Assembly (NCBI GenBank): GCA_018697095.1
Contig: JABHSG010000004.1
Span: 124,001 to 188,000 of the forward strand
Direction: 5' to 3'
Length of the DNA: 64,000 nt
DNA from: an archaeon
Lineage (GTDB): Archaea; Nanobdellota; Nanobdellia; Woesearchaeales; GW2011-AR9
Under the pieces are notes generated by a model that was not told where the DNA came from, did no database searches, and worked only from the letters and a program-made list of their open reading frames with translations. Below are positions 1-64,000 of the stretch, one piece after another (within the stretch, counting starts at the first letter, position 1; each line of letters opens with the position of its first letter). A program made the position numbers and the translations under genes.

Positions 1-78
1 GGCGTTCTTATACATCAAAAAGAAGCAGCGCAGTCTTATGATCAATTTTTCAACATAATGTGGAAACAAGCCAAGTAA
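1..78 (+). CDS. C-terminal fragment of a protein ending ...GVLIHQKEAAQSYDQFFNIMWKQAK, possibly TrmB-like regulator (partial at left edge)
   Basis: Open frame 1 from window edge to TAA at 76-78; C-terminal sequence resembles TrmB family tails. Confidence 0.45.
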   Translation, partial: GVLIHQKEAAQSYDQFFNIMWKQAK

Positions 79-208
79 TGATCAGTTCTGTATTCTTTTA
101 TTTCAACCTTTTCTGTGATCAATACAACCTGAAATTAGACTAGGAAGAACCACTGGCCAGTAGTGAATTAACTAAATATTTATAACTGAAGGAGTATTTT
201 GACCTTTT

Positions 209-916
209 ATGACTATAATCATGGATGATCTACTAAATGGACCTAGGTTAGACATGGCGCAGCTAGAAATCCAAGTTGGAAGATGTGAAGGACGTGGACC
301 TGGTGATTATTTTTTAAATCTTGTAGACAAGCAAGGATATGCACGAGTTGGTATTTTTGAATTGAATGCGTCTGGAGAAGGAAGAGTGTATGAAAGATTT
401 CCAGTTCATGGAGTTAGTTTTGGGAGAGGATCCATTGATAGTTATGATGGGTTGATTTCAATTTTAGACGAAGGATTTAATTCATTATCTGATAGATATT
501 TTAATGCATGTGTTCAAGCAGAAGATATTACTTCATCGTTAGCTAAAATAGCATCAGGAGAAGAAAGAACAGTTTTTGGAGTCTCATCAAAAAAGCCAGA
601 AACAAATGGTGATCGTTATTTTTTAGAATTTAAGAGGTTTTCAACTTCATATGATTGGAAAGCAGCGCTTCCAAGTCATCTTTTTGGTCCAACGCACATC
701 TCTGTTGGTAGAGTTGAAACTTCAGACATTCAAGTAAATGTAATTTTAGGTACTACTGATAGCGCTGAAATAAAAAAAAGGATTTCTGCATATCAAACTT
801 TATTTGATCAGTATGGAGTAACTTCTCGTTTTATTACGGATGAAGGTTTAGTTAATACTAACAATGAACCACTTCCTTTAATTATGATGACAACAACTCC
901 TTCATGGGAGATATAA
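209..916 (+). CDS. hypothetical protein (235 aa)
   Basis: Long ORF with AT-rich archaeal codon usage; no motif recognised. Confidence 0.7.
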   Translation: MTIIMDDLLNGPRLDMAQLEIQVGRCEGRGPGDYFLNLVDKQGYARVGIFELNASGEGRVYERFPVHGVSFGRGSIDSYDGLISILDEGFNSLSDRYFNACVQAEDITSSLAKIASGEERTVFGVSSKKPETNGDRYFLEFKRFSTSYDWKAALPSHLFGPTHISVGRVETSDIQVNVILGTTDSAEIKKRISAYQTLFDQYGVTSRFITDEGLVNTNNEPLPLIMMTTTPSWEI

Positions 917-988
917 TCTATTTGTCATACTATGATTTGAGAATAATTGTTCTAAAACCAATAAAAGCAGAACATCCAGTAGATAAAT

Positions 989-1348
989 TCACAGGTTCAA
1001 TTTATGCAATTCATTAATAGAAATAAAATCATCTGCTAAACAATCTAACTCTGGTTGATTTGTTTTTTCAAGAAAATAGATTTTTTTACCAACACCTTTT
1101 GCATATCCAATTTCAACTTTCACAGAATTTCCAAAATAACCTGTTGGATTTACTACTAAAAGTGATTTTGATTTATCTATCTTCTCAAAATGATCTGCAA
1201 CTAGTTTTGGAATCATATCTGGAGTTTCCAATTCCTTAGGTAAATCCATAACTGGCAAAAGGTATGGGATTTTTAATTCATCCAGAATTCTTGCTACTTC
1301 TTCTATTTCCTTTTTAAATTTTATACTTGCACTTATACAAACAACCAT
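989..1348 (-). CDS. nucleoside 2-deoxyribosyltransferase-like / Rossmann nucleotide-binding small protein
   Basis: CISASIKF...VVNPTGYFGNSVKVEIGYAKGVGKKIYFLEK resembles the deoxyribosyltransferase-like fold. Confidence 0.55.
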   Translation of the reverse strand: MVVCISASIKFKKEIEEVARILDELKIPYLLPVMDLPKELETPDMIPKLVADHFEKIDKSKSLLVVNPTGYFGNSVKVEIGYAKGVGKKIYFLEKTNQPELDCLADDFISINELHKLNL

Positions 1349-1413
1349 GATACTATGAATTGCTTAAGTATAAATAAATCTTCCTTTGTATGTCAACAGA
1401 TAATTTAGTTCAA

Positions 1414-1902
1414 CTACCTAATTGTAGCTTGATATCTTCGACCTTGCACTAAGTGAAATTCTGTTCTATAAGTGATACTAGGATCTAAGGTATCTACTTC
1501 AACAACTGTCAATGGTCTATCTCTTTTCAATACATCATGAGAATCAGGTACTGCTCGCATAAGTAAATGATTTCGTGGGGTTCTATGATTTGTACTAAGG
1601 CCATGTGTTGATTTGTAAATCCCCCCTGATTGTTTAGATGGGTTCATTGGGTCCAAAGGAAAATCATCTGCTGGTCCAACAATTGCAGCAAGACCAGAAA
1701 ACGGAACATCGTGTGCTTCATTAAAATCCCTTGCATCTGCTTCAGATGGGGCTTTTTTAATCCCTGTTGCAAAATAAGCACCAAGTGGAGCTCTTTGAGT
1801 TCCTTGCGTAAAATTAGCGTCAATTCGCTCCCTTATCTGTCTAGCTGAATAGGTATCAAGTCCAGTCATTATATCTAATTGAAAGTCAGTTTGAGGTTCC
1901 AT
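1414..1902 (-). CDS. hypothetical protein
   Basis: 162-aa ORF, no recognised motif. Confidence 0.6.
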   Translation of the reverse strand: MEPQTDFQLDIMTGLDTYSARQIRERIDANFTQGTQRAPLGAYFATGIKKAPSEADARDFNEAHDVPFSGLAAIVGPADDFPLDPMNPSKQSGGIYKSTHGLSTNHRTPRNHLLMRAVPDSHDVLKRDRPLTVVEVDTLDPSITYRTEFHLVQGRRYQATIR

Positions 1903-2027
1903 TCAAATTTGAAAAATTGCCCATTTATAACTATTTCGTTAGGGGATTATCTGTTATACTAGGCTTTGAGACTTACTGCGAGCAAAAAAGAAGTATAAAC
2001 AAATAATCCTAGGGTCAATTTATAAAT

Positions 2028-2630
2028 TTGGCTAAAACAGACATTTTTATGAGTGACAAAAAAGATGATCTAACTGCCATAGTAGAAGGATCTACACCAG
2101 GAAAAGATTCTATTCATCATGCTGTAATTCATACTGAACTAGGCGACATTTGCCTTGAGTTATATGCAAGTCAAGCCCCAGTCACTGTATCTAATTTCGA
2201 AAGACTTGTTGCAGATGGAGCATATAATCATTCTAGTTTTTATAGGACAGTTCACGATGATAACCAACCTGATGATGCTACTAAAATAAATGTTATTCAA
2301 GGTGGTTTAAGGGGTACAGAAAGGGAAGGAAAATACCCTTGCATAAGTCATGAAACTACCGATAAAACTGGAGTTAAAAATCTAGATGGGGTGATCGCAA
2401 TGGCTAGGCTTAAACCAGGGTCAGCTTCCAGTGAATTTTTCATATGCATTGGTGATCAACCTGGGCTTGATTATGAAGGGTCCCGTAATCCAGATGGACA
2501 GGGGTTTGCTGCATTCGGAAAGGTTACTAGTGGTATGGAAATAGTTAGAACAATTCAGCGTAGTGGTGATGAAGGACAGTACCTAACCAACCCAATAAAA
2601 ATATACAACATAGAATTAATTGATCAATAG
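2028..2630 (+). CDS. cyclophilin-type peptidyl-prolyl cis-trans isomerase (ATG at 2049 is a likelier start than TTG at 2028)
   Basis: HTELGDICLELYASQAPVTVSNFERLV...FYRTVHD...VIQGG...ASSEFFICIGDQPGLD cyclophilin motifs. Confidence 0.93.
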   Translation: MAKTDIFMSDKKDDLTAIVEGSTPGKDSIHHAVIHTELGDICLELYASQAPVTVSNFERLVADGAYNHSSFYRTVHDDNQPDDATKINVIQGGLRGTEREGKYPCISHETTDKTGVKNLDGVIAMARLKPGSASSEFFICIGDQPGLDYEGSRNPDGQGFAAFGKVTSGMEIVRTIQRSGDEGQYLTNPIKIYNIELIDQ

Positions 2631-2640
2631 ATATGTTCTC

Positions 2641-3633
2641 TCATTTACTCTTTCGTTTCACAAACTTGCTACAAAAAGGCACATACACAAACCTTTCTTC
2701 ATCTTCACCCAGCATTATTTCAAACACCATCATAGAGATAGAACAAACCATAAGTGGTGTTAATGTCACTTGTAACTCTTTGTAGTTACTTACATCCTCA
2801 ACACTAAATTCAATTTTGATTTTTTTCTTTTTCACTAAATTCTTTTCTTGCAGAGCAACCAACTTCTTAGTTAGTGATTTAGCTTCTTGAGCCCATTTAT
2901 ACTTGATATCAAAAGTTTTAGCATTTTTTTCTTTAGATTCAGCTGACCCAATTTTGAAAGAAATGTTGAATTCTTTTTCATGTAACTCTTTGTACTTTTG
3001 CGCAGCGTGTGTTTCACGAATAGAAATTAATTCTTTGATTCGCTTGAAATGTAATATCTCTTCTGCGTTTATATCATCTTTAGCACTTGTTTTAACATTT
3101 CTTGATGCTAAGCTAACGATATTTTTAACTTGTACTTCCCCACTTGAAACTTCAGAGCATCGATTAAACAAAACTTCACCACTAGGAGTGCACCAATTTT
3201 TAGTAAAAGTCAAAGCTAATAGTTTTTTAGTAGATCCATGTTCACCTTGAATTCCAAGTTCAAATAAAACGTAATTAGCATCTACCTCTGCTTCATGTAA
3301 CCTAAACTCTTTATGATTTGGATTAATTTCTACAAACCTATCATGTACTGATTCCAAATCACTATTTTGGTGATTAAATTTTAAATTACTAACAATTGGT
3401 TTTCTAAAAAATTCAATTACTAAATTATACAGTACATCTCCAAGTTCTGATTGTAAATCACCTAAGTCTTCATGAATCAAAAAATAAGATTTCTTTTTGC
3501 TTTTTAATTCTAATAATTTTTTGTGTTTATCATCCCAAGTGATTGAATATTTGTAGGATTTTATAGTGAAATCAATTTTATGCATAGCTAGATACGCTTC
3601 AAATAATTCCCGAAATTCATTTGCACTAATCAT
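2641..3633 (-). CDS. hypothetical partner protein of SNF2 helicase, translationally coupled
   Basis: ATGATTAG overlap (start 3633) with the stop of the upstream SNF2 gene; no recognised domain. Confidence 0.7.
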   Translation of the reverse strand: MISANEFRELFEAYLAMHKIDFTIKSYKYSITWDDKHKKLLELKSKKKSYFLIHEDLGDLQSELGDVLYNLVIEFFRKPIVSNLKFNHQNSDLESVHDRFVEINPNHKEFRLHEAEVDANYVLFELGIQGEHGSTKKLLALTFTKNWCTPSGEVLFNRCSEVSSGEVQVKNIVSLASRNVKTSAKDDINAEEILHFKRIKELISIRETHAAQKYKELHEKEFNISFKIGSAESKEKNAKTFDIKYKWAQEAKSLTKKLVALQEKNLVKKKKIKIEFSVEDVSNYKELQVTLTPLMVCSISMMVFEIMLGEDEERFVYVPFCSKFVKRKSK

Positions 3634-5428
3634 CTTTATCAAAGAGCATGGTGTCAAATGCTTTTACCTCATTAACTTTTTTACGTGCAGCTTCAATTTC
3701 AACAAATACGCTAGCTTTTGATTTTTTATCTTCATCATCGAATTGTTCAATGTAAGTACTAAACACACTTTTTTCAATACTTGCTTTTTCAGGTATTTGT
3801 GAAAGTACTAAATCCATCTCTCCAATAGAAAGTTCAAATAGTTTTAGTTTACTGTATAATCGATCTAAGATGTAAGACTCAATAGTATCTTTTACTGCGA
3901 TGTTGTGTACTTGAACTGTTTGCGTTTGCCCAATTCTGTGTACACGTCCAATTCTTTGTTCAACACGCATTGGGTTCCATGGCAAATCATAATTAACAAT
4001 GATGTGCGAGAATTGTAAGTTACGCCCTTCACTTCCAGCATCAGTACAAATTAAGATTTGTTTGTCTGCGCGAAATTCATTTATTGCCTGTTCTTTTTGC
4101 GCTGGGTTCATTTTTCCGTTAAATAATGACACTGAGTATCCAGCGACCGCCATCTCCATAGCAAGAACCTTTTGGCTGTCTAGAAAGCTAGTAAATAACA
4201 CTACTTTTTCTTTACCAATTTTTTTAAGGACCTTCAGGAGCCTTTGAATCTTTGAATCCATTCCAACACTATTTCCTATCTCTAACAAATGATCAATCAT
4301 TCTAATGTCTTCATCTTTTTCAAGACTTAGTTTGTATCTTTCAAGTGCTTTAATTCCAGTATATTTAGCGCTGGTCATTTGTCTTGAAAGCATTATTAGT
4401 GAGAAAGTTAAAAGGCCACGACGTTTGTAGTCTTTTGCCATTTTTGCTAAGTCTTCACTGCTCAAATCAGACTCTTCAGTATCACCTTCTATCTTCAAAG
4501 AATCTACTGGTTCTAAGTTTTGCAGTGCGTTGTATCTTTTTTTAATAAAAGAAAATACTTGCTTGTGCCAGTTCTTTTCATCAATACTGTAATCTAAGTA
4601 GTGGCTACTGATTTTACGTTTTGCAAATTTGATTTTTGTTTCTTTTCGCAAGGTTCTGATCATAATCTTTTTTAGTTTTTCTTTGAGTCCAGAATTTGTT
4701 TTCAAATTCAATCCTTTGCTGTCTTGCAAATATGATTCTTCAAAAACTTTTTTTGTACCTAAAAATCCAGGGTGTAATAAATTCAGAAGTGACCATAATT
4801 CAAAAGCGTTATTTTGTACTGGTGTTGCACTAAGGCCAATAGTTCTTTTCACAGTCATACTCTTAACCAGTTTGTAATTTTTAGTTTGAGGATTTTTTAG
4901 TTTGTGTACTTCATCTATTACTAGTAGGTCCCATGTAATTTTATTGATTGCCTGTTGGTGCCTTGGAGTTTTGGCTGTGTCAATAGAAGCAATGATTAAA
5001 TCATTTTTTTCATAATCACTTGGGTCACTTGCAATTGTAAAATCTTCACTAAATTTTGAACGTAATTCTTCTTGCCATTGAAACTTTAATGAAGATGGAA
5101 CTAAGATAATTACCTTGTGAACCATTTTTCTAACAAGTAATTCTTTGATGATCATAGCTGTGGAGATAGTTTTCCCAAGCCCAACTTCATCTGCAATAAT
5201 TACTCTATTTGGAAAATCCTGTAAAACTCTTAATGCATTATTGACTTGAAAGTCTAATGTTTGGATTTTATCAGAATATGTGGATTTAGCTAGTAGTTCG
5301 TTTATTGATGATTCAAAACAGTTATAGTGCACTAGCTGTGACAATGCGCAATGCTTAGCGCTAGCGTAGTTGTTCACTGCAGTTTTGCTTAACTCCTGCA
5401 CTTGGGTACTCTTTACTGTTTGTTTCAT
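3626..5428 (-). CDS. SNF2/RapA-like DEAD/H-box helicase
   Basis: ADEVGLGKT Walker A, VIDEVHKLKN (DEVH) Walker B, GLSATPVQN, GSEGRNLQFSHIIVNYDLPWNPMRVEQRIGRVHRIGQ. Confidence 0.95.
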   Translation of the reverse strand: MKQTVKSTQVQELSKTAVNNYASAKHCALSQLVHYNCFESSINELLAKSTYSDKIQTLDFQVNNALRVLQDFPNRVIIADEVGLGKTISTAMIIKELLVRKMVHKVIILVPSSLKFQWQEELRSKFSEDFTIASDPSDYEKNDLIIASIDTAKTPRHQQAINKITWDLLVIDEVHKLKNPQTKNYKLVKSMTVKRTIGLSATPVQNNAFELWSLLNLLHPGFLGTKKVFEESYLQDSKGLNLKTNSGLKEKLKKIMIRTLRKETKIKFAKRKISSHYLDYSIDEKNWHKQVFSFIKKRYNALQNLEPVDSLKIEGDTEESDLSSEDLAKMAKDYKRRGLLTFSLIMLSRQMTSAKYTGIKALERYKLSLEKDEDIRMIDHLLEIGNSVGMDSKIQRLLKVLKKIGKEKVVLFTSFLDSQKVLAMEMAVAGYSVSLFNGKMNPAQKEQAINEFRADKQILICTDAGSEGRNLQFSHIIVNYDLPWNPMRVEQRIGRVHRIGQTQTVQVHNIAVKDTIESYILDRLYSKLKLFELSIGEMDLVLSQIPEKASIEKSVFSTYIEQFDDEDKKSKASVFVEIEAARKKVNEVKAFDTMLFDKDD

Positions 5429-5542
5429 TTGGTACTAGAATTGTTTAGAAGTACTATGCTAAAGTGCCTGTGTTTTATAAAAATAACGTTAACTTATTCA
5501 TTTTGGGCAATATATACTCATTCCACCAAACAGAATTATCTA

Positions 5543-6391
5543 TTATCTTTCTCTGATAAAAGAAAGCGCTTGCTCAAAGGTTTCTGCATACATTCCTTTT
5601 GGATGAGCATTCATGTAATCAATTTCATATCCTACAGCTGCAGGAGTATTTGTAAGAACACCAGCGAATCCCTTGTGTAAAGGTAATACTAAATCTAGTT
5701 CAAAGTTATCTCCAACCATAACACCTTTTGATGGGTCTGGGCAAATTCTTTCAAGAACAGCATTGTATAACTTTCTTCGTAATAAGGCCTGCCTAACTAA
5801 GCCAGGGATATTTACTCCTACAGGAACATTTGTAAAACTAGGATCAATTAGATATTTTCTAGCCATACCTATAACTGGAATGTTTGAAAAACCATTATCT
5901 TCTAATGCTTTTTCAATAGCAGCAGTTCCTGAGTTTGATACTATAGTCACATTATAACCAACTTGTAATAATCCTTCAACAAAACGTTTTGCGCCATCTC
6001 TAAAAACAATATTTTTTTCTCCATATGCAGCTAAATGACACTTGTTTGTAAGTTCACCAGCTTGCTTTTCATTAGGCACATAACTTGGAGATAACATTCC
6101 TTCAAACCTTCCTTCTCTTAATCTTTTAAGCAAATCAGTATGTGAAGCTGTGTTAAATGCAAATGGATCAGAATTAATTGGTGCAACAATATGGCCTGCT
6201 AGTTCCCATCCTTTATTTGGATCTGCTCGCAGTTCTGTTTGAACGATTCCTAATGCCCTAGCATAACTACTTGGGTCAATTCCTAATGCTTCAATGAATA
6301 ACCTTTCATATTCAGGAAAAAATCCACCTAAGCTAGCTTCAGAATCAGTAAGAGTTCCGTCAAAATCACAAATTACAGTATCAATTGTCAT
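5543..6391 (-). CDS. HAD-family hydrolase
   Basis: VICDFDGTLTDSE motif I, VGDNFELDLVLP motif IV. Confidence 0.85.
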   Translation of the reverse strand: MTIDTVICDFDGTLTDSEASLGGFFPEYERLFIEALGIDPSSYARALGIVQTELRADPNKGWELAGHIVAPINSDPFAFNTASHTDLLKRLREGRFEGMLSPSYVPNEKQAGELTNKCHLAAYGEKNIVFRDGAKRFVEGLLQVGYNVTIVSNSGTAAIEKALEDNGFSNIPVIGMARKYLIDPSFTNVPVGVNIPGLVRQALLRRKLYNAVLERICPDPSKGVMVGDNFELDLVLPLHKGFAGVLTNTPAAVGYEIDYMNAHPKGMYAETFEQALSFIRER

Positions 6392-6496
6392 AGTATTATT
6401 TTCCTAAGTTTCAATAGATTTTATTTGCCTCTTTAAAAGCATTTATACTAAAACATATGAATAAACAACAAGCAAACTAAGCAAAGCAACTTAGTT

Positions 6497-6560
6497 AGGT
6501 GACCACTCATCTGAAATCTTCGCTTTTAGGTGAGCACCAAACCATAAAAGGTGGTCACCT
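6497..6560. ncRNA. candidate structured RNA element (three-way junction) between two minus-strand genes
   Basis: Outer AGGTGAC/GTCACCT, inner CTCATCT/AGGTGAG (one GU) and CACC/GGTG stems. Confidence 0.4.
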
Positions 6561-6622
6561 GAATTTTCTCAGACAAATCCTAAAAAAAGTAAAGCAGCTA
6601 ATAAACCAGAATCAATTAGTTA

Positions 6623-7348
6623 TCACCTATCTTGTCTTCTAACTTGATTAAGAATTTCTTTCCCTCTAAAAACAACATTATAACTAACGCCATAATGATT
6701 CAATCTTTGAATTAATCCAAATTTATCATCTACATGGTTTTGGCCAACAACCATCAGTGCAGAACCTAAATCTGCTTTGCTTGGAAAAACTTTATCCACT
6801 AGCCAATGCAATTCTCTATCTTGTTGTTCAATATCACTTAAACTACGATCAATCCCCATCAATCTATCATGTTGTATTAAGGTGTATGGTAAAAAATCAT
6901 TATCTAAATATACAAGATCTAATCCTTTATTTTTTGCATATTCACCAAGTGGATTCAATGTGAGAGAAGAACCCTCAGTAAATAATAAATTATATCCTCT
7001 TGAAGTAATTAATTCAAATTCTTCAGAAAACATTCTTGCTACAAAACGCATTTGTGTAGCAATTTCTTTTTCAAGATCAAATTCAGGTTCATCTGGGCAT
7101 ATTAATTCAGCCTTCATTTTTTCAACAACTTTTTCATCACTAAAATCAATTTTTCCAATTAGATATTTTGCCCATTGATCTAATTGTGATTCATCAGCAA
7201 ATAAATGTGGTTCATTATTATTTATCCTAATAAAATTATTTGCTAGTGTGGATAGATCATATCTTTTCAGATCTACTAAAGAAATAATTGTCCTAAGAAC
7301 ATTAGTTGGGTGAATCTCTCCAACAATGTCTAATGTATTTTGTTGCAT
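6623..7348 (-). CDS. hypothetical; weak resemblance to TraB/ChaN/EreA-like fold proteins
   Basis: GEIHPTN near N-terminus, FTEGS, LMVVGQNHVDDKFGL. Confidence 0.4.
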   Translation of the reverse strand: MQQNTLDIVGEIHPTNVLRTIISLVDLKRYDLSTLANNFIRINNNEPHLFADESQLDQWAKYLIGKIDFSDEKVVEKMKAELICPDEPEFDLEKEIATQMRFVARMFSEEFELITSRGYNLLFTEGSSLTLNPLGEYAKNKGLDLVYLDNDFLPYTLIQHDRLMGIDRSLSDIEQQDRELHWLVDKVFPSKADLGSALMVVGQNHVDDKFGLIQRLNHYGVSYNVVFRGKEILNQVRRQDR

Positions 7349-7494
7349 TGGTCAATACCTGTTTAACCATTAAACCCATCTTATCCCTTCAAACAGAACC
7401 TACTTTTTAACTTTAAGCACATAAAGACCAAGAATCCCTGAATCAGGAAATTTAAATACTTTTATTAGGTAAACAAATAAACTAACAATAACAA

Positions 7495-7947
7495 ATGAAA
7501 TCTAAAGAAATGTTAACATTCTGGCTCTTTTTGTTTTCTTACTCTTTGACGATTTTTCTAAGCATTCAAAATTATTTGAAAACAAAAAAACTAATCCCTA
7601 TATTTCTAATCCTTTTAGTTGTAGGATTATCTTTAAGACTTTATACAAAAAAACTTCTTGGTAAACATTTTAGTATCAATATCATAATTCATAAAGATCA
7701 CAAAATTATCCAAAATGGAATTTACAAATACATTAGGCACCCTATGTATCTATCAAACATTCTCATATTCATGAGTATTCCAGGATTTTTTTCATCATAT
7801 TATGGTATTTTATCAACAATTATTTTAATAATTCCAACAACAATTCTTAGAATAGAAATTGAAGAAAAACATCTAAAACATCAATGTAAAAAAGAATATC
7901 AAAAATATCAACAGCGTACTTCTAAATTAATCCCTTTCATTTACTAA
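7495..7947 (+). CDS. isoprenylcysteine carboxyl methyltransferase (ICMT)-like membrane methyltransferase
   Basis: NGIYKYIRHPMYLSNILIFM...RIEIEEKHL with TM segments. Confidence 0.85.
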   Translation: MKSKEMLTFWLFLFSYSLTIFLSIQNYLKTKKLIPIFLILLVVGLSLRLYTKKLLGKHFSINIIIHKDHKIIQNGIYKYIRHPMYLSNILIFMSIPGFFSSYYGILSTIILIIPTTILRIEIEEKHLKHQCKKEYQKYQQRTSKLIPFIY

Positions 7948-8039
7948 ATTTAAAGTTCACTTATAATCTCAACAAAATTAATCCTAATTAGACCATTTTT
8001 TGTCAATATCCTTATAAAAAGTAAATCCGCTTAAACATT

Positions 8040-8606
8040 ATGAGTTTAGTGAAAATTCTTTGTGATAGTGTGAATTTGATGAATAGGTTATCAACTAGTG
8101 GAACTTTAGGTTCTGGAACTAAGGCTCACTTAATTTTAGGAGCTGGGAAAGGGCTAGAAGATAAAAGAAAACTTAGTGCTGCATTATTATCTTATCCACG
8201 TTTATGTTATGAATTAGCTTTTTTGATGGGGTCAACAGCCCATTTTAATATGGCTTTAGAATTAGAAGAAGAGATTGGGCCAGTAAAAAAGCCAGGAGTG
8301 CACTATTTACGTGAAGACCAAGGTGGTCTTGAGCTTGATTATACTTCGTTTGGCGGAAGTGGCAAAACTTTTGACGATTTTTTTGAATGGAAATCTTGGA
8401 GACATTTAACCCTGCGTCATAGTGATTGGTCCGAAGATAGTTTTACTACTTATTCTAGTTTAAAATTTGGTAGACGTAATCTATTTGCAAACAGAAGGTT
8501 CACTGAAGGTAATGAAATTGGTAGAACTGGATTCAAAGTAACCTCAATAATTTCTTCTTCTAATTCAGCAAGTTACAGATTTAAATATGGAGTAGCTCGT
8601 ATTTAG
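8040..8606 (+). CDS. hypothetical protein
   Basis: 188-aa ORF. Confidence 0.6.
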   Translation: MSLVKILCDSVNLMNRLSTSGTLGSGTKAHLILGAGKGLEDKRKLSAALLSYPRLCYELAFLMGSTAHFNMALELEEEIGPVKKPGVHYLREDQGGLELDYTSFGGSGKTFDDFFEWKSWRHLTLRHSDWSEDSFTTYSSLKFGRRNLFANRRFTEGNEIGRTGFKVTSIISSSNSASYRFKYGVARI

Positions 8607-9193
8607 TAATCACTAAATATATTTGCCTTTGTTATACTAAACCCATACTGACTCATTTGACCAGGTGTGCGTGTACAATTCCAATCCTCAGGTGGTAATA
8701 AATCTATAACATCAATATATTCTCTCATACCCCCCATTACTATGTCTGTTGCTTCATCAGGATCTCCAAATTCTTCACATGCATATCTTGCTTCTGCAAA
8801 ATAGTCAAGCATTAAATCACAAAGATCTGTTGTTGTCCACGAACCTTCTTTGCAATACATAGATTGTTCACGGAATTCTTTATCATATACAAATAATGAT
8901 TCAGAAGGAATTTGGGTTTCTTCTTCCAGAGTTTCTAAACCACTATCGTATCCAGGATCATCATTGATCTGCACCCCATCATCTAACCCATTATCATATT
9001 CAGATCCAGTACCAAACACAGTTTTAATAGAGTCACCTGTACTTTCATTATCACTAATGTCTAAAGGTACTTGTTGAGAATAATTCCCACTAGAATTTAC
9101 TGGTTTACTACAATCGGTCATTAAGTATGAACCAACACCAACTGCAGCTACTATAGCTACTAAAGCGCCAATACGAGTTTTGTTAGGAGTCAT
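8603..9193 (-). CDS. membrane-anchored/exported hypothetical protein
   Basis: N-terminal hydrophobic segment TRIGALVAIVAAVGVGSYLM followed by polar domain. Confidence 0.65.
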   Translation of the reverse strand: MTPNKTRIGALVAIVAAVGVGSYLMTDCSKPVNSSGNYSQQVPLDISDNESTGDSIKTVFGTGSEYDNGLDDGVQINDDPGYDSGLETLEEETQIPSESLFVYDKEFREQSMYCKEGSWTTTDLCDLMLDYFAEARYACEEFGDPDEATDIVMGGMREYIDVIDLLPPEDWNCTRTPGQMSQYGFSITKANIFSDY

Positions 9194-9237
9194 TGTCTTT
9201 TAATTTGATAAAATACTAAGAAAAAATAAAAAAATTA

Positions 9238-9735
9238 TTAATTAACTAGGTAATTAAGGAAAGATCCTGGGTTACTTAATGTAAAACATCCAGCTGTGTC
9301 TTCAAAAATTTCTTGATTTAATTCACTTTGCTGAATTTTTGCAAGTTCAACTTCTTCTAAATATCTGTCATAACATGCACTTCTATCACTATCAGTTAAA
9401 TCTGTATTTTTGCAACTAGTTACGGTGTCTCCAGTCATCCAGTATGAAACACAGCCAATACATTCTTCGTAGTTTCTTGTAGCAGTAGCACGCGCACTTT
9501 CATAATCTGATTGTGCTCTTGATAATCGTCTTTCTTGTTCTTTACACTCATCACTATTTGTTTGTTCTTCTTCTGCAACATCTTCAGGGTCATCGCTTTC
9601 TGTATCTTCGCCACCATCTTCGCCTGGCGTAGTTGTTGTTCCATCTCCAGGAATTACTGGAGTATCTGCTAGTACGATTGTGCTTAAAAGCAAAGCCACC
9701 AAAATAATTAATGTTGGGATAATATTTTTTCTCAT
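9238..9735 (-). CDS. secreted acidic hypothetical protein with conserved-looking cysteines
   Basis: Signal peptide MRKNIIPTLIILVALLLSTIVLADT, then acidic linker and helical Cys-containing domain. Confidence 0.7.
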   Translation of the reverse strand: MRKNIIPTLIILVALLLSTIVLADTPVIPGDGTTTTPGEDGGEDTESDDPEDVAEEEQTNSDECKEQERRLSRAQSDYESARATATRNYEECIGCVSYWMTGDTVTSCKNTDLTDSDRSACYDRYLEEVELAKIQQSELNQEIFEDTAGCFTLSNPGSFLNYLVN

Positions 9736-9819
9736 GTTAATTCACCTATCTATTATTATATCTGAAGAACAATTATATCGCCCTCCAATAGTTTATATTC
9801 TATTTTTGGGCTGTTTTAA

Positions 9820-9889
9820 GAAAGTCAATTTGCTTTCAGGTTGTTAATGCAGCCAACCTTTGCATAGGAGCTCAAAATTAGCTCTTTTT
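9820..9889 (+). ncRNA. candidate small structured RNA with terminal hairpin and T-run
   Basis: Hairpins GAAAG/CTTTC, AGGTTG/CAACCT and GAGCT/AGCTC followed by TTTTT; TTTATATT box about 25-30 nt upstream. Confidence 0.35.
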
Positions 9890-9988
9890 AAAAAGATATA
9901 GTGAGATTTAACATTATTCCAAGAAATGAATATTAAAAAATATCAATGAAATAAAAACAATCTTCGTAATGAACAAAATAAAAAAATT

Positions 9989-10339
9989 CTATGTAAATAG
10001 TTTCCAAACAGCAGGAAGATAACGTGGGGTTCTAGCTTTGTAATTGTCATATTCTGAACCAAATTGTTTGCTAAGTACTGCTTCATCACGAACTGCTCCT
10101 TTGTGAGTACCTAAACCAAACAAAGCAGTTCCAACAGCAAGAGCTGCAAGATAACCTGGTCCTGGTGCCTCACTAAGAAGATTACTTGCTCCAAGTGCTC
10201 CAAGCATGCTCATAATTGAAGCACCTACTGAAGCATAAAATGGGTTTCTGTGCATTGCAAAAGGCCCTTGAGTAATTAACTCATCACTTGGATTTTCATC
10301 ATTTGCAAATAACTCCAAGCCCAAACAAAATAAAAACAA
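9989..10339 (-). CDS. ICMT/PEMT-like methyltransferase C-terminal part (gene apparently frameshifted; N-terminal TM part in another frame up to about 10407)
   Basis: LITQGPFAMHRNPFYASVG...EAVLSKQFGSEYDNYKARTPRYLP; upstream alternate frame encodes STAKFVFESNLLKIIFTLIICFYFVWAWSYLQMMK. Confidence 0.7.
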   Translation of the reverse strand: MFLFCLGLELFANDENPSDELITQGPFAMHRNPFYASVGASIMSMLGALGASNLLSEAPGPGYLAALAVGTALFGLGTHKGAVRDEAVLSKQFGSEYDNYKARTPRYLPAVWKLFT

Positions 10340-10403
10340 ATAATCAGAGTAAAAATAATCTTGAGCAGATTTGATTCAAATACAAACTTTGCTGTAGAGA
10401 CAC

Positions 10404-10862
10404 TCAAACAGCAACTATTTTATTGGTTTTCCCATAACTAATTCGCTGCACAATCCCTTTTTCAGATAACTTGTCAAGAAGTCTACTTACTTTTACTTTA
10501 GGCATGCCTAGTTCATATACTAAGTCTTTTTGCAAGCAATACTCTCGCTCCAAAATAAATAGATACATTCGCCGAGTATCACCTTCAAGCATAGCAAGAG
10601 TTGTTTCTTGCTTTTTCGACATCGAAATCTTTTTACTCAAATCACTAATATAGAATTGAAGTGACCAAGCACCAACAAAAGATAGTAGCATCAAAAACAC
10701 AACTGAAACAAGTCCAAAATGTATAGGTACTTTTGAAGAGATTACATTCCCATTTTCAAGTTTAACTTTCATGTCAGTATTCATACCAGAAAATAATACA
10801 ACACCTAAAAGAAACAAACAAACCAAAAAAATACCAAGACTAAGAGACTCACGTTTATTCAT
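10404..10862 (-). CDS. membrane-anchored winged-HTH protein
   Basis: Two N-terminal TM segments, then RRMYLFILEREYCLQKDLVYELGMPKVKVSRLLDKLSEKGIVQRISYGKTNKIVAV. Confidence 0.75.
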   Translation of the reverse strand: MNKRESLSLGIFLVCLFLLGVVLFSGMNTDMKVKLENGNVISSKVPIHFGLVSVVFLMLLSFVGAWSLQFYISDLSKKISMSKKQETTLAMLEGDTRRMYLFILEREYCLQKDLVYELGMPKVKVSRLLDKLSEKGIVQRISYGKTNKIVAV

Positions 10863-11289
10863 CGTAAATAAACCCCTCAATCATATGTTCAACCAAGTCT
10901 TCTTCCACTGAATAAAAGATTTCTTCATAAACACAAATCTCTCGGCCATATGAATCAACATCGCAGTCTTCTTCTTTGAACAAGAACACAAATTCATCTT
11001 CTTCTTCAACTTCAAACCCGCGCGATTCTCCATATTCAATTAAGTCAATTTCAGAATCAAGACTTACATGAGTAAAACTAGAAAATTCATCTAAGCTATA
11101 CGAATTGAAACTGTACATTAGCATATCTTCTTCAAGAAATACTAAGTCTTCATCGAATTCTAAAAAATCATCTCCTTCGCCTAGTACAAACTGGGAGATC
11201 CCTTCAGATAAAAAACTGCCAACAATAGCGCCTAGTATCAAGATAAGTAATCCAATTACAACTACTCTAAATGTTTTATCTGATACCAT
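10855..11289 (-). CDS. acidic single-TM protein, translationally coupled to the wHTH gene
   Basis: One TM segment then highly acidic ectodomain; ATGAATAA overlap with next gene. Confidence 0.65.
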   Translation of the reverse strand: MVSDKTFRVVVIGLLILILGAIVGSFLSEGISQFVLGEGDDFLEFDEDLVFLEEDMLMYSFNSYSLDEFSSFTHVSLDSEIDLIEYGESRGFEVEEEDEFVFLFKEEDCDVDSYGREICVYEEIFYSVEEDLVEHMIEGFIYDE

Positions 11290-11377
11290 TATTATACCTC
11301 AATGTCTTTTTGTATAAAAAGATACTTACAAGAATGTATTATTAAAAAAAATAAAAAAAATGTTAGAAATGCCATTT

Positions 11378-12340
11378 CTACTCAAACCCAAACAGTTCAT
11401 CCTCAAGGGATTCAAGTTCATCATAGATCTGATCAAGGCCAAGTGAAGATTCCAGCTTTTCATACTCTAAATCAATTGCATCGAGCTGATTTTCTAAACT
11501 ACGCATTTCTTTATAGCTTCCAGTTTCTTCAATTGAATCAAACTGTAGATAAAGCGCATCTTCTTTTTCCCATAAGGATTCAAATGCGTCCCAGTTAGCT
11601 TCTTCAATCTCCCAAGCCTTAGAATCAAGTTCTTCGATTTGTTTAATTAATGATTCAGCATTAGGGTGACTAAAATCGCTTGCATCAAAATCGTACCAAT
11701 CATCTTCAAAATCTTCGTCCCATGATTCTTCAATAGCATCTAATTCTTCATAGAGCGCTGTCAAACCAACTGAGTCTTCAATAGCGATTAATTCAAGTTC
11801 AACTGCATACATACTTTTGACATGCGTTAAGATAGCTTGGCCATCATCTGCTTCAAGAGCTAGGTAAAGTTCTTCATACATAGCATCTAATTGTTCTTCA
11901 AGAGATTCAAAGGCTTCCCAATTAGATTCATACAAAGAATCTATTTTATCCCAAAGAGCATCTTCCGCTGCATAATCGTAGTAATCTTCATAATCAGACT
12001 CATCATCCCATGTTTCATATTCGCCATATGCAAAATCATCTTCGTCCTCATAGTCCCAATCATCGTAGCTATCATCATAATCACCGTAAGCAAAGTCGTC
12101 TTCATAGTCTTCATAATCTAACTCATCGCCATACGCAAAATCATCAATTCCTTCTTCAGTTAAACTATCTACACTTTGCGCCTGCGCTACAGCAGCAAAG
12201 CTACTTGCAACTACTAATATACAAGCAAGCGCTGCCAAAAAAGCAAAGCTCCATTTCTTTTTTCTTGTTTTCACCTTTCCGGTGCCAAAAACATTTTTGT
12301 TTTTTTGCATTTTTTCTTTTCCTCCGCACCAAAGCAGCAA
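11378..12340 (-). CDS. highly acidic exported repeat protein (DDFAYG repeats, D/E/Y-rich)
   Basis: Signal-like segment WSFAFLAALACILVVASSFAAVAQAQS then three DDFAYG units and two related helical modules. Confidence 0.75.
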   Translation of the reverse strand: MLLWCGGKEKMQKNKNVFGTGKVKTRKKKWSFAFLAALACILVVASSFAAVAQAQSVDSLTEEGIDDFAYGDELDYEDYEDDFAYGDYDDSYDDWDYEDEDDFAYGEYETWDDESDYEDYYDYAAEDALWDKIDSLYESNWEAFESLEEQLDAMYEELYLALEADDGQAILTHVKSMYAVELELIAIEDSVGLTALYEELDAIEESWDEDFEDDWYDFDASDFSHPNAESLIKQIEELDSKAWEIEEANWDAFESLWEKEDALYLQFDSIEETGSYKEMRSLENQLDAIDLEYEKLESSLGLDQIYDELESLEDELFGFE

Positions 12341-12472
12341 ACAACTACTTACTTTTGCTCAAGTACAGTATTCTAGAAGCTGAAACAATATAACAAAAAC
12401 AGGTGGAATGCATTCCATCTCTAAGAAACAAGCACAAAATCAAACATATAAATCAAGAAATATTCAGAATTA

Positions 12473-13168
12473 TTATTTCAAATCAGTTACTACAACACTT
12501 TGCGTACATGCAAGTACTAATTTAGCTGGGCATTCTTCAACACTCACGCTTGGATCTAAAAAGTTATCATAAGCTTCTTGTTTTTCAAATCCAAAAAATA
12601 ACAAATATGCAAGTCCACTTTTCTCAAGTAAACTTCGTGAAGCACTCATACGATGTGCAGGAGCTTTAGGGCTATCAAGTACTTCAACAAAGCCTTCGCT
12701 TCCATCTAAAATAGAATGGTTTGGATACAAAGAAGCAACATGTCCATCTTCCCCAGCACCTAAAAAGACAATATCAAACCTGCCACCAAACTTCAAAAAA
12801 TCAGAATTATAAGATTCCAAGCCATTCTCTGAGTCAATATCGAATCTGTGGACATTATCTGAAGACAATCCTTTGTCATACAAAGATTCTAGCAGCATAG
12901 AAGCAAGCTGTTTAAAGTTACTGGACTCATCCAAAACTGATACCCATCTCTCATCTACAATAAATATTTCAATTCTAGACCAATCAACAGAATCGCCAAA
13001 GCCTTCTACATGACTAAGTAAATTCAAAATACCTTGAATAGATCTGCCACCAACAAAACCAACAACAACATTCTCAGATCCATTTTCAAGTAAAGCATTC
13101 ACAGAATCCACAAAATTACTTACAACTTGAGTCTCAACTTCTTCTTTTTGGCCACGTAATGTTAACAT
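12473..13168 (-). CDS. pgl: 6-phosphogluconolactonase (DevB type)
   Basis: GFVGGRSIQGILNLL, IFIVDERWV, FDIVFLGAGEDGHVASLYPNH, SPKAPAHRMSASRSLL. Confidence 0.93.
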   Translation of the reverse strand: MLTLRGQKEEVETQVVSNFVDSVNALLENGSENVVVGFVGGRSIQGILNLLSHVEGFGDSVDWSRIEIFIVDERWVSVLDESSNFKQLASMLLESLYDKGLSSDNVHRFDIDSENGLESYNSDFLKFGGRFDIVFLGAGEDGHVASLYPNHSILDGSEGFVEVLDSPKAPAHRMSASRSLLEKSGLAYLLFFGFEKQEAYDNFLDPSVSVEECPAKLVLACTQSVVVTDLK

Positions 13169-13178
13169 AAATATCTAA

Positions 13179-14285
13179 TTGAAATACTCACTAATAAGTC
13201 TTACTAATCATAAAACACAAAAAAGCTATAAAGAATCAATGCAAATAACTCACATGCAAAAGCCACTTTACATTAAAGACATGAGCCGTGACGCATGCCT
13301 TGTATTGTTAGATGTCTGGGTCTATGCTGAAACAAGTGGCTTTAAAGATTGGATTGGCGTTGAAACTCCCAAAAACCCAGGTATATTTTGTCATAATAAA
13401 GATGGTTTGTGTGCAGTTTATTATGATGAAGAGCATATTAATTGGGTTAAAAAAATTCTCTTAGACAAAGTATCGCAAGATTCAAATTTTATCAAAGAAA
13501 CAATTGACAAATACCTTTCTCTTATGACACCACTTCTTGATATTGCAAACAGTGATGCAATTCTTAGTAAAGAAGAGCTCATTGACTATTATCAAAAAGC
13601 ACGCTACGCATGGACTGGTCTTGAGGTAGCATATCGTTTTCCCTATGTTGATGAAGATAAAGCGTGTGCAGAAGATATTAGTTATGCAAAAAATGCCCGT
13701 ATTCAAACAGAGAAATTCTTTGATTTTAGTGATGCACTTTTTCGTAAAAGTTTAACAAAATTATTCCCTCATATTCCAAAACTCATAAAATATCTTACAA
13801 TAGAAGAAATCAAAACAAACAACATTCCTAGTAAAGAAATTCTTCTCAAAAGACATCAAGAATATATCTTTGTAGATGATCAATTAATTGAAGGTCAAAC
13901 TCTTAAACAATTCGAAAAGATTGCAAAAATTGAAGTAGAAAAACCAAGCATAAAAAAAGACCAAACAATTATTGTTGGGAAAGCAGCAATGCCTGGAGAA
14001 GTGACTGGACCTGTGCGAGTAATTCTTACCAAAGATAAAATTAATACGCTGCAAGAGGGAGAAATTTTAGTAGCACCTATGACAACACCAGCTTACCTTC
14101 CAGCAATGTATAAAGCAGTTGGCTTTATCACAGATGAAGGTGGTGTGACGTGCCATGCAGCAATTGTGGCGCGAGAAATGAAAAAACCATGCATCGTAGG
14201 AACAAAAATAGCAACATCGTTTCTAAAAACTGGTGATATAGTAACAGTAAACGCTAACACTGGCGAAGTTACCAAAAAACAATAA
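13179..14285 (+). CDS. PEP-utilizing-enzyme mobile (phosphohistidine) domain protein with uncharacterised N-terminal domain (ATG 13239 is a plausible start)
   Basis: C-terminal GKAAMPGEVTGPVRVI...GEILVAPMTTPAYLPAMYKAVGFITDEGGVTCHAAIVAREMKKPCIVGT. Confidence 0.88.
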   Translation: MKYSLISLTNHKTQKSYKESMQITHMQKPLYIKDMSRDACLVLLDVWVYAETSGFKDWIGVETPKNPGIFCHNKDGLCAVYYDEEHINWVKKILLDKVSQDSNFIKETIDKYLSLMTPLLDIANSDAILSKEELIDYYQKARYAWTGLEVAYRFPYVDEDKACAEDISYAKNARIQTEKFFDFSDALFRKSLTKLFPHIPKLIKYLTIEEIKTNNIPSKEILLKRHQEYIFVDDQLIEGQTLKQFEKIAKIEVEKPSIKKDQTIIVGKAAMPGEVTGPVRVILTKDKINTLQEGEILVAPMTTPAYLPAMYKAVGFITDEGGVTCHAAIVAREMKKPCIVGTKIATSFLKTGDIVTVNANTGEVTKKQ

Positions 14286-14300
14286 ATCTCCTTATTTTCT

Positions 14301-14433
14301 TTGTTCCGCTAAATTTCTCCCAAAACTATGATTTAAGCCAATATTTCCTTCCAAACCACTAATTTTCTACCCAAAAACCCTCCTTGTTCCACTAAATACG
14401 CCTTTGTTCCACCGACTTTCTAAGTATTGTTCC
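14301..14433 (+). repeat. four TTGTTCC direct repeats in intergenic/promoter region
   Basis: TTGTTCC at 14301, 14384, 14404, 14427; three followed by RCYR-like context. Confidence 0.5.
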
Positions 14434-14548
14434 AACCTATGAAACAGTACAACATGGGCAAATGTCCGCCAAGACTAATTGATCGCTCGAGGTGTTTTGG
14501 TGGCAATTGCCTCACAATCAGAAAACAACGAATCAAACAAACGAGGAT

Positions 14549-15196
14549 ATGAACAAAATGAATAATTATACAGCAAGTGCAGTAGGTGGCGCTTTGATGT
14601 GTTTTGGAGCAGCATTCACTAGCCCTGCAGCTGCGCAATCAATGGATAACTATTGGAAACCAGATGGCCTTGGTAACTTCATTGGTGAAGTTGAGTTTCC
14701 ACAATCCGTTGGGCAAACAGATACAATCACAGGTGAAACTACAGCCGCTGATACAGGATACTTCATCAAATTTGCAACTGGGCAATCAGCTCTTGTGACC
14801 CCACGAAGTAGAGTAATTGTGACTAACCTTCAAGGAAATGTATGTGTGATTGGAAAAGAGATTAACCCTGAAGAGGGAATTAGTCTTGCAAGAAGTTTAG
14901 TAAATAGTTGTTGGACAGATGGCAGACCAAACCATTCTTACCAATTAGCAATTGATAATGTAGCAGCTGACATAAACCAAACAGAGCAAGCAACTGGCCT
15001 TGTAGCTAGAGCATATATTCCAATGTCAGATGACGCAGCCTTAGCTCACAGCTACAACGCGCAGTGCAAAGATAATCAAAAGCCACTTTCATGGTATACT
15101 GGAATTACTGGTAACCCTCAAGAAGATAGTCTTTGTTTAAGAGTTGGCATAGACAAAAGTGAAACAGCATTAGCAATGCTCGAATTAGGTGACTAA
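14549..15196 (+). CDS. exported hypothetical protein
   Basis: ATG 14549 after GAGG; signal peptide NNYTASAVGGALMCFGAAFTSPAAAQS. Confidence 0.7.
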   Translation: MNKMNNYTASAVGGALMCFGAAFTSPAAAQSMDNYWKPDGLGNFIGEVEFPQSVGQTDTITGETTAADTGYFIKFATGQSALVTPRSRVIVTNLQGNVCVIGKEINPEEGISLARSLVNSCWTDGRPNHSYQLAIDNVAADINQTEQATGLVARAYIPMSDDAALAHSYNAQCKDNQKPLSWYTGITGNPQEDSLCLRVGIDKSETALAMLELGD

Positions 15197-15197
15197 A

Positions 15198-15260
15198 ATG
15201 ATTTTTGTTTTATTAATTACAGTTAGTGCTTTTGCAGCAAAAAAAATGATTTCAAAATAA
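15198..15260 (+). CDS. possible 20-aa hydrophobic microprotein MIFVLLITVSAFAAKKMISK
   Basis: ORF starting 2 nt after the upstream stop; single hydrophobic helix. Confidence 0.2.
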   Translation: MIFVLLITVSAFAAKKMISK

Positions 15261-15292
15261 ATTAATCATGACAAAATAACAAACTTACATTC

Positions 15293-15350
15293 ATGTGGGC
15301 AGTCAGTTCAAACACCACCACCATCATAAAACCTCGCTGGCTGCCTACAT
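15293..15350. other. long intergenic hairpin (14-bp stem, 2 GU, 30-nt ACC-rich loop)
   Basis: ATGTGGGCAGTCAG pairs with CTGGCTGCCTACAT. Confidence 0.6.
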
Positions 15351-15419
15351 TTACTTCCCTTTGAAATAAATACACTCAAACGCCCACAATTTATATAGGA
15401 AAAAAGTGTCCTAAATAAG

Positions 15420-16454
15420 ATGTTCAAAAAACAATTACATTTGTTATTAATCACAGCACTACTGGTACTCCTTTTCACAGTATCATCTGCTGCAGATTCA
15501 GCGAATGTCGCATTAACTTTCATTGATGCAACAACCGGGCAGCAAGTATCGAATGTTTTTGTACAAATTACAATTGATGAAAACACAAATACGTATTTCA
15601 TAGAGCAAGATCAAACCCTTAACCTTAACTTAGATGATGGAAATTACCTAGCAAATATTATCATAAACGATCCAAGCACCACAGCAAACGATTACTTTGC
15701 AAAAAGTTTCCTCGAAGTAGACTCTAGTTTAGAAAAAAATATCTTTCTCTACCCAGGAGGATCACTTAGTGGAATTGTAAAAGATGATTTAGGTTTTGTA
15801 ATAGCAAGTGCTGAATTAAAAATAGAATGTAGTGAGATAATTGAAATTGACAGCCCAACAAAAACAGACAACTTTGGAAGCTTTTCGCTGGACTACGTTC
15901 CAATCGGATCTTGCACAGTTAGAGCAAGCTATGATGATGCGACTGGTTCGCAAGAGATAGATATAACTAAAGGAGATAAAGTAGAACTAACTATCAGCCT
16001 TGACACGACTTTAATCAATCAAAACCAAAATACAACCCCATGGATCCCAATTACATTCCTAATCATACTCATTGTTATCATAACAAGTATAACTTTAATC
16101 ATAGTAAAAAGAAAAAAGAAGAATACACCAAGTAGTAAAGAAAACGAAGAAACAAGTAATGAAGAAAAACCCAAAAAACCAAAAGCAATCAAAGAATCAG
16201 TAAAAACAGCAGCCACATCAACCCGTGCAACAGACCTAATAGGTACACTTCGAGACAATGAAAAAACTATTGTAAATCACTTACTTAAAGATCCCACTCA
16301 AGAATTGAACTTTTCCAAAATACATTACGAAACAGGACTTGCAAAAGCATCGCTTTCAAGAAATATTAACTCGCTTGAAAAAAAGAACATAATTGAATCA
16401 AGAACCGTTGGCAGAGTTAAAAAAATAAAACTAACACAGTGGTTTTTAGAATAA
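15420..16454 (+). CDS. single-pass membrane protein: extracytoplasmic carboxypeptidase-regulatory/Ig-like domains, TM, cytoplasmic wHTH
   Basis: Signal peptide; GSLSGIVKDDLGFVIASAELKIE...GSFSLDYVPIGSCTVRAS; TM WIPITFLIILIVIITSITLIIV; C-terminal wHTH NEKTIVNHLLKDPTQELNFSKIHYETGLAKASLSRNINSLEKKNIIESRTVGRVKKIKL. Confidence 0.85.
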   Translation: MFKKQLHLLLITALLVLLFTVSSAADSANVALTFIDATTGQQVSNVFVQITIDENTNTYFIEQDQTLNLNLDDGNYLANIIINDPSTTANDYFAKSFLEVDSSLEKNIFLYPGGSLSGIVKDDLGFVIASAELKIECSEIIEIDSPTKTDNFGSFSLDYVPIGSCTVRASYDDATGSQEIDITKGDKVELTISLDTTLINQNQNTTPWIPITFLIILIVIITSITLIIVKRKKKNTPSSKENEETSNEEKPKKPKAIKESVKTAATSTRATDLIGTLRDNEKTIVNHLLKDPTQELNFSKIHYETGLAKASLSRNINSLEKKNIIESRTVGRVKKIKLTQWFLE

Positions 16455-16491
16455 ATAAACAATTACGCAGCAAATAAAAACAAACTAAACA

Positions 16492-17367
16492 ATGGCAAAA
16501 AACAAAACATTCAGCAAACTAATAACCTTACTACTAGTTTCAACACTAACTATTCTTTTTATGGCATCTTCTGTATTTGCTCAAACTTCTTGTATTGATA
16601 CAAATACTCTAGCGCAAGATCAAACTGCAAAAATAGAAATTTGTGAACTTAATGATTGTAATGATTATGACATTGAGATTACCGATATGGGTCACGACGC
16701 TCAGATAAAATCAAGTTATGTTTCATTAATGATTAATCATGAAAACATAGAAAATGTTCACAAAACAGATACAATTAAACTTGAAGAAGGTGAAATTTTA
16801 ACCATTGAAGAAGTAGTAGTTCAAAACTATGCTGGCGGCGAAAAAAGAGTCTGGTTTTGTATTAATGATAAAGCAGGAATAATTATTGAAGACAACGTAG
16901 AAGATTTAGAAGAAGAGATCATAATAAAAGGCAAAGTGATTCCAACTATTACAACAACTTCTTCAGTTAGAACCCAAAACTTAGATAACAAAAATACAAT
17001 AATTGACTTAGAAACAACTCCAATTGTCAATGAAGAAGAGTACCAAGAAATAACCAAATGTAATGGTTGTGAAATAGAAGGAGAATGTCTTTCTTATGGC
17101 ACTAGACTTTTAGAAGAAGATAAGCCAATGTACTGCGCAGATGATGGAAGTATCAGTAATCAACAAGAAACCTTAGACTCATGTCAAGCAAATCACGAAT
17201 GTGAAAGTAACAATTGTGTTCAAGGCTATTGTGCAAACATAGATAGTATAGAAGAAGAACTAAAAGACTTTTCAGTTTTCAAAAAGGCTTACAGGCTTTT
17301 CAAGACTTACTGTACAGGCGATTGGGGAACTTGCATAGCTCAAGCAAAACAACTTCTCTCAGAATAA
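16492..17367 (+). CDS. exported Cys-containing hypothetical protein
   Basis: Signal peptide LITLLLVSTLTILFMASSVFAQ; CxxC and multiple Cys in C-terminal half. Confidence 0.75.
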   Translation: MAKNKTFSKLITLLLVSTLTILFMASSVFAQTSCIDTNTLAQDQTAKIEICELNDCNDYDIEITDMGHDAQIKSSYVSLMINHENIENVHKTDTIKLEEGEILTIEEVVVQNYAGGEKRVWFCINDKAGIIIEDNVEDLEEEIIIKGKVIPTITTTSSVRTQNLDNKNTIIDLETTPIVNEEEYQEITKCNGCEIEGECLSYGTRLLEEDKPMYCADDGSISNQQETLDSCQANHECESNNCVQGYCANIDSIEEELKDFSVFKKAYRLFKTYCTGDWGTCIAQAKQLLSE

Positions 17368-17446
17368 ATAAGATTATAATTCTTGGGACTTACAAAATAC
17401 TGAAAAAAGCAAAAATTTATAAAAAAGTAAGCCCTAACGTAACTAT

Positions 17447-18310
17447 ATGCAAATTATCAAAAAAAACAACCTTTTCTACCTCAAACACTCTTTTCGTAAA
17501 TATGGGAAAGTAAAAACTAAACAAAAATACCTTGGAAAAGATGTCCCAAAAAATATTGAACAGGTAAAAGAAGAATTATTTCGTGAATGTTTGCAAGAAG
17601 AACTTTTCAAGAAATTAAAAGACATTCAAAAAAACTTCAAAAAAGAATGGAAAAATTATCCAGAGTCTATTAAAAAAAAAATACTACTAGATCTTGCAAT
17701 TAATTTTACTTATAATACTAATGCAATTGAGGGATCAACTATCTCTTTTGAAGAAACACAAGAATTAGTTAAACATAAAATTGCACCAAACAAACCATTA
17801 AGTGAAGTTCAAGAAACAGTCTCTCATATAGATACTTTTTTTGCAGCACTTCAATCAAAATCACTAATTACAACAAGATTATTATGTGAATGGAATAAAG
17901 GCCTTTTTTTTCAAACAAAGTCAGACATAGCTGGATTATTAAGGGAATATCATGTAAGAGTAGCGGATTATATAGCGCCAGATTGGCAAGACGTTAAAAA
18001 AATGATGAAAAATTTTACTCATTGGATTGAACAAAACCAAAAAATAATGCAGCCAGTGGAGTTCGCTGCACGCGCCCACTACAAATTTGAAAAAATCCAT
18101 CCTTTTGGAGATGGAAATGGAAGAGTAGGAAGGCTCATTATTGCCAAAATTCTAAAACAATCTAAATATCCTATTCTTACAATAAATTACAAAAACAGGC
18201 AATCCTACTATAAAGCATTACAAAAAGATGAAAACAAATTTGTTCAATATTTTCTAAGAAGATACATATCACAATTCAAAAGACATCTAAATAAGCAAAC
18301 CAAAGAATAA
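17447..18310 (+). CDS. Fic family protein (AMP transferase-like)
   Basis: HPFGDGNGRVGR Fic motif and N-terminal TNAIEG inhibitory motif. Confidence 0.95.
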   Translation: MQIIKKNNLFYLKHSFRKYGKVKTKQKYLGKDVPKNIEQVKEELFRECLQEELFKKLKDIQKNFKKEWKNYPESIKKKILLDLAINFTYNTNAIEGSTISFEETQELVKHKIAPNKPLSEVQETVSHIDTFFAALQSKSLITTRLLCEWNKGLFFQTKSDIAGLLREYHVRVADYIAPDWQDVKKMMKNFTHWIEQNQKIMQPVEFAARAHYKFEKIHPFGDGNGRVGRLIIAKILKQSKYPILTINYKNRQSYYKALQKDENKFVQYFLRRYISQFKRHLNKQTKE

Positions 18311-18359
18311 ACTAAAACAATAAAAAAAAGAAAATAAAAATTAATAATATTCTACAAAT

Positions 18360-18566
18360 CTATTTGCTTAGTTTCCAAGCTTCGTAAAGCGCGGATAGAC
18401 CAACTAAGATGTATACAATTCTTGAAATCACAGGTGCCCAACTATCAAAGATTGCGCTAACTAAGTTCCAGTTAAAAATTCCAATTAATCCCCAATTAAG
18501 AGCTCCTACAAGCACAAGAATTTTTGTTGCCCAATCATATCCACATACACTTCCTTTTTTTGCCAT
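18360..18566 (-). CDS. DUF378 family small membrane protein
   Basis: ILVLVGALNWGLIGIFNWNLVSAIF...RIVYILVGLSALYEAW. Confidence 0.88.
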   Translation of the reverse strand: MAKKGSVCGYDWATKILVLVGALNWGLIGIFNWNLVSAIFDSWAPVISRIVYILVGLSALYEAWKLSK

Positions 18567-18834
18567 TTTTTTATACCTCTTTTTATTTAATCAAAATAAT
18601 TTTTAGAAATGGCAAAGGAGTACCTATTGCCACTCCCCAACAAAATATAGCTCTTAATCTCTTTTAAAGAATCCTGACTACTTTCAAATACTCACTGAAT
18701 GTAAAATATGCTGCAAACAATAGTTTAAACCCAAAAAGTACTATTCACACAGTTAATCCAGACTTTTTCAGAAACACTATTAAACAAGTTCTGCCCAAAA
18801 AATAATTGTAGTAAATAGCTCATATTAATTCAAA

Positions 18835-19368
18835 ATGGGGGTTTTTAACATGACAGATACAATTCTAAACACAAACTTTGACGTAAAGCGGCAAAGGTTT
18901 AGAAACCAAAATGGTTTCAAAAAAGCAGCAAACTTCAAACTTTTAGACAAAGACAACAAAGAGTTCGAATTAAACAAAATAACCAGTAAGTACACAATTG
19001 TCTATTTTTATCCAAGAGATAATACACCTGGTTGTACAATTGAAGCTAAAAATTTCACAGAAAAATTAACAGAATTCAATAAACTTGACACTACCATTTT
19101 TGGAATTTCTGGCGGCGATGAAAAATCTAAAACTAAGTTCTGTGAAAAACATCAATTAACCATTACTTTATTGAGCGATCCAGATTTCAAAGTTGCAGAA
19201 AGCTACAATTCCTATGGACAAAAAATGTTTATGGGACGAACTTTTCTTGGAATCAAAAGAAACACATTCCTATTAAACCAAGACAAAGAAATAATAAAAG
19301 TCTACGAAAAAGTGTCACCTAAAAAACACATTGATCAATTACTTAGTGATATTAAGGAGATGGAATAA
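18835..19368 (+). CDS. bcp: peroxiredoxin, BCP/PrxQ type
   Basis: VYFYPRDNTPGCTIEAKNF...GISGGDEKSKTKFCEKHQLTITLLSDPDFKVAESY. Confidence 0.93.
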   Translation: MGVFNMTDTILNTNFDVKRQRFRNQNGFKKAANFKLLDKDNKEFELNKITSKYTIVYFYPRDNTPGCTIEAKNFTEKLTEFNKLDTTIFGISGGDEKSKTKFCEKHQLTITLLSDPDFKVAESYNSYGQKMFMGRTFLGIKRNTFLLNQDKEIIKVYEKVSPKKHIDQLLSDIKEME

Positions 19369-19977
19369 ATGAAAAAAATTAACCAAAGGCAAGTAGAATT
19401 TGATTGCGAAGATATTTTCCCAAAACGTTGGTCACCACGTTCACTATCTCCAGAAGTTACAAAAGAAGATTTAATGAAATGTTTTGAAGCAGCAAGATGG
19501 GCACCATCCTCTTACAACGGTCAACCATGGAGGTTTGTCTATGCAATTAATAGGACTCCTGCTTGGGATATCTTAAAACAAATTCCTAATGAATTTAATC
19601 AAAAGTGGGCACTTAATGCTGGAGCATTAGTTCTAACAGTTTCTAGAAAAACTTTCGCTTACAAAAACAAACCGAACATACATTACGCTCATGACACAGG
19701 AGCTGCTTGGATGAGTTTTGCTTTGCAAGCAGAGATGCAAGGGTTATACACTCATGCAATGGCGGGAATCGAATACGAAAAAGCCAAAGAACTTCTAAAA
19801 ATCCCAGAAGATTATGAGGTACTTGCTATGTTTGCCGTAGGTAAAATGGGTAGCAAAGACAGTCTTCCACAAGATTTAAAGGACAAAGAAGCACCTAGTC
19901 AAAGAAAGCCAGTTTCTGAGTTTACTTTTGAAGGAGTTTTCCAAGCCGACAAACCTGAAGAAAAAAAAGACGAATAG
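19369..19977 (+). CDS. nitroreductase family protein
   Basis: RWSPRSLSPEVTKEDLMKCFEAARWAPSSYNGQPWRFVYA. Confidence 0.95.
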   Translation: MKKINQRQVEFDCEDIFPKRWSPRSLSPEVTKEDLMKCFEAARWAPSSYNGQPWRFVYAINRTPAWDILKQIPNEFNQKWALNAGALVLTVSRKTFAYKNKPNIHYAHDTGAAWMSFALQAEMQGLYTHAMAGIEYEKAKELLKIPEDYEVLAMFAVGKMGSKDSLPQDLKDKEAPSQRKPVSEFTFEGVFQADKPEEKKDE

Positions 19978-20030
19978 AAATCAAACAAATTAACAATAAA
20001 ACTAATACAAACAAATGGAGATAAAATAAA

Positions 20031-20630
20031 ATGAAAGAATGTTGTGAAGAACAAAGTTATATGTCAGCCGCAAAAGTAGGTCAGCCAGCACCAAATTTTG
20101 ATGCGCAAGCTTTCCATGAAGGACAAATCAAAAACATCAAACTAAGTGACTATAAAGGAAAATGGGTAGTACTGTTTTTTTACCCAGCAGACTTCACTTT
20201 TGTTTGCCCAACTGAACTTGGAGAAATGGCTGACAATTACGCTAAACTCCAAGAAATGAATGTTGAAGTAATTTCAGTTTCAACAGACACTGCTTTTGTA
20301 CACAAAGCTTGGCATGATGCAACCCCTACGATTGCTAAAATTAAGTTTCCAATGCTTTCAGATCAAACAATGAAAGTTTGTATGGACTACGGAACTTTGA
20401 TTTACAGTGAAGGATTAAGCCTTAGAGGAACTTTCATTATTGATCCTGACGGAATTCTAAAAACTGCTGAAATTAACGATAACAGTATTGGTAGATCCAG
20501 CGAAGAAATTATCCGTAAAATTCAAGCAGCACAATACGTTGCAGCGAATGGCGCAGAAGTTTGCCCAATGAATTGGAAACCAGGTGAATCAACTCTTAAA
20601 CCAGGCCTTGACCTTGTTGGTAAATTATAG
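20031..20630 (+). CDS. 2-Cys peroxiredoxin (AhpC/Prx1 type)
   Basis: FFYPADFTFVCPTELGEMAD...VSVSTDTAFVHKAW...EVCPMNWKPGE. Confidence 0.97.
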   Translation: MKECCEEQSYMSAAKVGQPAPNFDAQAFHEGQIKNIKLSDYKGKWVVLFFYPADFTFVCPTELGEMADNYAKLQEMNVEVISVSTDTAFVHKAWHDATPTIAKIKFPMLSDQTMKVCMDYGTLIYSEGLSLRGTFIIDPDGILKTAEINDNSIGRSSEEIIRKIQAAQYVAANGAEVCPMNWKPGESTLKPGLDLVGKL

Positions 20631-20663
20631 ATAAACTATTATTTTTATTTTATTTTTTTCAAT

Positions 20664-21719
20664 TCAATCACTAGCAGCAAGATATAATGCTTCTCGCTCA
20701 TTCAATTGTTCTACTACGGTATCAATGAATCCTCTGAACCCCTCTGGTTGAGGTTTAGCTCCAGCATAAGCCAAAAAGTGCAAGCCATAGAGCATACTAA
20801 TCATTTCACCAAGTGGTAAAGAACCTTCAGGTAAGTCAGAGCCTGATAAATATCCTCTTTCTTTTTGATTAAAAAACTCAAGTAATCCTCTCCCATGTTC
20901 CTCTAAATCAACTTCTCCAGCACTAAGCAAAACATCATATTCTGGTGAACTTGAACCAATGTACATCCTTGAAATTTGCTGAGTCAAACTAACACCCTCG
21001 TTTAAACCACTATATTGTGTTTCTCTTCTTTCAAGTTCTTCAATAACTAAAGAAAGCTCATCACCACTAGGGACATAATTACCTAATCCTTCCAGTTCTA
21101 CTTTTGCAGATCCAAAAATAATACTTAAACATAAAAGATCACCAAGGCCAGAATTTGAAAAAAAAACATCAAACAAATCACTATCTTCAATATAACTGAT
21201 TTTTCCATCGCGAATTGGTCCATAATCTAATACATTACCTTCATATAACCTCAAAACTGATTGAATTAATTCAGGATCTTGAGAAGAAAAATCCCTATCG
21301 CCTTTTGTACAAAAAAGTTTAACTCCATAACGCTGGTTTGGATTCAAATCATCTAAATATCCACCAATCACTTCTAATCCCCCTAACCAGTTTTCGTCAT
21401 CTTCACTTAGGCCTCTATATCTTATATCAGATTCAAAAAGTTCAAGGTATTTTTTAGAAGCCTTTACTGGTTCACGAACATCAAACCCTAGTGGCAAGTA
21501 AACAACATTGCCTTCAATATCTCTTGCTTCAACTACAGCAAATTCTAAATCAAAATCATCAAGTAATAAGTTATGTGATTCAAAATCTCCATTCAAATTG
21601 TTAAAATAAAAACGCATTGATTTAGCTTCACTAATCACTTTATTTTTTTCATCACCAGTATCATCAGTATCAGTAACACCATAAATTAAATGAACCATTG
21701 CTTCAAACGAATCTATCAT
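20664..21719 (-). CDS. hypothetical protein (351 aa)
   Basis: Long ORF, no recognised motif. Confidence 0.65.
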   Translation of the reverse strand: MIDSFEAMVHLIYGVTDTDDTGDEKNKVISEAKSMRFYFNNLNGDFESHNLLLDDFDLEFAVVEARDIEGNVVYLPLGFDVREPVKASKKYLELFESDIRYRGLSEDDENWLGGLEVIGGYLDDLNPNQRYGVKLFCTKGDRDFSSQDPELIQSVLRLYEGNVLDYGPIRDGKISYIEDSDLFDVFFSNSGLGDLLCLSIIFGSAKVELEGLGNYVPSGDELSLVIEELERRETQYSGLNEGVSLTQQISRMYIGSSSPEYDVLLSAGEVDLEEHGRGLLEFFNQKERGYLSGSDLPEGSLPLGEMISMLYGLHFLAYAGAKPQPEGFRGFIDTVVEQLNEREALYLAASD

Positions 21720-21902
21720 TAACTGCTAAAATCTATCCTACAATAAAAAATAAAGCCAAAAATAACTAAAAATCAACTTCACACAGTTAATTCAAATAAA
21801 AATTAATTTACAATTCCCAAAGCTTTTATACCATAAAATTTCGAAGTAATAATAGATAATTCTAAAAAATAACAAGCAAAATACAAAACGAGGTTAACAA
21901 AA

Positions 21903-22523
21903 ATGACACATGAATTTACATTACCAAAATTACCTTACGCTTACGACGCACTTGAACCATTCTACGATAAACAAACTGTAGAAATTCATCATGACAAACA
22001 TCATGCAGGTTACGTTAAAGGACTTAACAATGCTCTAAAACAACTTGCGGCAGCACGTGAATCAGGAGATTACAAATTAATCAAACATTGGAACCGTGAA
22101 CAAGCTTTTCATGGTGCAGGTCACCTTTTACATACAATGTTTTGGGAAAACATGCGCCCAGGCAAAGAAGATAACAAAGCTACTGGATCTTTACTAGAGA
22201 ACATCGAAAAACACTTTGGTTCATGGGAAGCTTTCACAAGTCAATTTAAAGCAGCAACTGCTGCTGTTGAAGGAAGTGGTTGGGGAGTTCTAGCAGCTTG
22301 TCCACACGGTTCTTTGCACATCTTCGCAGTTGAGAACCATCAAAAAGTTTGGGTACAAGGTTTACGTCCAATTATGGTTTGCGACGTTTGGGAACATGCT
22401 TATTATCTGAAGTACCAAAACCGTAGAGGCGAATGGATTGACAACTTCATGAAAATTGTAAACTGGGATAAAGTGCAAGAACTTTATGATTGCAAGAAAG
22501 AAGAGCAGTGTAAAGAAGAATAA
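21903..22523 (+). CDS. sod: superoxide dismutase (Fe/Mn)
   Basis: LPYAYDALEPFYDKQTVEIHHDKHHAGYV...DVWEHAYYLKYQNRRGEWIDNF. Confidence 0.97.
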   Translation: MTHEFTLPKLPYAYDALEPFYDKQTVEIHHDKHHAGYVKGLNNALKQLAAARESGDYKLIKHWNREQAFHGAGHLLHTMFWENMRPGKEDNKATGSLLENIEKHFGSWEAFTSQFKAATAAVEGSGWGVLAACPHGSLHIFAVENHQKVWVQGLRPIMVCDVWEHAYYLKYQNRRGEWIDNFMKIVNWDKVQELYDCKKEEQCKEE

Positions 22524-22565
22524 ATTAATTTTTTATTTTTTTATTTTCTATCAGAATGTTTTTTT

Positions 22566-23196
22566 TAATCATACATACCAGTCATTGCATCATATTTACC
22601 AAAACCAACAACTTCAGTGACATTATTTTCACATACAATAGCTAAGTTAATTCTATCAAATGCTCTATGGCGTTTAAGTTGATAACCTAAAGAGATTAAG
22701 TCTCCATCACGTGTGAAAACTGTAGAATCAGTAGTTTTTGAATAACCAGCGGCAATTGCTAATAACCCCTATCAACAAGCGATGATGAATGCCATCTAAA
22801 AGAGTTGAACAAATCCATTGCATTTGAATAAACACCATGACCATCTTCTAAATCATCTGGGGTAACTAACTTAGCATTTCCTATCAATCCATTTAATGCA
22901 TCCATTAGAAGTCGATTTTTTTTAATTCTTGATTTCAAAGCTTTTTGATTCCCATTTCTTCTATTTTGGGACCTATCAATTTGCCCCCTTCTTTCAACAT
23001 ACCTGTCTCTATGTAAAACACAACTACCAATAAAAGATTTCAATTCAGCAGTAATTCCTTGTGTTAAAGCTAATTCAAAACTACTTAGTGATCTAATATG
23101 TTTGCAAACTTGCTTACTAAGTATTCCACTATCTTCTCTATCGCTTACAACATAACTAGTGTCTAGAAATAATGTGGCATCTTCAATCATAAACAC
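22566..23196 (-). pseudogene. PIN-like domain protein split by an apparent frameshift at the GGGG tract (22766-22769)
   Basis: N-terminal LFLDTSYVV...LTQGITAELKSF in ORF 22759-23196; other frame continues LLAIAAGYSKTTDSTVFTRDGDLISLGYQLKRH...GMYD*. Confidence 0.7.
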
Positions 23197-23242
23197 TTCA
23201 AAAAAGAGTTTTTTTAAAAAGACTTAGCTCCTATAATCAAAA

Positions 23243-23845
23243 ATGCAAACAAAATCATTCAAATTCAAACCAATTCACTTACTTGCACTTCTAATTCCAA
23301 TAATAATTCTGCTCGCTTCATATAACGCAATCTATCATACAACTACTCTTACACCTAGCCAAGAACTCATAACCTCCTATGTTAACTCACCAAGTCAAGA
23401 GGAAGCACAAACTCTATTGGATCAAGAACCACTTACAATCACAGCTAATGAACTCTCACATTTAGATGACGTAGCCAAGCTTATGAGACTCCTTAACATA
23501 ATTCTAATTGCAAGCATCATAATAGTCACAATAAAAATATACAAACTTCACAAAAACAAGGATTACAAAACCATTAAACAACTCATAATCATAGGATCAT
23601 CCATAACTCTAATCCTCCTATTACTTTTCATTATAGCTACTCAAATAGATTTCACTCAAAGTTTCCAGGTTTTCCACAAACTTCTTTTCCCTCAAGGTAA
23701 TTACCAATTCCCAGAATCCAGTTACTTAATCACTAACCTAAGTGCAGAATTTTTCCAAAACTTAGCAATAAAAATAGGTATTACAGCAGCAATTCTCTCA
23801 ACAATAACTATTCTTACTACAATATTACTACCAAGAAAAGTATAA
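23243..23845 (+). CDS. multi-TM hypothetical membrane protein
   Basis: Several hydrophobic helices (ALLIPIIILLASY, IILIASIIIVTIKIY, SSITLILLLLFIIAT, AAILSTITILTTILL). Confidence 0.65.
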   Translation: MQTKSFKFKPIHLLALLIPIIILLASYNAIYHTTTLTPSQELITSYVNSPSQEEAQTLLDQEPLTITANELSHLDDVAKLMRLLNIILIASIIIVTIKIYKLHKNKDYKTIKQLIIIGSSITLILLLLFIIATQIDFTQSFQVFHKLLFPQGNYQFPESSYLITNLSAEFFQNLAIKIGITAAILSTITILTTILLPRKV

Positions 23846-23894
23846 TAATAAAAAATATTAAAAATGACTATTCTTCATCAGCGCGATGATATCT

Positions 23895-24962
23895 TTAAAC
23901 TTCTCTAGGGTCCCCTATAAATGAATGTATTACTGAAACTCCTCCAGTTCCTTCCAAACTAGGAACACTAAAAGAATCTCCAGCCATTTGTGGATCTTGT
24001 AACTTCAAAGTTTCATAAAGTTCAGGATCACCCTCTTGAATATGTCTATAAATATCTCTTAGATCAAAAGAACCAGCATGAGAACCAAGGTACCTTTCAA
24101 TTGCTCTTGCCAATCTTCCAGTATATGCAGAGTCATCCTTGCCTCCAATTAAAGTTTCATCAGCATACTTTGTGGCAGAGCTTGCTGTAAGAACAAGTGT
24201 TCCTTGTGGGATAGCAGATTTACCTTTTCCTTCTACAAAAACACCAGATTTGCATGCCTCAATAATAACTGCTTTTTTTCTTGCTCTAAGTTTATTAAGA
24301 CGTTTATACAACTCTTTTGGACTAAAAACTTTTTTACCAATTGATACTCCATGTGATCCACCGTGCCCATGAAAACTAAACAAAAAATAACTGTCAGTAA
24401 GTACTTCTGCTTGGAGCCTAGTTAATTCTTCTCTGACATTTTCTCTTGTCGCGCCAGCACCTGTAAGGCTTGTAACAATATAACCTCTTTGCCCAAGTAG
24501 GTCACTGAGTCTTTTTACATCACCTTCAGAAGCTCCAATGTTATCGCTACCAGCACCAACAAGTAGTGCATAATTCTTAGCTTCCCCTAAACTAACTCTG
24601 TACCCAACATCACAAAGTCTAACTCTATCATCCTCATGAAGCCTATACTGAATCTCAGGTTGAATCCTTCGACCATTTAATGTAGTTCCATTTTTACTTC
24701 TAAGGTCTTGAAGGTAAAAATTCCCAGCATTATCTTGAATAATTCCTGCATGATTGCCTGAAACTAGCTTACTCCCCTCGACAACAATTCTTGTTTCAAG
24801 TGAAGAATAAATTGCAGGAATTGGTCTATCAGAACGAAGCCATTCTCCTAGTGGTGAGTGACTTCTTCCAAGTTCAGTGTTCCCAGTAAGATTAATTACT
24901 TGATCTGTAAATTCTCTTCGTAAAGTCAGTTTATTAGTCATTTTATCACTCAATGGCTGCAA
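23895..24962 (-). CDS. FHA domain - caspase-like (peptidase C14 / metacaspase-like) fusion protein
   Basis: FHA: LETRIVVEG..VSGNHAGIIQDNAGNFYLQDLRSKNGTTLNG; caspase: YALLVGAG...DVKRLSDLLGQRGY...SYFLFSFHGHGG...KKAVIIEACKSGVF. Confidence 0.88.
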   Translation of the reverse strand: MQPLSDKMTNKLTLRREFTDQVINLTGNTELGRSHSPLGEWLRSDRPIPAIYSSLETRIVVEGSKLVSGNHAGIIQDNAGNFYLQDLRSKNGTTLNGRRIQPEIQYRLHEDDRVRLCDVGYRVSLGEAKNYALLVGAGSDNIGASEGDVKRLSDLLGQRGYIVTSLTGAGATRENVREELTRLQAEVLTDSYFLFSFHGHGGSHGVSIGKKVFSPKELYKRLNKLRARKKAVIIEACKSGVFVEGKGKSAIPQGTLVLTASSATKYADETLIGGKDDSAYTGRLARAIERYLGSHAGSFDLRDIYRHIQEGDPELYETLKLQDPQMAGDSFSVPSLEGTGGVSVIHSFIGDPREV

Positions 24963-25212
24963 AAATAACTTGTTTTAAAAACCTTCATAAGCTAAAAATT
25001 CACTGGATTTTCAGACAAGCCATACTAGTTCAGAAAACCCAATCAACTTGCTTACTGTCTTTCTAATACCAAAAAACCCATATTCAATCGCCGAAACATT
25101 TTTAAGCAAAAACACGGCAAAGAAACTAAGGGGTGCAGACAACTAACAAGTTCTGCTGTGCATATCAAGATTATATTAACAAGTACGCGTTTAAATTTAA
25201 AGGGGACAAAAG

Positions 25213-25851
25213 GTGGCAAGTTTTATTCGAAAAATTCTCAAGGCTTTAGGGCTTGGATCTTTATTTGGTAGAAAAGATAATGTTAAATTAGGCCTTTACG
25301 GTCCACCAAACGGCGGAAAATCAACTTTAGCTAATCGAATAAGTAAAGATTGGCTTGGCGAAGAGATGTCAACAGTATCACACATTGCTCACGAAACTCG
25401 TGAAATTGTGATGAAAGAACAAATCAATATCACTAATGAAAAAGGTCAAGGTTTAACATTTTCCTTGGTAGATACTCCTGGGATCTCAACTAGAATCGAT
25501 TATGAAGATTTTCTTAAGCGTGGAATGAAAAAATCACAAGCAAAAGCACGTGCTAAAGAAGCAACTAAAGGAGTTATTGATTCAATTAAGTGGCTTGATG
25601 ACATGGACGCTGTTGTTGTAGTTCTAGACTCAACAAAAGACCCGTACAGTCAAGTTAACATTACAATCATTGGAAATTTGCAAGCTAGAAAAATCCCAGT
25701 ACTTATTGTTGCAAACAAAGTTGATCTTAAACGCTCAAATATGGACTTAATTAAAGCTGCATTTCCACAATACGAAGTTGTTGGTATTTCTGCAAAATAT
25801 GGTAAGAACATGAAAGATTTTTACGAAATCTTAATTGACTTTGCCGGGTAA
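25213..25851 (+). CDS. Era/Der-like small GTPase (archaeal family, GTG start)
   Basis: GPPNGGKSTLANRI (G1), DTPG (G3), NKVD (G4). Confidence 0.93.
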   Translation: MASFIRKILKALGLGSLFGRKDNVKLGLYGPPNGGKSTLANRISKDWLGEEMSTVSHIAHETREIVMKEQINITNEKGQGLTFSLVDTPGISTRIDYEDFLKRGMKKSQAKARAKEATKGVIDSIKWLDDMDAVVVVLDSTKDPYSQVNITIIGNLQARKIPVLIVANKVDLKRSNMDLIKAAFPQYEVVGISAKYGKNMKDFYEILIDFAG

Positions 25852-25903
25852 AGTTTATATACAAAAAAATAACTATTGAAACATACAAAGAGGAATCTAT
25901 ATA

Positions 25904-26308
25904 ATGGTTACATTTCAATTCGTCCCATATCACGACATGCAGCACTTGAGTTCAAGTAAACGAATTCAAAAGCTAATTAGTATTGTTAAAAATGAAAAAA
26001 TCGTGGTAATGGAAGGTAGACTTCGTAAAGAAGAAGAAGCAGGCCTAATTGAAGAGACTATGAATTCTGTATCACGTGCTTTCCCAGGGATTGAAATTGG
26101 TGTGATTTATCCAGAAAGTGGAAAATTACAAGGTTTTGAAAAACTAAAAAATAATGTTGTTAATCTTCTTTTAGGTGACCGTCAGGGCTTCACAGTTGTC
26201 GGCCCAGCTAGTATTGTAAAAAAGATAGTGCGTAACCCAGGAAAATTAGAACTCTTCACAGAAGAAGCTAAGGGAAGTAAAACTACCAAAAGACGTCGTA
26301 AAAAATAA
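25904..26308 (+). CDS. DUF2073 family protein
   Basis: Sequence resembles DUF2073; adjacent to GTPase as in many archaea. Confidence 0.8.
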   Translation: MVTFQFVPYHDMQHLSSSKRIQKLISIVKNEKIVVMEGRLRKEEEAGLIEETMNSVSRAFPGIEIGVIYPESGKLQGFEKLKNNVVNLLLGDRQGFTVVGPASIVKKIVRNPGKLELFTEEAKGSKTTKRRRKK

Positions 26309-26406
26309 TTTTTTATAATTTTTCAAGCAAATTCTCAAAAAAAAAACTTTGTAATTACTCTTCTGCTTACACAAATAATAAATACCCTTAACTCTTTTTC
26401 AGTTAC

Positions 26407-26805
26407 ATGCCTCACCAATGTGTAAGATGCGCTGAAATTTATCCTGATGGCGCAAAACAAATCTTGTCAGGATGTTCTTGTGGCGCAAGGCTCTTTATGT
26501 ACATAAAGAAAAAACATCTTGAGGAAGGTAAAAAACTTCTAAACAATCTTTCAGACGGTGAAAAGAAACAAATTGAAGATGATATTTTTGAAATATCTCA
26601 AGTTAGGCAAAAAGACCACGCAGTTGATAGTGGCGACAAACCTGTTGTACTTGATTTCGAATCTATTCGTGTTATGAAACCAGGCTCTTACGAACTTGAT
26701 CTCATAAAGATGTTCAAAAAGAATCCTTTGATCTTTAAACTAGAAGAAGGAAAGTATATGATTGATATTACTCAAGCTTTTGAGAACTCCGGCAAACACA
26801 AGTGA
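26407..26805 (+). CDS. archaeal zinc-ribbon protein (DUF2072-like)
   Basis: CVRCAEIYPDGAKQILSGCSCGARLFMYIKK. Confidence 0.8.
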   Translation: MPHQCVRCAEIYPDGAKQILSGCSCGARLFMYIKKKHLEEGKKLLNNLSDGEKKQIEDDIFEISQVRQKDHAVDSGDKPVVLDFESIRVMKPGSYELDLIKMFKKNPLIFKLEEGKYMIDITQAFENSGKHK

Positions 26806-27336
26806 TTACAAAACAAATAATTTAATCACTGCACTATCTTTTGAACTCCACCAATTCTTACCAGAATATTCAATAAACAAAGTATCCCCACGCTGGAACA
26901 TTACATCATCACCAACATTTATTCTTCTTTGCTTCATCATACGTAATTTAAATACCTTGACTTTTGACCATTTAAGAGATTTCAAATTAAAAAATAATTT
27001 CCCATTGTTAATTTTAAACCCACTAACTAATTTACTTTCTAGCCACCATTTAAAATCATCTTGAAGATCAAAACGTTTTTTAGTATTGCCAATTTTAGCT
27101 TTCACATAAACTTCAAGGTCAGGAGACGTACTTTTATTTCGAGAATATTTTGGAAAAGAACTAATAATCTTATTCCAAAAAGAGATCCAATTAAGCTTAA
27201 ATGGAAGGCTAAAAGTAATTTCCTTTTGTGAATGTAAATTTGGACTGCTTACTTCAATTAGAAAAGAGATAGTTTTATTTTCAAAAAAAGATAAATTTCC
27301 TCTTCTATATACAGCATCTTCTTCAAAACTAACCAT
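26806..27336 (-). CDS. hypothetical protein
   Basis: 176-aa ORF. Confidence 0.6.
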   Translation of the reverse strand: MVSFEEDAVYRRGNLSFFENKTISFLIEVSSPNLHSQKEITFSLPFKLNWISFWNKIISSFPKYSRNKSTSPDLEVYVKAKIGNTKKRFDLQDDFKWWLESKLVSGFKINNGKLFFNLKSLKWSKVKVFKLRMMKQRRINVGDDVMFQRGDTLFIEYSGKNWWSSKDSAVIKLFVL

Positions 27337-27397
27337 CTTAAGATATAAGAAAACAAAATCAATTTATAATGATTTGCAAAATTTACAGTTTTTGAGA

Positions 27398-27910
27398 CTA
27401 TAACTTTTTCTTAGTTGCCTTATCAGAAATGATTGCTGAATTACCACTAGGATCGCTCACAATCAACTTTAATTTGTCACGGCCTAAGATTACGTTATTA
27501 ATTTTTTTAATCATCTTACGTGCCTTTTTCTTAGCGTCACTGTCATCTTCACTTTCAGCTGCACTTTCAATGATTTTTTTAATCCTCTCAAGTACACCTT
27601 CAACGTTTGTAATGAATCCATTAGAGGCAGGACCAGACTCCATAGTAATGATTCTAGGGATTTTGAGAGTAGCTTCACTGCTTTTTACAACTTTAATACT
27701 CATATCATCTTCAGAATTGATTTCAAGAGTATATTGCATAGGTTGTTTTTTCTCAGATACTTCCAAATCATTTTTACGATAGCCACAACCGTTACAAAAG
27801 ATACCAAACACAAATGTTTTACCAAAGTGAGGAACATCTATCTCTTCCTCGTGAAGTGTAGCTTTTTTCTCGCCACACATCATACACATTTGACCTGGTA
27901 ATTCTGCCAT
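27398..27910 (-). CDS. ZPR1 zinc-finger family protein (start set at internal ATG, MAELPGQMCMMCG)
   Basis: CMMCGEKKATLHEEEIDVPHFGKTFVFGIFCNGCGYRKND; ATG preceded by a purine-rich stretch. Confidence 0.9.
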   Translation of the reverse strand: MAELPGQMCMMCGEKKATLHEEEIDVPHFGKTFVFGIFCNGCGYRKNDLEVSEKKQPMQYTLEINSEDDMSIKVVKSSEATLKIPRIITMESGPASNGFITNVEGVLERIKKIIESAAESEDDSDAKKKARKMIKKINNVILGRDKLKLIVSDPSGNSAIISDKATKKKL

Positions 27911-27941
27911 AACAACCCTAAGACCAATTTCCTTTAAAAAG

Positions 27942-28029
27942 ATTGCGAACGTAGTGAGCAATTCTCAATAAGTTCACTTATTGTAGGATTGCGAAGCAAA
28001 GCAAGCAATCATCAAAAACAGTTGTTTTT
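27942..28029. repeat. cluster of four short perfect hairpins upstream of ZPR1
   Basis: ATTGC/GCAAT, CAATAAG-TTCA-CTTATTG, GATTGC/GCAATC, AAAAACA-GT-TGTTTTT. Confidence 0.55.
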
Positions 28030-28073
28030 GTAAGATATCTCTTGGAAATAAAATAATATGAAAATCAGCAACA

Positions 28074-28082
28074 TTTATAAAT
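28074..28082 (+). promoter_or_regulatory. TATA box of tRNA-Gly
   Basis: TTTATAAAT 34 nt upstream of mature tRNA 5' end. Confidence 0.6.
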
Positions 28083-28115
28083 AAAATCTAGTAAATCATT
28101 TTAATTAAACTAAAT

Positions 28116-28229
28116 GCGCCGGTAGTTTAGTGGTAGAATCCCGGCCTTCCATGTGAAGGCTAGGCATCTGTTATGCACTAGCTTTTCTGAAGCTAGCCGG
28201 TGACCTGGGTTCAAATCCCAGCCGGCGCA
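28116..28229 (+). tRNA. tRNA-Gly(UCC) with 43-nt intron (28152-28194) at 37/38
   Basis: Acceptor GCGCCGG/CCGGCGC, anticodon stem CCGGC/GCCGG, loop C-U-UCC-A, T-arm CTGGG-TTCAAAT-CCCAG; intron flanked by bulge-helix-bulge. Confidence 0.95.
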
Positions 28230-28278
28230 CTCTTTTTTCTAAATAAACTTTAAATAAAACCCATTAAAATTTGCCAAT

Positions 28279-29555
28279 ATGACTTATCACATTGTAATTG
28301 CAGGTGCTGGTCCTTCTGCTTTAGCTTTTGCTTTAGGATTAAAAGAAGCAAGAGGCCAATACCAAGATGATATTGAAGTAACAATTCTTGAAAGAAATCA
28401 TAGAGATTCTTTGCCTAGAAGATCACTATATACAATGCAAGATTTTCTTGATGAGTTAGGAGTAGATAACGCGCAAGCAGTTGCTATGACTGACAATCAC
28501 CTTCCTGGTTTAGATGCATACGTTGAAGGAGAATATAATCCTGGCTTTAAATTAAAAATAGAAGACCCAAGGTACATGCCAATTTTACTAAACCAAGATG
28601 CATTTTTGGATTACTTAATTGATCAAGTTCCAGGCATGTAAGAATAAATTTTGAAGATGAAGTGACATCTGCTAGAAGACTTGATAGTGCAGGTAGACAC
28701 CAAGTAACAACTAACCATGGACAGTACACAGCAGACTTATTAATTGACAACACAGGTTCAGGTAATTTTTTAGGAAGACTCCTTGGTTATGTAACAGATA
28801 ATCCTTTAGTAGCACCACTTCAAGGTGGAGTTGTGTCAGGAGATTTTGACCCAAAAGCATGTTCAATGTTTTTTGGTGAAACTGTTGGTTGGCAAAGTTG
28901 GATGTCACCAATAGATGCAAACTCTGCGGATTTAGTTTATGCCTCGCCAATGACTTTATCAGATTTGCAAAAAGCAAAGTCTGAAATTGGTCAAAGAGTA
29001 GAAGCTTTAAGACAGTTTGCACAAAGCTGTCTTGGAACTAGTATGCAATTCACTGGCAGCACTTTTAACGACTTCTCAAGAATTCAGCCAGTAAGAACAG
29101 CACGCCAAGGTTTCACAACTATTGGAAATGGTTCAGGAATTGTTAACCCTTACCAAATAGATTCACTAAGACCAAATATGAGAGTTGCAACAATGCTTGC
29201 AAAACAAATAGTTCAAAATGGTATTGGAAAAGAAACTCTTCAAAGTGTAGAAAAATACGGTTTCTCTGATTTCATGTTTGATCGATGTAAGATGCTTGCT
29301 CTCACTAGATTTAGAATGGAACAAAGAACAAACGTTTCACAAAGAAGGTCATTTAAATTTTTTAATGGTTTATTAAGAGAATTAAATTTTGAAAATTCAG
29401 CTGAAATTGTCCTTGGTAGTCAAAGACCAACTGCAATAGAGTATGTAAGAATACTTGCAAGTGTGATTCCTAGGTTAAAAAGAGATAGGATTGAAACATT
29501 AGCAGATGTTTTAATGAAAGCTTGGTATATGACAAAAGAACCACGCTTCGCATAA
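28279..29555 (+). pseudogene. FAD-dependent oxidoreductase (geranylgeranyl-reductase/lycopene-cyclase-like superfamily) split into two ORFs by an apparent frameshift near 28635
   Basis: VIAGAGPSALAFALGL Rossmann motif in ORF1; ORF2 frame extends upstream as HVRINFEDEVTSARRL and continues ADLLIDNTGSGN. Confidence 0.7.
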
Positions 29556-29583
29556 ATAACTCCGTCCAAAAGACAACAAAATC

Positions 29584-29591
29584 TTATATAT
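29584..29591 (+). promoter_or_regulatory. candidate TATA box
   Basis: TTATATAT about 25-30 nt before the structured RNA. Confidence 0.5.
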
Positions 29592-29611
29592 CAAATACTC
29601 CTCAAAAAAGA

Positions 29612-29715
29612 TCTTGTCCTTTCGCAGGGCCAAGGAAAAGGTTTGAGCTAGAAAATCCAGCTGGTTTTAGACTTCGGTCTGCGTAAAACCTGTCCTCCTA
29701 GATGCGAAAGGCAAT
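29612..29715 (+). ncRNA. candidate orphan structured RNA (multi-branch, closed by 9-bp stem)
   Basis: CCTTTCGCA (29618-29626) pairs TGCGAAAGG (29703-29711); internal GGTTTTA-GAC-TTCG-GTC-TGCG-TAAAACC with C(UUCG)G loop; AGCT/AGCT hairpin; T-rich stretch follows. Confidence 0.65.
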
Positions 29716-29816
29716 ACTTTCTTTTCAAATATTTTAAGCTAAATAATTGCAATTGATTAATGACAATCTCTATTTCTAAAAAAAGCTTTATTAAAGCGAA
29801 GCTCATTCTTCAGTAA

Positions 29817-30509
29817 ATGTCAACTCCTAACAAATCAAAAACTACTAAAAATAAAACAAATAACAAGAGTATAGTTATCTTTAGTGCTCATTCTGATGAT
29901 TTTGTAATAGGTGTTGGTGGTACAATTGCTTTTTACAAAGAAAAAGGCTACAAAGTTTACTGTTATGTTTTTTCATATGGCGAAAATTCTCATCCTTGGG
30001 TAGAAGGAAAAAAAGTACAAAATTTTAGAAGTCATGAAGCTTTTGAAGCTGCTAAGGTCCTTGGTTGTGATTGCAAATTTTTTGATTTAAAAGAATTAAA
30101 CTTCACTCAAGATGCAAAAAAAACTAAATTAAAATCAAAACTCAAAAAAATAATAGAAAAAATAAATCCAGAGAAAATATTTACGCATTCCAGTGAAGAC
30201 CCACACCCTGATCATCAAGCAGTTAATGATATCACGCTTGAACTTTATGACTCTTTAAAATCCAAACCTCAAATTCTTTCTTATTCAGTTTGGAACCCAG
30301 TAGAATTCAAAACTCGTCATCCTGCTTTAATTATTTCAATCAAAACTACTTTCAAATTGAAGATGGTAGCACTCCATAAATTCCCAAGCCAAAGATTCAA
30401 TGCAATATATCCATTAATGTTTTTCATTTGGTTCAGAGCAATCAGAGATGGATGGATTATCAAATCCAGATTCGCCGAGAAATTTTATCTAATTCGCAAA
30501 GGTGACTAA
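29817..30509 (+). CDS. PIG-L/LmbE family deacetylase
   Basis: FSAHSDDFVIGVGGTIAFYKEKG...THSSEDPHPDHQAVNDI. Confidence 0.93.
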   Translation: MSTPNKSKTTKNKTNNKSIVIFSAHSDDFVIGVGGTIAFYKEKGYKVYCYVFSYGENSHPWVEGKKVQNFRSHEAFEAAKVLGCDCKFFDLKELNFTQDAKKTKLKSKLKKIIEKINPEKIFTHSSEDPHPDHQAVNDITLELYDSLKSKPQILSYSVWNPVEFKTRHPALIISIKTTFKLKMVALHKFPSQRFNAIYPLMFFIWFRAIRDGWIIKSRFAEKFYLIRKGD

Positions 30510-31674
30510 AATGGATAATACAATACTTCAAGACATTTCCATTTTTGCAAAAGAAAAACCAAAACTGCTAATTGTTGCAGATAGATATCTTCCAAAAGTA
30601 GATGGTGTTCTTGGAACAGTAAATGAATTTATTAAAAAATCAAAAGATGATTTTGATATTAGTTTATTAGTTCCAAAATTTTCAACAGCTAAACTACAAG
30701 GCATTAAACCAATTACTCTAAAACTTACAAAAAAACTAAAAATTTTCGAATATCCACTCACAAAACTTTGTTTTAGCAATCTTAGAAAAACCAAAAAAGC
30801 AGTTAAAAATTCAGATATAATCTTTTTGCAAGAGTACGGTCCAAATTGCATTATGGCTTATTGGTACGCAAGACGTTACAAGAAAAAAATAGCTTTGTAC
30901 ATCCATAATACACCATGGGAGTTTAGTGCAGCTTATTTTAATCTTAGTCAAAGAATATTTACTTTAGTTACTAAAGCCTCAGAATTTGCAATGAACCGTA
31001 TGGATTTAATTATAATCCCATACAAAGAGTACTTCAAAGAGTTAAGTGAGCATCATATTAAAACAAAAATAGAACTAACTAAGTTAGGAATCAATATAAC
31101 TAAATTTTCTCCAACGCAAAACAAACAACAAGAAAGACAAAATCTCAATTTACCAATTCATAAAACAATTTTAACTTATGTGGGAAGATTTTCTAAAGAA
31201 AAAAATCTACAGTTAATAGCAAATGCTATGAAACATCTTGACTCAAAAAGTTTTCATTTGCTTTTAGTTGGTGATGGTGATAAAGAGATTAAAGAACTCT
31301 TCAAAACTTATGAAAATGTAACTATGACTGGTTTTGTAAATAACGTACAAGATTATCTAAAAGCTAGTGATATTTTCATAATGCCATCACGAACTGAAAC
31401 AACTTCTTTAGCAACTCTTGAGGCGATGGCTTGTGCAGTACCAGTTCTTGCTACAAAAGTTGGGTTTATACAAAGCTATTTGAAAAGAGGCTACAATGGA
31501 GAATTTATTCCTAAAGAAGAACCAAAAATACTTGTAAAAAAGATTATGAAACTGGTTCAAAACCCTTCTTATTATCGTAAACTATCTTTGAACGCTAGAA
31601 ACATGGTAGCTTACCAATTTTCTTGGGGACGTTCAATTAGTAAAATGAAAAAACTTCTAAAATCACTTATCTAA
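30502..31674 (+). CDS. glycosyltransferase family 4-like
   Basis: TYVGRFSKEKNLQLIANAM...DIFIMPSRTETTSLATLEAMACAVPVLATKVG. Confidence 0.93.
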   Translation: MTKMDNTILQDISIFAKEKPKLLIVADRYLPKVDGVLGTVNEFIKKSKDDFDISLLVPKFSTAKLQGIKPITLKLTKKLKIFEYPLTKLCFSNLRKTKKAVKNSDIIFLQEYGPNCIMAYWYARRYKKKIALYIHNTPWEFSAAYFNLSQRIFTLVTKASEFAMNRMDLIIIPYKEYFKELSEHHIKTKIELTKLGINITKFSPTQNKQQERQNLNLPIHKTILTYVGRFSKEKNLQLIANAMKHLDSKSFHLLLVGDGDKEIKELFKTYENVTMTGFVNNVQDYLKASDIFIMPSRTETTSLATLEAMACAVPVLATKVGFIQSYLKRGYNGEFIPKEEPKILVKKIMKLVQNPSYYRKLSLNARNMVAYQFSWGRSISKMKKLLKSLI

Positions 31675-31777
31675 AAGATAAATTCTACAAAAAACAATAG
31701 CATGTATATACCCTATAAACCAAACACATATAATAAAACCAATATGAGCAAGACCAGGTAGTTTTTGAGGTGTAACA

Positions 31778-31972
31778 ATGAGTACTTACGATTATGAAGA
31801 TAAAAATTCAGACGAAGCTTTCATGGAAGGCTTTGAAGATGAGATGGAAGTAGATGAATGCGCAGAGTGCGGATCTGCTTTAAGAGAAGAAACTTTTCAA
31901 AAGACAATCGATGGTGATAGTCTTAGCTTTTGTACAACAGATTGCGCAAAAGATTACAAAGATACCATTTAA
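31778..31972 (+). CDS. small acidic putative zinc-finger protein
   Basis: CAECGSAL...FCTTDCAKDY. Confidence 0.65.
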   Translation: MSTYDYEDKNSDEAFMEGFEDEMEVDECAECGSALREETFQKTIDGDSLSFCTTDCAKDYKDTI

Positions 31973-32060
31973 TTTTTTTAATTCTTATTACTCTCTCTAG
32001 ATATTAATTTTACTACAAAAAAGGGATTAAATTTAAAAATAATCTTCAAAAATAAAGGGT

Positions 32061-32534
32061 ATGAACCTAGAAAATTTTTTGAATGATAAAGGCCTAATTA
32101 GAATTTCTTCTCTAAACCAAGTTATTTTCAGGAAATCAAAGTTCCTAGTTGACACAATGTATGCTGAAGATGATAAACTTGCAATTTATCCAATATTAAA
32201 AAAAAGGCATCTTGTACATGATTTACTCAACCTTTATGGTACCCATTGGAGATACACAACTGCAATTCCAGAATGGGAAGCTAACCTTGAAAGAAGAGAA
32301 GGAGATAGCCATGTTGTATTTAAAAATTTAAGAGAAGGAAAAAAAGATCAAAGACATGGGTTATTCGCTTTTACACAACAATATGTAAGAAGGTTTGGAA
32401 GTCTATGGGTTTTTGATTGTGATAGAGATAACGATGGATTAGAATTTCGTAACAACGCATTGGTTCCAATGTTTCAAGGTGACAATAGGGAATACAAACA
32501 AATGAAAAATAGAATAAAAAGTCAGCTCACTTAA
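32061..32534 (+). CDS. hypothetical protein
   Basis: 157-aa ORF. Confidence 0.55.
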   Translation: MNLENFLNDKGLIRISSLNQVIFRKSKFLVDTMYAEDDKLAIYPILKKRHLVHDLLNLYGTHWRYTTAIPEWEANLERREGDSHVVFKNLREGKKDQRHGLFAFTQQYVRRFGSLWVFDCDRDNDGLEFRNNALVPMFQGDNREYKQMKNRIKSQLT

Positions 32535-33540
32535 CCATATACTTCTCTGCAACTTCTACTTCGCCATCTATATCTTCTCTTGTCTGGCGCCTAATTGTAT
32601 TACCACAACGCCTGCAATGCATAGCGTCAACTTCATGACCAACAAGTCCACATTTCTTACATTCTGTGTTATGCTTTTGTCCAGAGCTAACAATAACTTT
32701 CAAAAGTTTTCCTAGCTGCCATGGAATCATTGCAACACCTGTAAGTATCATTACTACTGTTATTGCGCGACCAAGTGGTGATAGTGGAGTTACATCACCA
32801 TAACCTACTGTACTTAAAGTTACAATTGCAAAATAAAGTGCATGCCAAATAGTCCCAAACCCATCAGGCTGCGCAACACTTTCAACTGCCCAAATAAATC
32901 CAGCGAATACAAAGATGATTGTGAAGACTGTCAGAACAATTCTAATTATGATTAGTTCAGTATCAGTTAAGTAACCAAAGAGTGTCTTACGGCCTTTAAA
33001 CGCTCTTTGAAACCGAAGTATCCGTAAAATTCTAAACAAACGTAGTATTCTAAAAATCCGAACAAAAGAAAGGTTCACAAAATTCACAAGTACTGGTATA
33101 ATTGCAATCAAATCAATTAGTGAATACAAATTAAAGAAATGTTTAACCTTTTTTTGAGCAACCCACATCCTTAGGCCATATTCAATTATAAAAAAACTAA
33201 CAAGTACAAGTTCTGAGTACCAAAAAAAGTTGTGCCAAGCCTCAGATACATTATGTGTATCAGCAATAAAAAAAGCGATCGCTAAAAAGTTCAATAAAAA
33301 CATGGTTCCTTCAAACCATCTCCCATAAGAAGTTTCATAATTATCAATATGTTTAGAAAAAAATCTGTGCATTACATGTGATATCCCTTTCTCAGCATCA
33401 TGAAGTAATTCTAAGTCAACATCATCTTCTTCTTTTTGCATTTTAGAAAGAACATGATGAGCCTTTCTACGCCTTATAGTAGGTTTAGTCTTAGGAATTT
33501 TATTCTTCTTTTTAGAATTACGTTTAACTGACCTAACCAT
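32527..33540 (-). CDS. voltage-gated potassium channel-like protein with C-terminal zinc ribbon
   Basis: S4-like RIFRILRLFRILRILRFQRAF; selectivity filter TLSTVGYGDVTP; C-terminal CKKCGLVGHEVDAMHCRRCGNTI. Confidence 0.95.
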   Translation of the reverse strand: MVRSVKRNSKKKNKIPKTKPTIRRRKAHHVLSKMQKEEDDVDLELLHDAEKGISHVMHRFFSKHIDNYETSYGRWFEGTMFLLNFLAIAFFIADTHNVSEAWHNFFWYSELVLVSFFIIEYGLRMWVAQKKVKHFFNLYSLIDLIAIIPVLVNFVNLSFVRIFRILRLFRILRILRFQRAFKGRKTLFGYLTDTELIIIRIVLTVFTIIFVFAGFIWAVESVAQPDGFGTIWHALYFAIVTLSTVGYGDVTPLSPLGRAITVVMILTGVAMIPWQLGKLLKVIVSSGQKHNTECKKCGLVGHEVDAMHCRRCGNTIRRQTREDIDGEVEVAEKYMVK

Positions 33541-33625
33541 TTACACCTACCTAAGTGAATATAACTGTTAAAGCATATTTAAAACTTCGTCAAAAGTTAA
33601 GAAGCAAAAATCTTTTAAATTAAGT

Positions 33626-33883
33626 ATGATATACAATTTTATGGGAACAAGTAGTATTGATAATCACCTTATGAAGAAAAGTCATGTTGCGGGTTTTTTA
33701 AGTGGATTAGTTGACGGAGTAGCTACTTCTGTTTTCCCTACAAGCCATGGTTCTCAAGACTATACCTTGAAAGCTCAACAGATAGGATACGATTTAGGTA
33801 GTTCTGTTGTCCAAAAATCAATGTCTATAGCTGAAACAATACGTTTTGGTGTAGGAATTTTTGCACAAGATTATAGGCGCTAA
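33626..33883 (+). CDS. hypothetical small protein
   Basis: 85-aa ORF. Confidence 0.45.
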   Translation: MIYNFMGTSSIDNHLMKKSHVAGFLSGLVDGVATSVFPTSHGSQDYTLKAQQIGYDLGSSVVQKSMSIAETIRFGVGIFAQDYRR

Positions 33884-33931
33884 GAAATAAAAACATCTAA
33901 TTTTATAAACTGCAAATAATAAATCAGAAAA

Positions 33932-34144
33932 ATGGGAATGTATGATGCTCTTGAAGGGGTGAAATATTTTGAACTTGCGATATCAGCAGTAGCAGCAGCA
34001 GCTTTAATAATTCCCATTGCAGTGACATACCTTAATAAACCTAATTCAGAAATAAGAGTACCAGAACCAAGTAGCTTAGAACTAAAATTAGACTCTGGAG
34101 ATAGTTCAATTAACCAAGACTCCGGGCTCAATATTCAATACTAA
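33932..34144 (+). CDS. hypothetical single-TM small protein
   Basis: 70-aa ORF with hydrophobic helix AISAVAAAALIIPIAVTY. Confidence 0.45.
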   Translation: MGMYDALEGVKYFELAISAVAAAALIIPIAVTYLNKPNSEIRVPEPSSLELKLDSGDSSINQDSGLNIQY

Positions 34145-34179
34145 ACAATCAAGAAACTGTAAAACAAAGTTTTACTGGC

Positions 34180-34716
34180 TTAGAGACTTTTTGTTTCAAA
34201 GAATAATTCTTCGCACTTCTTTATCCGCGCCTTTGTAGAAACCAAGCGACGATTTGCCTCAGCACATAATCTTTCAATATAACCCTTAGTCAAACTGTTG
34301 TCAAGTACAGTTTCAATTCTACCAGTATCATTAAGTTCTAAGATTAAATTTTTCAAAGAGATCATTCCACTTTTCTTAAGTCCGTTAGTATGCAAAATAG
34401 AAAGCATTGAACTCGCAGCTTCAAAATTTTTACATTTGATATGCACAATAAAAGGTTCATACATAAATCGTAAAACCTCATCATCACCTAATCCACTCAC
34501 AATTTCAAAAACCTTCAAAAAATCACAAGCATCATGGGTTTTATACACCCATTTGGCATCTCCTTTCTTAACTCCACTCATAAGAGTGATTCTTCCAGAG
34601 CATGAACTAGTTGTTTCATAGTCTCCACCTTCCTTATTCAACACATCCAAAAGATCTATGATGTCAGCATCAATGAACCCTTGGGGCGATTTATCTACAT
34701 TTACACTAAAAGCCAT
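34180..34716 (-). CDS. taw3: tRNA wybutosine-synthesis Tyw3/Taw3 family methyltransferase
   Basis: KSPQGFIDADIIDLLDVLN...YETTSSCSGRITL...FMYEPFIVHIKC. Confidence 0.9.
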   Translation of the reverse strand: MAFSVNVDKSPQGFIDADIIDLLDVLNKEGGDYETTSSCSGRITLMSGVKKGDAKWVYKTHDACDFLKVFEIVSGLGDDEVLRFMYEPFIVHIKCKNFEAASSMLSILHTNGLKKSGMISLKNLILELNDTGRIETVLDNSLTKGYIERLCAEANRRLVSTKARIKKCEELFFETKSL

Positions 34717-34805
34717 ATCATATCCAAATTATAATCTCTTTAAGAACTTAACGAAGAAAATGAACATTACTACAAATAAAAAAAGAATTAAAAATGAAAT
34801 AAGAA

Positions 34806-35138
34806 TTACTTGTTCTTATCATAAATCTCTTTAAGTTTTTCAGTCAAAGCTGGTTTTGGATTAAATCCAACAATTTCACCAACTTCTTTTCCACCTTTAA
34901 AGATTTTTAAGTTAGGGATCCCACGAATTCCAAATTCCTGTGAAATTTCAGGGTGGTCTTCTGTGCTTAGTTTTGCAAAAGTTAGTCCTTCGAATTGTTC
35001 GTCAGAACTTACTTCTTCAAGAACAGGCGCTAGAGCTTTACAAGGTCCACACCAACTAGCCCAAAAATCAACTAGAATAAATGCTCCATCTTCCTTTACA
35101 AGTTTGTTAAATTCTTCTGCATTAAGTGCTTTTACCAT
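34806..35138 (-). CDS. trxA: thioredoxin
   Basis: VDFWASWCGPCKALAPVLEE...FGIRGIPNLKIFKGGKEV. Confidence 0.97.
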   Translation of the reverse strand: MVKALNAEEFNKLVKEDGAFILVDFWASWCGPCKALAPVLEEVSSDEQFEGLTFAKLSTEDHPEISQEFGIRGIPNLKIFKGGKEVGEIVGFNPKPALTEKLKEIYDKNK

Positions 35139-35179
35139 AATTATGTCCCTCTAAATTTATAGTAATACACCTAAATTCA

Positions 35180-35191
35180 CGGTATATAAAG
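35180..35191 (-). promoter_or_regulatory. TATA box for trxA
   Basis: CTTTATATACCG on minus strand about 45 nt upstream of trxA start. Confidence 0.5.
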
Positions 35192-35261
35192 TTTGTGAAC
35201 GCAGTGAGTAAATATTGAAAATTTTAATTTCCATAAACTTGTACATAGAACAATTAAAGCT

Positions 35262-35843
35262 TCAAACAATAATCCCAAGCTTCTCAAACTCTTTTTCTAA
35301 TTCATCAATTTTAATCAAATGAATCCCTTGGATTCCAAGTGACTTTGCCATTTCAACATTTTTAAGACTATCATCAATAAAAATACAATCTGAAGCATCA
35401 GCTCCAAGTTCCATTAATACTTTATCAAAAAACTCGCGACCAGGTTTCTGGCAGCCAATTTCGCTTGAAAAAAACAATTTTCTAAAAAAATTCAAATTAT
35501 AATTTGCTTGAATGTAATCTGTTTTAAATTTCATCTGATTTGATGCTATAACAACTTCGTACTTTGAAGACAATCGCCTGGCCAATTCAAAATTAACACT
35601 TAGTGGTAATTCTACAAGTGCTCGCATCATTTCATCACCTTTAATTCCAAAATCAGATTCCATCCCAGATAAAAAAGTAGAATAGTCACTAGAACAACTA
35701 GACATTTTTTCATATTTGGCAATTACTTTAGCAAGCTCATTAACATTAATTCCATACTTAGGACCTAAACGTTCAGCAGCATATCTAACATCACCTGGAG
35801 ATAAAACACCTCCCCAATCAAACAATAAATATTTCACCATCAA
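35262..35843 (-). CDS. HAD-family hydrolase
   Basis: LLFDWGGVLSPGD; CQKPGREFFDKVL; CIFIDDSLKNVEMAKSLG. Confidence 0.88.
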   Translation of the reverse strand: MMVKYLLFDWGGVLSPGDVRYAAERLGPKYGINVNELAKVIAKYEKMSSCSSDYSTFLSGMESDFGIKGDEMMRALVELPLSVNFELARRLSSKYEVVIASNQMKFKTDYIQANYNLNFFRKLFFSSEIGCQKPGREFFDKVLMELGADASDCIFIDDSLKNVEMAKSLGIQGIHLIKIDELEKEFEKLGIIV

Positions 35844-35893
35844 AAATTAAAAGAAAAAACAATCTATAAACGTTATGAAATATAATCAGAAAA

Positions 35894-36757
35894 TTAAGAC
35901 AAAATATCCCTTAATAAGTCATTTACATATTTAAAGTTAGGATCACCAAGAAGTATCACGTCATAACCTTTTTTGAATGCTTCAAGCCTCTCATCAACGC
36001 GATCATTTAAGAATCCAATTGATAAAACTTCATCATGTTCAAGTCCAGCAGCCATTCCCAAATCGCCAAGTCCATCACCAAGAAGTATTACATTACTTCT
36101 TTTTTTTACTGATTCATAATACGAATGCTCTTTTACATTTGTTTCATTTTTATTCACAGACGTAATCATTGGCGTACTGTGCCCAATAGCTTTTCCATTT
36201 TCATCAAATTCAAAAAAGTTCGCAATCAGGTGTACATTCTTAGACATAAGCCCAGTTTGCTTCAATTTCATTTTGATTACATCTCCTTGCCCAGAAGATA
36301 AAATAAGAATAGGAATATTCTCTTCCATAAGACGCCTAAAAAACATTGCAATCCCATCACGCAGTTTCAATGTCTTATCTGTTACTAATCTCTTGATCAT
36401 ATCTTTACGCATTCCATACTTAACCAAGATTCCCCAATGTTTTTCCCACCACTCTTGCATTTTCTGATATTTTAGTTCAAAAGAAATCTTTGTATCAATT
36501 TCGATAGGATAATATTTTTCCTTAAGTGCTTTACTTTTACTCAGATATTCATCTCCTAAAAGGCCACTATCACGAATACGTTGATAACTAGAAACAAACC
36601 TATCTCCACTAACATACGCCTGAGTTAATGTCTTATCAAAGTCAGTCACAATATGTAGCGAACTTGCACCACTTTTTTTCAAAGCAGCAATTTTAGCTTC
36701 AAATTCAGAAGGCCTAGATATAATCACATTAGGATCCATAAAGAATAGCCTGAACAT
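35894..36757 (-). CDS. HAD-superfamily pyrimidine 5'-nucleotidase, UMPH-1/NT5C3-like
   Basis: TDFDKTLTQAYV; LKEKYYPIEIDTKISFELKYQKMQEWW; ILILSSGQGDVIKMKLKQTG; LLGDGLGDLGMAAGLEHDEVLSIGFLNDRVDERLEAFKKGYDVIL. Confidence 0.85.
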   Translation of the reverse strand: MFRLFFMDPNVIISRPSEFEAKIAALKKSGASSLHIVTDFDKTLTQAYVSGDRFVSSYQRIRDSGLLGDEYLSKSKALKEKYYPIEIDTKISFELKYQKMQEWWEKHWGILVKYGMRKDMIKRLVTDKTLKLRDGIAMFFRRLMEENIPILILSSGQGDVIKMKLKQTGLMSKNVHLIANFFEFDENGKAIGHSTPMITSVNKNETNVKEHSYYESVKKRSNVILLGDGLGDLGMAAGLEHDEVLSIGFLNDRVDERLEAFKKGYDVILLGDPNFKYVNDLLRDILS

Positions 36758-36837
36758 ACTCTTGATAAAGCTTACTAATCATTTGCGAATATTTATGTCA
36801 GTATCTTTTAAAAGAGCAAGAAGAAAACAAAAGACTC

Positions 36838-37473
36838 ATGATCTATCCAACAACTACAGTAGCTGACCCTGAATCCTCTGGGATGAAAATGCCTCGTCAA
36901 GCAACATTTCTTCATTATGGTTCAATAGATCAAACTGCCATTATTCGTGAACTTAAAGATGATCAAAGACACCCAATTGGGCCAACCTATCTAAGATTTA
37001 TGACTCCAGATTTTCTTGGAGGAAGAATTGCAGGACTTTGGCATGGAACAACTTCAAAATTAACTGGTCTTTGGGAATATCAAGGAGACATATTAACTTG
37101 GAATGAAATAAGTGAACTTAGCCTCAGTACAAGTCATTCTGCAAGATATATGCAAGCAAGAAGGCAAACCCCACAAACACAAGAGATGGGTTTTGATCAA
37201 ATACTAACAGTCCTATTCCCAGGTATGAATAAAGAAGAACTACTTGAAAAAAACCCAGGCCTTGACAGAATTAGTAGAGCTTCATATGGACATCAAAATG
37301 ATGGAATTTATCCAATCTGTTTCCAAGGACAGTGGGGAAGAACTGATGAAAGAGGATTAACTTTAAAATTAATACATCCTAATGAAGCTGCAGATTACGA
37401 AATCATTGGATTAAAAAATAAACATAAAGGTAAAAGACCAGAAGAAGTAGTTACCCTATTTCAAGATGATTAA
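36838..37473 (+). CDS. hypothetical protein
   Basis: 211-aa ORF. Confidence 0.6.
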   Translation: MIYPTTTVADPESSGMKMPRQATFLHYGSIDQTAIIRELKDDQRHPIGPTYLRFMTPDFLGGRIAGLWHGTTSKLTGLWEYQGDILTWNEISELSLSTSHSARYMQARRQTPQTQEMGFDQILTVLFPGMNKEELLEKNPGLDRISRASYGHQNDGIYPICFQGQWGRTDERGLTLKLIHPNEAADYEIIGLKNKHKGKRPEEVVTLFQDD

Positions 37474-37531
37474 TTATAATCAAAGACCAATTCCATAACA
37501 TTCTTAAACACTAATCTTCCAAATTCCATCT

Positions 37532-38563
37532 ATGACAATTAACAAACAAGATGTAACTTCAATCACAATTCTAGGCGCTGGCGCTTTTGGTTTTGCTATG
37601 GCGCACGTTCTTTCAAACAACAACCCAAACATCCATATAACACTTTTCGACATCCAAGAAGCAGCAATCAAACATATTCAAGATACAAAAGAACATTTAT
37701 TTTTTCACAAAGGAATCAAATTACCTAGCAACGTATCAGCAACAACGAACTTAGACGAAGCAATAAATAACAAAGCTCCACAAATTATCCTCTTAGCAGT
37801 TCCTTCTAAATTTGCACGTTCAGCATTCAATAACCTTAATGGCAAAATTCCGCAAAACACTATCTTTCTTAACGTAGCAAAAGGCCTTGAACCAAAAACA
37901 AATAACAGTATTCAAGAAATCCTAAACCAAGAGTTAGGGCAAGACCAAAGCCCATACCACTACGCAACACTTTCTGGAGGTATGATCGCAAGTGAAGTCA
38001 CAGCAAACGCACCACTAGGAGCCGACATTGCCTGCCAAGACATAAACGTAGCAAATCTTCTAAAAGAACTAACTCAAAATCAATTTCTTAAAATCAGAAC
38101 CAGTACAGACACAGTAGGAACTCAATTAGCTGGAGCTCTAAAAAACGTAATCGCAATTGGTGCTGGAATAATAGATTCAAACCTTAAAGAAAGTTCCAAG
38201 TCAGGTTACATCTCTGCAATTAGTGTAGAAATGCAGCTTCTTGCAATCAAATTAGGCGCAAAACAAGAAACTTTCGAAGCAGGTTCATACGCTTGGTGGG
38301 GCGACTTGATGACAACTTGTTTTGGCGCTTCAAGAAACTTAGAATTTGGAAGACGCGTTGGTAAACCCCAAAACCAACAAACACCTGAAGATATTCTAAA
38401 ACAAATGTATGAAGAAAAAAAATCTGTTGAAGGTTATAACACAATTAAAGCAGTATACGACTTACTAATAAAAAATCAAATACATGCACCAATCACAACA
38501 GCCCTTTACCAAACTCTTTTCGAAAACAAACCTACTGAAGAATTCATCAATAACTGTATGTAA
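37532..38563 (+). CDS. gpsA: NAD(P)-dependent glycerol-3-phosphate dehydrogenase (GpsA family)
   Basis: ITILGAGAFGFAMAHVLSNN; FLNVAKGLEP; LAGALKNVIAIGAGIIDS; WGDLMTTCFGASRNLEFGRRVG. Confidence 0.95.
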   Translation: MTINKQDVTSITILGAGAFGFAMAHVLSNNNPNIHITLFDIQEAAIKHIQDTKEHLFFHKGIKLPSNVSATTNLDEAINNKAPQIILLAVPSKFARSAFNNLNGKIPQNTIFLNVAKGLEPKTNNSIQEILNQELGQDQSPYHYATLSGGMIASEVTANAPLGADIACQDINVANLLKELTQNQFLKIRTSTDTVGTQLAGALKNVIAIGAGIIDSNLKESSKSGYISAISVEMQLLAIKLGAKQETFEAGSYAWWGDLMTTCFGASRNLEFGRRVGKPQNQQTPEDILKQMYEEKKSVEGYNTIKAVYDLLIKNQIHAPITTALYQTLFENKPTEEFINNCM

Positions 38564-38568
38564 GTAAA

Positions 38569-39234
38569 ATGTCAAAAAAGCAAAAGATACAATCTAACGC
38601 ACTTCAAGTTTTAGACATTCTTAAGCCTCTTGCTGGCAAAACCATGCTTGAAGAGTACAAACATCGTTCACCTTTTGAACTTCTCATCATGACTCTTTTA
38701 TCAGCGCGTACCAAAGATTCAACAGTGATCCCAATTGCTCTAAACATTTTCCAAACCCATAACACACCAGAACATTTCCTAACCTTAACAGAACAGCAAA
38801 TCCAAAACATGATTTATGGTATCGGCTTTCACAGAACAAAAGCAAAACACATCAAACAATTATCTCAAATACTAATCCAAAAATACAAATCCCAAGTACC
38901 AGGCACTATGGGTGAACTTCTAGAACTTCCAGGTGTTGGTCGTAAAACAGCATCTTGTATTCTTAGTTATGTTTTCAATGTCCCAGCAATAGCAGTAGAC
39001 ATCCATGTTCACAGAATTACAAACACAACTCGTCTAAACTGGATTAATACAAAAACTCCAGAGCAAAGCGAAACAGCTCTCAAACAACTTATTCCAAAAC
39101 AAAGATGGAATCAAATCAATTCATTAATAGTTGATCACGGGCAACGTATTTGTCATCCAAGATCTCCAAACTGTAATGAATGTGCAATCACTAACTTTTG
39201 CAACTACAAAAAAAGCAAATCATCAAAGATTTAA
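38569..39234 (+). CDS. nth: endonuclease III
   Basis: LLSARTKD; LPGVGRKTASCILSYVF; VDIHVHRITN; C-terminal Fe-S cluster Cys CHPRSPNCNECAITNFC. Confidence 0.95.
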   Translation: MSKKQKIQSNALQVLDILKPLAGKTMLEEYKHRSPFELLIMTLLSARTKDSTVIPIALNIFQTHNTPEHFLTLTEQQIQNMIYGIGFHRTKAKHIKQLSQILIQKYKSQVPGTMGELLELPGVGRKTASCILSYVFNVPAIAVDIHVHRITNTTRLNWINTKTPEQSETALKQLIPKQRWNQINSLIVDHGQRICHPRSPNCNECAITNFCNYKKSKSSKI

Positions 39235-39786
39235 TTCTCTAACTTCATTTCCAAATCTTGCATACATTTCAATTAATTTATCAATACTTTTAGTGCGACT
39301 AACAACTTCTTCTACATCCCCATGGTAATTTCCTCTACTTAAACCATAAACATCACAGGTTTCTCCATTTACTTTAAGTGGCATAGGATTTCCTCGAAAA
39401 GAATACTCATTTACTCCTGCAGTAATAAAAACCCCTTTTAGAAGATCATCCACCCCTTCTGCAGCAATATAAATATTAAACCTATCTCCATGAACCCTTT
39501 TTTCTTTTCTTATAGGAGTCACAAATATCGTGGTATCAATCAAACTTGGTTTAGATAATCCAACATACAAAACTGACCCATTTCCTCTCTTAACAAAATA
39601 TTTTCCTTGCTGACTCAAAGGACTATCAAATTCTTCCTCTCCTAAATCAGAATAACCACTTTCAACAAGCAAATCATTTAATTTTCTATAGTCTACTAAA
39701 GCTGCTTCTAACAATTTTTGATCTCTTTCAGCTCTTTGCCTTAGTCTTTGAGCCCTATCTTCTTCGCTTTCTTTTTTTCTTCCCAC
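39223..39786 (-). CDS. hypothetical protein
   Basis: 187-aa ORF. Confidence 0.6.
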   Translation of the reverse strand: MGRKKESEEDRAQRLRQRAERDQKLLEAALVDYRKLNDLLVESGYSDLGEEEFDSPLSQQGKYFVKRGNGSVLYVGLSKPSLIDTTIFVTPIRKEKRVHGDRFNIYIAAEGVDDLLKGVFITAGVNEYSFRGNPMPLKVNGETCDVYGLSRGNYHGDVEEVVSRTKSIDKLIEMYARFGNEVRELNL

Positions 39787-39905
39787 TTAAATCGCATTAA
39801 AGAGTTATTTTATAAAATTATTACATCATTTAGACTAACTAATCTAAATCAAATAATCATCTAAATCACCTAAACATTATTAAAAAAGATATACTTTTAC
39901 AACAC

Positions 39906-40145
39906 ATGTCAAATTTTGAAGAAATGCTAGCAAAACAAATAGCTAAACTATCACCTAACCAGCCACCACCACGCCATACTTCTCAAGGCAACAACCTTAC
40001 TTTAGATGATCTTCACGATTTAACAACACCTCCAACTCAAGCACAAACCTACACAACATTCAGACCAGATCAAGCAGCTAGAAGATATGCTGCTATGCCA
40101 GCAACTTCAAGCTCAACAACAACACTTCTAAATCTAAGATATTAG
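39906..40145 (+). CDS. hypothetical protein
   Basis: 79-aa ORF, Pro/Thr-rich. Confidence 0.4.
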   Translation: MSNFEEMLAKQIAKLSPNQPPPRHTSQGNNLTLDDLHDLTTPPTQAQTYTTFRPDQAARRYAAMPATSSSTTTLLNLRY

Positions 40146-40219
40146 CTTTAATTCAAAATAAAGTCTAATCTCAAAAAATATGTCAGTGCCTTCTTATAAT
40201 TAAACTAACTTGAATCTTT

Positions 40220-40741
40220 ATGGTTATCGGTAGTTCTACACAGCCTTATGGCTTTAATCCTAATATTGGTTCAAGAGCAACTACTAGGTTAGCAAGACCA
40301 GTAAAATCTTTTGCAAGTGACAGTGGTGCAAAAAAAAAAGCACAACTTCTAAGAGATGGCGCAAAGTTACATGAAAGAGGAGACCCAGGAGCTAATCAAA
40401 CTGGTGTTACGATTGCAAAAACTCTTGCTGCAATGTATAGCGCAACTGCAACAAGAATCTCTGTAGTTAGTTATGATCCCCCACAAATACAAGTCACAGA
40501 AAATGCAGGAATTGGTGCAGGAGGTGACATTGCTTATCTAATGACTAAAGACAGACATGCACTAGCAACTGGTTTAGAAAGGACAGTAGCAGATAGCCTT
40601 GCGCAAAGACAAGCAATTGGCGCTCAAGGTCAAGAAAATATGGGAAAGAACTATCCAAACAATTCAACATCAAATTATAATAGAAGAGGTTTTGCAACAA
40701 CTGGGCCAAATCCAGGGAGATTAGTTAGTACTTATGCTTAG
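40220..40741 (+). CDS. hypothetical protein
   Basis: 173-aa ORF. Confidence 0.55.
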   Translation: MVIGSSTQPYGFNPNIGSRATTRLARPVKSFASDSGAKKKAQLLRDGAKLHERGDPGANQTGVTIAKTLAAMYSATATRISVVSYDPPQIQVTENAGIGAGGDIAYLMTKDRHALATGLERTVADSLAQRQAIGAQGQENMGKNYPNNSTSNYNRRGFATTGPNPGRLVSTYA

Positions 40742-40753
40742 AAAATTTAATTA

Positions 40754-41365
40754 TCAATCTTTTTTACGTCGAGCTTTGAGCATCTTTTGAATATCTAGAA
40801 AATGTCTACCTAAATGTTTTACAATTTTTTTTTGTTTATGACTTTTAAGCTGCAAGTTATCTAGATATTGTTTGTGTGGCATTTGCATAAGTGCAACAGA
40901 ATGTTCAAGTGATAACTTTTGATGCAAAAACCCATTAATTTGTTCATACTTTTCATAAACAGTATTAAGTTTTCGATCAAAATGTTTTATGTTTGTAATA
41001 GCAGCGCTCATTCCATGAAACTCATCGTTAAGTAGTTTATTTGACAAATGAGCCATCTTTGAGCTATTTTCTCGTCCTTGCACATGCATTAGTTTCATAT
41101 CAACTACAGCATTAGAGATAACAGATAACTTAGATGTATTCTGATCAGCAATCGCTAGAGCACCAAGTACTTTATGAAAGTCTGCAAGCTGTTTGTTTAG
41201 ATATTTTTGTTCATGCATCCCAAGTCCAGAATAAAATTTATGACTCTTGTGATCTTTACTTCTAGCTCGCAAAGGTTTTACAAAATGTTCTTTCAAACCT
41301 TTAATATCTGAACTAATAGAACCAAAACTACGTAGTTCACGCCTAATACCTTGTACATCCATCAA
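40754..41365 (-). CDS. helical hypothetical protein
   Basis: 203-aa His/Lys-rich helical ORF. Confidence 0.6.
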   Translation of the reverse strand: MMDVQGIRRELRSFGSISSDIKGLKEHFVKPLRARSKDHKSHKFYSGLGMHEQKYLNKQLADFHKVLGALAIADQNTSKLSVISNAVVDMKLMHVQGRENSSKMAHLSNKLLNDEFHGMSAAITNIKHFDRKLNTVYEKYEQINGFLHQKLSLEHSVALMQMPHKQYLDNLQLKSHKQKKIVKHLGRHFLDIQKMLKARRKKD

Positions 41366-41451
41366 AACACCTTAATTAAATTAAAAAAATACAAAGAAAA
41401 TTACCTTATAAAACTTTGTTAAATAAGGAAAGAAAAAAAATTATAAAAAAA

Positions 41452-41877
41452 TTAAGACATCATATATCCAATTGCTTCTTCGACTCTATTACCAATCCTT
41501 GGTGTATAACTAACAGAAACTAAGACAGTATCTTCAGCTGCAGCATAGGGACGAGACAATCTATTTTCACTATCCCTAAATTCTACTTGACCTGCATTTC
41601 CAAAAGAATCTCTAATAATCAATCTTGCAGCAGGACCATCTGCATTCTTCCAATCGTATCCATTTGGATTTCCTGGACTTGGAACTTTTAATCCTGTTTT
41701 ACCAAGACGTCCAACTATACCAGGAATTTGACTTTTATCAACTTTAAAAACTCTATTTAATGTTACCATATTAACTATATGTTCCAAATACATCTTAAAT
41801 AGTGTGGCAAAAACTGCGAGAATAAGTGGATTTATCGAAATATGTGTCTTATTTCCACAAATTGACTCCATTTGCAA
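41452..41877 (-). CDS. hypothetical protein (internal start likely, MVTLNRVFK...)
   Basis: 141-aa ORF. Confidence 0.45.
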   Translation of the reverse strand: MQMESICGNKTHISINPLILAVFATLFKMYLEHIVNMVTLNRVFKVDKSQIPGIVGRLGKTGLKVPSPGNPNGYDWKNADGPAARLIIRDSFGNAGQVEFRDSENRLSRPYAAAEDTVLVSVSYTPRIGNRVEEAIGYMMS

Positions 41878-41969
41878 TTAAAAGTCATCTAGACTAATTA
41901 ACAAAATCTTTATATACGACATACACCAAAAATCTCTTTTATAATTGAGAAAATAACGGGGTAATTAAA

Positions 41970-42296
41970 ATGAGTTTATTTTGTGAAAAATGTTCATCAA
42001 TCATGCGGCCTAAACTTAAAGGAAGCAAAAAAATTTTAGCATGTTCTTGTGGTTTTGAAAGAGAAACCAGTGGCGAGTCATTAGTTCTTAAAGAAGAAAT
42101 GACTGGAAAAAAGAAAATAGTAGCTGTTAAAGAAGTAACAGAAATGATGCCTAAAGTAAGAATCAAATGTGACGACAACGATTGTGAAAATGATGTTGCT
42201 TTTTATTGGACACAACAAACAAGAGCAGCAGACGAACCTGAAACAAGATTCTTTAAATGTACAAAATGTAAACACACCTGGAGAGAATACTCATAA
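41970..42296 (+). CDS. tfs: transcription factor S / RPB9-TFIIS-like zinc-ribbon protein
   Basis: FCEKCSSIMRPK...ACSCGF; C-terminal QQTRAADEPETRFFKCTKCKHTWREYS. Confidence 0.95.
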   Translation: MSLFCEKCSSIMRPKLKGSKKILACSCGFERETSGESLVLKEEMTGKKKIVAVKEVTEMMPKVRIKCDDNDCENDVAFYWTQQTRAADEPETRFFKCTKCKHTWREYS

Positions 42297-42303
42297 ATTT
42301 TAA

Positions 42304-42861
42304 GTGAACGTTATGGTAGCAGAATTCAAAGAACTCTATGATACGATTGTAAATAGTGAAACCTTTCACTCTTGGTTTGCTAAAAACCCTAAAGTGCAAC
42401 TCTCACACTTCTTTGCTCAAATTAATCAAAACTATATCCCAACATCTGCTTGGGATCTTGGTTTTTTTAACCCTGAAGATGAAAAGATAACTGTTTTCAC
42501 ACTAAATGAAGCAAATGAGATTATTCAAAAAAATACTGATGACGTTTTTAAACAAAAACAAGCAAAAGTTCACACACTTGATCCTAAAGAACTAGATAAT
42601 TTCTTAGATTTTAAAGACTCAATTGTATATTGTCAAAAAGCAATTGAAGATAGCTTCCCAGGAATCGATTCATTAAGAGGCAGCGGCTTTGCAATTTTAC
42701 AAACTTTGCAAGATGATACTAAAGAAGAGGAATCTCTTTTACCTACTTGGAACATTTCTTTTATCACAAAAAAACTTTCTTTTCTAAACATTAAACTCGA
42801 AGCAAGTAGTGGCAAACTAATCAGTACAAAAGAACATAGTATGATGAGCCCTAAGAAGTAA
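42304..42861 (+). CDS. hypothetical protein
   Basis: 185-aa ORF immediately after tfs. Confidence 0.6.
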   Translation: MNVMVAEFKELYDTIVNSETFHSWFAKNPKVQLSHFFAQINQNYIPTSAWDLGFFNPEDEKITVFTLNEANEIIQKNTDDVFKQKQAKVHTLDPKELDNFLDFKDSIVYCQKAIEDSFPGIDSLRGSGFAILQTLQDDTKEEESLLPTWNISFITKKLSFLNIKLEASSGKLISTKEHSMMSPKK

Positions 42862-42871
42862 AGTATAAACA

Positions 42872-43498
42872 ATGTCAACAAAGCAAAATAATCAAATAAA
42901 ATACATTCTTTTCGATTTAGCAGACGTTATCATTGAAGGCCTCATTAAAATAGAATTTGAGATTGCTAAATTCACAGACGTTCCTGTTGACATCATCTCA
43001 AAAGCACTTCGTGGTCCAAAGCTAAGAGAATACTTTGAAGGTAAACTTTCTGAGTTTGAATATTGGAGATTAGTTATCGAAGAAGCAAAAATAGATCTGC
43101 CTTTTGAAAAGCTAGCAGATATTACTCGCAAAAAATTCAAAAAAGATATGCCAGGAACAAAAGATATTATCAAAAAACTCAAAAATAAAGGTTACAAATT
43201 AGCACTTTTATCAGATCACTCCAAAGAATGGATAGAATTCATCAAAGAACATCACGAAATTGAAGAACTTTTTGAAACAATAATATTTTCCTACGAAATT
43301 GGATCAACAAAATTAGAAGAAAAAAGTTTTCACAAAGCACTTTTAGAAGCTAACTTTGAACCAAAACAAACCCTTTTCATTGATGATAGCCTAAAAAATA
43401 TTACAATTGCACAAAAAGTTGGCATCACAAAAACCCACCAGTTTTATGATTCCAAAAAACTTGAAGAATTCCTTATAGCGCAAAAGATATTATTATAA
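42872..43498 (+). CDS. HAD-family hydrolase
   Basis: ILFDLADVIIEG; LALLSDHSKEW; TLFIDDSLKNITIAQKVG. Confidence 0.85.
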   Translation: MSTKQNNQIKYILFDLADVIIEGLIKIEFEIAKFTDVPVDIISKALRGPKLREYFEGKLSEFEYWRLVIEEAKIDLPFEKLADITRKKFKKDMPGTKDIIKKLKNKGYKLALLSDHSKEWIEFIKEHHEIEELFETIIFSYEIGSTKLEEKSFHKALLEANFEPKQTLFIDDSLKNITIAQKVGITKTHQFYDSKKLEEFLIAQKILL

Positions 43499-43732
43499 TT
43501 TTTTTATTGTAATTTATTTAATTCTACCATAAATATTTCAGAATTTAAAGCTACATAAAACTTATGCCATGACAACTTACCAAACATTTCTAAGAACCTT
43601 TGATCAATGATACGTCTCCAACATACTGTTTCCTTAGCAAGTAACAATTACAAACCATATTACAAAGTAACAACACTCTCTTTCACGACAAGGGGGTGTC
43701 GGCGTGTAGACTATATCTTAGTGATAAAGAGT

Positions 43733-43743
43733 CTTTATATATC
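43733..43743 (+). promoter_or_regulatory. TATA box for a leader plus microORF transcript
   Basis: CTTTATATATC upstream of the structured leader. Confidence 0.45.
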
Positions 43744-43849
43744 AGAAAACAAAACTTATTTTTGTTAAAATTGAGTTGTTCAAAAACAAACGTGGTGGTA
43801 ATTTTTTTTGCAACTCACAAAAAAAAATGGTGTTAGGTGGTTAAGTAAA

Positions 43850-43948
43850 ATGGGTAAAGTAAGTTATAAAGCACAAATGGCATGTCACAAGTTAGATCTT
43901 TTTTTAATAAAAGAAGAACTTAAAACAAATCTAAAAAATTCTCAGTAA
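43850..43948 (+). CDS. candidate 32-aa microprotein MGKVSYKAQMACHKLDLFLIKEELKTNLKNSQ
   Basis: ATG...TAA ORF with upstream TATA box, leader hairpin TGAGTTG/CAACTCA (43772-43817), GGTGG before start. Confidence 0.4.
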   Translation: MGKVSYKAQMACHKLDLFLIKEELKTNLKNSQ

Positions 43949-44003
43949 ACTAATAAACTTTATTTTTTTCTTTTCTTATTACACTAAGCAGCATAAATTA
44001 ATA

Positions 44004-45086
44004 TCACACTCTACTAAAAGTTCCAATTCTGTTTTTATGATAAGATACTGGAACAAATAATCCGCCATCATTTCTAACCCATCCTTCATCTTGATTAAGC
44101 AAAAAATCTACAATTCCATTCTCAAGAGCACCCTTTGCACGAATTACTGCAACAGCTGCTTCATCAAGCCCACCTCTAAATTGAGCATACAAATCATGTG
44201 TTTTTTCTTTAAATGGAAGTTCACTACAAGAGTCACAAACAGGGATATATCCAACTGACCCATTAGCTTCATCTTCTAAGTAAACAGTTTTATCAAAATA
44301 TGGGGCAGCAACATGGCCAGAAAACAATTTTTCATGAGCTTTATTAGCATGCCCAAAATCCTCTTTGATAAATTCACCTAGCCCTAAACGTTGTAGGTGT
44401 GCCCTAGACCAAATTCTTTGTGAATGTATCGCGGCAGAACCACAAACTTGTTCTTCCACAAGGGCTTGACAAACAGGATCAACATTTATGTTAAAAGAAG
44501 TTGCTCTATAACTTGCCCTTACATGTGCAAAAGCTTCTTGACGAAAATCAAATTCTAATCCAGATGTTACTGTATACAAACCCTCACTTTTTGCCCATTG
44601 TAAAAATTCAAGAGTCTCAGCTGCAGCTAGTTCATCCAAACAAAAAAGGTTTTTTTCATCCATAGCAACTACCTTTAGTGGTAGATCTGTTCTCAAAGTT
44701 AGGCCTTGGTAATCAACTGTTCTTCCTCTAGATCTTGCAACTAAGTCTCTTGCAGCAATAAAATGTTCACGAATTTCTCCAGCTCGCATAGCACTTAAAG
44801 CTCTAATGGATCCCTCTCTTCCCCCATCAATAGAAATGTTTGCTCCGTCACGAGAATTTAATGCAGAGTTAACAGCTAAAAAACCAAACCCACTATAGTT
44901 TGCTCTTTTAAGTTCATTATAGACTCCTTTAGATTTCCCACCATTCATTGGCCCCTTAAAATCTACAACTTTCCCAAACAAATCTTGAATACGTATATTA
45001 CTTAGAAAAATATTAACCATCTTACCACCAGCAACCACCAATCTGCTCTTAAAGTTTCGTTGCCCCCAATCCATAGATACAAACAA
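44004..45086 (-). CDS. divergent thymidine kinase-like protein with insertion/extension (start uncertain)
   Basis: GPMNGGKSKGVYNELKRANYSG Walker A; AMDEKNLF; GLEFDFRQEAF; IPVCDSC. Confidence 0.7.
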   Translation of the reverse strand: MFVSMDWGQRNFKSRLVVAGGKMVNIFLSNIRIQDLFGKVVDFKGPMNGGKSKGVYNELKRANYSGFGFLAVNSALNSRDGANISIDGGREGSIRALSAMRAGEIREHFIAARDLVARSRGRTVDYQGLTLRTDLPLKVVAMDEKNLFCLDELAAAETLEFLQWAKSEGLYTVTSGLEFDFRQEAFAHVRASYRATSFNINVDPVCQALVEEQVCGSAAIHSQRIWSRAHLQRLGLGEFIKEDFGHANKAHEKLFSGHVAAPYFDKTVYLEDEANGSVGYIPVCDSCSELPFKEKTHDLYAQFRGGLDEAAVAVIRAKGALENGIVDFLLNQDEGWVRNDGGLFVPVSYHKNRIGTFSRV

Positions 45087-45194
45087 TCAGAAACAAAAAG
45101 TCAAGATACAAAACAGTATTTTCAAAGTAACTATTATATACCATAACTTCCTAATTCATATTTAATATCCTAATAAATTGGCGGTGATGGTATA

Positions 45195-46013
45195 ATGAAA
45201 ATCTTTATTGACAGTGCAGACATTGACGAAATTAAACAAGCATACGAATGGGGAATAGCTGATGGTGTTACAACCAACCCAAGTCTCCTAAAAAAGGCTG
45301 TAACAAAACACAAAAAGAAAAACAAAAATCTCAATCTAAAAAATTACATTAATCAAATTCTAAAAATTGCCAAAGGTTCACCAGTATCACTTGAAGTTAC
45401 AGAAACTAGTAAGACTGGCATGCTAAAACAAGCAAAAAATATTCATAAGTTATTCAAATCCCACAAAAATGTTTACATAAAAATTCCAATAAACCCTGCG
45501 TTTAAAGAATCTGACACGACCCACTTCGACGGCATCACAGTGATCAAACAACTAACTAAGCTCAAGATTAAAACTAATTGTACACTTATCTTTACTCCAG
45601 AGCAAGCTCTTTTAGCTGCAAAAGCTGGTGCAAGCTTTGTTTCTCCATTTGCTGGACGTATAGATGACTTCATCAGAGTAAGCAACAAACTCAAAGTGGA
45701 CAAAACTGCTCATTATCCTGTTTGGGGCATGCAAAAAAAAGACAAGACTCTTCACGATAACGGAATTGTTTCAGGAATAGATTTAGTTGAGCAGTGTGTA
45801 ACAATTCTCAAACATTACAACTTTAAAACACAAGTTCTTGCAGCGAGCCTAAGAAATACAAGGCAAGTTCGTGAATCTGCTATGGTTGGTAGTGACATTG
45901 CAACGCTTCCTTTCACTGTAATCAAAGAAATGCTAAAACATCAAAAGACATACGAAGGGATGAAAAACTTCACAAAAGATATTGTTCCAGAGTATGTTAA
46001 ACTAACCAAATAA
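45195..46013 (+). CDS. tal: transaldolase (TalC/FSA-like)
   Basis: MKIFIDSADIDEIKQAYEWGIADGVTTNPSLL...YIKIPINPAF...NCTLIFTPEQALLAAKAGASFVSPFAGRIDD. Confidence 0.95.
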   Translation: MKIFIDSADIDEIKQAYEWGIADGVTTNPSLLKKAVTKHKKKNKNLNLKNYINQILKIAKGSPVSLEVTETSKTGMLKQAKNIHKLFKSHKNVYIKIPINPAFKESDTTHFDGITVIKQLTKLKIKTNCTLIFTPEQALLAAKAGASFVSPFAGRIDDFIRVSNKLKVDKTAHYPVWGMQKKDKTLHDNGIVSGIDLVEQCVTILKHYNFKTQVLAASLRNTRQVRESAMVGSDIATLPFTVIKEMLKHQKTYEGMKNFTKDIVPEYVKLTK

Positions 46014-46018
46014 GGCAG

Positions 46019-47002
46019 ATGACAACAAAAAAACAAACTCTTGGTCCAAATCAGAAAGCAATGCAATCCTTTACTGTAAAGTCTCTTCCAAACCTTGATA
46101 CTGTAGTACTTGCAGCTTTAGAACTTTTTTCAAACAAAGCAACAAAACTATCAAAGCTAAAAATACCTTACAAACGTCCACTTGTTGTAGGTTCAGGTAA
46201 CGCAATAGCTACTGGAAAAATAATCTTTGAAAAACATGACGCTATATATGCCACAGAAAGCACTGTAGAGGCTAAATTAAAATCAATCAAAGCAATTGAT
46301 GGCGTTGTTCTTTTTTCAGCAAGTGGAGCAAAACACGCACCAATCATAGCAAAACTTGCAAAAAAATACAAAAAACCTGTAACACTGATTACAAATACAA
46401 AAAATTCAGATGCACTTAAAATCCTCAACTTAAAATCACAAGATCAAGAATATATATTTCCAAAGAACCGTGAGCCTTATACTTACAACACATCAACTTA
46501 CATGGGTCCAATCATTTCCTATACCAAAGAAGATCCAAAATCTATTCTCAAATTCATCAAAAACAATATCACTTCATCCAAAATTACTAAACTTAAACCA
46601 AACAACCTCAAAAAGTACAAAAAGTTTTACATTCAAGTCCCCGAAGAGTTTGAAGGTATAATCAGACTTCTAAATGTAAAATTCATTGAACTTTTTGGAA
46701 GACAATTCTCCCGTGACATTGAAACTTTTCAAAATACTAAACATGCAACAACTGTTGTACCATCAAAAAAAGAACTTTTCATCTCTTTTGGACAAAAAAA
46801 CAAAACATACGGACAAAAAGAGCACAGACTTCACATTCCTTTGCCAAAGCAAGCAAATTACGCAGCCATGATGGCTATCGCATATTATGTAATTGGACAA
46901 ATTCAAAAGGCTCATCCACCTTACTTCAAAAAGAATATTCAAAATTACATGAAAGAGACCAGTAAAATATTCAACAAGAAAATGTCTTCAATAGTTGAAT
47001 AA
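46019..47002 (+). CDS. SIS-domain phosphosugar isomerase/binding protein
   Basis: VVGSGNAIATGKIIFEK, GVVLFSASGAKHAPIIAKLAKKYKKPVTLITNT. Confidence 0.75.
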   Translation: MTTKKQTLGPNQKAMQSFTVKSLPNLDTVVLAALELFSNKATKLSKLKIPYKRPLVVGSGNAIATGKIIFEKHDAIYATESTVEAKLKSIKAIDGVVLFSASGAKHAPIIAKLAKKYKKPVTLITNTKNSDALKILNLKSQDQEYIFPKNREPYTYNTSTYMGPIISYTKEDPKSILKFIKNNITSSKITKLKPNNLKKYKKFYIQVPEEFEGIIRLLNVKFIELFGRQFSRDIETFQNTKHATTVVPSKKELFISFGQKNKTYGQKEHRLHIPLPKQANYAAMMAIAYYVIGQIQKAHPPYFKKNIQNYMKETSKIFNKKMSSIVE

Positions 47003-47020
47003 TAATAGATCACAAACACC

Positions 47021-48484
47021 ATGGCAAAACAAAAAAAGACCAACAATAAAACCCAAACAAAAGATTGTAGTTCTGATACTGTCACATTCATAATCATGGG
47101 TGGTGGTGGAGATTTATCTATTCGTAAACTAATTCCCGCAATTTACAATCTTTTAGAAAAAAAAACAATCACAAACTGTTCTGTTGTTCTTACAGCTAGA
47201 TCACCACGTAAAGCTGCTCAAGTCCTAACAAAAGCAAAAAAATACATCAAAAAAGTGAAGGTTTCCACTTGGAACAAACTTGTAAGTTGCGCAATTTACC
47301 ACCAGATGGATTTTTCTAACCCCGGCGATTACCAAAAACTAGACAAAGTCATCCAAAAGCAAGAAACTAAACTTAAACTCTGCGGCAATCGGATATTTTA
47401 TCTGGCAACTATCCCTCAAAATTTCAATATTATCACTAAAAACTTAGCAAGAACCAAAACTATCCGTAATACTAAAACTCATTCATCTAAAGTGGTGTAC
47501 GAAAAACCTTTTGGTGACAATTACAAATCTGCAAAATCAATTAACAAATCTCTCAAAAAACATTTTACAGAGAAGCAAGTCTATAGAGTAGACCATTACT
47601 TAGAAAAAGAATTAGTTTCAAACATTGGACTTTTACGTTTCACAAACCGTATTTTAGAACCACTTTTCTCTCATAAACATATTGAAAGTATCCAAATAAT
47701 AATCAATGAAAAATTAGACGTCCAAAAACGTGGCAGATTCTACGACAACTATGGCGCACTTAAAGATGTAGTTCAAAATCACGCATTACAACTTTTAGCA
47801 CTTACTTGTATGGGTGCACCAAAAAGACTCGATGGCGAACATATAAGAGCTTCAAAAGCAAAATTTCTAAAATCACTTATGATTAAAGATTTTTTTCTTG
47901 GACAATATGAAGGTTACAAAAACACGAAAGGGGTTACTAAAAATTCTAAAACAGAAACTTTTGCTGCTGTAAAACTAATTAGTAAAGAAAGACGTTGGGA
48001 GAACGTGCCTTTTTTTATCAAAACAGGAAAAGCTCTCAAAGAAAAAAGAACTCTTATACAAATAAAATTCAAACCAGTAAAATGTCTTTTAGATTACTGC
48101 CCTAGCGAAACTAATCATCTTACAATCAATATAGATCCAGTTGACAATATTCATTTTCATCTTAATAGTAAAGTTCCAAATTCACATCAAAAAGTAGCAC
48201 CAGTAAAATTAAATTTTAGCCAAAAAGCAAATTTTAATATCAATACTCCTAAAGCTTACCAAATTCTTCTTGAAGATGTTATCAAAGGTGACCAATCTGT
48301 TTTCGTTCGCTCTGATGAAATTGAATTCGCTTGGAAAGTCATCGATAAAATTGAAGATTTAAGAAAAAAGCCAAACAAAAAATATCCACATCAAAATAAA
48401 TTGTACACTTACAAAAAAGGAGCTAGTTCCCCAGAAGAACTAGGTGCCTGGAACAAAAAGCACAAAATTAAATGGACAGCATAA
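47021..48484 (+). CDS. zwf: glucose-6-phosphate 1-dehydrogenase
   Basis: IMGGGGDLSIRKLIPAIYNL; YEKPFGDN; YRVDHYLEKELVSNIGLLRF; RGRFYDNYGALKDVVQNHALQLL. Confidence 0.97.
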   Translation: MAKQKKTNNKTQTKDCSSDTVTFIIMGGGGDLSIRKLIPAIYNLLEKKTITNCSVVLTARSPRKAAQVLTKAKKYIKKVKVSTWNKLVSCAIYHQMDFSNPGDYQKLDKVIQKQETKLKLCGNRIFYLATIPQNFNIITKNLARTKTIRNTKTHSSKVVYEKPFGDNYKSAKSINKSLKKHFTEKQVYRVDHYLEKELVSNIGLLRFTNRILEPLFSHKHIESIQIIINEKLDVQKRGRFYDNYGALKDVVQNHALQLLALTCMGAPKRLDGEHIRASKAKFLKSLMIKDFFLGQYEGYKNTKGVTKNSKTETFAAVKLISKERRWENVPFFIKTGKALKEKRTLIQIKFKPVKCLLDYCPSETNHLTINIDPVDNIHFHLNSKVPNSHQKVAPVKLNFSQKANFNINTPKAYQILLEDVIKGDQSVFVRSDEIEFAWKVIDKIEDLRKKPNKKYPHQNKLYTYKKGASSPEELGAWNKKHKIKWTA

Positions 48485-48513
48485 ACTAAACATAATCATA
48501 TCAAAAGAAGAAA

Positions 48514-49497
48514 ATGGCAACTAAACAAACTAGATTCGTAATTGGATACATTGGTCTTGGTAAAATGGGCCTTAACATGGTTTTTAACCTAATAGACAAT
48601 AAGCACACAGTTATAGCAAATAACCGTTCTAAAGAGCCAATTATTCGGGCTTGCAAAAAAGGTGCAATTACAGCCTACACAAATAAAGAACTTTTTGACA
48701 AACTAAAAATCACCTTAAAACGTAAATCTCAATCTAAAAAAATTATCTGGCTTATGCTTCCAGCAGGAAAAGTTACAGAAAATAAAATCAAAGAGATAGT
48801 TCCTCACTTAAAGCGTGGAGACATTATTATCGATGGTTCTAATTCTTTATACAAAGACGCACAGCGTAGATCCAAAGCTCTAAACAAGAAAGGAATCCAC
48901 TTCATTGATGTAGGAGTCTCAGGAGGTCCTAATGGCGCAAGACACGATGCATGTATGATGGTTGGCGGCCCAAGTGGGACATACAAATATCTAGAACCAC
49001 TTTTCAAATCCCTTTGTGTAAAAGGTGGAATTGAACATTTCAAAGGCGCAGGTGCTGGCCATTATGTGAAAATGGTACACAACGGAATAGAATATGGTAT
49101 TATGGAGTCCATTGCTGAAGGCTTTGCAATACTCAATAAATCACCATTCAAACCAGACTTAGGCAAAGTAGCAGGGGTTTATCAACATGGATCAATTATC
49201 GAATCAAAACTTATGCAAAATCTTCTGCAAGCTTTTCAAAAACACAAAAATGATCTAAAAAGTATCCCTGGAGCTGCTGGCCAAGGTGGAAAAGCTGCAG
49301 GAAGAAGTGTCAAAGCAGAGGCAGATTGGACAATTGATGAAGCAAAACTTCTCAAAGTACATTACCATGCAATTGGCGGCGCAGTACATGAACGCGCAGA
49401 ATCAAGAAAAAACCCAACATTTCGTGGTAAAATAATTAACGCTATAAGAAACCAGTTCGGTGGCCATTCCTTAAAAACAAAGAAGAAAAAAAGATAA
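48514..49497 (+). CDS. gnd: 6-phosphogluconate dehydrogenase (decarboxylating, short form)
   Basis: GYIGLGKMGLNMVFNL; IDVGVSGGPNGARHDACMMVGG; GAGHYVKMVHNGIEYGIMESIAEGF. Confidence 0.97.
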   Translation: MATKQTRFVIGYIGLGKMGLNMVFNLIDNKHTVIANNRSKEPIIRACKKGAITAYTNKELFDKLKITLKRKSQSKKIIWLMLPAGKVTENKIKEIVPHLKRGDIIIDGSNSLYKDAQRRSKALNKKGIHFIDVGVSGGPNGARHDACMMVGGPSGTYKYLEPLFKSLCVKGGIEHFKGAGAGHYVKMVHNGIEYGIMESIAEGFAILNKSPFKPDLGKVAGVYQHGSIIESKLMQNLLQAFQKHKNDLKSIPGAAGQGGKAAGRSVKAEADWTIDEAKLLKVHYHAIGGAVHERAESRKNPTFRGKIINAIRNQFGGHSLKTKKKKR

Positions 49498-49529
49498 ACT
49501 TTATATCATCTAACTCAAAAAAAACTCCA

Positions 49530-50048
49530 ATGAATAGTAAAACCAAATATTTTATCATAATTCTTGCTATTACAGTTCTAATCATTGCAGGTACTATGCT
49601 TATTGGCATCATTAGTGCTAACAACGTTGAATCAAGCACCGTCTTTGTAGATACAACAAGTGAAACAAGCACAGAAACTACAAATGAGAAAGAAGTAATT
49701 GACATAGAAGTTTCTACAACTACTGAAGATACCAGTACAGGATCTACAACTGATACAAACACGCAAGAAGAAGCCCCTGTTGAAGAGGTAATTATTGAAG
49801 ACCCAACAATCACAAGTTCAGATTTATCTACTCATGGCAGCCAAGATGACTGCTGGGTAGGCTTTGATGGAAAAGTATACGACATCACATCATATTTAAC
49901 AAGGCACCCTGGTGGTGTTAGTAAAATTTCAAAACACTGTGGAACCACTCAAGGTTTCGAAAACGCCTTTGCCCGTGAACATGGAACTTCTCAAGTATCA
50001 AAATTCATGCAAATAGCTGTATACATTGGTGACGCTCATATAAAATAA
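49530..50048 (+). CDS. membrane-anchored cytochrome b5-like heme-binding domain protein
   Basis: N-terminal TM, Thr/Ser/Glu-rich linker, then DDCWVGFDGKVYDITSYLTRHPGGVSKISKHCG (HPGG). Confidence 0.93.
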   Translation: MNSKTKYFIIILAITVLIIAGTMLIGIISANNVESSTVFVDTTSETSTETTNEKEVIDIEVSTTTEDTSTGSTTDTNTQEEAPVEEVIIEDPTITSSDLSTHGSQDDCWVGFDGKVYDITSYLTRHPGGVSKISKHCGTTQGFENAFAREHGTSQVSKFMQIAVYIGDAHIK

Positions 50049-50049
50049 A

Positions 50050-50502
50050 ATGGCAAACATAATTCAATATTTTAAAAATCCAAACAAAGAATGGAACTCT
50101 GACTTAGCTATCGTTTTTCTAAGATGGGGTATGGCAGCTGTACTTCTATACTTTGGAATTAGTCAAATATTCGCTCCTACAAATTGGACGGGTTATTTGC
50201 CACAATTACTTTCACAAGGATCACTTGGAGTTCCAATAATTCTTTTCAATGGAGCAATAGAAATTTTCTTTGGATTAATGTTAGCTTTTGGTTTTTACAC
50301 AAGAATTGCAGCTCTTCTAATGGCACTTCACCTTTTAGGTATCACAGTTAGTATCGGTTTCACTGCTACTGGTGTACGTGACTTTGGCCTTACAATTGCA
50401 CTACTGAGCCTAGTTCTTCTAAAAGCAGACAAATACGGCGTAGATTACAAACTTAGTAAGAATAAACATCAAACAAAAAAACATAAAGTTTCAAACACCT
50501 AG
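50050..50502 (+). CDS. DoxX family membrane protein
   Basis: FLRWGMAAVLLYFGISQIFAP...NGAIEIFFGLMLAFGFYTRIAALLMA. Confidence 0.88.
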   Translation: MANIIQYFKNPNKEWNSDLAIVFLRWGMAAVLLYFGISQIFAPTNWTGYLPQLLSQGSLGVPIILFNGAIEIFFGLMLAFGFYTRIAALLMALHLLGITVSIGFTATGVRDFGLTIALLSLVLLKADKYGVDYKLSKNKHQTKKHKVSNT

Positions 50503-50514
50503 AATTATAGCATT

Positions 50515-51144
50515 TCAATAATTAAAAAATTCATCCAAACTAACTTTTCCACCATCAACACGAACAACTGTATCTTCCCCTCTTCTTATTCTCAAACGCT
50601 TCCTTAGTTCATCTTCATTAAAAGAATTTTTAACATGAACCCTCCAATATTTTAGCTCAGTTGGTCCAAGAGTCCTCTCACTTGCCTCACTTCTCCTTCT
50701 TCTTACTCTTCTTACACTTTTTTTCTGTAAACTAAAAGATGCTCTTTCGTTATATCTTCTATTTAATGTCAAAAGCAACGGTGTCAATTCCATCAATTCT
50801 GTGATTGCGCCATCAACATATCTTTGATATAAATCATGAGTATCAGACGAGATTATTTCTTTCCTACTTACTTCGCATAAGCTATCAACAGAGCTACGCA
50901 AAATTAATCTAGAATACACTATTTTGTGTGGTTCTTTAAGTTCCCCTAACTTAAATTCATCACTAGAATCCCTTTTAACAATACCAACTGCAGATAATGG
51001 AAATAAATCCATCATTCCCCTTCCTAAATAAACAGCAACTTCTATGTTTTCATCAGTGTATCTTGTATCCTTTGGAACATACAAATCCCCAACTCTAAGA
51101 CAATCTCGTGGGTCAACATGCATACTTATTGGAAATTCCGCCAT
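50515..51144 (-). CDS. hypothetical protein
   Basis: 209-aa ORF. Confidence 0.6.
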   Translation of the reverse strand: MAEFPISMHVDPRDCLRVGDLYVPKDTRYTDENIEVAVYLGRGMMDLFPLSAVGIVKRDSSDEFKLGELKEPHKIVYSRLILRSSVDSLCEVSRKEIISSDTHDLYQRYVDGAITELMELTPLLLTLNRRYNERASFSLQKKSVRRVRRRRSEASERTLGPTELKYWRVHVKNSFNEDELRKRLRIRRGEDTVVRVDGGKVSLDEFFNY

Positions 51145-51300
51145 AACTTTGACTAAAATTATTGCCTATATTAAAAAGTCATCCAACAAAAATATTAATT
51201 AGGCTACAGTGAACTAAACCACTAGTTTTATAACTGAAAGCCATAAATTCTTCTCTTATCAAAGATCAATAACTACAAATCAATAAAATAATAGAGCGCA

Positions 51301-51843
51301 ATGGCAATAATCAAAGTAAAAGGAGTAGAATTCAAAGAATTCAATACTAAACTATCTTCATTTCGTAAGGCTCTTCAAATCAAAAACAATATTGTCAAAA
51401 CTCTAAACAATGCTTTTAATTTAACTGATGACGATGTTGAAGTTACTATTCAAAAACTTCCAATTAGAAGAGTTAAAGCAGAATTTACTTGGTGGATGGA
51501 AGGTTACAAACTTTACTATTCATATAGCCAAGGTAAAAATTACGCTGACAACTTATACATCATTTCTAAAGTAATTGAAGGCAAAGCTCAAGAAGTAATT
51601 GATGGGAAACTTGAAATGAATGATTTTTGTGGATTATTTAGAGAAGAAGAAGATGTAGCGCAGCAACGTAAAGACGCAAGATCACTTTTAGGAGTAGAAG
51701 AAACCTGTAACGATCTTAATATTATAAACAAAAAATACAAATTAGCTGCAATGAAAGCTCACCCTGATCGTCCAGAAGGAAGCGAAGAAAAATTCAAAGC
51801 TCTAAATAACGCCCACAAAATTCTAAAACGTGAATTGGAATAA
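51301..51843 (+). CDS. J-domain protein with C-terminal DnaJ domain
   Basis: INKKYKLAAMKAHPDRPEGSEEKFKALNNAHKIL (HPD motif). Confidence 0.85.
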   Translation: MAIIKVKGVEFKEFNTKLSSFRKALQIKNNIVKTLNNAFNLTDDDVEVTIQKLPIRRVKAEFTWWMEGYKLYYSYSQGKNYADNLYIISKVIEGKAQEVIDGKLEMNDFCGLFREEEDVAQQRKDARSLLGVEETCNDLNIINKKYKLAAMKAHPDRPEGSEEKFKALNNAHKILKRELE

Positions 51844-51873
51844 TTAAATACATTTTTTTCAAAATATAAAATT

Positions 51874-52362
51874 CTAATCAAACCATTCCATGTCTCTGCT
51901 AGTTATCACAATTTCTTGTTTGCCAGAAAACTTACTTCGCCTTTCAGTAACTTTTTTACGCGCAGGCCATTTTTTTTGAGTCTTTTGTTGCATAGACCCA
52001 AATTTTTTACGCTTATCTTCTTTATCAGTACCTACTTTCAAAGCGTCTTGTTTTTCTTTAAGCTCCATCCCTACTTCATATTTGATATTCCCACAAGTTA
52101 GACAATTAAAATACATCCCGTACTTTCCACTTTTAAGTTCCAAAAAAGAATTACACTTACATTTGATATCATTAAGTCCACTAGTTTCGTCTTTTTGACT
52201 ACTTTTTTTATGAGCCATACATACAGAAAGGCCATCTTCATTTTTAGCAATAGCCATAGCACCACAAAATGGACACGAAGCTGATTTTGACTGCCCATAA
52301 CGCTTTGGTACACGACCTCTGAAACCCATATTATCCAAACTAACACAAGCACTTATAAGCAT
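51874..52362 (-). CDS. zinc-ribbon protein (topoisomerase-type C4 zinc finger-like)
   Basis: CPFCGAMAIAKNEDGLSVCMAH; CKCNSFLELKSGKYGMYFNCLTCG. Confidence 0.7.
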   Translation of the reverse strand: MLISACVSLDNMGFRGRVPKRYGQSKSASCPFCGAMAIAKNEDGLSVCMAHKKSSQKDETSGLNDIKCKCNSFLELKSGKYGMYFNCLTCGNIKYEVGMELKEKQDALKVGTDKEDKRKKFGSMQQKTQKKWPARKKVTERRSKFSGKQEIVITSRDMEWFD

Positions 52363-52386
52363 AACCCATAATTCTCAATTAGATCA

Positions 52387-54057
52387 ATGGAACGAGTTCA
52401 AAAAATCTTATCAAACAGCGGCTTTTGTTCTAGACGTAAGGCTGAAAACCTAATCAAAGCTGGTAAGGTTAAAGTTAACGATAAAACCATTGTAATTGGA
52501 GCTCTTGCAGATACAAAAGACAAAATTGAAGTGGATGGAAAACCAATCACACAAGATAAGAAAGTTTACATTATTCTTAATAAACCAATAAACTGTGTAA
52601 CAGCACTTCGAGATCAAAAATATCCTACTGTAATTGATTATGTGAAAATTGACGAACGTGTATTCCCAGTAGGACGTTTAGATTTAAACACATCAGGATT
52701 ACTTCTTCTAACAAACGATGGTGACTTTGCAAACGATGTAGCGCACCCAAGTAGTGAAATCGATAAAACATATCTTGTAAAACTTTCAGGCAAAATCACA
52801 AATGATCAGATCAAAACCTTAGAAACTGGAATTACTTTAGATGATGGGAAAACCAGGCCAGCTAGAGTAAAAAAAATAAAACATTCAGTTATCCAAGTTA
52901 CAATCCACGAAGGAAAAAACAGAATCATTAGACGTATGATGCGAAAAATTGGTTTTCATGTAACAGCACTCGAACGTGTATCAATTGGAAGACTTGAACT
53001 TCGATCTTTAAAAGTTGGAAAATGGCGACACCTAAAAGAGTATGAGAAGAAAAAAGTCTTTGAAGCTATTGGTCATTCAACTCATACAAAAGCAGCTAAA
53101 CCAATTAAACCAAGACTCGATGAAGAGGGTAACTTGATCAGAATTAAATCAACCATTTCTAAAGATGAAAGATTAAAACGTAGGTATGAAACAAAATCAA
53201 CTAAAGTGCGTGGTTTTAAACGTAGTCCTAAAGTTGGTGATGGTAAAAAACCAAAAGATTTGATTTTTCCTCACAAAGACCGTCGATCAGATAATGCACG
53301 AAGACTCAAAAAAGAAAGAGAAATTTTTAGAGAAGACGAAGACAAACCAGTTCACAAAAGAAGACAAATAAAAAATCCAGCTCCAGTTAGAAAAAGTAGA
53401 TCAAGTTCAAGCAAACCATTCCAGAAAGGCGCAGATTATAATTCAAGCGATAAACCAACTAGAAGGTCATCTTATAGAAAAGATAACGACAAACCTTCTT
53501 TCAAAAAACGAAGTGATAGCAGACCAAGTGGTAGTTCATCATTCAAAAGAGATGGAGATTACAGTAGCAGAGATTCAAAACCATCATCTAGGCGATCAAA
53601 TGATACCACTAAAAGATCATCTTACAGAAAAGATAACGATAAACCTTCTTTCAAAAAACGAAGCGATAGCAGACCAAGTGGCAATTCATCTTTCAAAAAA
53701 GAAGGCAGTTATAGTAAAAGATCAAGTGATAAACCATATCAAAAACGTGAGAGTAAACCATTTCAAAGAGATGGAGATTACAGCAGCAGTAGCAGAGATT
53801 TTAAACCAAGAAGGTCAAACAGTTCTTCAGATAGACCTTCAGCAAAACGTAGAGATGGGAAACGTAGTAAACAAAGTAATCGTTCAGAAGGTCTTAGCGG
53901 CTTAAAGAACAAAATAAAAAGAAAAACTTACGGAAGCAGCAATAGATCTGATTCAAAAGGCCCATCAAAATCATTTGGTGCATTCCAAAAAACCGATAAA
54001 GCAAAAAGAATCAGTAGGAACAAGAAAAAAGAATACAAGCTCAACCCTTCTAAATAA
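52387..54057 (+). CDS. RsuA/RluB-type pseudouridine synthase with S4 domain and about 300-aa K/R/S/D-rich disordered tail
   Basis: ERVQKILSNSGFCSRRKAENLIKAGKVKVN (S4); VGRLDLNTSGLLLLTNDGDFAN; GKNRIIRRMM; RS/KD-rich C-terminal repeats. Confidence 0.95.
   Translation: MERVQKILSNSGFCSRRKAENLIKAGKVKVNDKTIVIGALADTKDKIEVDGKPITQDKKVYIILNKPINCVTALRDQKYPTVIDYVKIDERVFPVGRLDLNTSGLLLLTNDGDFANDVAHPSSEIDKTYLVKLSGKITNDQIKTLETGITLDDGKTRPARVKKIKHSVIQVTIHEGKNRIIRRMMRKIGFHVTALERVSIGRLELRSLKVGKWRHLKEYEKKKVFEAIGHSTHTKAAKPIKPRLDEEGNLIRIKSTISKDERLKRRYETKSTKVRGFKRSPKVGDGKKPKDLIFPHKDRRSDNARRLKKEREIFREDEDKPVHKRRQIKNPAPVRKSRSSSSKPFQKGADYNSSDKPTRRSSYRKDNDKPSFKKRSDSRPSGSSSFKRDGDYSSRDSKPSSRRSNDTTKRSSYRKDNDKPSFKKRSDSRPSGNSSFKKEGSYSKRSSDKPYQKRESKPFQRDGDYSSSSRDFKPRRSNSSSDRPSAKRRDGKRSKQSNRSEGLSGLKNKIKRKTYGSSNRSDSKGPSKSFGAFQKTDKAKRISRNKKKEYKLNPSK
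53464..53690 (+). repeat. two near-identical coding repeat units offset by 150 nt within the RsuA-type tail
   Basis: RSSYRKDNDKPSFKKRSDSRPSG(S/N)SSFK at about 53464 and about 53614. Confidence 0.85.
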
Positions 54058-54111
54058 CAATTGTAACACACAAAATTGTATTGCACTTTTTAATAAATAA
54101 AAAAAATAGAA

Positions 54112-54972
54112 CTACTCTTCTTCGCCACTTGCATCATTAGAACCTTTTGTTTCAACAACATCAGATTTTTCAGAAACATTCTTACTCTCAACATCTTTTG
54201 ATTCCAGAAATCCACAGGATTTCTCAGAATCTTTTGATTCTATAACCACTGACACTTCTGGTTCTTCTGCCTTTATTTCTACCACGCTCTCATCCTTAGA
54301 CTCTTTTGCTTCTAAAGGTTCTTCACTTTGCATTGGCAAAACACTAAGTGCTTCATAATCATAATGGTTTCGTACAGCCAGCATTTCATTTAGCATCTCT
54401 ACACTCAAATCAGCTTTGCGAATATTTTCCCACACTTTCACATGCGAAAATTCAGAATTAAAATCAACACCTTGGACCATAGAAAGTTTAAACGATGGTC
54501 GATATACAGCAAACAAACCAACGCGACCTTGACTACTTGACCCAAGAACAGTATCAAACTCATCTAATAACCTAAAAGCTTCAAGCAAAATAGAATTTTT
54601 GAGTTGTGGCATAAGTTCAAACACACTACAAACATAATGATACCCTTTACTAAAAGCAAAATACAAAACATTCTCTAAAGAAACTGCAAAGTCATCATCA
54701 CCAAGTACATGATATTGATACTTTGGCCCTAACCATTTCATCATCAAGGATTTATTTGAATCGCCTTTGAAACATACAATCACAGGGTATCCACTACTTC
54801 TCAAAACTTCAGCTTGCGCCTCACAAAGACGTTTGTAAGCAGTTTCACCAACCTCTTTACCTAAACCATCAACTAAAGCAGCACATACTAAACTAGTACT
54901 ATGATGCTCACAAAAAAATAATACGCACGCCTTCTTGTCTAAACTAGAATCATCAACTTTTTTTTCCATCAA
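54112..54972 (-). CDS. hypothetical protein with acidic ESKD-repeat tail
   Basis: C-terminal ESKD/ESKN/ETKG repeats. Confidence 0.6.
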   Translation of the reverse strand: MMEKKVDDSSLDKKACVLFFCEHHSTSLVCAALVDGLGKEVGETAYKRLCEAQAEVLRSSGYPVIVCFKGDSNKSLMMKWLGPKYQYHVLGDDDFAVSLENVLYFAFSKGYHYVCSVFELMPQLKNSILLEAFRLLDEFDTVLGSSSQGRVGLFAVYRPSFKLSMVQGVDFNSEFSHVKVWENIRKADLSVEMLNEMLAVRNHYDYEALSVLPMQSEEPLEAKESKDESVVEIKAEEPEVSVVIESKDSEKSCGFLESKDVESKNVSEKSDVVETKGSNDASGEEE

Positions 54973-55035
54973 TCAAAAAAACAAATTCATAATATATTAA
55001 CATTATGTAGCTACAGCAATATATTCACTACAATA

Positions 55036-55713
55036 CTATGTTTCAACAATCTTTTTTCTCTGCAACTTTTTAACGATTTTAGGTACAAGTAAGGTCAATC
55101 CAATCAAAATTACTGGTAAAATTAATGCCCGCGGCCCTGAACGTATACTACTTCCAAAATATGCGAAAGTAAAACTGCCAACAATATTTGTCAAAAAAGT
55201 AGCAACAGAAAATTCCCATAATTTGGCTGAGCGAACAAGCCCACTTGCATAACTAAGAGCCATGTATGGCAAATACAACAAACGCAAGATAATAAAAGTT
55301 TGAAGTCCTTTTTCTCCAAGCTGTTTTTCAACGCGTTTAACAAGTCCTTCAACATAGCGATGCTTTCGTATAAAATCTAGATTGCTACTAAAATACCTAG
55401 ATATCAAAAAAGCTAAACCTGCTGCAATTGTTGCTGCAATCACAACATAAACAGTTCCCCATAAAGCTCCAAACAATATCCCTGCAAGTACAGTAAGTGC
55501 TGCTGCTGGAAAAAACACAAGTATCAAAGCAATATAAATCAAACAGAACACTAAAGGCCCAAGCATCCCATAAGGCGCTAGAAAACTTTCAACATTTTCT
55601 ACACTCACAAAGTTCTTCAAATCTGTAAACATCAAAATATATAATACGATTAAACCAACCAAAAGGCCTAAGCCTACTTTCAAGTACTTCTTCCAGTTGA
55701 AACCCATCAACAA
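55036..55713 (-). CDS. TVP38/TMEM64 (DedA/SNARE-associated) family membrane protein
   Basis: AALTVLAGILFGALWGTVYVVIAATIAAGLAFLISRY...LPYMALSYASGL. Confidence 0.9.
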   Translation of the reverse strand: MLMGFNWKKYLKVGLGLLVGLIVLYILMFTDLKNFVSVENVESFLAPYGMLGPLVFCLIYIALILVFFPAAALTVLAGILFGALWGTVYVVIAATIAAGLAFLISRYFSSNLDFIRKHRYVEGLVKRVEKQLGEKGLQTFIILRLLYLPYMALSYASGLVRSAKLWEFSVATFLTNIVGSFTFAYFGSSIRSGPRALILPVILIGLTLLVPKIVKKLQRKKIVET

Positions 55714-55757
55714 ACAATCAAATCTTAGAACATATAAATGTGACCTTAAACTAATCT

Positions 55758-56285
55758 TTAATGCTGATCACAACCGTAACGCTTCTCTATAAAAAACAAA
55801 GCGCCAAGTGCTATTAATAGTGCTGATATCCCAAAAAGATGCATTGCACTAAAGGTAGTCAAATTAAACATTACTTCTTTAACAATTGCAATAATTCCTA
55901 CCTCTGCAATAACTTCTACTTCTATTCGATGATCCCGTAGATAATGTAAAAGAACTTGAAACAGTTTCATTTCTAAAAAGATAGTTAGAACAGAATCAAT
56001 TACTCCAACAGTACTACCTGCAAATAAATGAAGTATAAATAATTGGTATAATTCTTTGACAATCACAACTAAGACAATTACTAGTACTGCTGCAATTAGT
56101 ACAGTTAAAACAGAACCAAAAAAACTATCAAGTTGTTTTTCCCACATTCTTCTTATTGAATGTAAAACGCCTGGTTTAGAATCAGAAGAAGCCTTCTTAG
56201 AAACCAAATTACGTTTAACATGACGTTTTTTCTTAGAATAAACCATACACCAACAAACAAAATCTCCCTTATTAATGCTTCGCAA
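55758..56285 (-). CDS. PsiE-like phosphate-starvation family membrane protein
   Basis: Hydrophobic segments with LLHYLRDHRIEVEVIAEVGIIAIVKEVM. Confidence 0.75.
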   Translation of the reverse strand: MRSINKGDFVCWCMVYSKKKRHVKRNLVSKKASSDSKPGVLHSIRRMWEKQLDSFFGSVLTVLIAAVLVIVLVVIVKELYQLFILHLFAGSTVGVIDSVLTIFLEMKLFQVLLHYLRDHRIEVEVIAEVGIIAIVKEVMFNLTTFSAMHLFGISALLIALGALFFIEKRYGCDQH

Positions 56286-56392
56286 ATATAACTATTAAGA
56301 TACACAATCAAAAACATATCTTAAAAATTTAGTTCTTAAAAAACTCCCTCTTCAAAGTAAACTTTATAAGCACATTCTCTTTCCAATTTTTT

Positions 56393-57154
56393 ATGTTAGG
56401 AACACTTGCCCAAATTATTCTTGCAACATTCATTGTAAGCGCATTAGCTCTACTTGGAATATTCACTCTTTCCATGAAAGAAAAGCTTCTAAAAAGAATC
56501 CTTTTTGCTCTTGTATCACTTTCAGCTGGAGCTATGCTTGGTGGAGCTTTTTTACACTTAATCCCTGAAGCACTTGAAATCAGTCCAGCTGGGTCCCTAA
56601 GACCATTTATATTTATCATAATTGGATTCACTATTTTTTTCCTTGTAGAAAAAGTCTTACATTGGCACCACTGTCATAGTCCTCACCATCATAAAAAAAA
56701 CTCAAAACATCAAAGTTTTGCTTATATGAATTTATTTGGCGATGCTATTCACAATTTTATTGACGGTTTAATTATCGCTGCAAGTTTTGTAGCAGATGTT
56801 AATTTAGGTATTGCAACCACTATTGCAGTAGCTTTGCACGAAATCCCTCAAGAGATCAGCGATTTTGGTGTACTTTTATACGGTGGGTTCAAAAAAGGAA
56901 AAGCACTTTTTCTTAATTTTATAACAGCTCTTGCAGCAGTTCTTGGAGGAATCCTAGGATTCTTTTTATCATCAAACATCCAATCTGGATTAACAATTCT
57001 TCTGCCACTAGCAGCTGGTAGCTTAATTTACATCGCTGCAAGCGACCTTCTGCCTGAACTTAGAAAAGAAGAAGACACAGCCAGGTCACTAATTAGTTTT
57101 GGAATATTCATTCTTGGTATTGGCCTAATGTTCACCTTAAGCTATCTCGGATGA
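56393..57154 (+). CDS. ZIP family metal transporter
   Basis: GAFLHLIPEAL; HNFIDGLIIAASF; ALHEIPQEISDFGVLLYGG. Confidence 0.95.
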   Translation: MLGTLAQIILATFIVSALALLGIFTLSMKEKLLKRILFALVSLSAGAMLGGAFLHLIPEALEISPAGSLRPFIFIIIGFTIFFLVEKVLHWHHCHSPHHHKKNSKHQSFAYMNLFGDAIHNFIDGLIIAASFVADVNLGIATTIAVALHEIPQEISDFGVLLYGGFKKGKALFLNFITALAAVLGGILGFFLSSNIQSGLTILLPLAAGSLIYIAASDLLPELRKEEDTARSLISFGIFILGIGLMFTLSYLG

Positions 57155-57250
57155 TAAATAAATCAATTTCTTTCTATTTTCTTTAATCATGATATAGTCT
57201 GTATACTATATACCCAAGACATAAATACCAACAATAGCAAAAAATCCCTA

Positions 57251-57349
57251 ATGGAAAGAAACTTAAGACACTGTGCTGCCTGCAGAGGCGTAAGAAACTG
57301 TGGAAGCAACAACGGTTCTTGTTACAAACACATGCACTGCGATTGCTAA
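57251..57349 (+). CDS. Cys/His-rich 32-aa microprotein MERNLRHCAACRGVRNCGSNNGSCYKHMHCDC
   Basis: ATG...TAA ORF, 6 Cys and 3 His, TATA-like CTATATAC about 40 nt upstream. Confidence 0.55.
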   Translation: MERNLRHCAACRGVRNCGSNNGSCYKHMHCDC

Positions 57350-57384
57350 ATAAGTAATTTAAAAAAATAAAAAAATATTTCTAA

Positions 57385-57624
57385 CTAATTATTTTTAGCT
57401 GCAACTTTACCTATCCAAATAGTTGCAAAAACAGCTAGAATTGTCACAAAAATTGCATAAACCCAAGGTCCACCTGAGCTAAGCGCACATAAAGCTCCAG
57501 CACCTTCACTACCACAAGGTCCAACAAATAATGCTTTGATTGCATCATTCCATGCAAGCGCAGCCACAAGCCCAAATGCTGCAGTCAATAATGCAGCTAA
57601 TTTTTCAATAACATCTTTTTTCAT
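57385..57624 (-). CDS. DUF5654-like small membrane protein
   Basis: EKLAALLTAAFGLVAALAWNDAIKALF...YAIFVTILAVFATIWI. Confidence 0.75.
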   Translation of the reverse strand: MKKDVIEKLAALLTAAFGLVAALAWNDAIKALFVGPCGSEGAGALCALSSGGPWVYAIFVTILAVFATIWIGKVAAKNN

Positions 57625-57727
57625 ATATTAATCACCAAAAAGATATAATCTAAATTTTTATTTTAAACTATCTTAATAAAACACCAAAGTAGTTTTTATA
57701 AACCCAAAAATAATTTTATTTAATAAC

Positions 57728-59158
57728 ATGGTTTCTTATACTCACGACATCATTGTGATCGGCGCAGGTTCAGGTGGCCTTAACATAGCTGGGTTCATGA
57801 ACAAAGCAGGATTCAACGTTCTTCTTGTTGATAAAACTGACAAATCAATTGGTGGAGACTGTCTTAATTTTGGCTGTGTCCCAAGTAAAGCCTTAATCAA
57901 CACTTCTCATATAATCAATAGCGCAAAACAAGCGCAACGCTTTGGTCTTAAAATCAGCGGAACTACTGACATCAAAAAAATCATGAAATATGTTGATAAC
58001 AAAAAAGAAACTATTCGTAAACACGAAAACGCCAGCTACTTTAGAAAAAATGGTATGGATGTTAAATTAGGACTTGCCAAATTCACTGGAAAAAACAGCA
58101 TAACTATCGGCAATAGCAAAAAACAATACCAAGCAAAATATATTATTTTAGCAACTGGTGCTAGACCACGTCTTCTCAAACTCAAAGGTATTGAAAAAGT
58201 AAAATACGAAACAAATGAAACTATTTTCAATCTTAAAATTCTTCCAAAAAAAATGCTAATAGTAGGCGCAGGTCCTATTGGAATCGAGCTTGGTCAAGCT
58301 TTCCAGCGTATGGGCAGCCAAGTAACAGTAATTGAAAAAGGCGAAAAATTTCTACCAAAAGAAGATCCTGACATTGCTAAAGTCTTGCAAGACAAAATTC
58401 AAAAAGAAGGTATGAAAATTCATTTTCACTGCGAAACAATTGAATTTACAAATAAAAACACCTTAAAAGTAAGAGATACTAAAACAAAAAAAACTCTTGA
58501 TTTCAAATTTGATACAATTCTTGTAAGTATCGGTCGACAACTAAACATTGACAACCTAAACTTAAAAGCCGCTAACATTCAACTTGACGAATCTAAAAAT
58601 CGTCTCAAAGTCGACAAATATTTACGAACAACAAACAAAAACATATTTGTTTGCGGAGATGTTGCAGGTTCTTATCAATTTACACACACAGCAGAGATGC
58701 ATGCAGCAGTAATACTTAGAAACTTCTTTACCCCACGTATTTTTTGGAAAAAAATGAATTATGACAAAATTGCTTGGGTAACATATACTGATCCTGAGAT
58801 TGCCACTTTTGGACTAAACACTGAGCAGCTACAAAAAAGAAAAATCCAATTCGAAGAGATGATTCATGATTTCAAAACTGATGATCGAGCCATAGCTACT
58901 GAAAGTACAGAGGGTAAAGTCAAATTATATATTTCAAAAAAAGGTAGAATTCTTGGCGGAACTATGATTGGGAAACACGCAGGAGAACTAATGCAAGAAT
59001 TAATACTCGCAAACTCAGCAAACCTGCACATCAAACATTTCATGAACAAGGTTTACCCATACCCAACAGCTTCTAGAATTAACAAATATACCTTAAGACC
59101 TTACTTTGCAAGAAAACTAAATAACTTCAGCAAAAAAATAATAAAACTTCTATACTAA
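57728..59158 (+). CDS. class I pyridine nucleotide-disulfide oxidoreductase (mercuric reductase / dihydrolipoyl dehydrogenase-like)
   Basis: IVIGAGSGGLNIA; GGDCLNFGCVPSKALI redox motif; second GxGxxG NAD(P) motif; FVCGDVAGSYQFTHTAEMHAAV. Confidence 0.93.
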   Translation: MVSYTHDIIVIGAGSGGLNIAGFMNKAGFNVLLVDKTDKSIGGDCLNFGCVPSKALINTSHIINSAKQAQRFGLKISGTTDIKKIMKYVDNKKETIRKHENASYFRKNGMDVKLGLAKFTGKNSITIGNSKKQYQAKYIILATGARPRLLKLKGIEKVKYETNETIFNLKILPKKMLIVGAGPIGIELGQAFQRMGSQVTVIEKGEKFLPKEDPDIAKVLQDKIQKEGMKIHFHCETIEFTNKNTLKVRDTKTKKTLDFKFDTILVSIGRQLNIDNLNLKAANIQLDESKNRLKVDKYLRTTNKNIFVCGDVAGSYQFTHTAEMHAAVILRNFFTPRIFWKKMNYDKIAWVTYTDPEIATFGLNTEQLQKRKIQFEEMIHDFKTDDRAIATESTEGKVKLYISKKGRILGGTMIGKHAGELMQELILANSANLHIKHFMNKVYPYPTASRINKYTLRPYFARKLNNFSKKIIKLLY

Positions 59159-59179
59159 AAATAACCTTAAATGATTAAA

Positions 59180-59698
59180 TTAAGAAATATAAGGCAAAAC
59201 AATTGCTATTTGTGCTGCATACCCTGTTGTTTTTCCAACAAGACTTGCACCACGACTAATTGGACTCCCCGCAACTTCAGCACGGAACTTCTCATTTACA
59301 GACATTTTACCAAATTTATCACTACCAGCAAGTATGCTAGCAAGCCCTCCCATAGTAGTACTAATTGATTGCAACATTCCGTTTGTAAAACCAGCAATTG
59401 CCTTGTAAGCAACTGATCCTTGTTCAACATTTTGCGCATTTTTAGCTGCAGATCTTTGGCCTTCACTTAAAGCTCTACTAATTCTAGGATCATTTTCAGC
59501 CTTCAATAACAAAACCTGCCTAGCTGAAGAAGCATAAGCGAATGCTGCAACACCTCCTAATGTCAAATAAGTAGTGGCAAGTGGTACATCAACTGAATCG
59601 CCAGTCACATTTTCATAAGCCAATCCAATACCAGCTACAGCAATAGTCGCTAAGACAATTCGTCCAGCTTTTAGAGTAGATAATCTATCAAATGTCAT
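59180..59698 (-). CDS. hypothetical membrane-associated protein
   Basis: 172-aa ORF with hydrophobic segments. Confidence 0.55.
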   Translation of the reverse strand: MTFDRLSTLKAGRIVLATIAVAGIGLAYENVTGDSVDVPLATTYLTLGGVAAFAYASSARQVLLLKAENDPRISRALSEGQRSAAKNAQNVEQGSVAYKAIAGFTNGMLQSISTTMGGLASILAGSDKFGKMSVNEKFRAEVAGSPISRGASLVGKTTGYAAQIAIVLPYIS

Positions 59699-59755
59699 TA
59701 ACTAGTGAAAATAAAACCTTATTTATAAAACTCACCAAACAAAACAATAACTAAA

Positions 59756-60199
59756 ATGGCACTACAATCTTTTTACATTCCAATTGCAACAGTTTTAGCA
59801 GTAACTTCTTCGCAACTAATCAAACTTGCAATCAATCTAAAAAATAGTAAATCATACGCATACGAAGCACTTTTCAAAGAATATGGTGGTATGCCTTCAA
59901 CGCATTCAGCATTAGTAGTATCTACAACAAGCGCAATTTTTTTTCTTGAAGGATTTTCAACACTTTTTTGGCTTGCAGTGTTCTGGGCAGCAATTACTAT
60001 TGCGGACGCTATGGCAGCTAAATGGTACTTTGGATTACGTGACCAGTTTGTTAACGAAATGTATAAACTAATTCCAAAAAGCAAACATAAGGAATTAAAA
60101 GAGTTTGAAATAAATGTTGGTCATAGCAAGTTAGAGATTCTAGCTGGAGCAATTCTAGGCACATTTGTCAGTTACATAACACTCCTACTCATCTTCTAA
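59756..60199 (+). CDS. divergent PAP2 family (DUF212) protein
   Basis: YGGMPSTHSALVVSTTSAIFF; ITIADAMAAKW; GHSKLEILAGAILG. Confidence 0.88.
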   Translation: MALQSFYIPIATVLAVTSSQLIKLAINLKNSKSYAYEALFKEYGGMPSTHSALVVSTTSAIFFLEGFSTLFWLAVFWAAITIADAMAAKWYFGLRDQFVNEMYKLIPKSKHKELKEFEINVGHSKLEILAGAILGTFVSYITLLLIF

Positions 60200-60276
60200 G
60201 AACCTAAACTTATCAGTTAGTAACACCATAATTAATCAAGCTAAGATTTATATAAAAAAATAAACCTGACAGATCT

Positions 60277-60900
60277 ATGATTAAAGCAGTTATTTTCGAT
60301 TTTGACGGTGTTATCCATGACACCTTTGATTTTAATTTAAAATGGTTAAATCATTTTGTGAATGATAATTTTAAGCCATTAACAAATCAAGAATTTAGAG
60401 ATTTACACAATGGTAACAGCTATAATTTAAGAATAAAAAACCCAAAACTAAAAGACATAAACTACGTTGAATATAGAAAGGTAACAGCAAAGGCTAGAGG
60501 AGAATTTCAAATTGAACCTCAAATATTCAAAGAGATAAAAAATTTAGAAGAAAAATTTCAACTATTCATTGTAAGTTCAGCAGGAGAACAAGGAATTATT
60601 AATTATCTTAATAATAACAATATAATAAACTCATTCAAAGAAATTCTCGGAGCTGAAACCCACAGAAGTAAAGAAGTAAAACTACAAACTGTTCTAAATA
60701 AATACAATCTAAGCAATAACACCCTTTTCATAACAGATACAACTGGAGATATTTTAGAAGCTCATAAAGTAAATATCAAAACTCTCGCTGTAGACTTTGG
60801 CTTCCACAGTAAAGATCACCTTCAAACAGCAAAACCTCACAAGATAATCTCTTGCCTAAGCGAGATTAATCAAATAATCAAAGAACTAAATAATAGCTAA
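60277..60900 (+). CDS. HAD-family hydrolase
   Basis: AVIFDFDGVIHDTFDFN; LFITDTTGDILEAHKV. Confidence 0.88.
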   Translation: MIKAVIFDFDGVIHDTFDFNLKWLNHFVNDNFKPLTNQEFRDLHNGNSYNLRIKNPKLKDINYVEYRKVTAKARGEFQIEPQIFKEIKNLEEKFQLFIVSSAGEQGIINYLNNNNIINSFKEILGAETHRSKEVKLQTVLNKYNLSNNTLFITDTTGDILEAHKVNIKTLAVDFGFHSKDHLQTAKPHKIISCLSEINQIIKELNNS

Positions 60901-61640
60901 TCTTTAAACTCAACTTCAGCCAAACAAAGATAATGATCAGCCTTTCCTTTAATAATTCTAGAATTTACAACTTTAAAATCAGAAGAAACAAGTATCTTAT
61001 CAATTTCTTGATCATGCCAATCAGTTGCCCCTTCTGGAACTATTTGTTTAAATCCAGATGACAATAATTCTTCGCACATAAATTCATGATCAGAATAATT
61101 CAAATCTACACCCAAGATAGTAGGTCCTTTTTTTTCAGAAACTATTTCAAATATTTCATTTTTCAAAGCCATAATCTGCTCTTCAGAAAAAGAATCACCA
61201 AACACTCTAAATGGAAACAAATGACTACTTAAAACAGAAATCGATTTACCTAAAACTTCAATATCTGCTAAAACAAATCCTTTGTCATGTAATTCTACTT
61301 GTTTTCCTTTATACTCTGCAACTAATTTTGGGTTTGTAACAAGCTTCAATTCACAATTAGTCAAAGAAAATTTACTCAAAATTGCAATGGATAATTTTTG
61401 TCCAGAAACAATATGTGAGTTTGCATGCGTAAATATAACATATTTCATTCCAAGTGAATCAGCTATCTTAGCTGCTTGATTATCTAAGTCACTCAAATAA
61501 TGAACTTCTTGTAAACAGACCAGATCAGCATCAATTTTACGTAAAGAATCAATAAAATAATCTAAGTCAGATATATCATACTTTTTAGTTTCAGGATTTA
61601 ATACAAATCCACCACCAATGTTCCAAGTAGCTACTTTCAT
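60897..61640 (-). CDS. endonuclease/exonuclease/phosphatase family protein
   Basis: VATWNIGGGF; LVCLQEVHYL; LGVDLNYSDHEF; IDKILVSSDFKV. Confidence 0.9.
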   Translation of the reverse strand: MKVATWNIGGGFVLNPETKKYDISDLDYFIDSLRKIDADLVCLQEVHYLSDLDNQAAKIADSLGMKYVIFTHANSHIVSGQKLSIAILSKFSLTNCELKLVTNPKLVAEYKGKQVELHDKGFVLADIEVLGKSISVLSSHLFPFRVFGDSFSEEQIMALKNEIFEIVSEKKGPTILGVDLNYSDHEFMCEELLSSGFKQIVPEGATDWHDQEIDKILVSSDFKVVNSRIIKGKADHYLCLAEVEFKD

Positions 61641-61694
61641 AAAACATTCACAACATCAATGCAATATAAATTTAACCAAACTAAAATTAACTAC

Positions 61695-62372
61695 TCATTT
61701 TTCAGAATTCCAAATTCCACGTAAAAACCCAGCTCTCCCACTACCTTCTTCGTAAAGTTTGTATCTTGTTGTTCGCTTTTGAGCATAGTTTTGATGCTCT
61801 TCTTCAGCTTCATAAAAAGCGCCTACAGCAAGTATCTCAGTAACAAAAGCAGAATCACCAAAACGTTTACTCTCTTCTTGCTCTTTTTTAGTCTTCAAGG
61901 CAATCTCTTTTTGTGCTTCATTATGATAATAAATCGCAGTTGTATATTGATTTCCACGGTCTGCAAACTGTCCCCCGGAATCAGTTGGATCTATTTGTCT
62001 CCAAAAAATATTCAAAACTTCTTCATACGAAACAATTGCAGGGTCAAATGTAATACGCACACTTTCTCGATGCCCAGTATCACCACCTACAACTTCATAA
62101 TAAGAAGCAGTAGAAGCATCTCCACCTGTATAGCCACTTGTAGCAGAAATAATTCCATCCCCACCATCGAATGCAGCTTCAATACACCAAAAACAACCCC
62201 CAGCAAGGGTTGCAACTTCATACCCACTTTCTTCCATTATCTCTTCCCAAAAATCATTATTATCAACATCACTACTACATCCAACTAACAAAAAACTTAA
62301 ACTAAAAACAATCAAACACATCAAAACTATAACAAAATATTTCTTCATAATAACAAACAAACAATTACTCAT
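61695..62372 (-). CDS. msrA: peptide methionine sulfoxide reductase MsrA with lipoprotein-like signal
   Basis: LSFLLVGCSSD lipobox-like; GGCFWCIEAAFDG...TSGYTGG...YYEVVGGDTGHRESVRITFDP. Confidence 0.95.
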   Translation of the reverse strand: MSNCLFVIMKKYFVIVLMCLIVFSLSFLLVGCSSDVDNNDFWEEIMEESGYEVATLAGGCFWCIEAAFDGGDGIISATSGYTGGDASTASYYEVVGGDTGHRESVRITFDPAIVSYEEVLNIFWRQIDPTDSGGQFADRGNQYTTAIYYHNEAQKEIALKTKKEQEESKRFGDSAFVTEILAVGAFYEAEEEHQNYAQKRTTRYKLYEEGSGRAGFLRGIWNSEK

Positions 62373-62385
62373 ATAAAACTAGTGA

Positions 62386-62652
62386 TTAAGAAAAATTATC
62401 TTCATGCCTAACATAAAGTCCTTGAAGTCCAGGTAATCTTTCTCCAGAAGAATGATATGCTGTACCAAAAGTGATAGAGCCACGAGCACTAAACAAATCA
62501 ATAAATGGATCATCATCACTTCCACGCCGTACATTTGCAATAAAATCCCATCCATAAAGCTCAAACATTTTCTGTTGTGCAGGAACTACTTCAGAAATTG
62601 GTCTTCTTATATCCCTATCTACACGTTCATACATAAAAAGCAAAAATAACAC
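62386..62652 (-). CDS. hypothetical protein
   Basis: 88-aa ORF; MYERVD is a likely start. Confidence 0.45.
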   Translation of the reverse strand: MLFLLFMYERVDRDIRRPISEVVPAQQKMFELYGWDFIANVRRGSDDDPFIDLFSARGSITFGTAYHSSGERLPGLQGLYVRHEDNFS

Positions 62653-62760
62653 TTTCTTTAAAAACGTATTGACTAAAATTCCATATTAATTCCCACTACA
62701 TTAACCGTAATCTTAATAAACAAAAACACTGTCATTCTCGAGGTAAAGGGGTGCAAAAGG

Positions 62761-64000
62761 GTGGTAAAACAAAAGCACATAGCTATAGCCTTAGCGCTAG
62801 CCTTATGCATGGTTGCTTTTTCTTTGCCATTTCTGATAGGAAACCCTCTTGAAAACATAGGTTCTAGTATCACTGCAGCTGCTATTGGTATCCCTTCTAA
62901 CATTGTAGCACTCCCTGAAGAAAATGATCAAGAGACAAAAAATTCTATAGAAATTACCCCAGATGAAGAGCAAAGTAATGATATCCCAAGCCCACAATTA
63001 CCAAATACTATAGAAGAAGAAGAAGAAACTCAAAACCCAAATGAAAGTAATTCAGAACAAATAGAAAAAGACAAATCTCAATCGCCAGGCAATTCAATTT
63101 CTGCAATAGGTGAACAACTATCAATAACAGAAGTTTCTGATATCAACCTAACAACAATCACCTTAATTTATCCTACAGAAAATATCAATGTAACACAACA
63201 CGAATTTTTTAACGTGACAGTGAATCTAACTTGTGCTAGTGGTTATTGTGGAGAACTTAATGCAACTCTTGATCCACCAGCTACAATCTACAATTTTTCT
63301 GTTTGTAGTGCAACTGGTGTTTCTGGACCAAGCGAAGCAAATTGTAACACTTCATATTCTGGAACAGATTTAGAAGGACTAGTAACAGTTTCTGGTGGGA
63401 TTCAAAACTGGACTGTTCCAAGTACTGGTACTTATACTATCTCAGCTCAAGGTGCATCAGGCGTTCAAGGTGGAAGTGGAAGTGGTGCTGGCGCACATGG
63501 GGCATTAATGATTGGTGAATTTGCATTAACTAGTGGCGATGTTATCAGCGTACTAGTTGGTCAATTAGGTTTACGCGATGGCACTTATGGTGGTGGTGGT
63601 GGTGGAGGAACTTTTGTAATAGATTCTACTAATGATGATATTTTAGTAATCGCAGGTGGTGGTGGTGGTGCAAGTATTCGTTCATCAACATATACTGCTG
63701 GCCGTGATGCGACAACTACTATAGCTGGAACAAATGGTTCTCGGGATTCAGTTTTAGATGCAAATGCACCTGGATCTAATGGTGCTGGTGGGGCAACTTC
63801 CACAAATGGTGGTGGTGCTGGTGCTGGTTACTCTGGAGATGGAGCAGATTCTCAATCCAATTCTGGTGGTCATTCCTATCTAAATGGTGCTGCAGGTGGA
63901 GATAGTAGTTCTGGAAACTCAGATGGTGGATTTGGTGGTGGAGGTGCTGGTTACGGTGGTGGCGGTGGTGGTGGTGGTTACAATGGTGCTGGTGCTGGTG
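62761..64000 (+). CDS. exported surface protein with glycine-rich (ALK/LTK GRD-like, Gly_rich_2-like) domain, truncated at window end
   Basis: GTG start after GAGGTAAAGGGG; signal-like AIALALALCMVAFSLPFL; WTVPSTGTYTISAQGASGVQGG...GGGGGGGTFVI...LVIAGGGGGASIRS...GGFGGGGAGYGGGGGGGGYNGAG; frame open to edge. Confidence 0.75.
   Translation, partial: MVKQKHIAIALALALCMVAFSLPFLIGNPLENIGSSITAAAIGIPSNIVALPEENDQETKNSIEITPDEEQSNDIPSPQLPNTIEEEEETQNPNESNSEQIEKDKSQSPGNSISAIGEQLSITEVSDINLTTITLIYPTENINVTQHEFFNVTVNLTCASGYCGELNATLDPPATIYNFSVCSATGVSGPSEANCNTSYSGTDLEGLVTVSGGIQNWTVPSTGTYTISAQGASGVQGGSGSGAGAHGALMIGEFALTSGDVISVLVGQLGLRDGTYGGGGGGGTFVIDSTNDDILVIAGGGGGASIRSSTYTAGRDATTTIAGTNGSRDSVLDANAPGSNGAGGATSTNGGGAGAGYSGDGADSQSNSGGHSYLNGAAGGDSSSGNSDGGFGGGGAGYGGGGGGGGYNGAGAG

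Follow-up and report, generated by a model that had tools for sequence, protein, structure and literature searches.

An FHA domain joined to a caspase-fold protease in a reduced-genome archaeon: a candidate for phosphorylation-directed proteolysis

Introduction

The window analyzed here, a stretch of 64,000 nucleotides of archaeal DNA, carries a gene that a preliminary description read as an FHA domain fused to the N-terminus of a caspase-like protease, and thus as a protease gated by a Ser/Thr kinase and possibly serving as a death or stress effector. Such an architecture raises the question of what a phosphopeptide-binding module would do for a caspase homologue in a small archaeal cell. To our knowledge, archaeal caspase homologues have rarely been reported. 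The analyses performed favor, with a probability of roughly 0.55, a reading in which phosphothreonine marks recruit a standalone clan-CD protease through its FHA domain, resulting in phosphorylation-directed proteolysis.

Gene and domain architecture

The features of the gene, referred to below as FHA-caspase, are as follows.

23895..24941, reverse strand: FHA-caspase gene, ATG start, 348 aa (open reading frame, Pfam and homologues)
24582..24941, reverse strand: FHA domain, residues 1-120, beta sandwich (PF00498; AlphaFold strands 2-121; Foldseek)
24864..24866, reverse strand: Arg26, predicted phosphate-contacting FHA residue (kept in 11/13 FHA-caspases, lost in L008 and L127)
24750..24761, reverse strand: Ser61-Gly-Asn-His64, FHA core motif (Ser61 and His64 in 13/13)
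24690..24692, reverse strand: Asn84, residue of the NG motif in an FHA loop (Phe in L005, Tyr in L013)
23952..24575, reverse strand: caspase/hemoglobinase-fold protease, residues 123-330 (NF047832, model, Foldseek, profile against 3bij)
24519..24521, reverse strand: Asp141, putative acidic residue of the S1 pocket (falls on the Asp conserved in metacaspases and GSU0716; not kept in L008 and L013)
24363..24365, reverse strand: His193, predicted catalytic histidine, second His of FSFHGHGG (13/13; aligns with SGHG of metacaspases)
24258..24260, reverse strand: Glu228, the other putative acidic residue of the S1 pocket (most homologues have Asp here, while G378 shares the Glu)
24252..24254, reverse strand: Cys230, predicted catalytic cysteine of IIEACKSG (13/13; aligns with D-S-C-H-S-G of GSU0716)

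An alternative in-frame TTG at 24962, upstream of the ATG, would extend the product to 355 aa (23895-24962, reverse strand). Translation more probably begins at the ATG at 24941, since a TATA-like TTTTTAAAA lies upstream of it and the homologous proteins begin at this position in the 13-row alignment.

Profile searches, structure prediction and structural comparison agree on an FHA domain located N-terminally to a caspase-fold domain, as initially described. The FHA domain itself is ordinary: PF00498 matches residues 50-109 with an E-value of 7.4e-15 (55.6 bits against a Pfam cut-off of 20.7), and the window copy possesses the full FHA core, including Gly25-Arg26, Ser61 and His64, and Asn84-Gly85. 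The AlphaFold2 model, built on a five-sequence alignment (mean pLDDT 72, pTM 0.73), comprises a beta-rich N-terminal domain extending to about residue 121 and an alternating alpha/beta domain starting from residue 123, with low confidence for residues 27-48 and 55-62, beside the expected phosphate site. In Foldseek searches against the PDB, EmbR, CEP170 and the FHA domain of Rv0020c matched the first half (rmsd 2.2-2.7), and legumain, the protease subunit of GPI transamidase (GPI8), GSU0716 and caspase-11 matched the second (E about 1e-6 to 1e-7). Across the searches, EmbR and ArnA rank among the best FHA matches. Having two domains, the fusion yields whole-query TM scores of just 0.4-0.5 for the caspase-fold matches. 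A phmmer search against the PDB divides the protein in the same way: its first half finds FHA proteins, its second half the metacaspase-like GSU0716 (3bij).

The protease domain contains p20-like and p10-like parts in a single chain. Both FSFHGHGG and IIEACKSG, where the preliminary description had placed a His/Cys dyad, are present in the window protein, and the homologues keep both residues, His193 and Cys230 being invariant in all 13 FHA-caspases. Profile alignment places Asp141 and Asp/Glu228 on the metacaspase acidic pair, which we take to be the two positions shaping the basic-P1 pocket of Arg/Lys-cleaving metacaspases.

Assignment to a peptidase family is less straightforward. The window copy gives no match to Pfam C14 (PF00656) and a marginal one to Peptidase C13 (PF01650, residues 183-273, E 5.2e-5, 23.3 bits against a cut-off of 22.8). 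It is matched by the NCBIfam caspase model NF047832 (E 3.2e-11, 43.1 bits; the subfamily cut-off of 140 bits is not reached) and by the PADLOC caspase profile (E 3.9e-4). Within the homologue set A1, which has 11 members, NF047832 matches all, C14 matches nine (best E 2e-16), the PADLOC profile eight, and C13 four at E <= 0.01. By profile, the protease sits between C13 and C14, and the family as a whole appears closer to C14, since nine of the 11 members match it. The C14 assignment made at the outset is, on these scores, right through homology and not through the direct score of the window copy.

The same data bear on a C13 reading, according to which the protein is a maturation protease or transpeptidase resembling legumain or GPI8, and the FHA domain is merely a protein-binding module. 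It draws on the score of the window copy above the Pfam C13 cut-off, on a legumain-like EAC that replaces DxC, and on legumain and the GPI-transamidase subunit as top Foldseek matches. We nevertheless regard this reading as improbable, given the predominance of C14 over C13 matches in A1, the identity of the best solved relative in profile comparison (GSU0716, 3bij, E 2.7e-13), and the fact that legumain and GPI8 act in the secretory pathway, while the window protein shows no evident signal peptide or membrane segment.

Conservation and distribution

Of 371 genomes searched within the phylum, 11 gave matches, and a profile search identified ten full-length FHA-caspases in nine of these. A family-level search added two more, G378 (L126) and G389 (L127), both from the family of the window, and a scan of named genomes added one, DeMMO3_27 (L019). 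The fusion is real and recurrent, these searches giving 13 FHA-caspase proteins in 12 genomes, all from one archaeal phylum and patchily spread. Named relatives with FHA-caspases are Candidatus Woesearchaeota, and the host genome amounts to 1.28 Mb, consistent with the reduced-genome archaeon that had been supposed. The FHA-caspase is the sole FHA protein of this genome, and no second C14 protein was found in it.

The FHA and caspase halves stay joined across at least six host families, although the homologues share only 22-36% identity with the window protein in the 13-row alignment. Gly25, Ser61, His64, Gly192, His193 and Cys230 are invariant in 13/13. Judged from this alignment, conservation of the dyad and the FHA core at 22-36% identity is far beyond chance. 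With even the nearest homologue at about 37% identity, synonymous sites are saturated for an estimate of selection by dN/dS. Two unusual features are common to the window copy and G378: HGHG instead of SGHG, and Glu instead of Asp at the second position ahead of the Cys.

In the caspase-domain tree, FHA-caspases do not form a supported clade, but the AU test does not reject a single clade either (p 0.126), so that one fusion event and several are both possible. The two G071 copies (L008 and L013) are the outliers on this tree. A strict-pattern collection scan matched four archaea and, over residues 107-255 only, one bacterial caspase. Separately, a caspase-like reading frame of Kofleriaceae (Myxococcota; L023:5853-6917) is followed by frames that look deaminase-like and ubiquitin-like by eye, and this locus is a possible bacterial conflict locus. 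FHA domains also occur in giant open frames of related archaea, of about 12,045 aa (G001:C21), 7,979 aa (G066:C43, L052), 6,282 aa (G084:C25, L041) and 5,699 aa (G276:C12, L057).

Kinases and probable phosphatase of the host

The host genome encodes two tandem Hanks-type kinases (G000:C1, about 497.1-499.0 kb; L017:1417-3393). The second has intact VAIK, HQDVKPSN and DFG motifs. The first keeps the Lys, a catalytic-loop Asp and DFG and is otherwise degenerate (loop FNDAKRRN); it may be a pseudokinase that works with the second. Bud32-like and ABC1 kinases are also encoded. A PP2C-like protein, encoded 10 kb past the right end of the window (C4, about 198.1-199.1 kb), scores below the Pfam cut-off and displays the typical motifs SDIGRRDMNQD and DGVGG, making it a probable phosphatase.

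On the scale of the phylum, Hanks kinases are found in 34/51 genomes with FHA genes versus 83/320 others (Fisher p 5e-8; 371 genomes, with completeness, size and kinship uncontrolled). For genomes with FHA-caspases the association is weak, 6/9 versus 31% (p 0.03, likewise uncontrolled for completeness, size and kinship). A classical Hanks kinase was not detected in three of 11 FHA-caspase genomes: the sole kinase detected in G108 and in G299 is a Bud32-like protein of about 205 aa, and G168 shows none. Ser/Thr kinases and a probable PP2C that could serve the proposed gating are thus present in the genome. None of them is adjacent to the FHA-caspase gene, all being distant from it, and this, like the three genomes in which no classical kinase was detected, speaks against gating by a kinase.

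These genomes, together with the loss of Arg26 or Asn84 in some members, are what one would expect if the FHA domain were phospho-independent, or acted as an intrachain inhibitor or dimerization lid, so that phosphorylation would not be the input. The invariance of Gly25, Ser61 and His64, the retention of Arg26 in 11/13 members and the co-occurrence of FHA genes with Hanks kinases in the phylum make this explanation unlikely for the family. Some members have probably lost phosphate binding through these substitutions, and phospho-reading may not be universal in the family.

Genomic context

Neither kinases nor phosphatases turned up beside the window gene or the examined homologues. Around ten homologues no conserved operon partner (kinase, phosphatase, toxin or nuclease) was found. 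Their neighbors are unrelated among loci and, by eye, mostly housekeeping or unnamed, including YchF, SRP54, EF-1alpha and ribosomal proteins; the YchF GTPase, present in two genomes of the same family, was the only repeated neighbor noticed.

Several genes near the FHA-caspase deserve mention in their own right. A forward-strand stretch of about 3.7 kb (18835-22523) holds genes for two AhpC/TSA peroxiredoxins, one nitroreductase and one Fe/Mn superoxide dismutase; a role linked to this oxidative-stress cluster was considered and dropped, as the cluster is not repeated at the homologues. A small integral membrane protein (23243-23845, forward strand) matches Lit, a lipoprotein intramolecular transacylase (PF07314, E 1.4e-17), which is unexpected in an archaeon. 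Genes for a GTPase, OapB and OapC (origin-associated protein) occupy 25213-26805 on the forward strand, divergent from the FHA-caspase. A 145-aa reading frame whose product opens with a PIN-like FLDTSYV and matches neither Pfam nor PADLOC profiles is located at 22759-23196 on the reverse strand, and a Fic/DOC family protein (PF02661, E 6.8e-20) at 17447-18310 on the forward strand.

The genomic context bears on the suggestion that the protein is a death or anti-virus effector, in which infection or stress would activate a kinase, the FHA domain would recruit the protease, and cleavage of host proteins would stop or kill the cell. This suggestion draws on the caspase model of EACC1 conflict systems, NF047832, weakly matched by every A1 member, on the eight members matched by the PADLOC caspase profile, and on the patchy, accessory-gene-like distribution (11/371 genomes). 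However, neither EACC1 nor a STAND NTPase, TPR-CHAT or other defense partner was recognized by eye around the ten homologues, where housekeeping or unnamed genes prevail, and no EACC1 partner was recognized among the neighbors listed for the window gene. PADLOC gave no match on three near neighbors of the window gene, searches of phage, plasmid and viral-contig collections gave no match, and NF047832 scores fall under the subfamily cut-off (43 versus 140 bits for the window copy). The death-effector role offered in the preliminary description finds no support in the surroundings covered, and we give it only a small chance.

Proposed function

It is attractive to suppose that the FHA-caspase is a standalone cytosolic cysteine endopeptidase of clan CD, similar to orthocaspases, and that its FHA domain is a phosphothreonine binder. 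One of the cell's own Hanks-type kinases would mark a target protein or its own activation loop, and the FHA domain would dock the protease at this mark, where local concentration or dimerization could switch on the His193/Cys230 dyad. The protease would then cut the marked protein or its neighbor, probably after a basic residue, and the PP2C phosphatase would reset the system. Phosphorylation would probably decide where the FHA-caspase acts, and its physiological role would be regulated proteolysis, such as stress response or protein turnover, rather than suicide. Taken more broadly, an archaeal lineage may use a phosphothreonine-directed caspase homologue, with kinase signaling selecting proteins for site-specific cleavage, a proposition that we hold tentatively and at somewhat less than even odds.

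Conservation of the link to a phosphopeptide reader points to kinase signaling as the likely input of an archaeal caspase homologue. A single protein and two candidate kinases, all encoded by one genome, make the mechanism testable, and it is relevant to the way in which phosphorylation came to be coupled with caspase-type proteolysis prior to eukaryotic cell death.

Comparison with known systems

In the main texts of the papers searched, no description of the FHA-caspase architecture was found, and no priority is claimed for it. The same search gave no description of a phospho-dependent proteolysis circuit in archaea. The main text of a 2012 survey of 671 prokaryotic metacaspases contains no mention of FHA and reports archaeal caspase homologues in Euryarchaeota only (PMC3501461). 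Extra domains of metacaspases are described as commonly C-terminal (PMC5756287), and in papers on conflict systems caspase and FHA figure as effector domains listed separately (PMC7159879, PMC8195603).

Orthocaspases, or prokaryotic metacaspases (C14; Geobacter GSU0716, 3bij, and Microcystis MaOC1), share with the FHA-caspase family the single-chain caspase/hemoglobinase fold, the SGHG His and DxC Cys motifs and, likely, the acidic S1 pair, whereas the N-terminal FHA is the extra domain here. EACC1-associated caspases (Kaur et al. 2020, PMC7159879) provide the closest curated caspase model, the one matched throughout A1, and belong to membrane-associated conflict systems of bacteria that consist of two genes, with EACC1 as the partner. 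FHA-caspases differ from them in that no such partner was recognized nearby and the window copy scores far under the NF047832 cut-off. Legumain and GPI8 (C13) are the best whole-fold matches and resemble the window copy in its EAC motif, but they act in another cellular compartment and are devoid of FHA, and the FHA-caspase family matches C14 more often.

A precedent for a signaling peptidase with an FHA domain exists in PrsW peptidases fused to FHA (PMC3482391), although PrsW is an unrelated membrane peptidase family. On the signaling side, the nearest counterparts are FHA regulators that dock on Hanks kinases, namely EmbR with PknH and GarA/OdhI of Actinobacteria and ArnA of Sulfolobus. In these systems the FHA domain likewise reads kinase output, and the outputs are transcription, metabolic or archaellum control, as opposed to the proteolysis proposed for the FHA-caspase.
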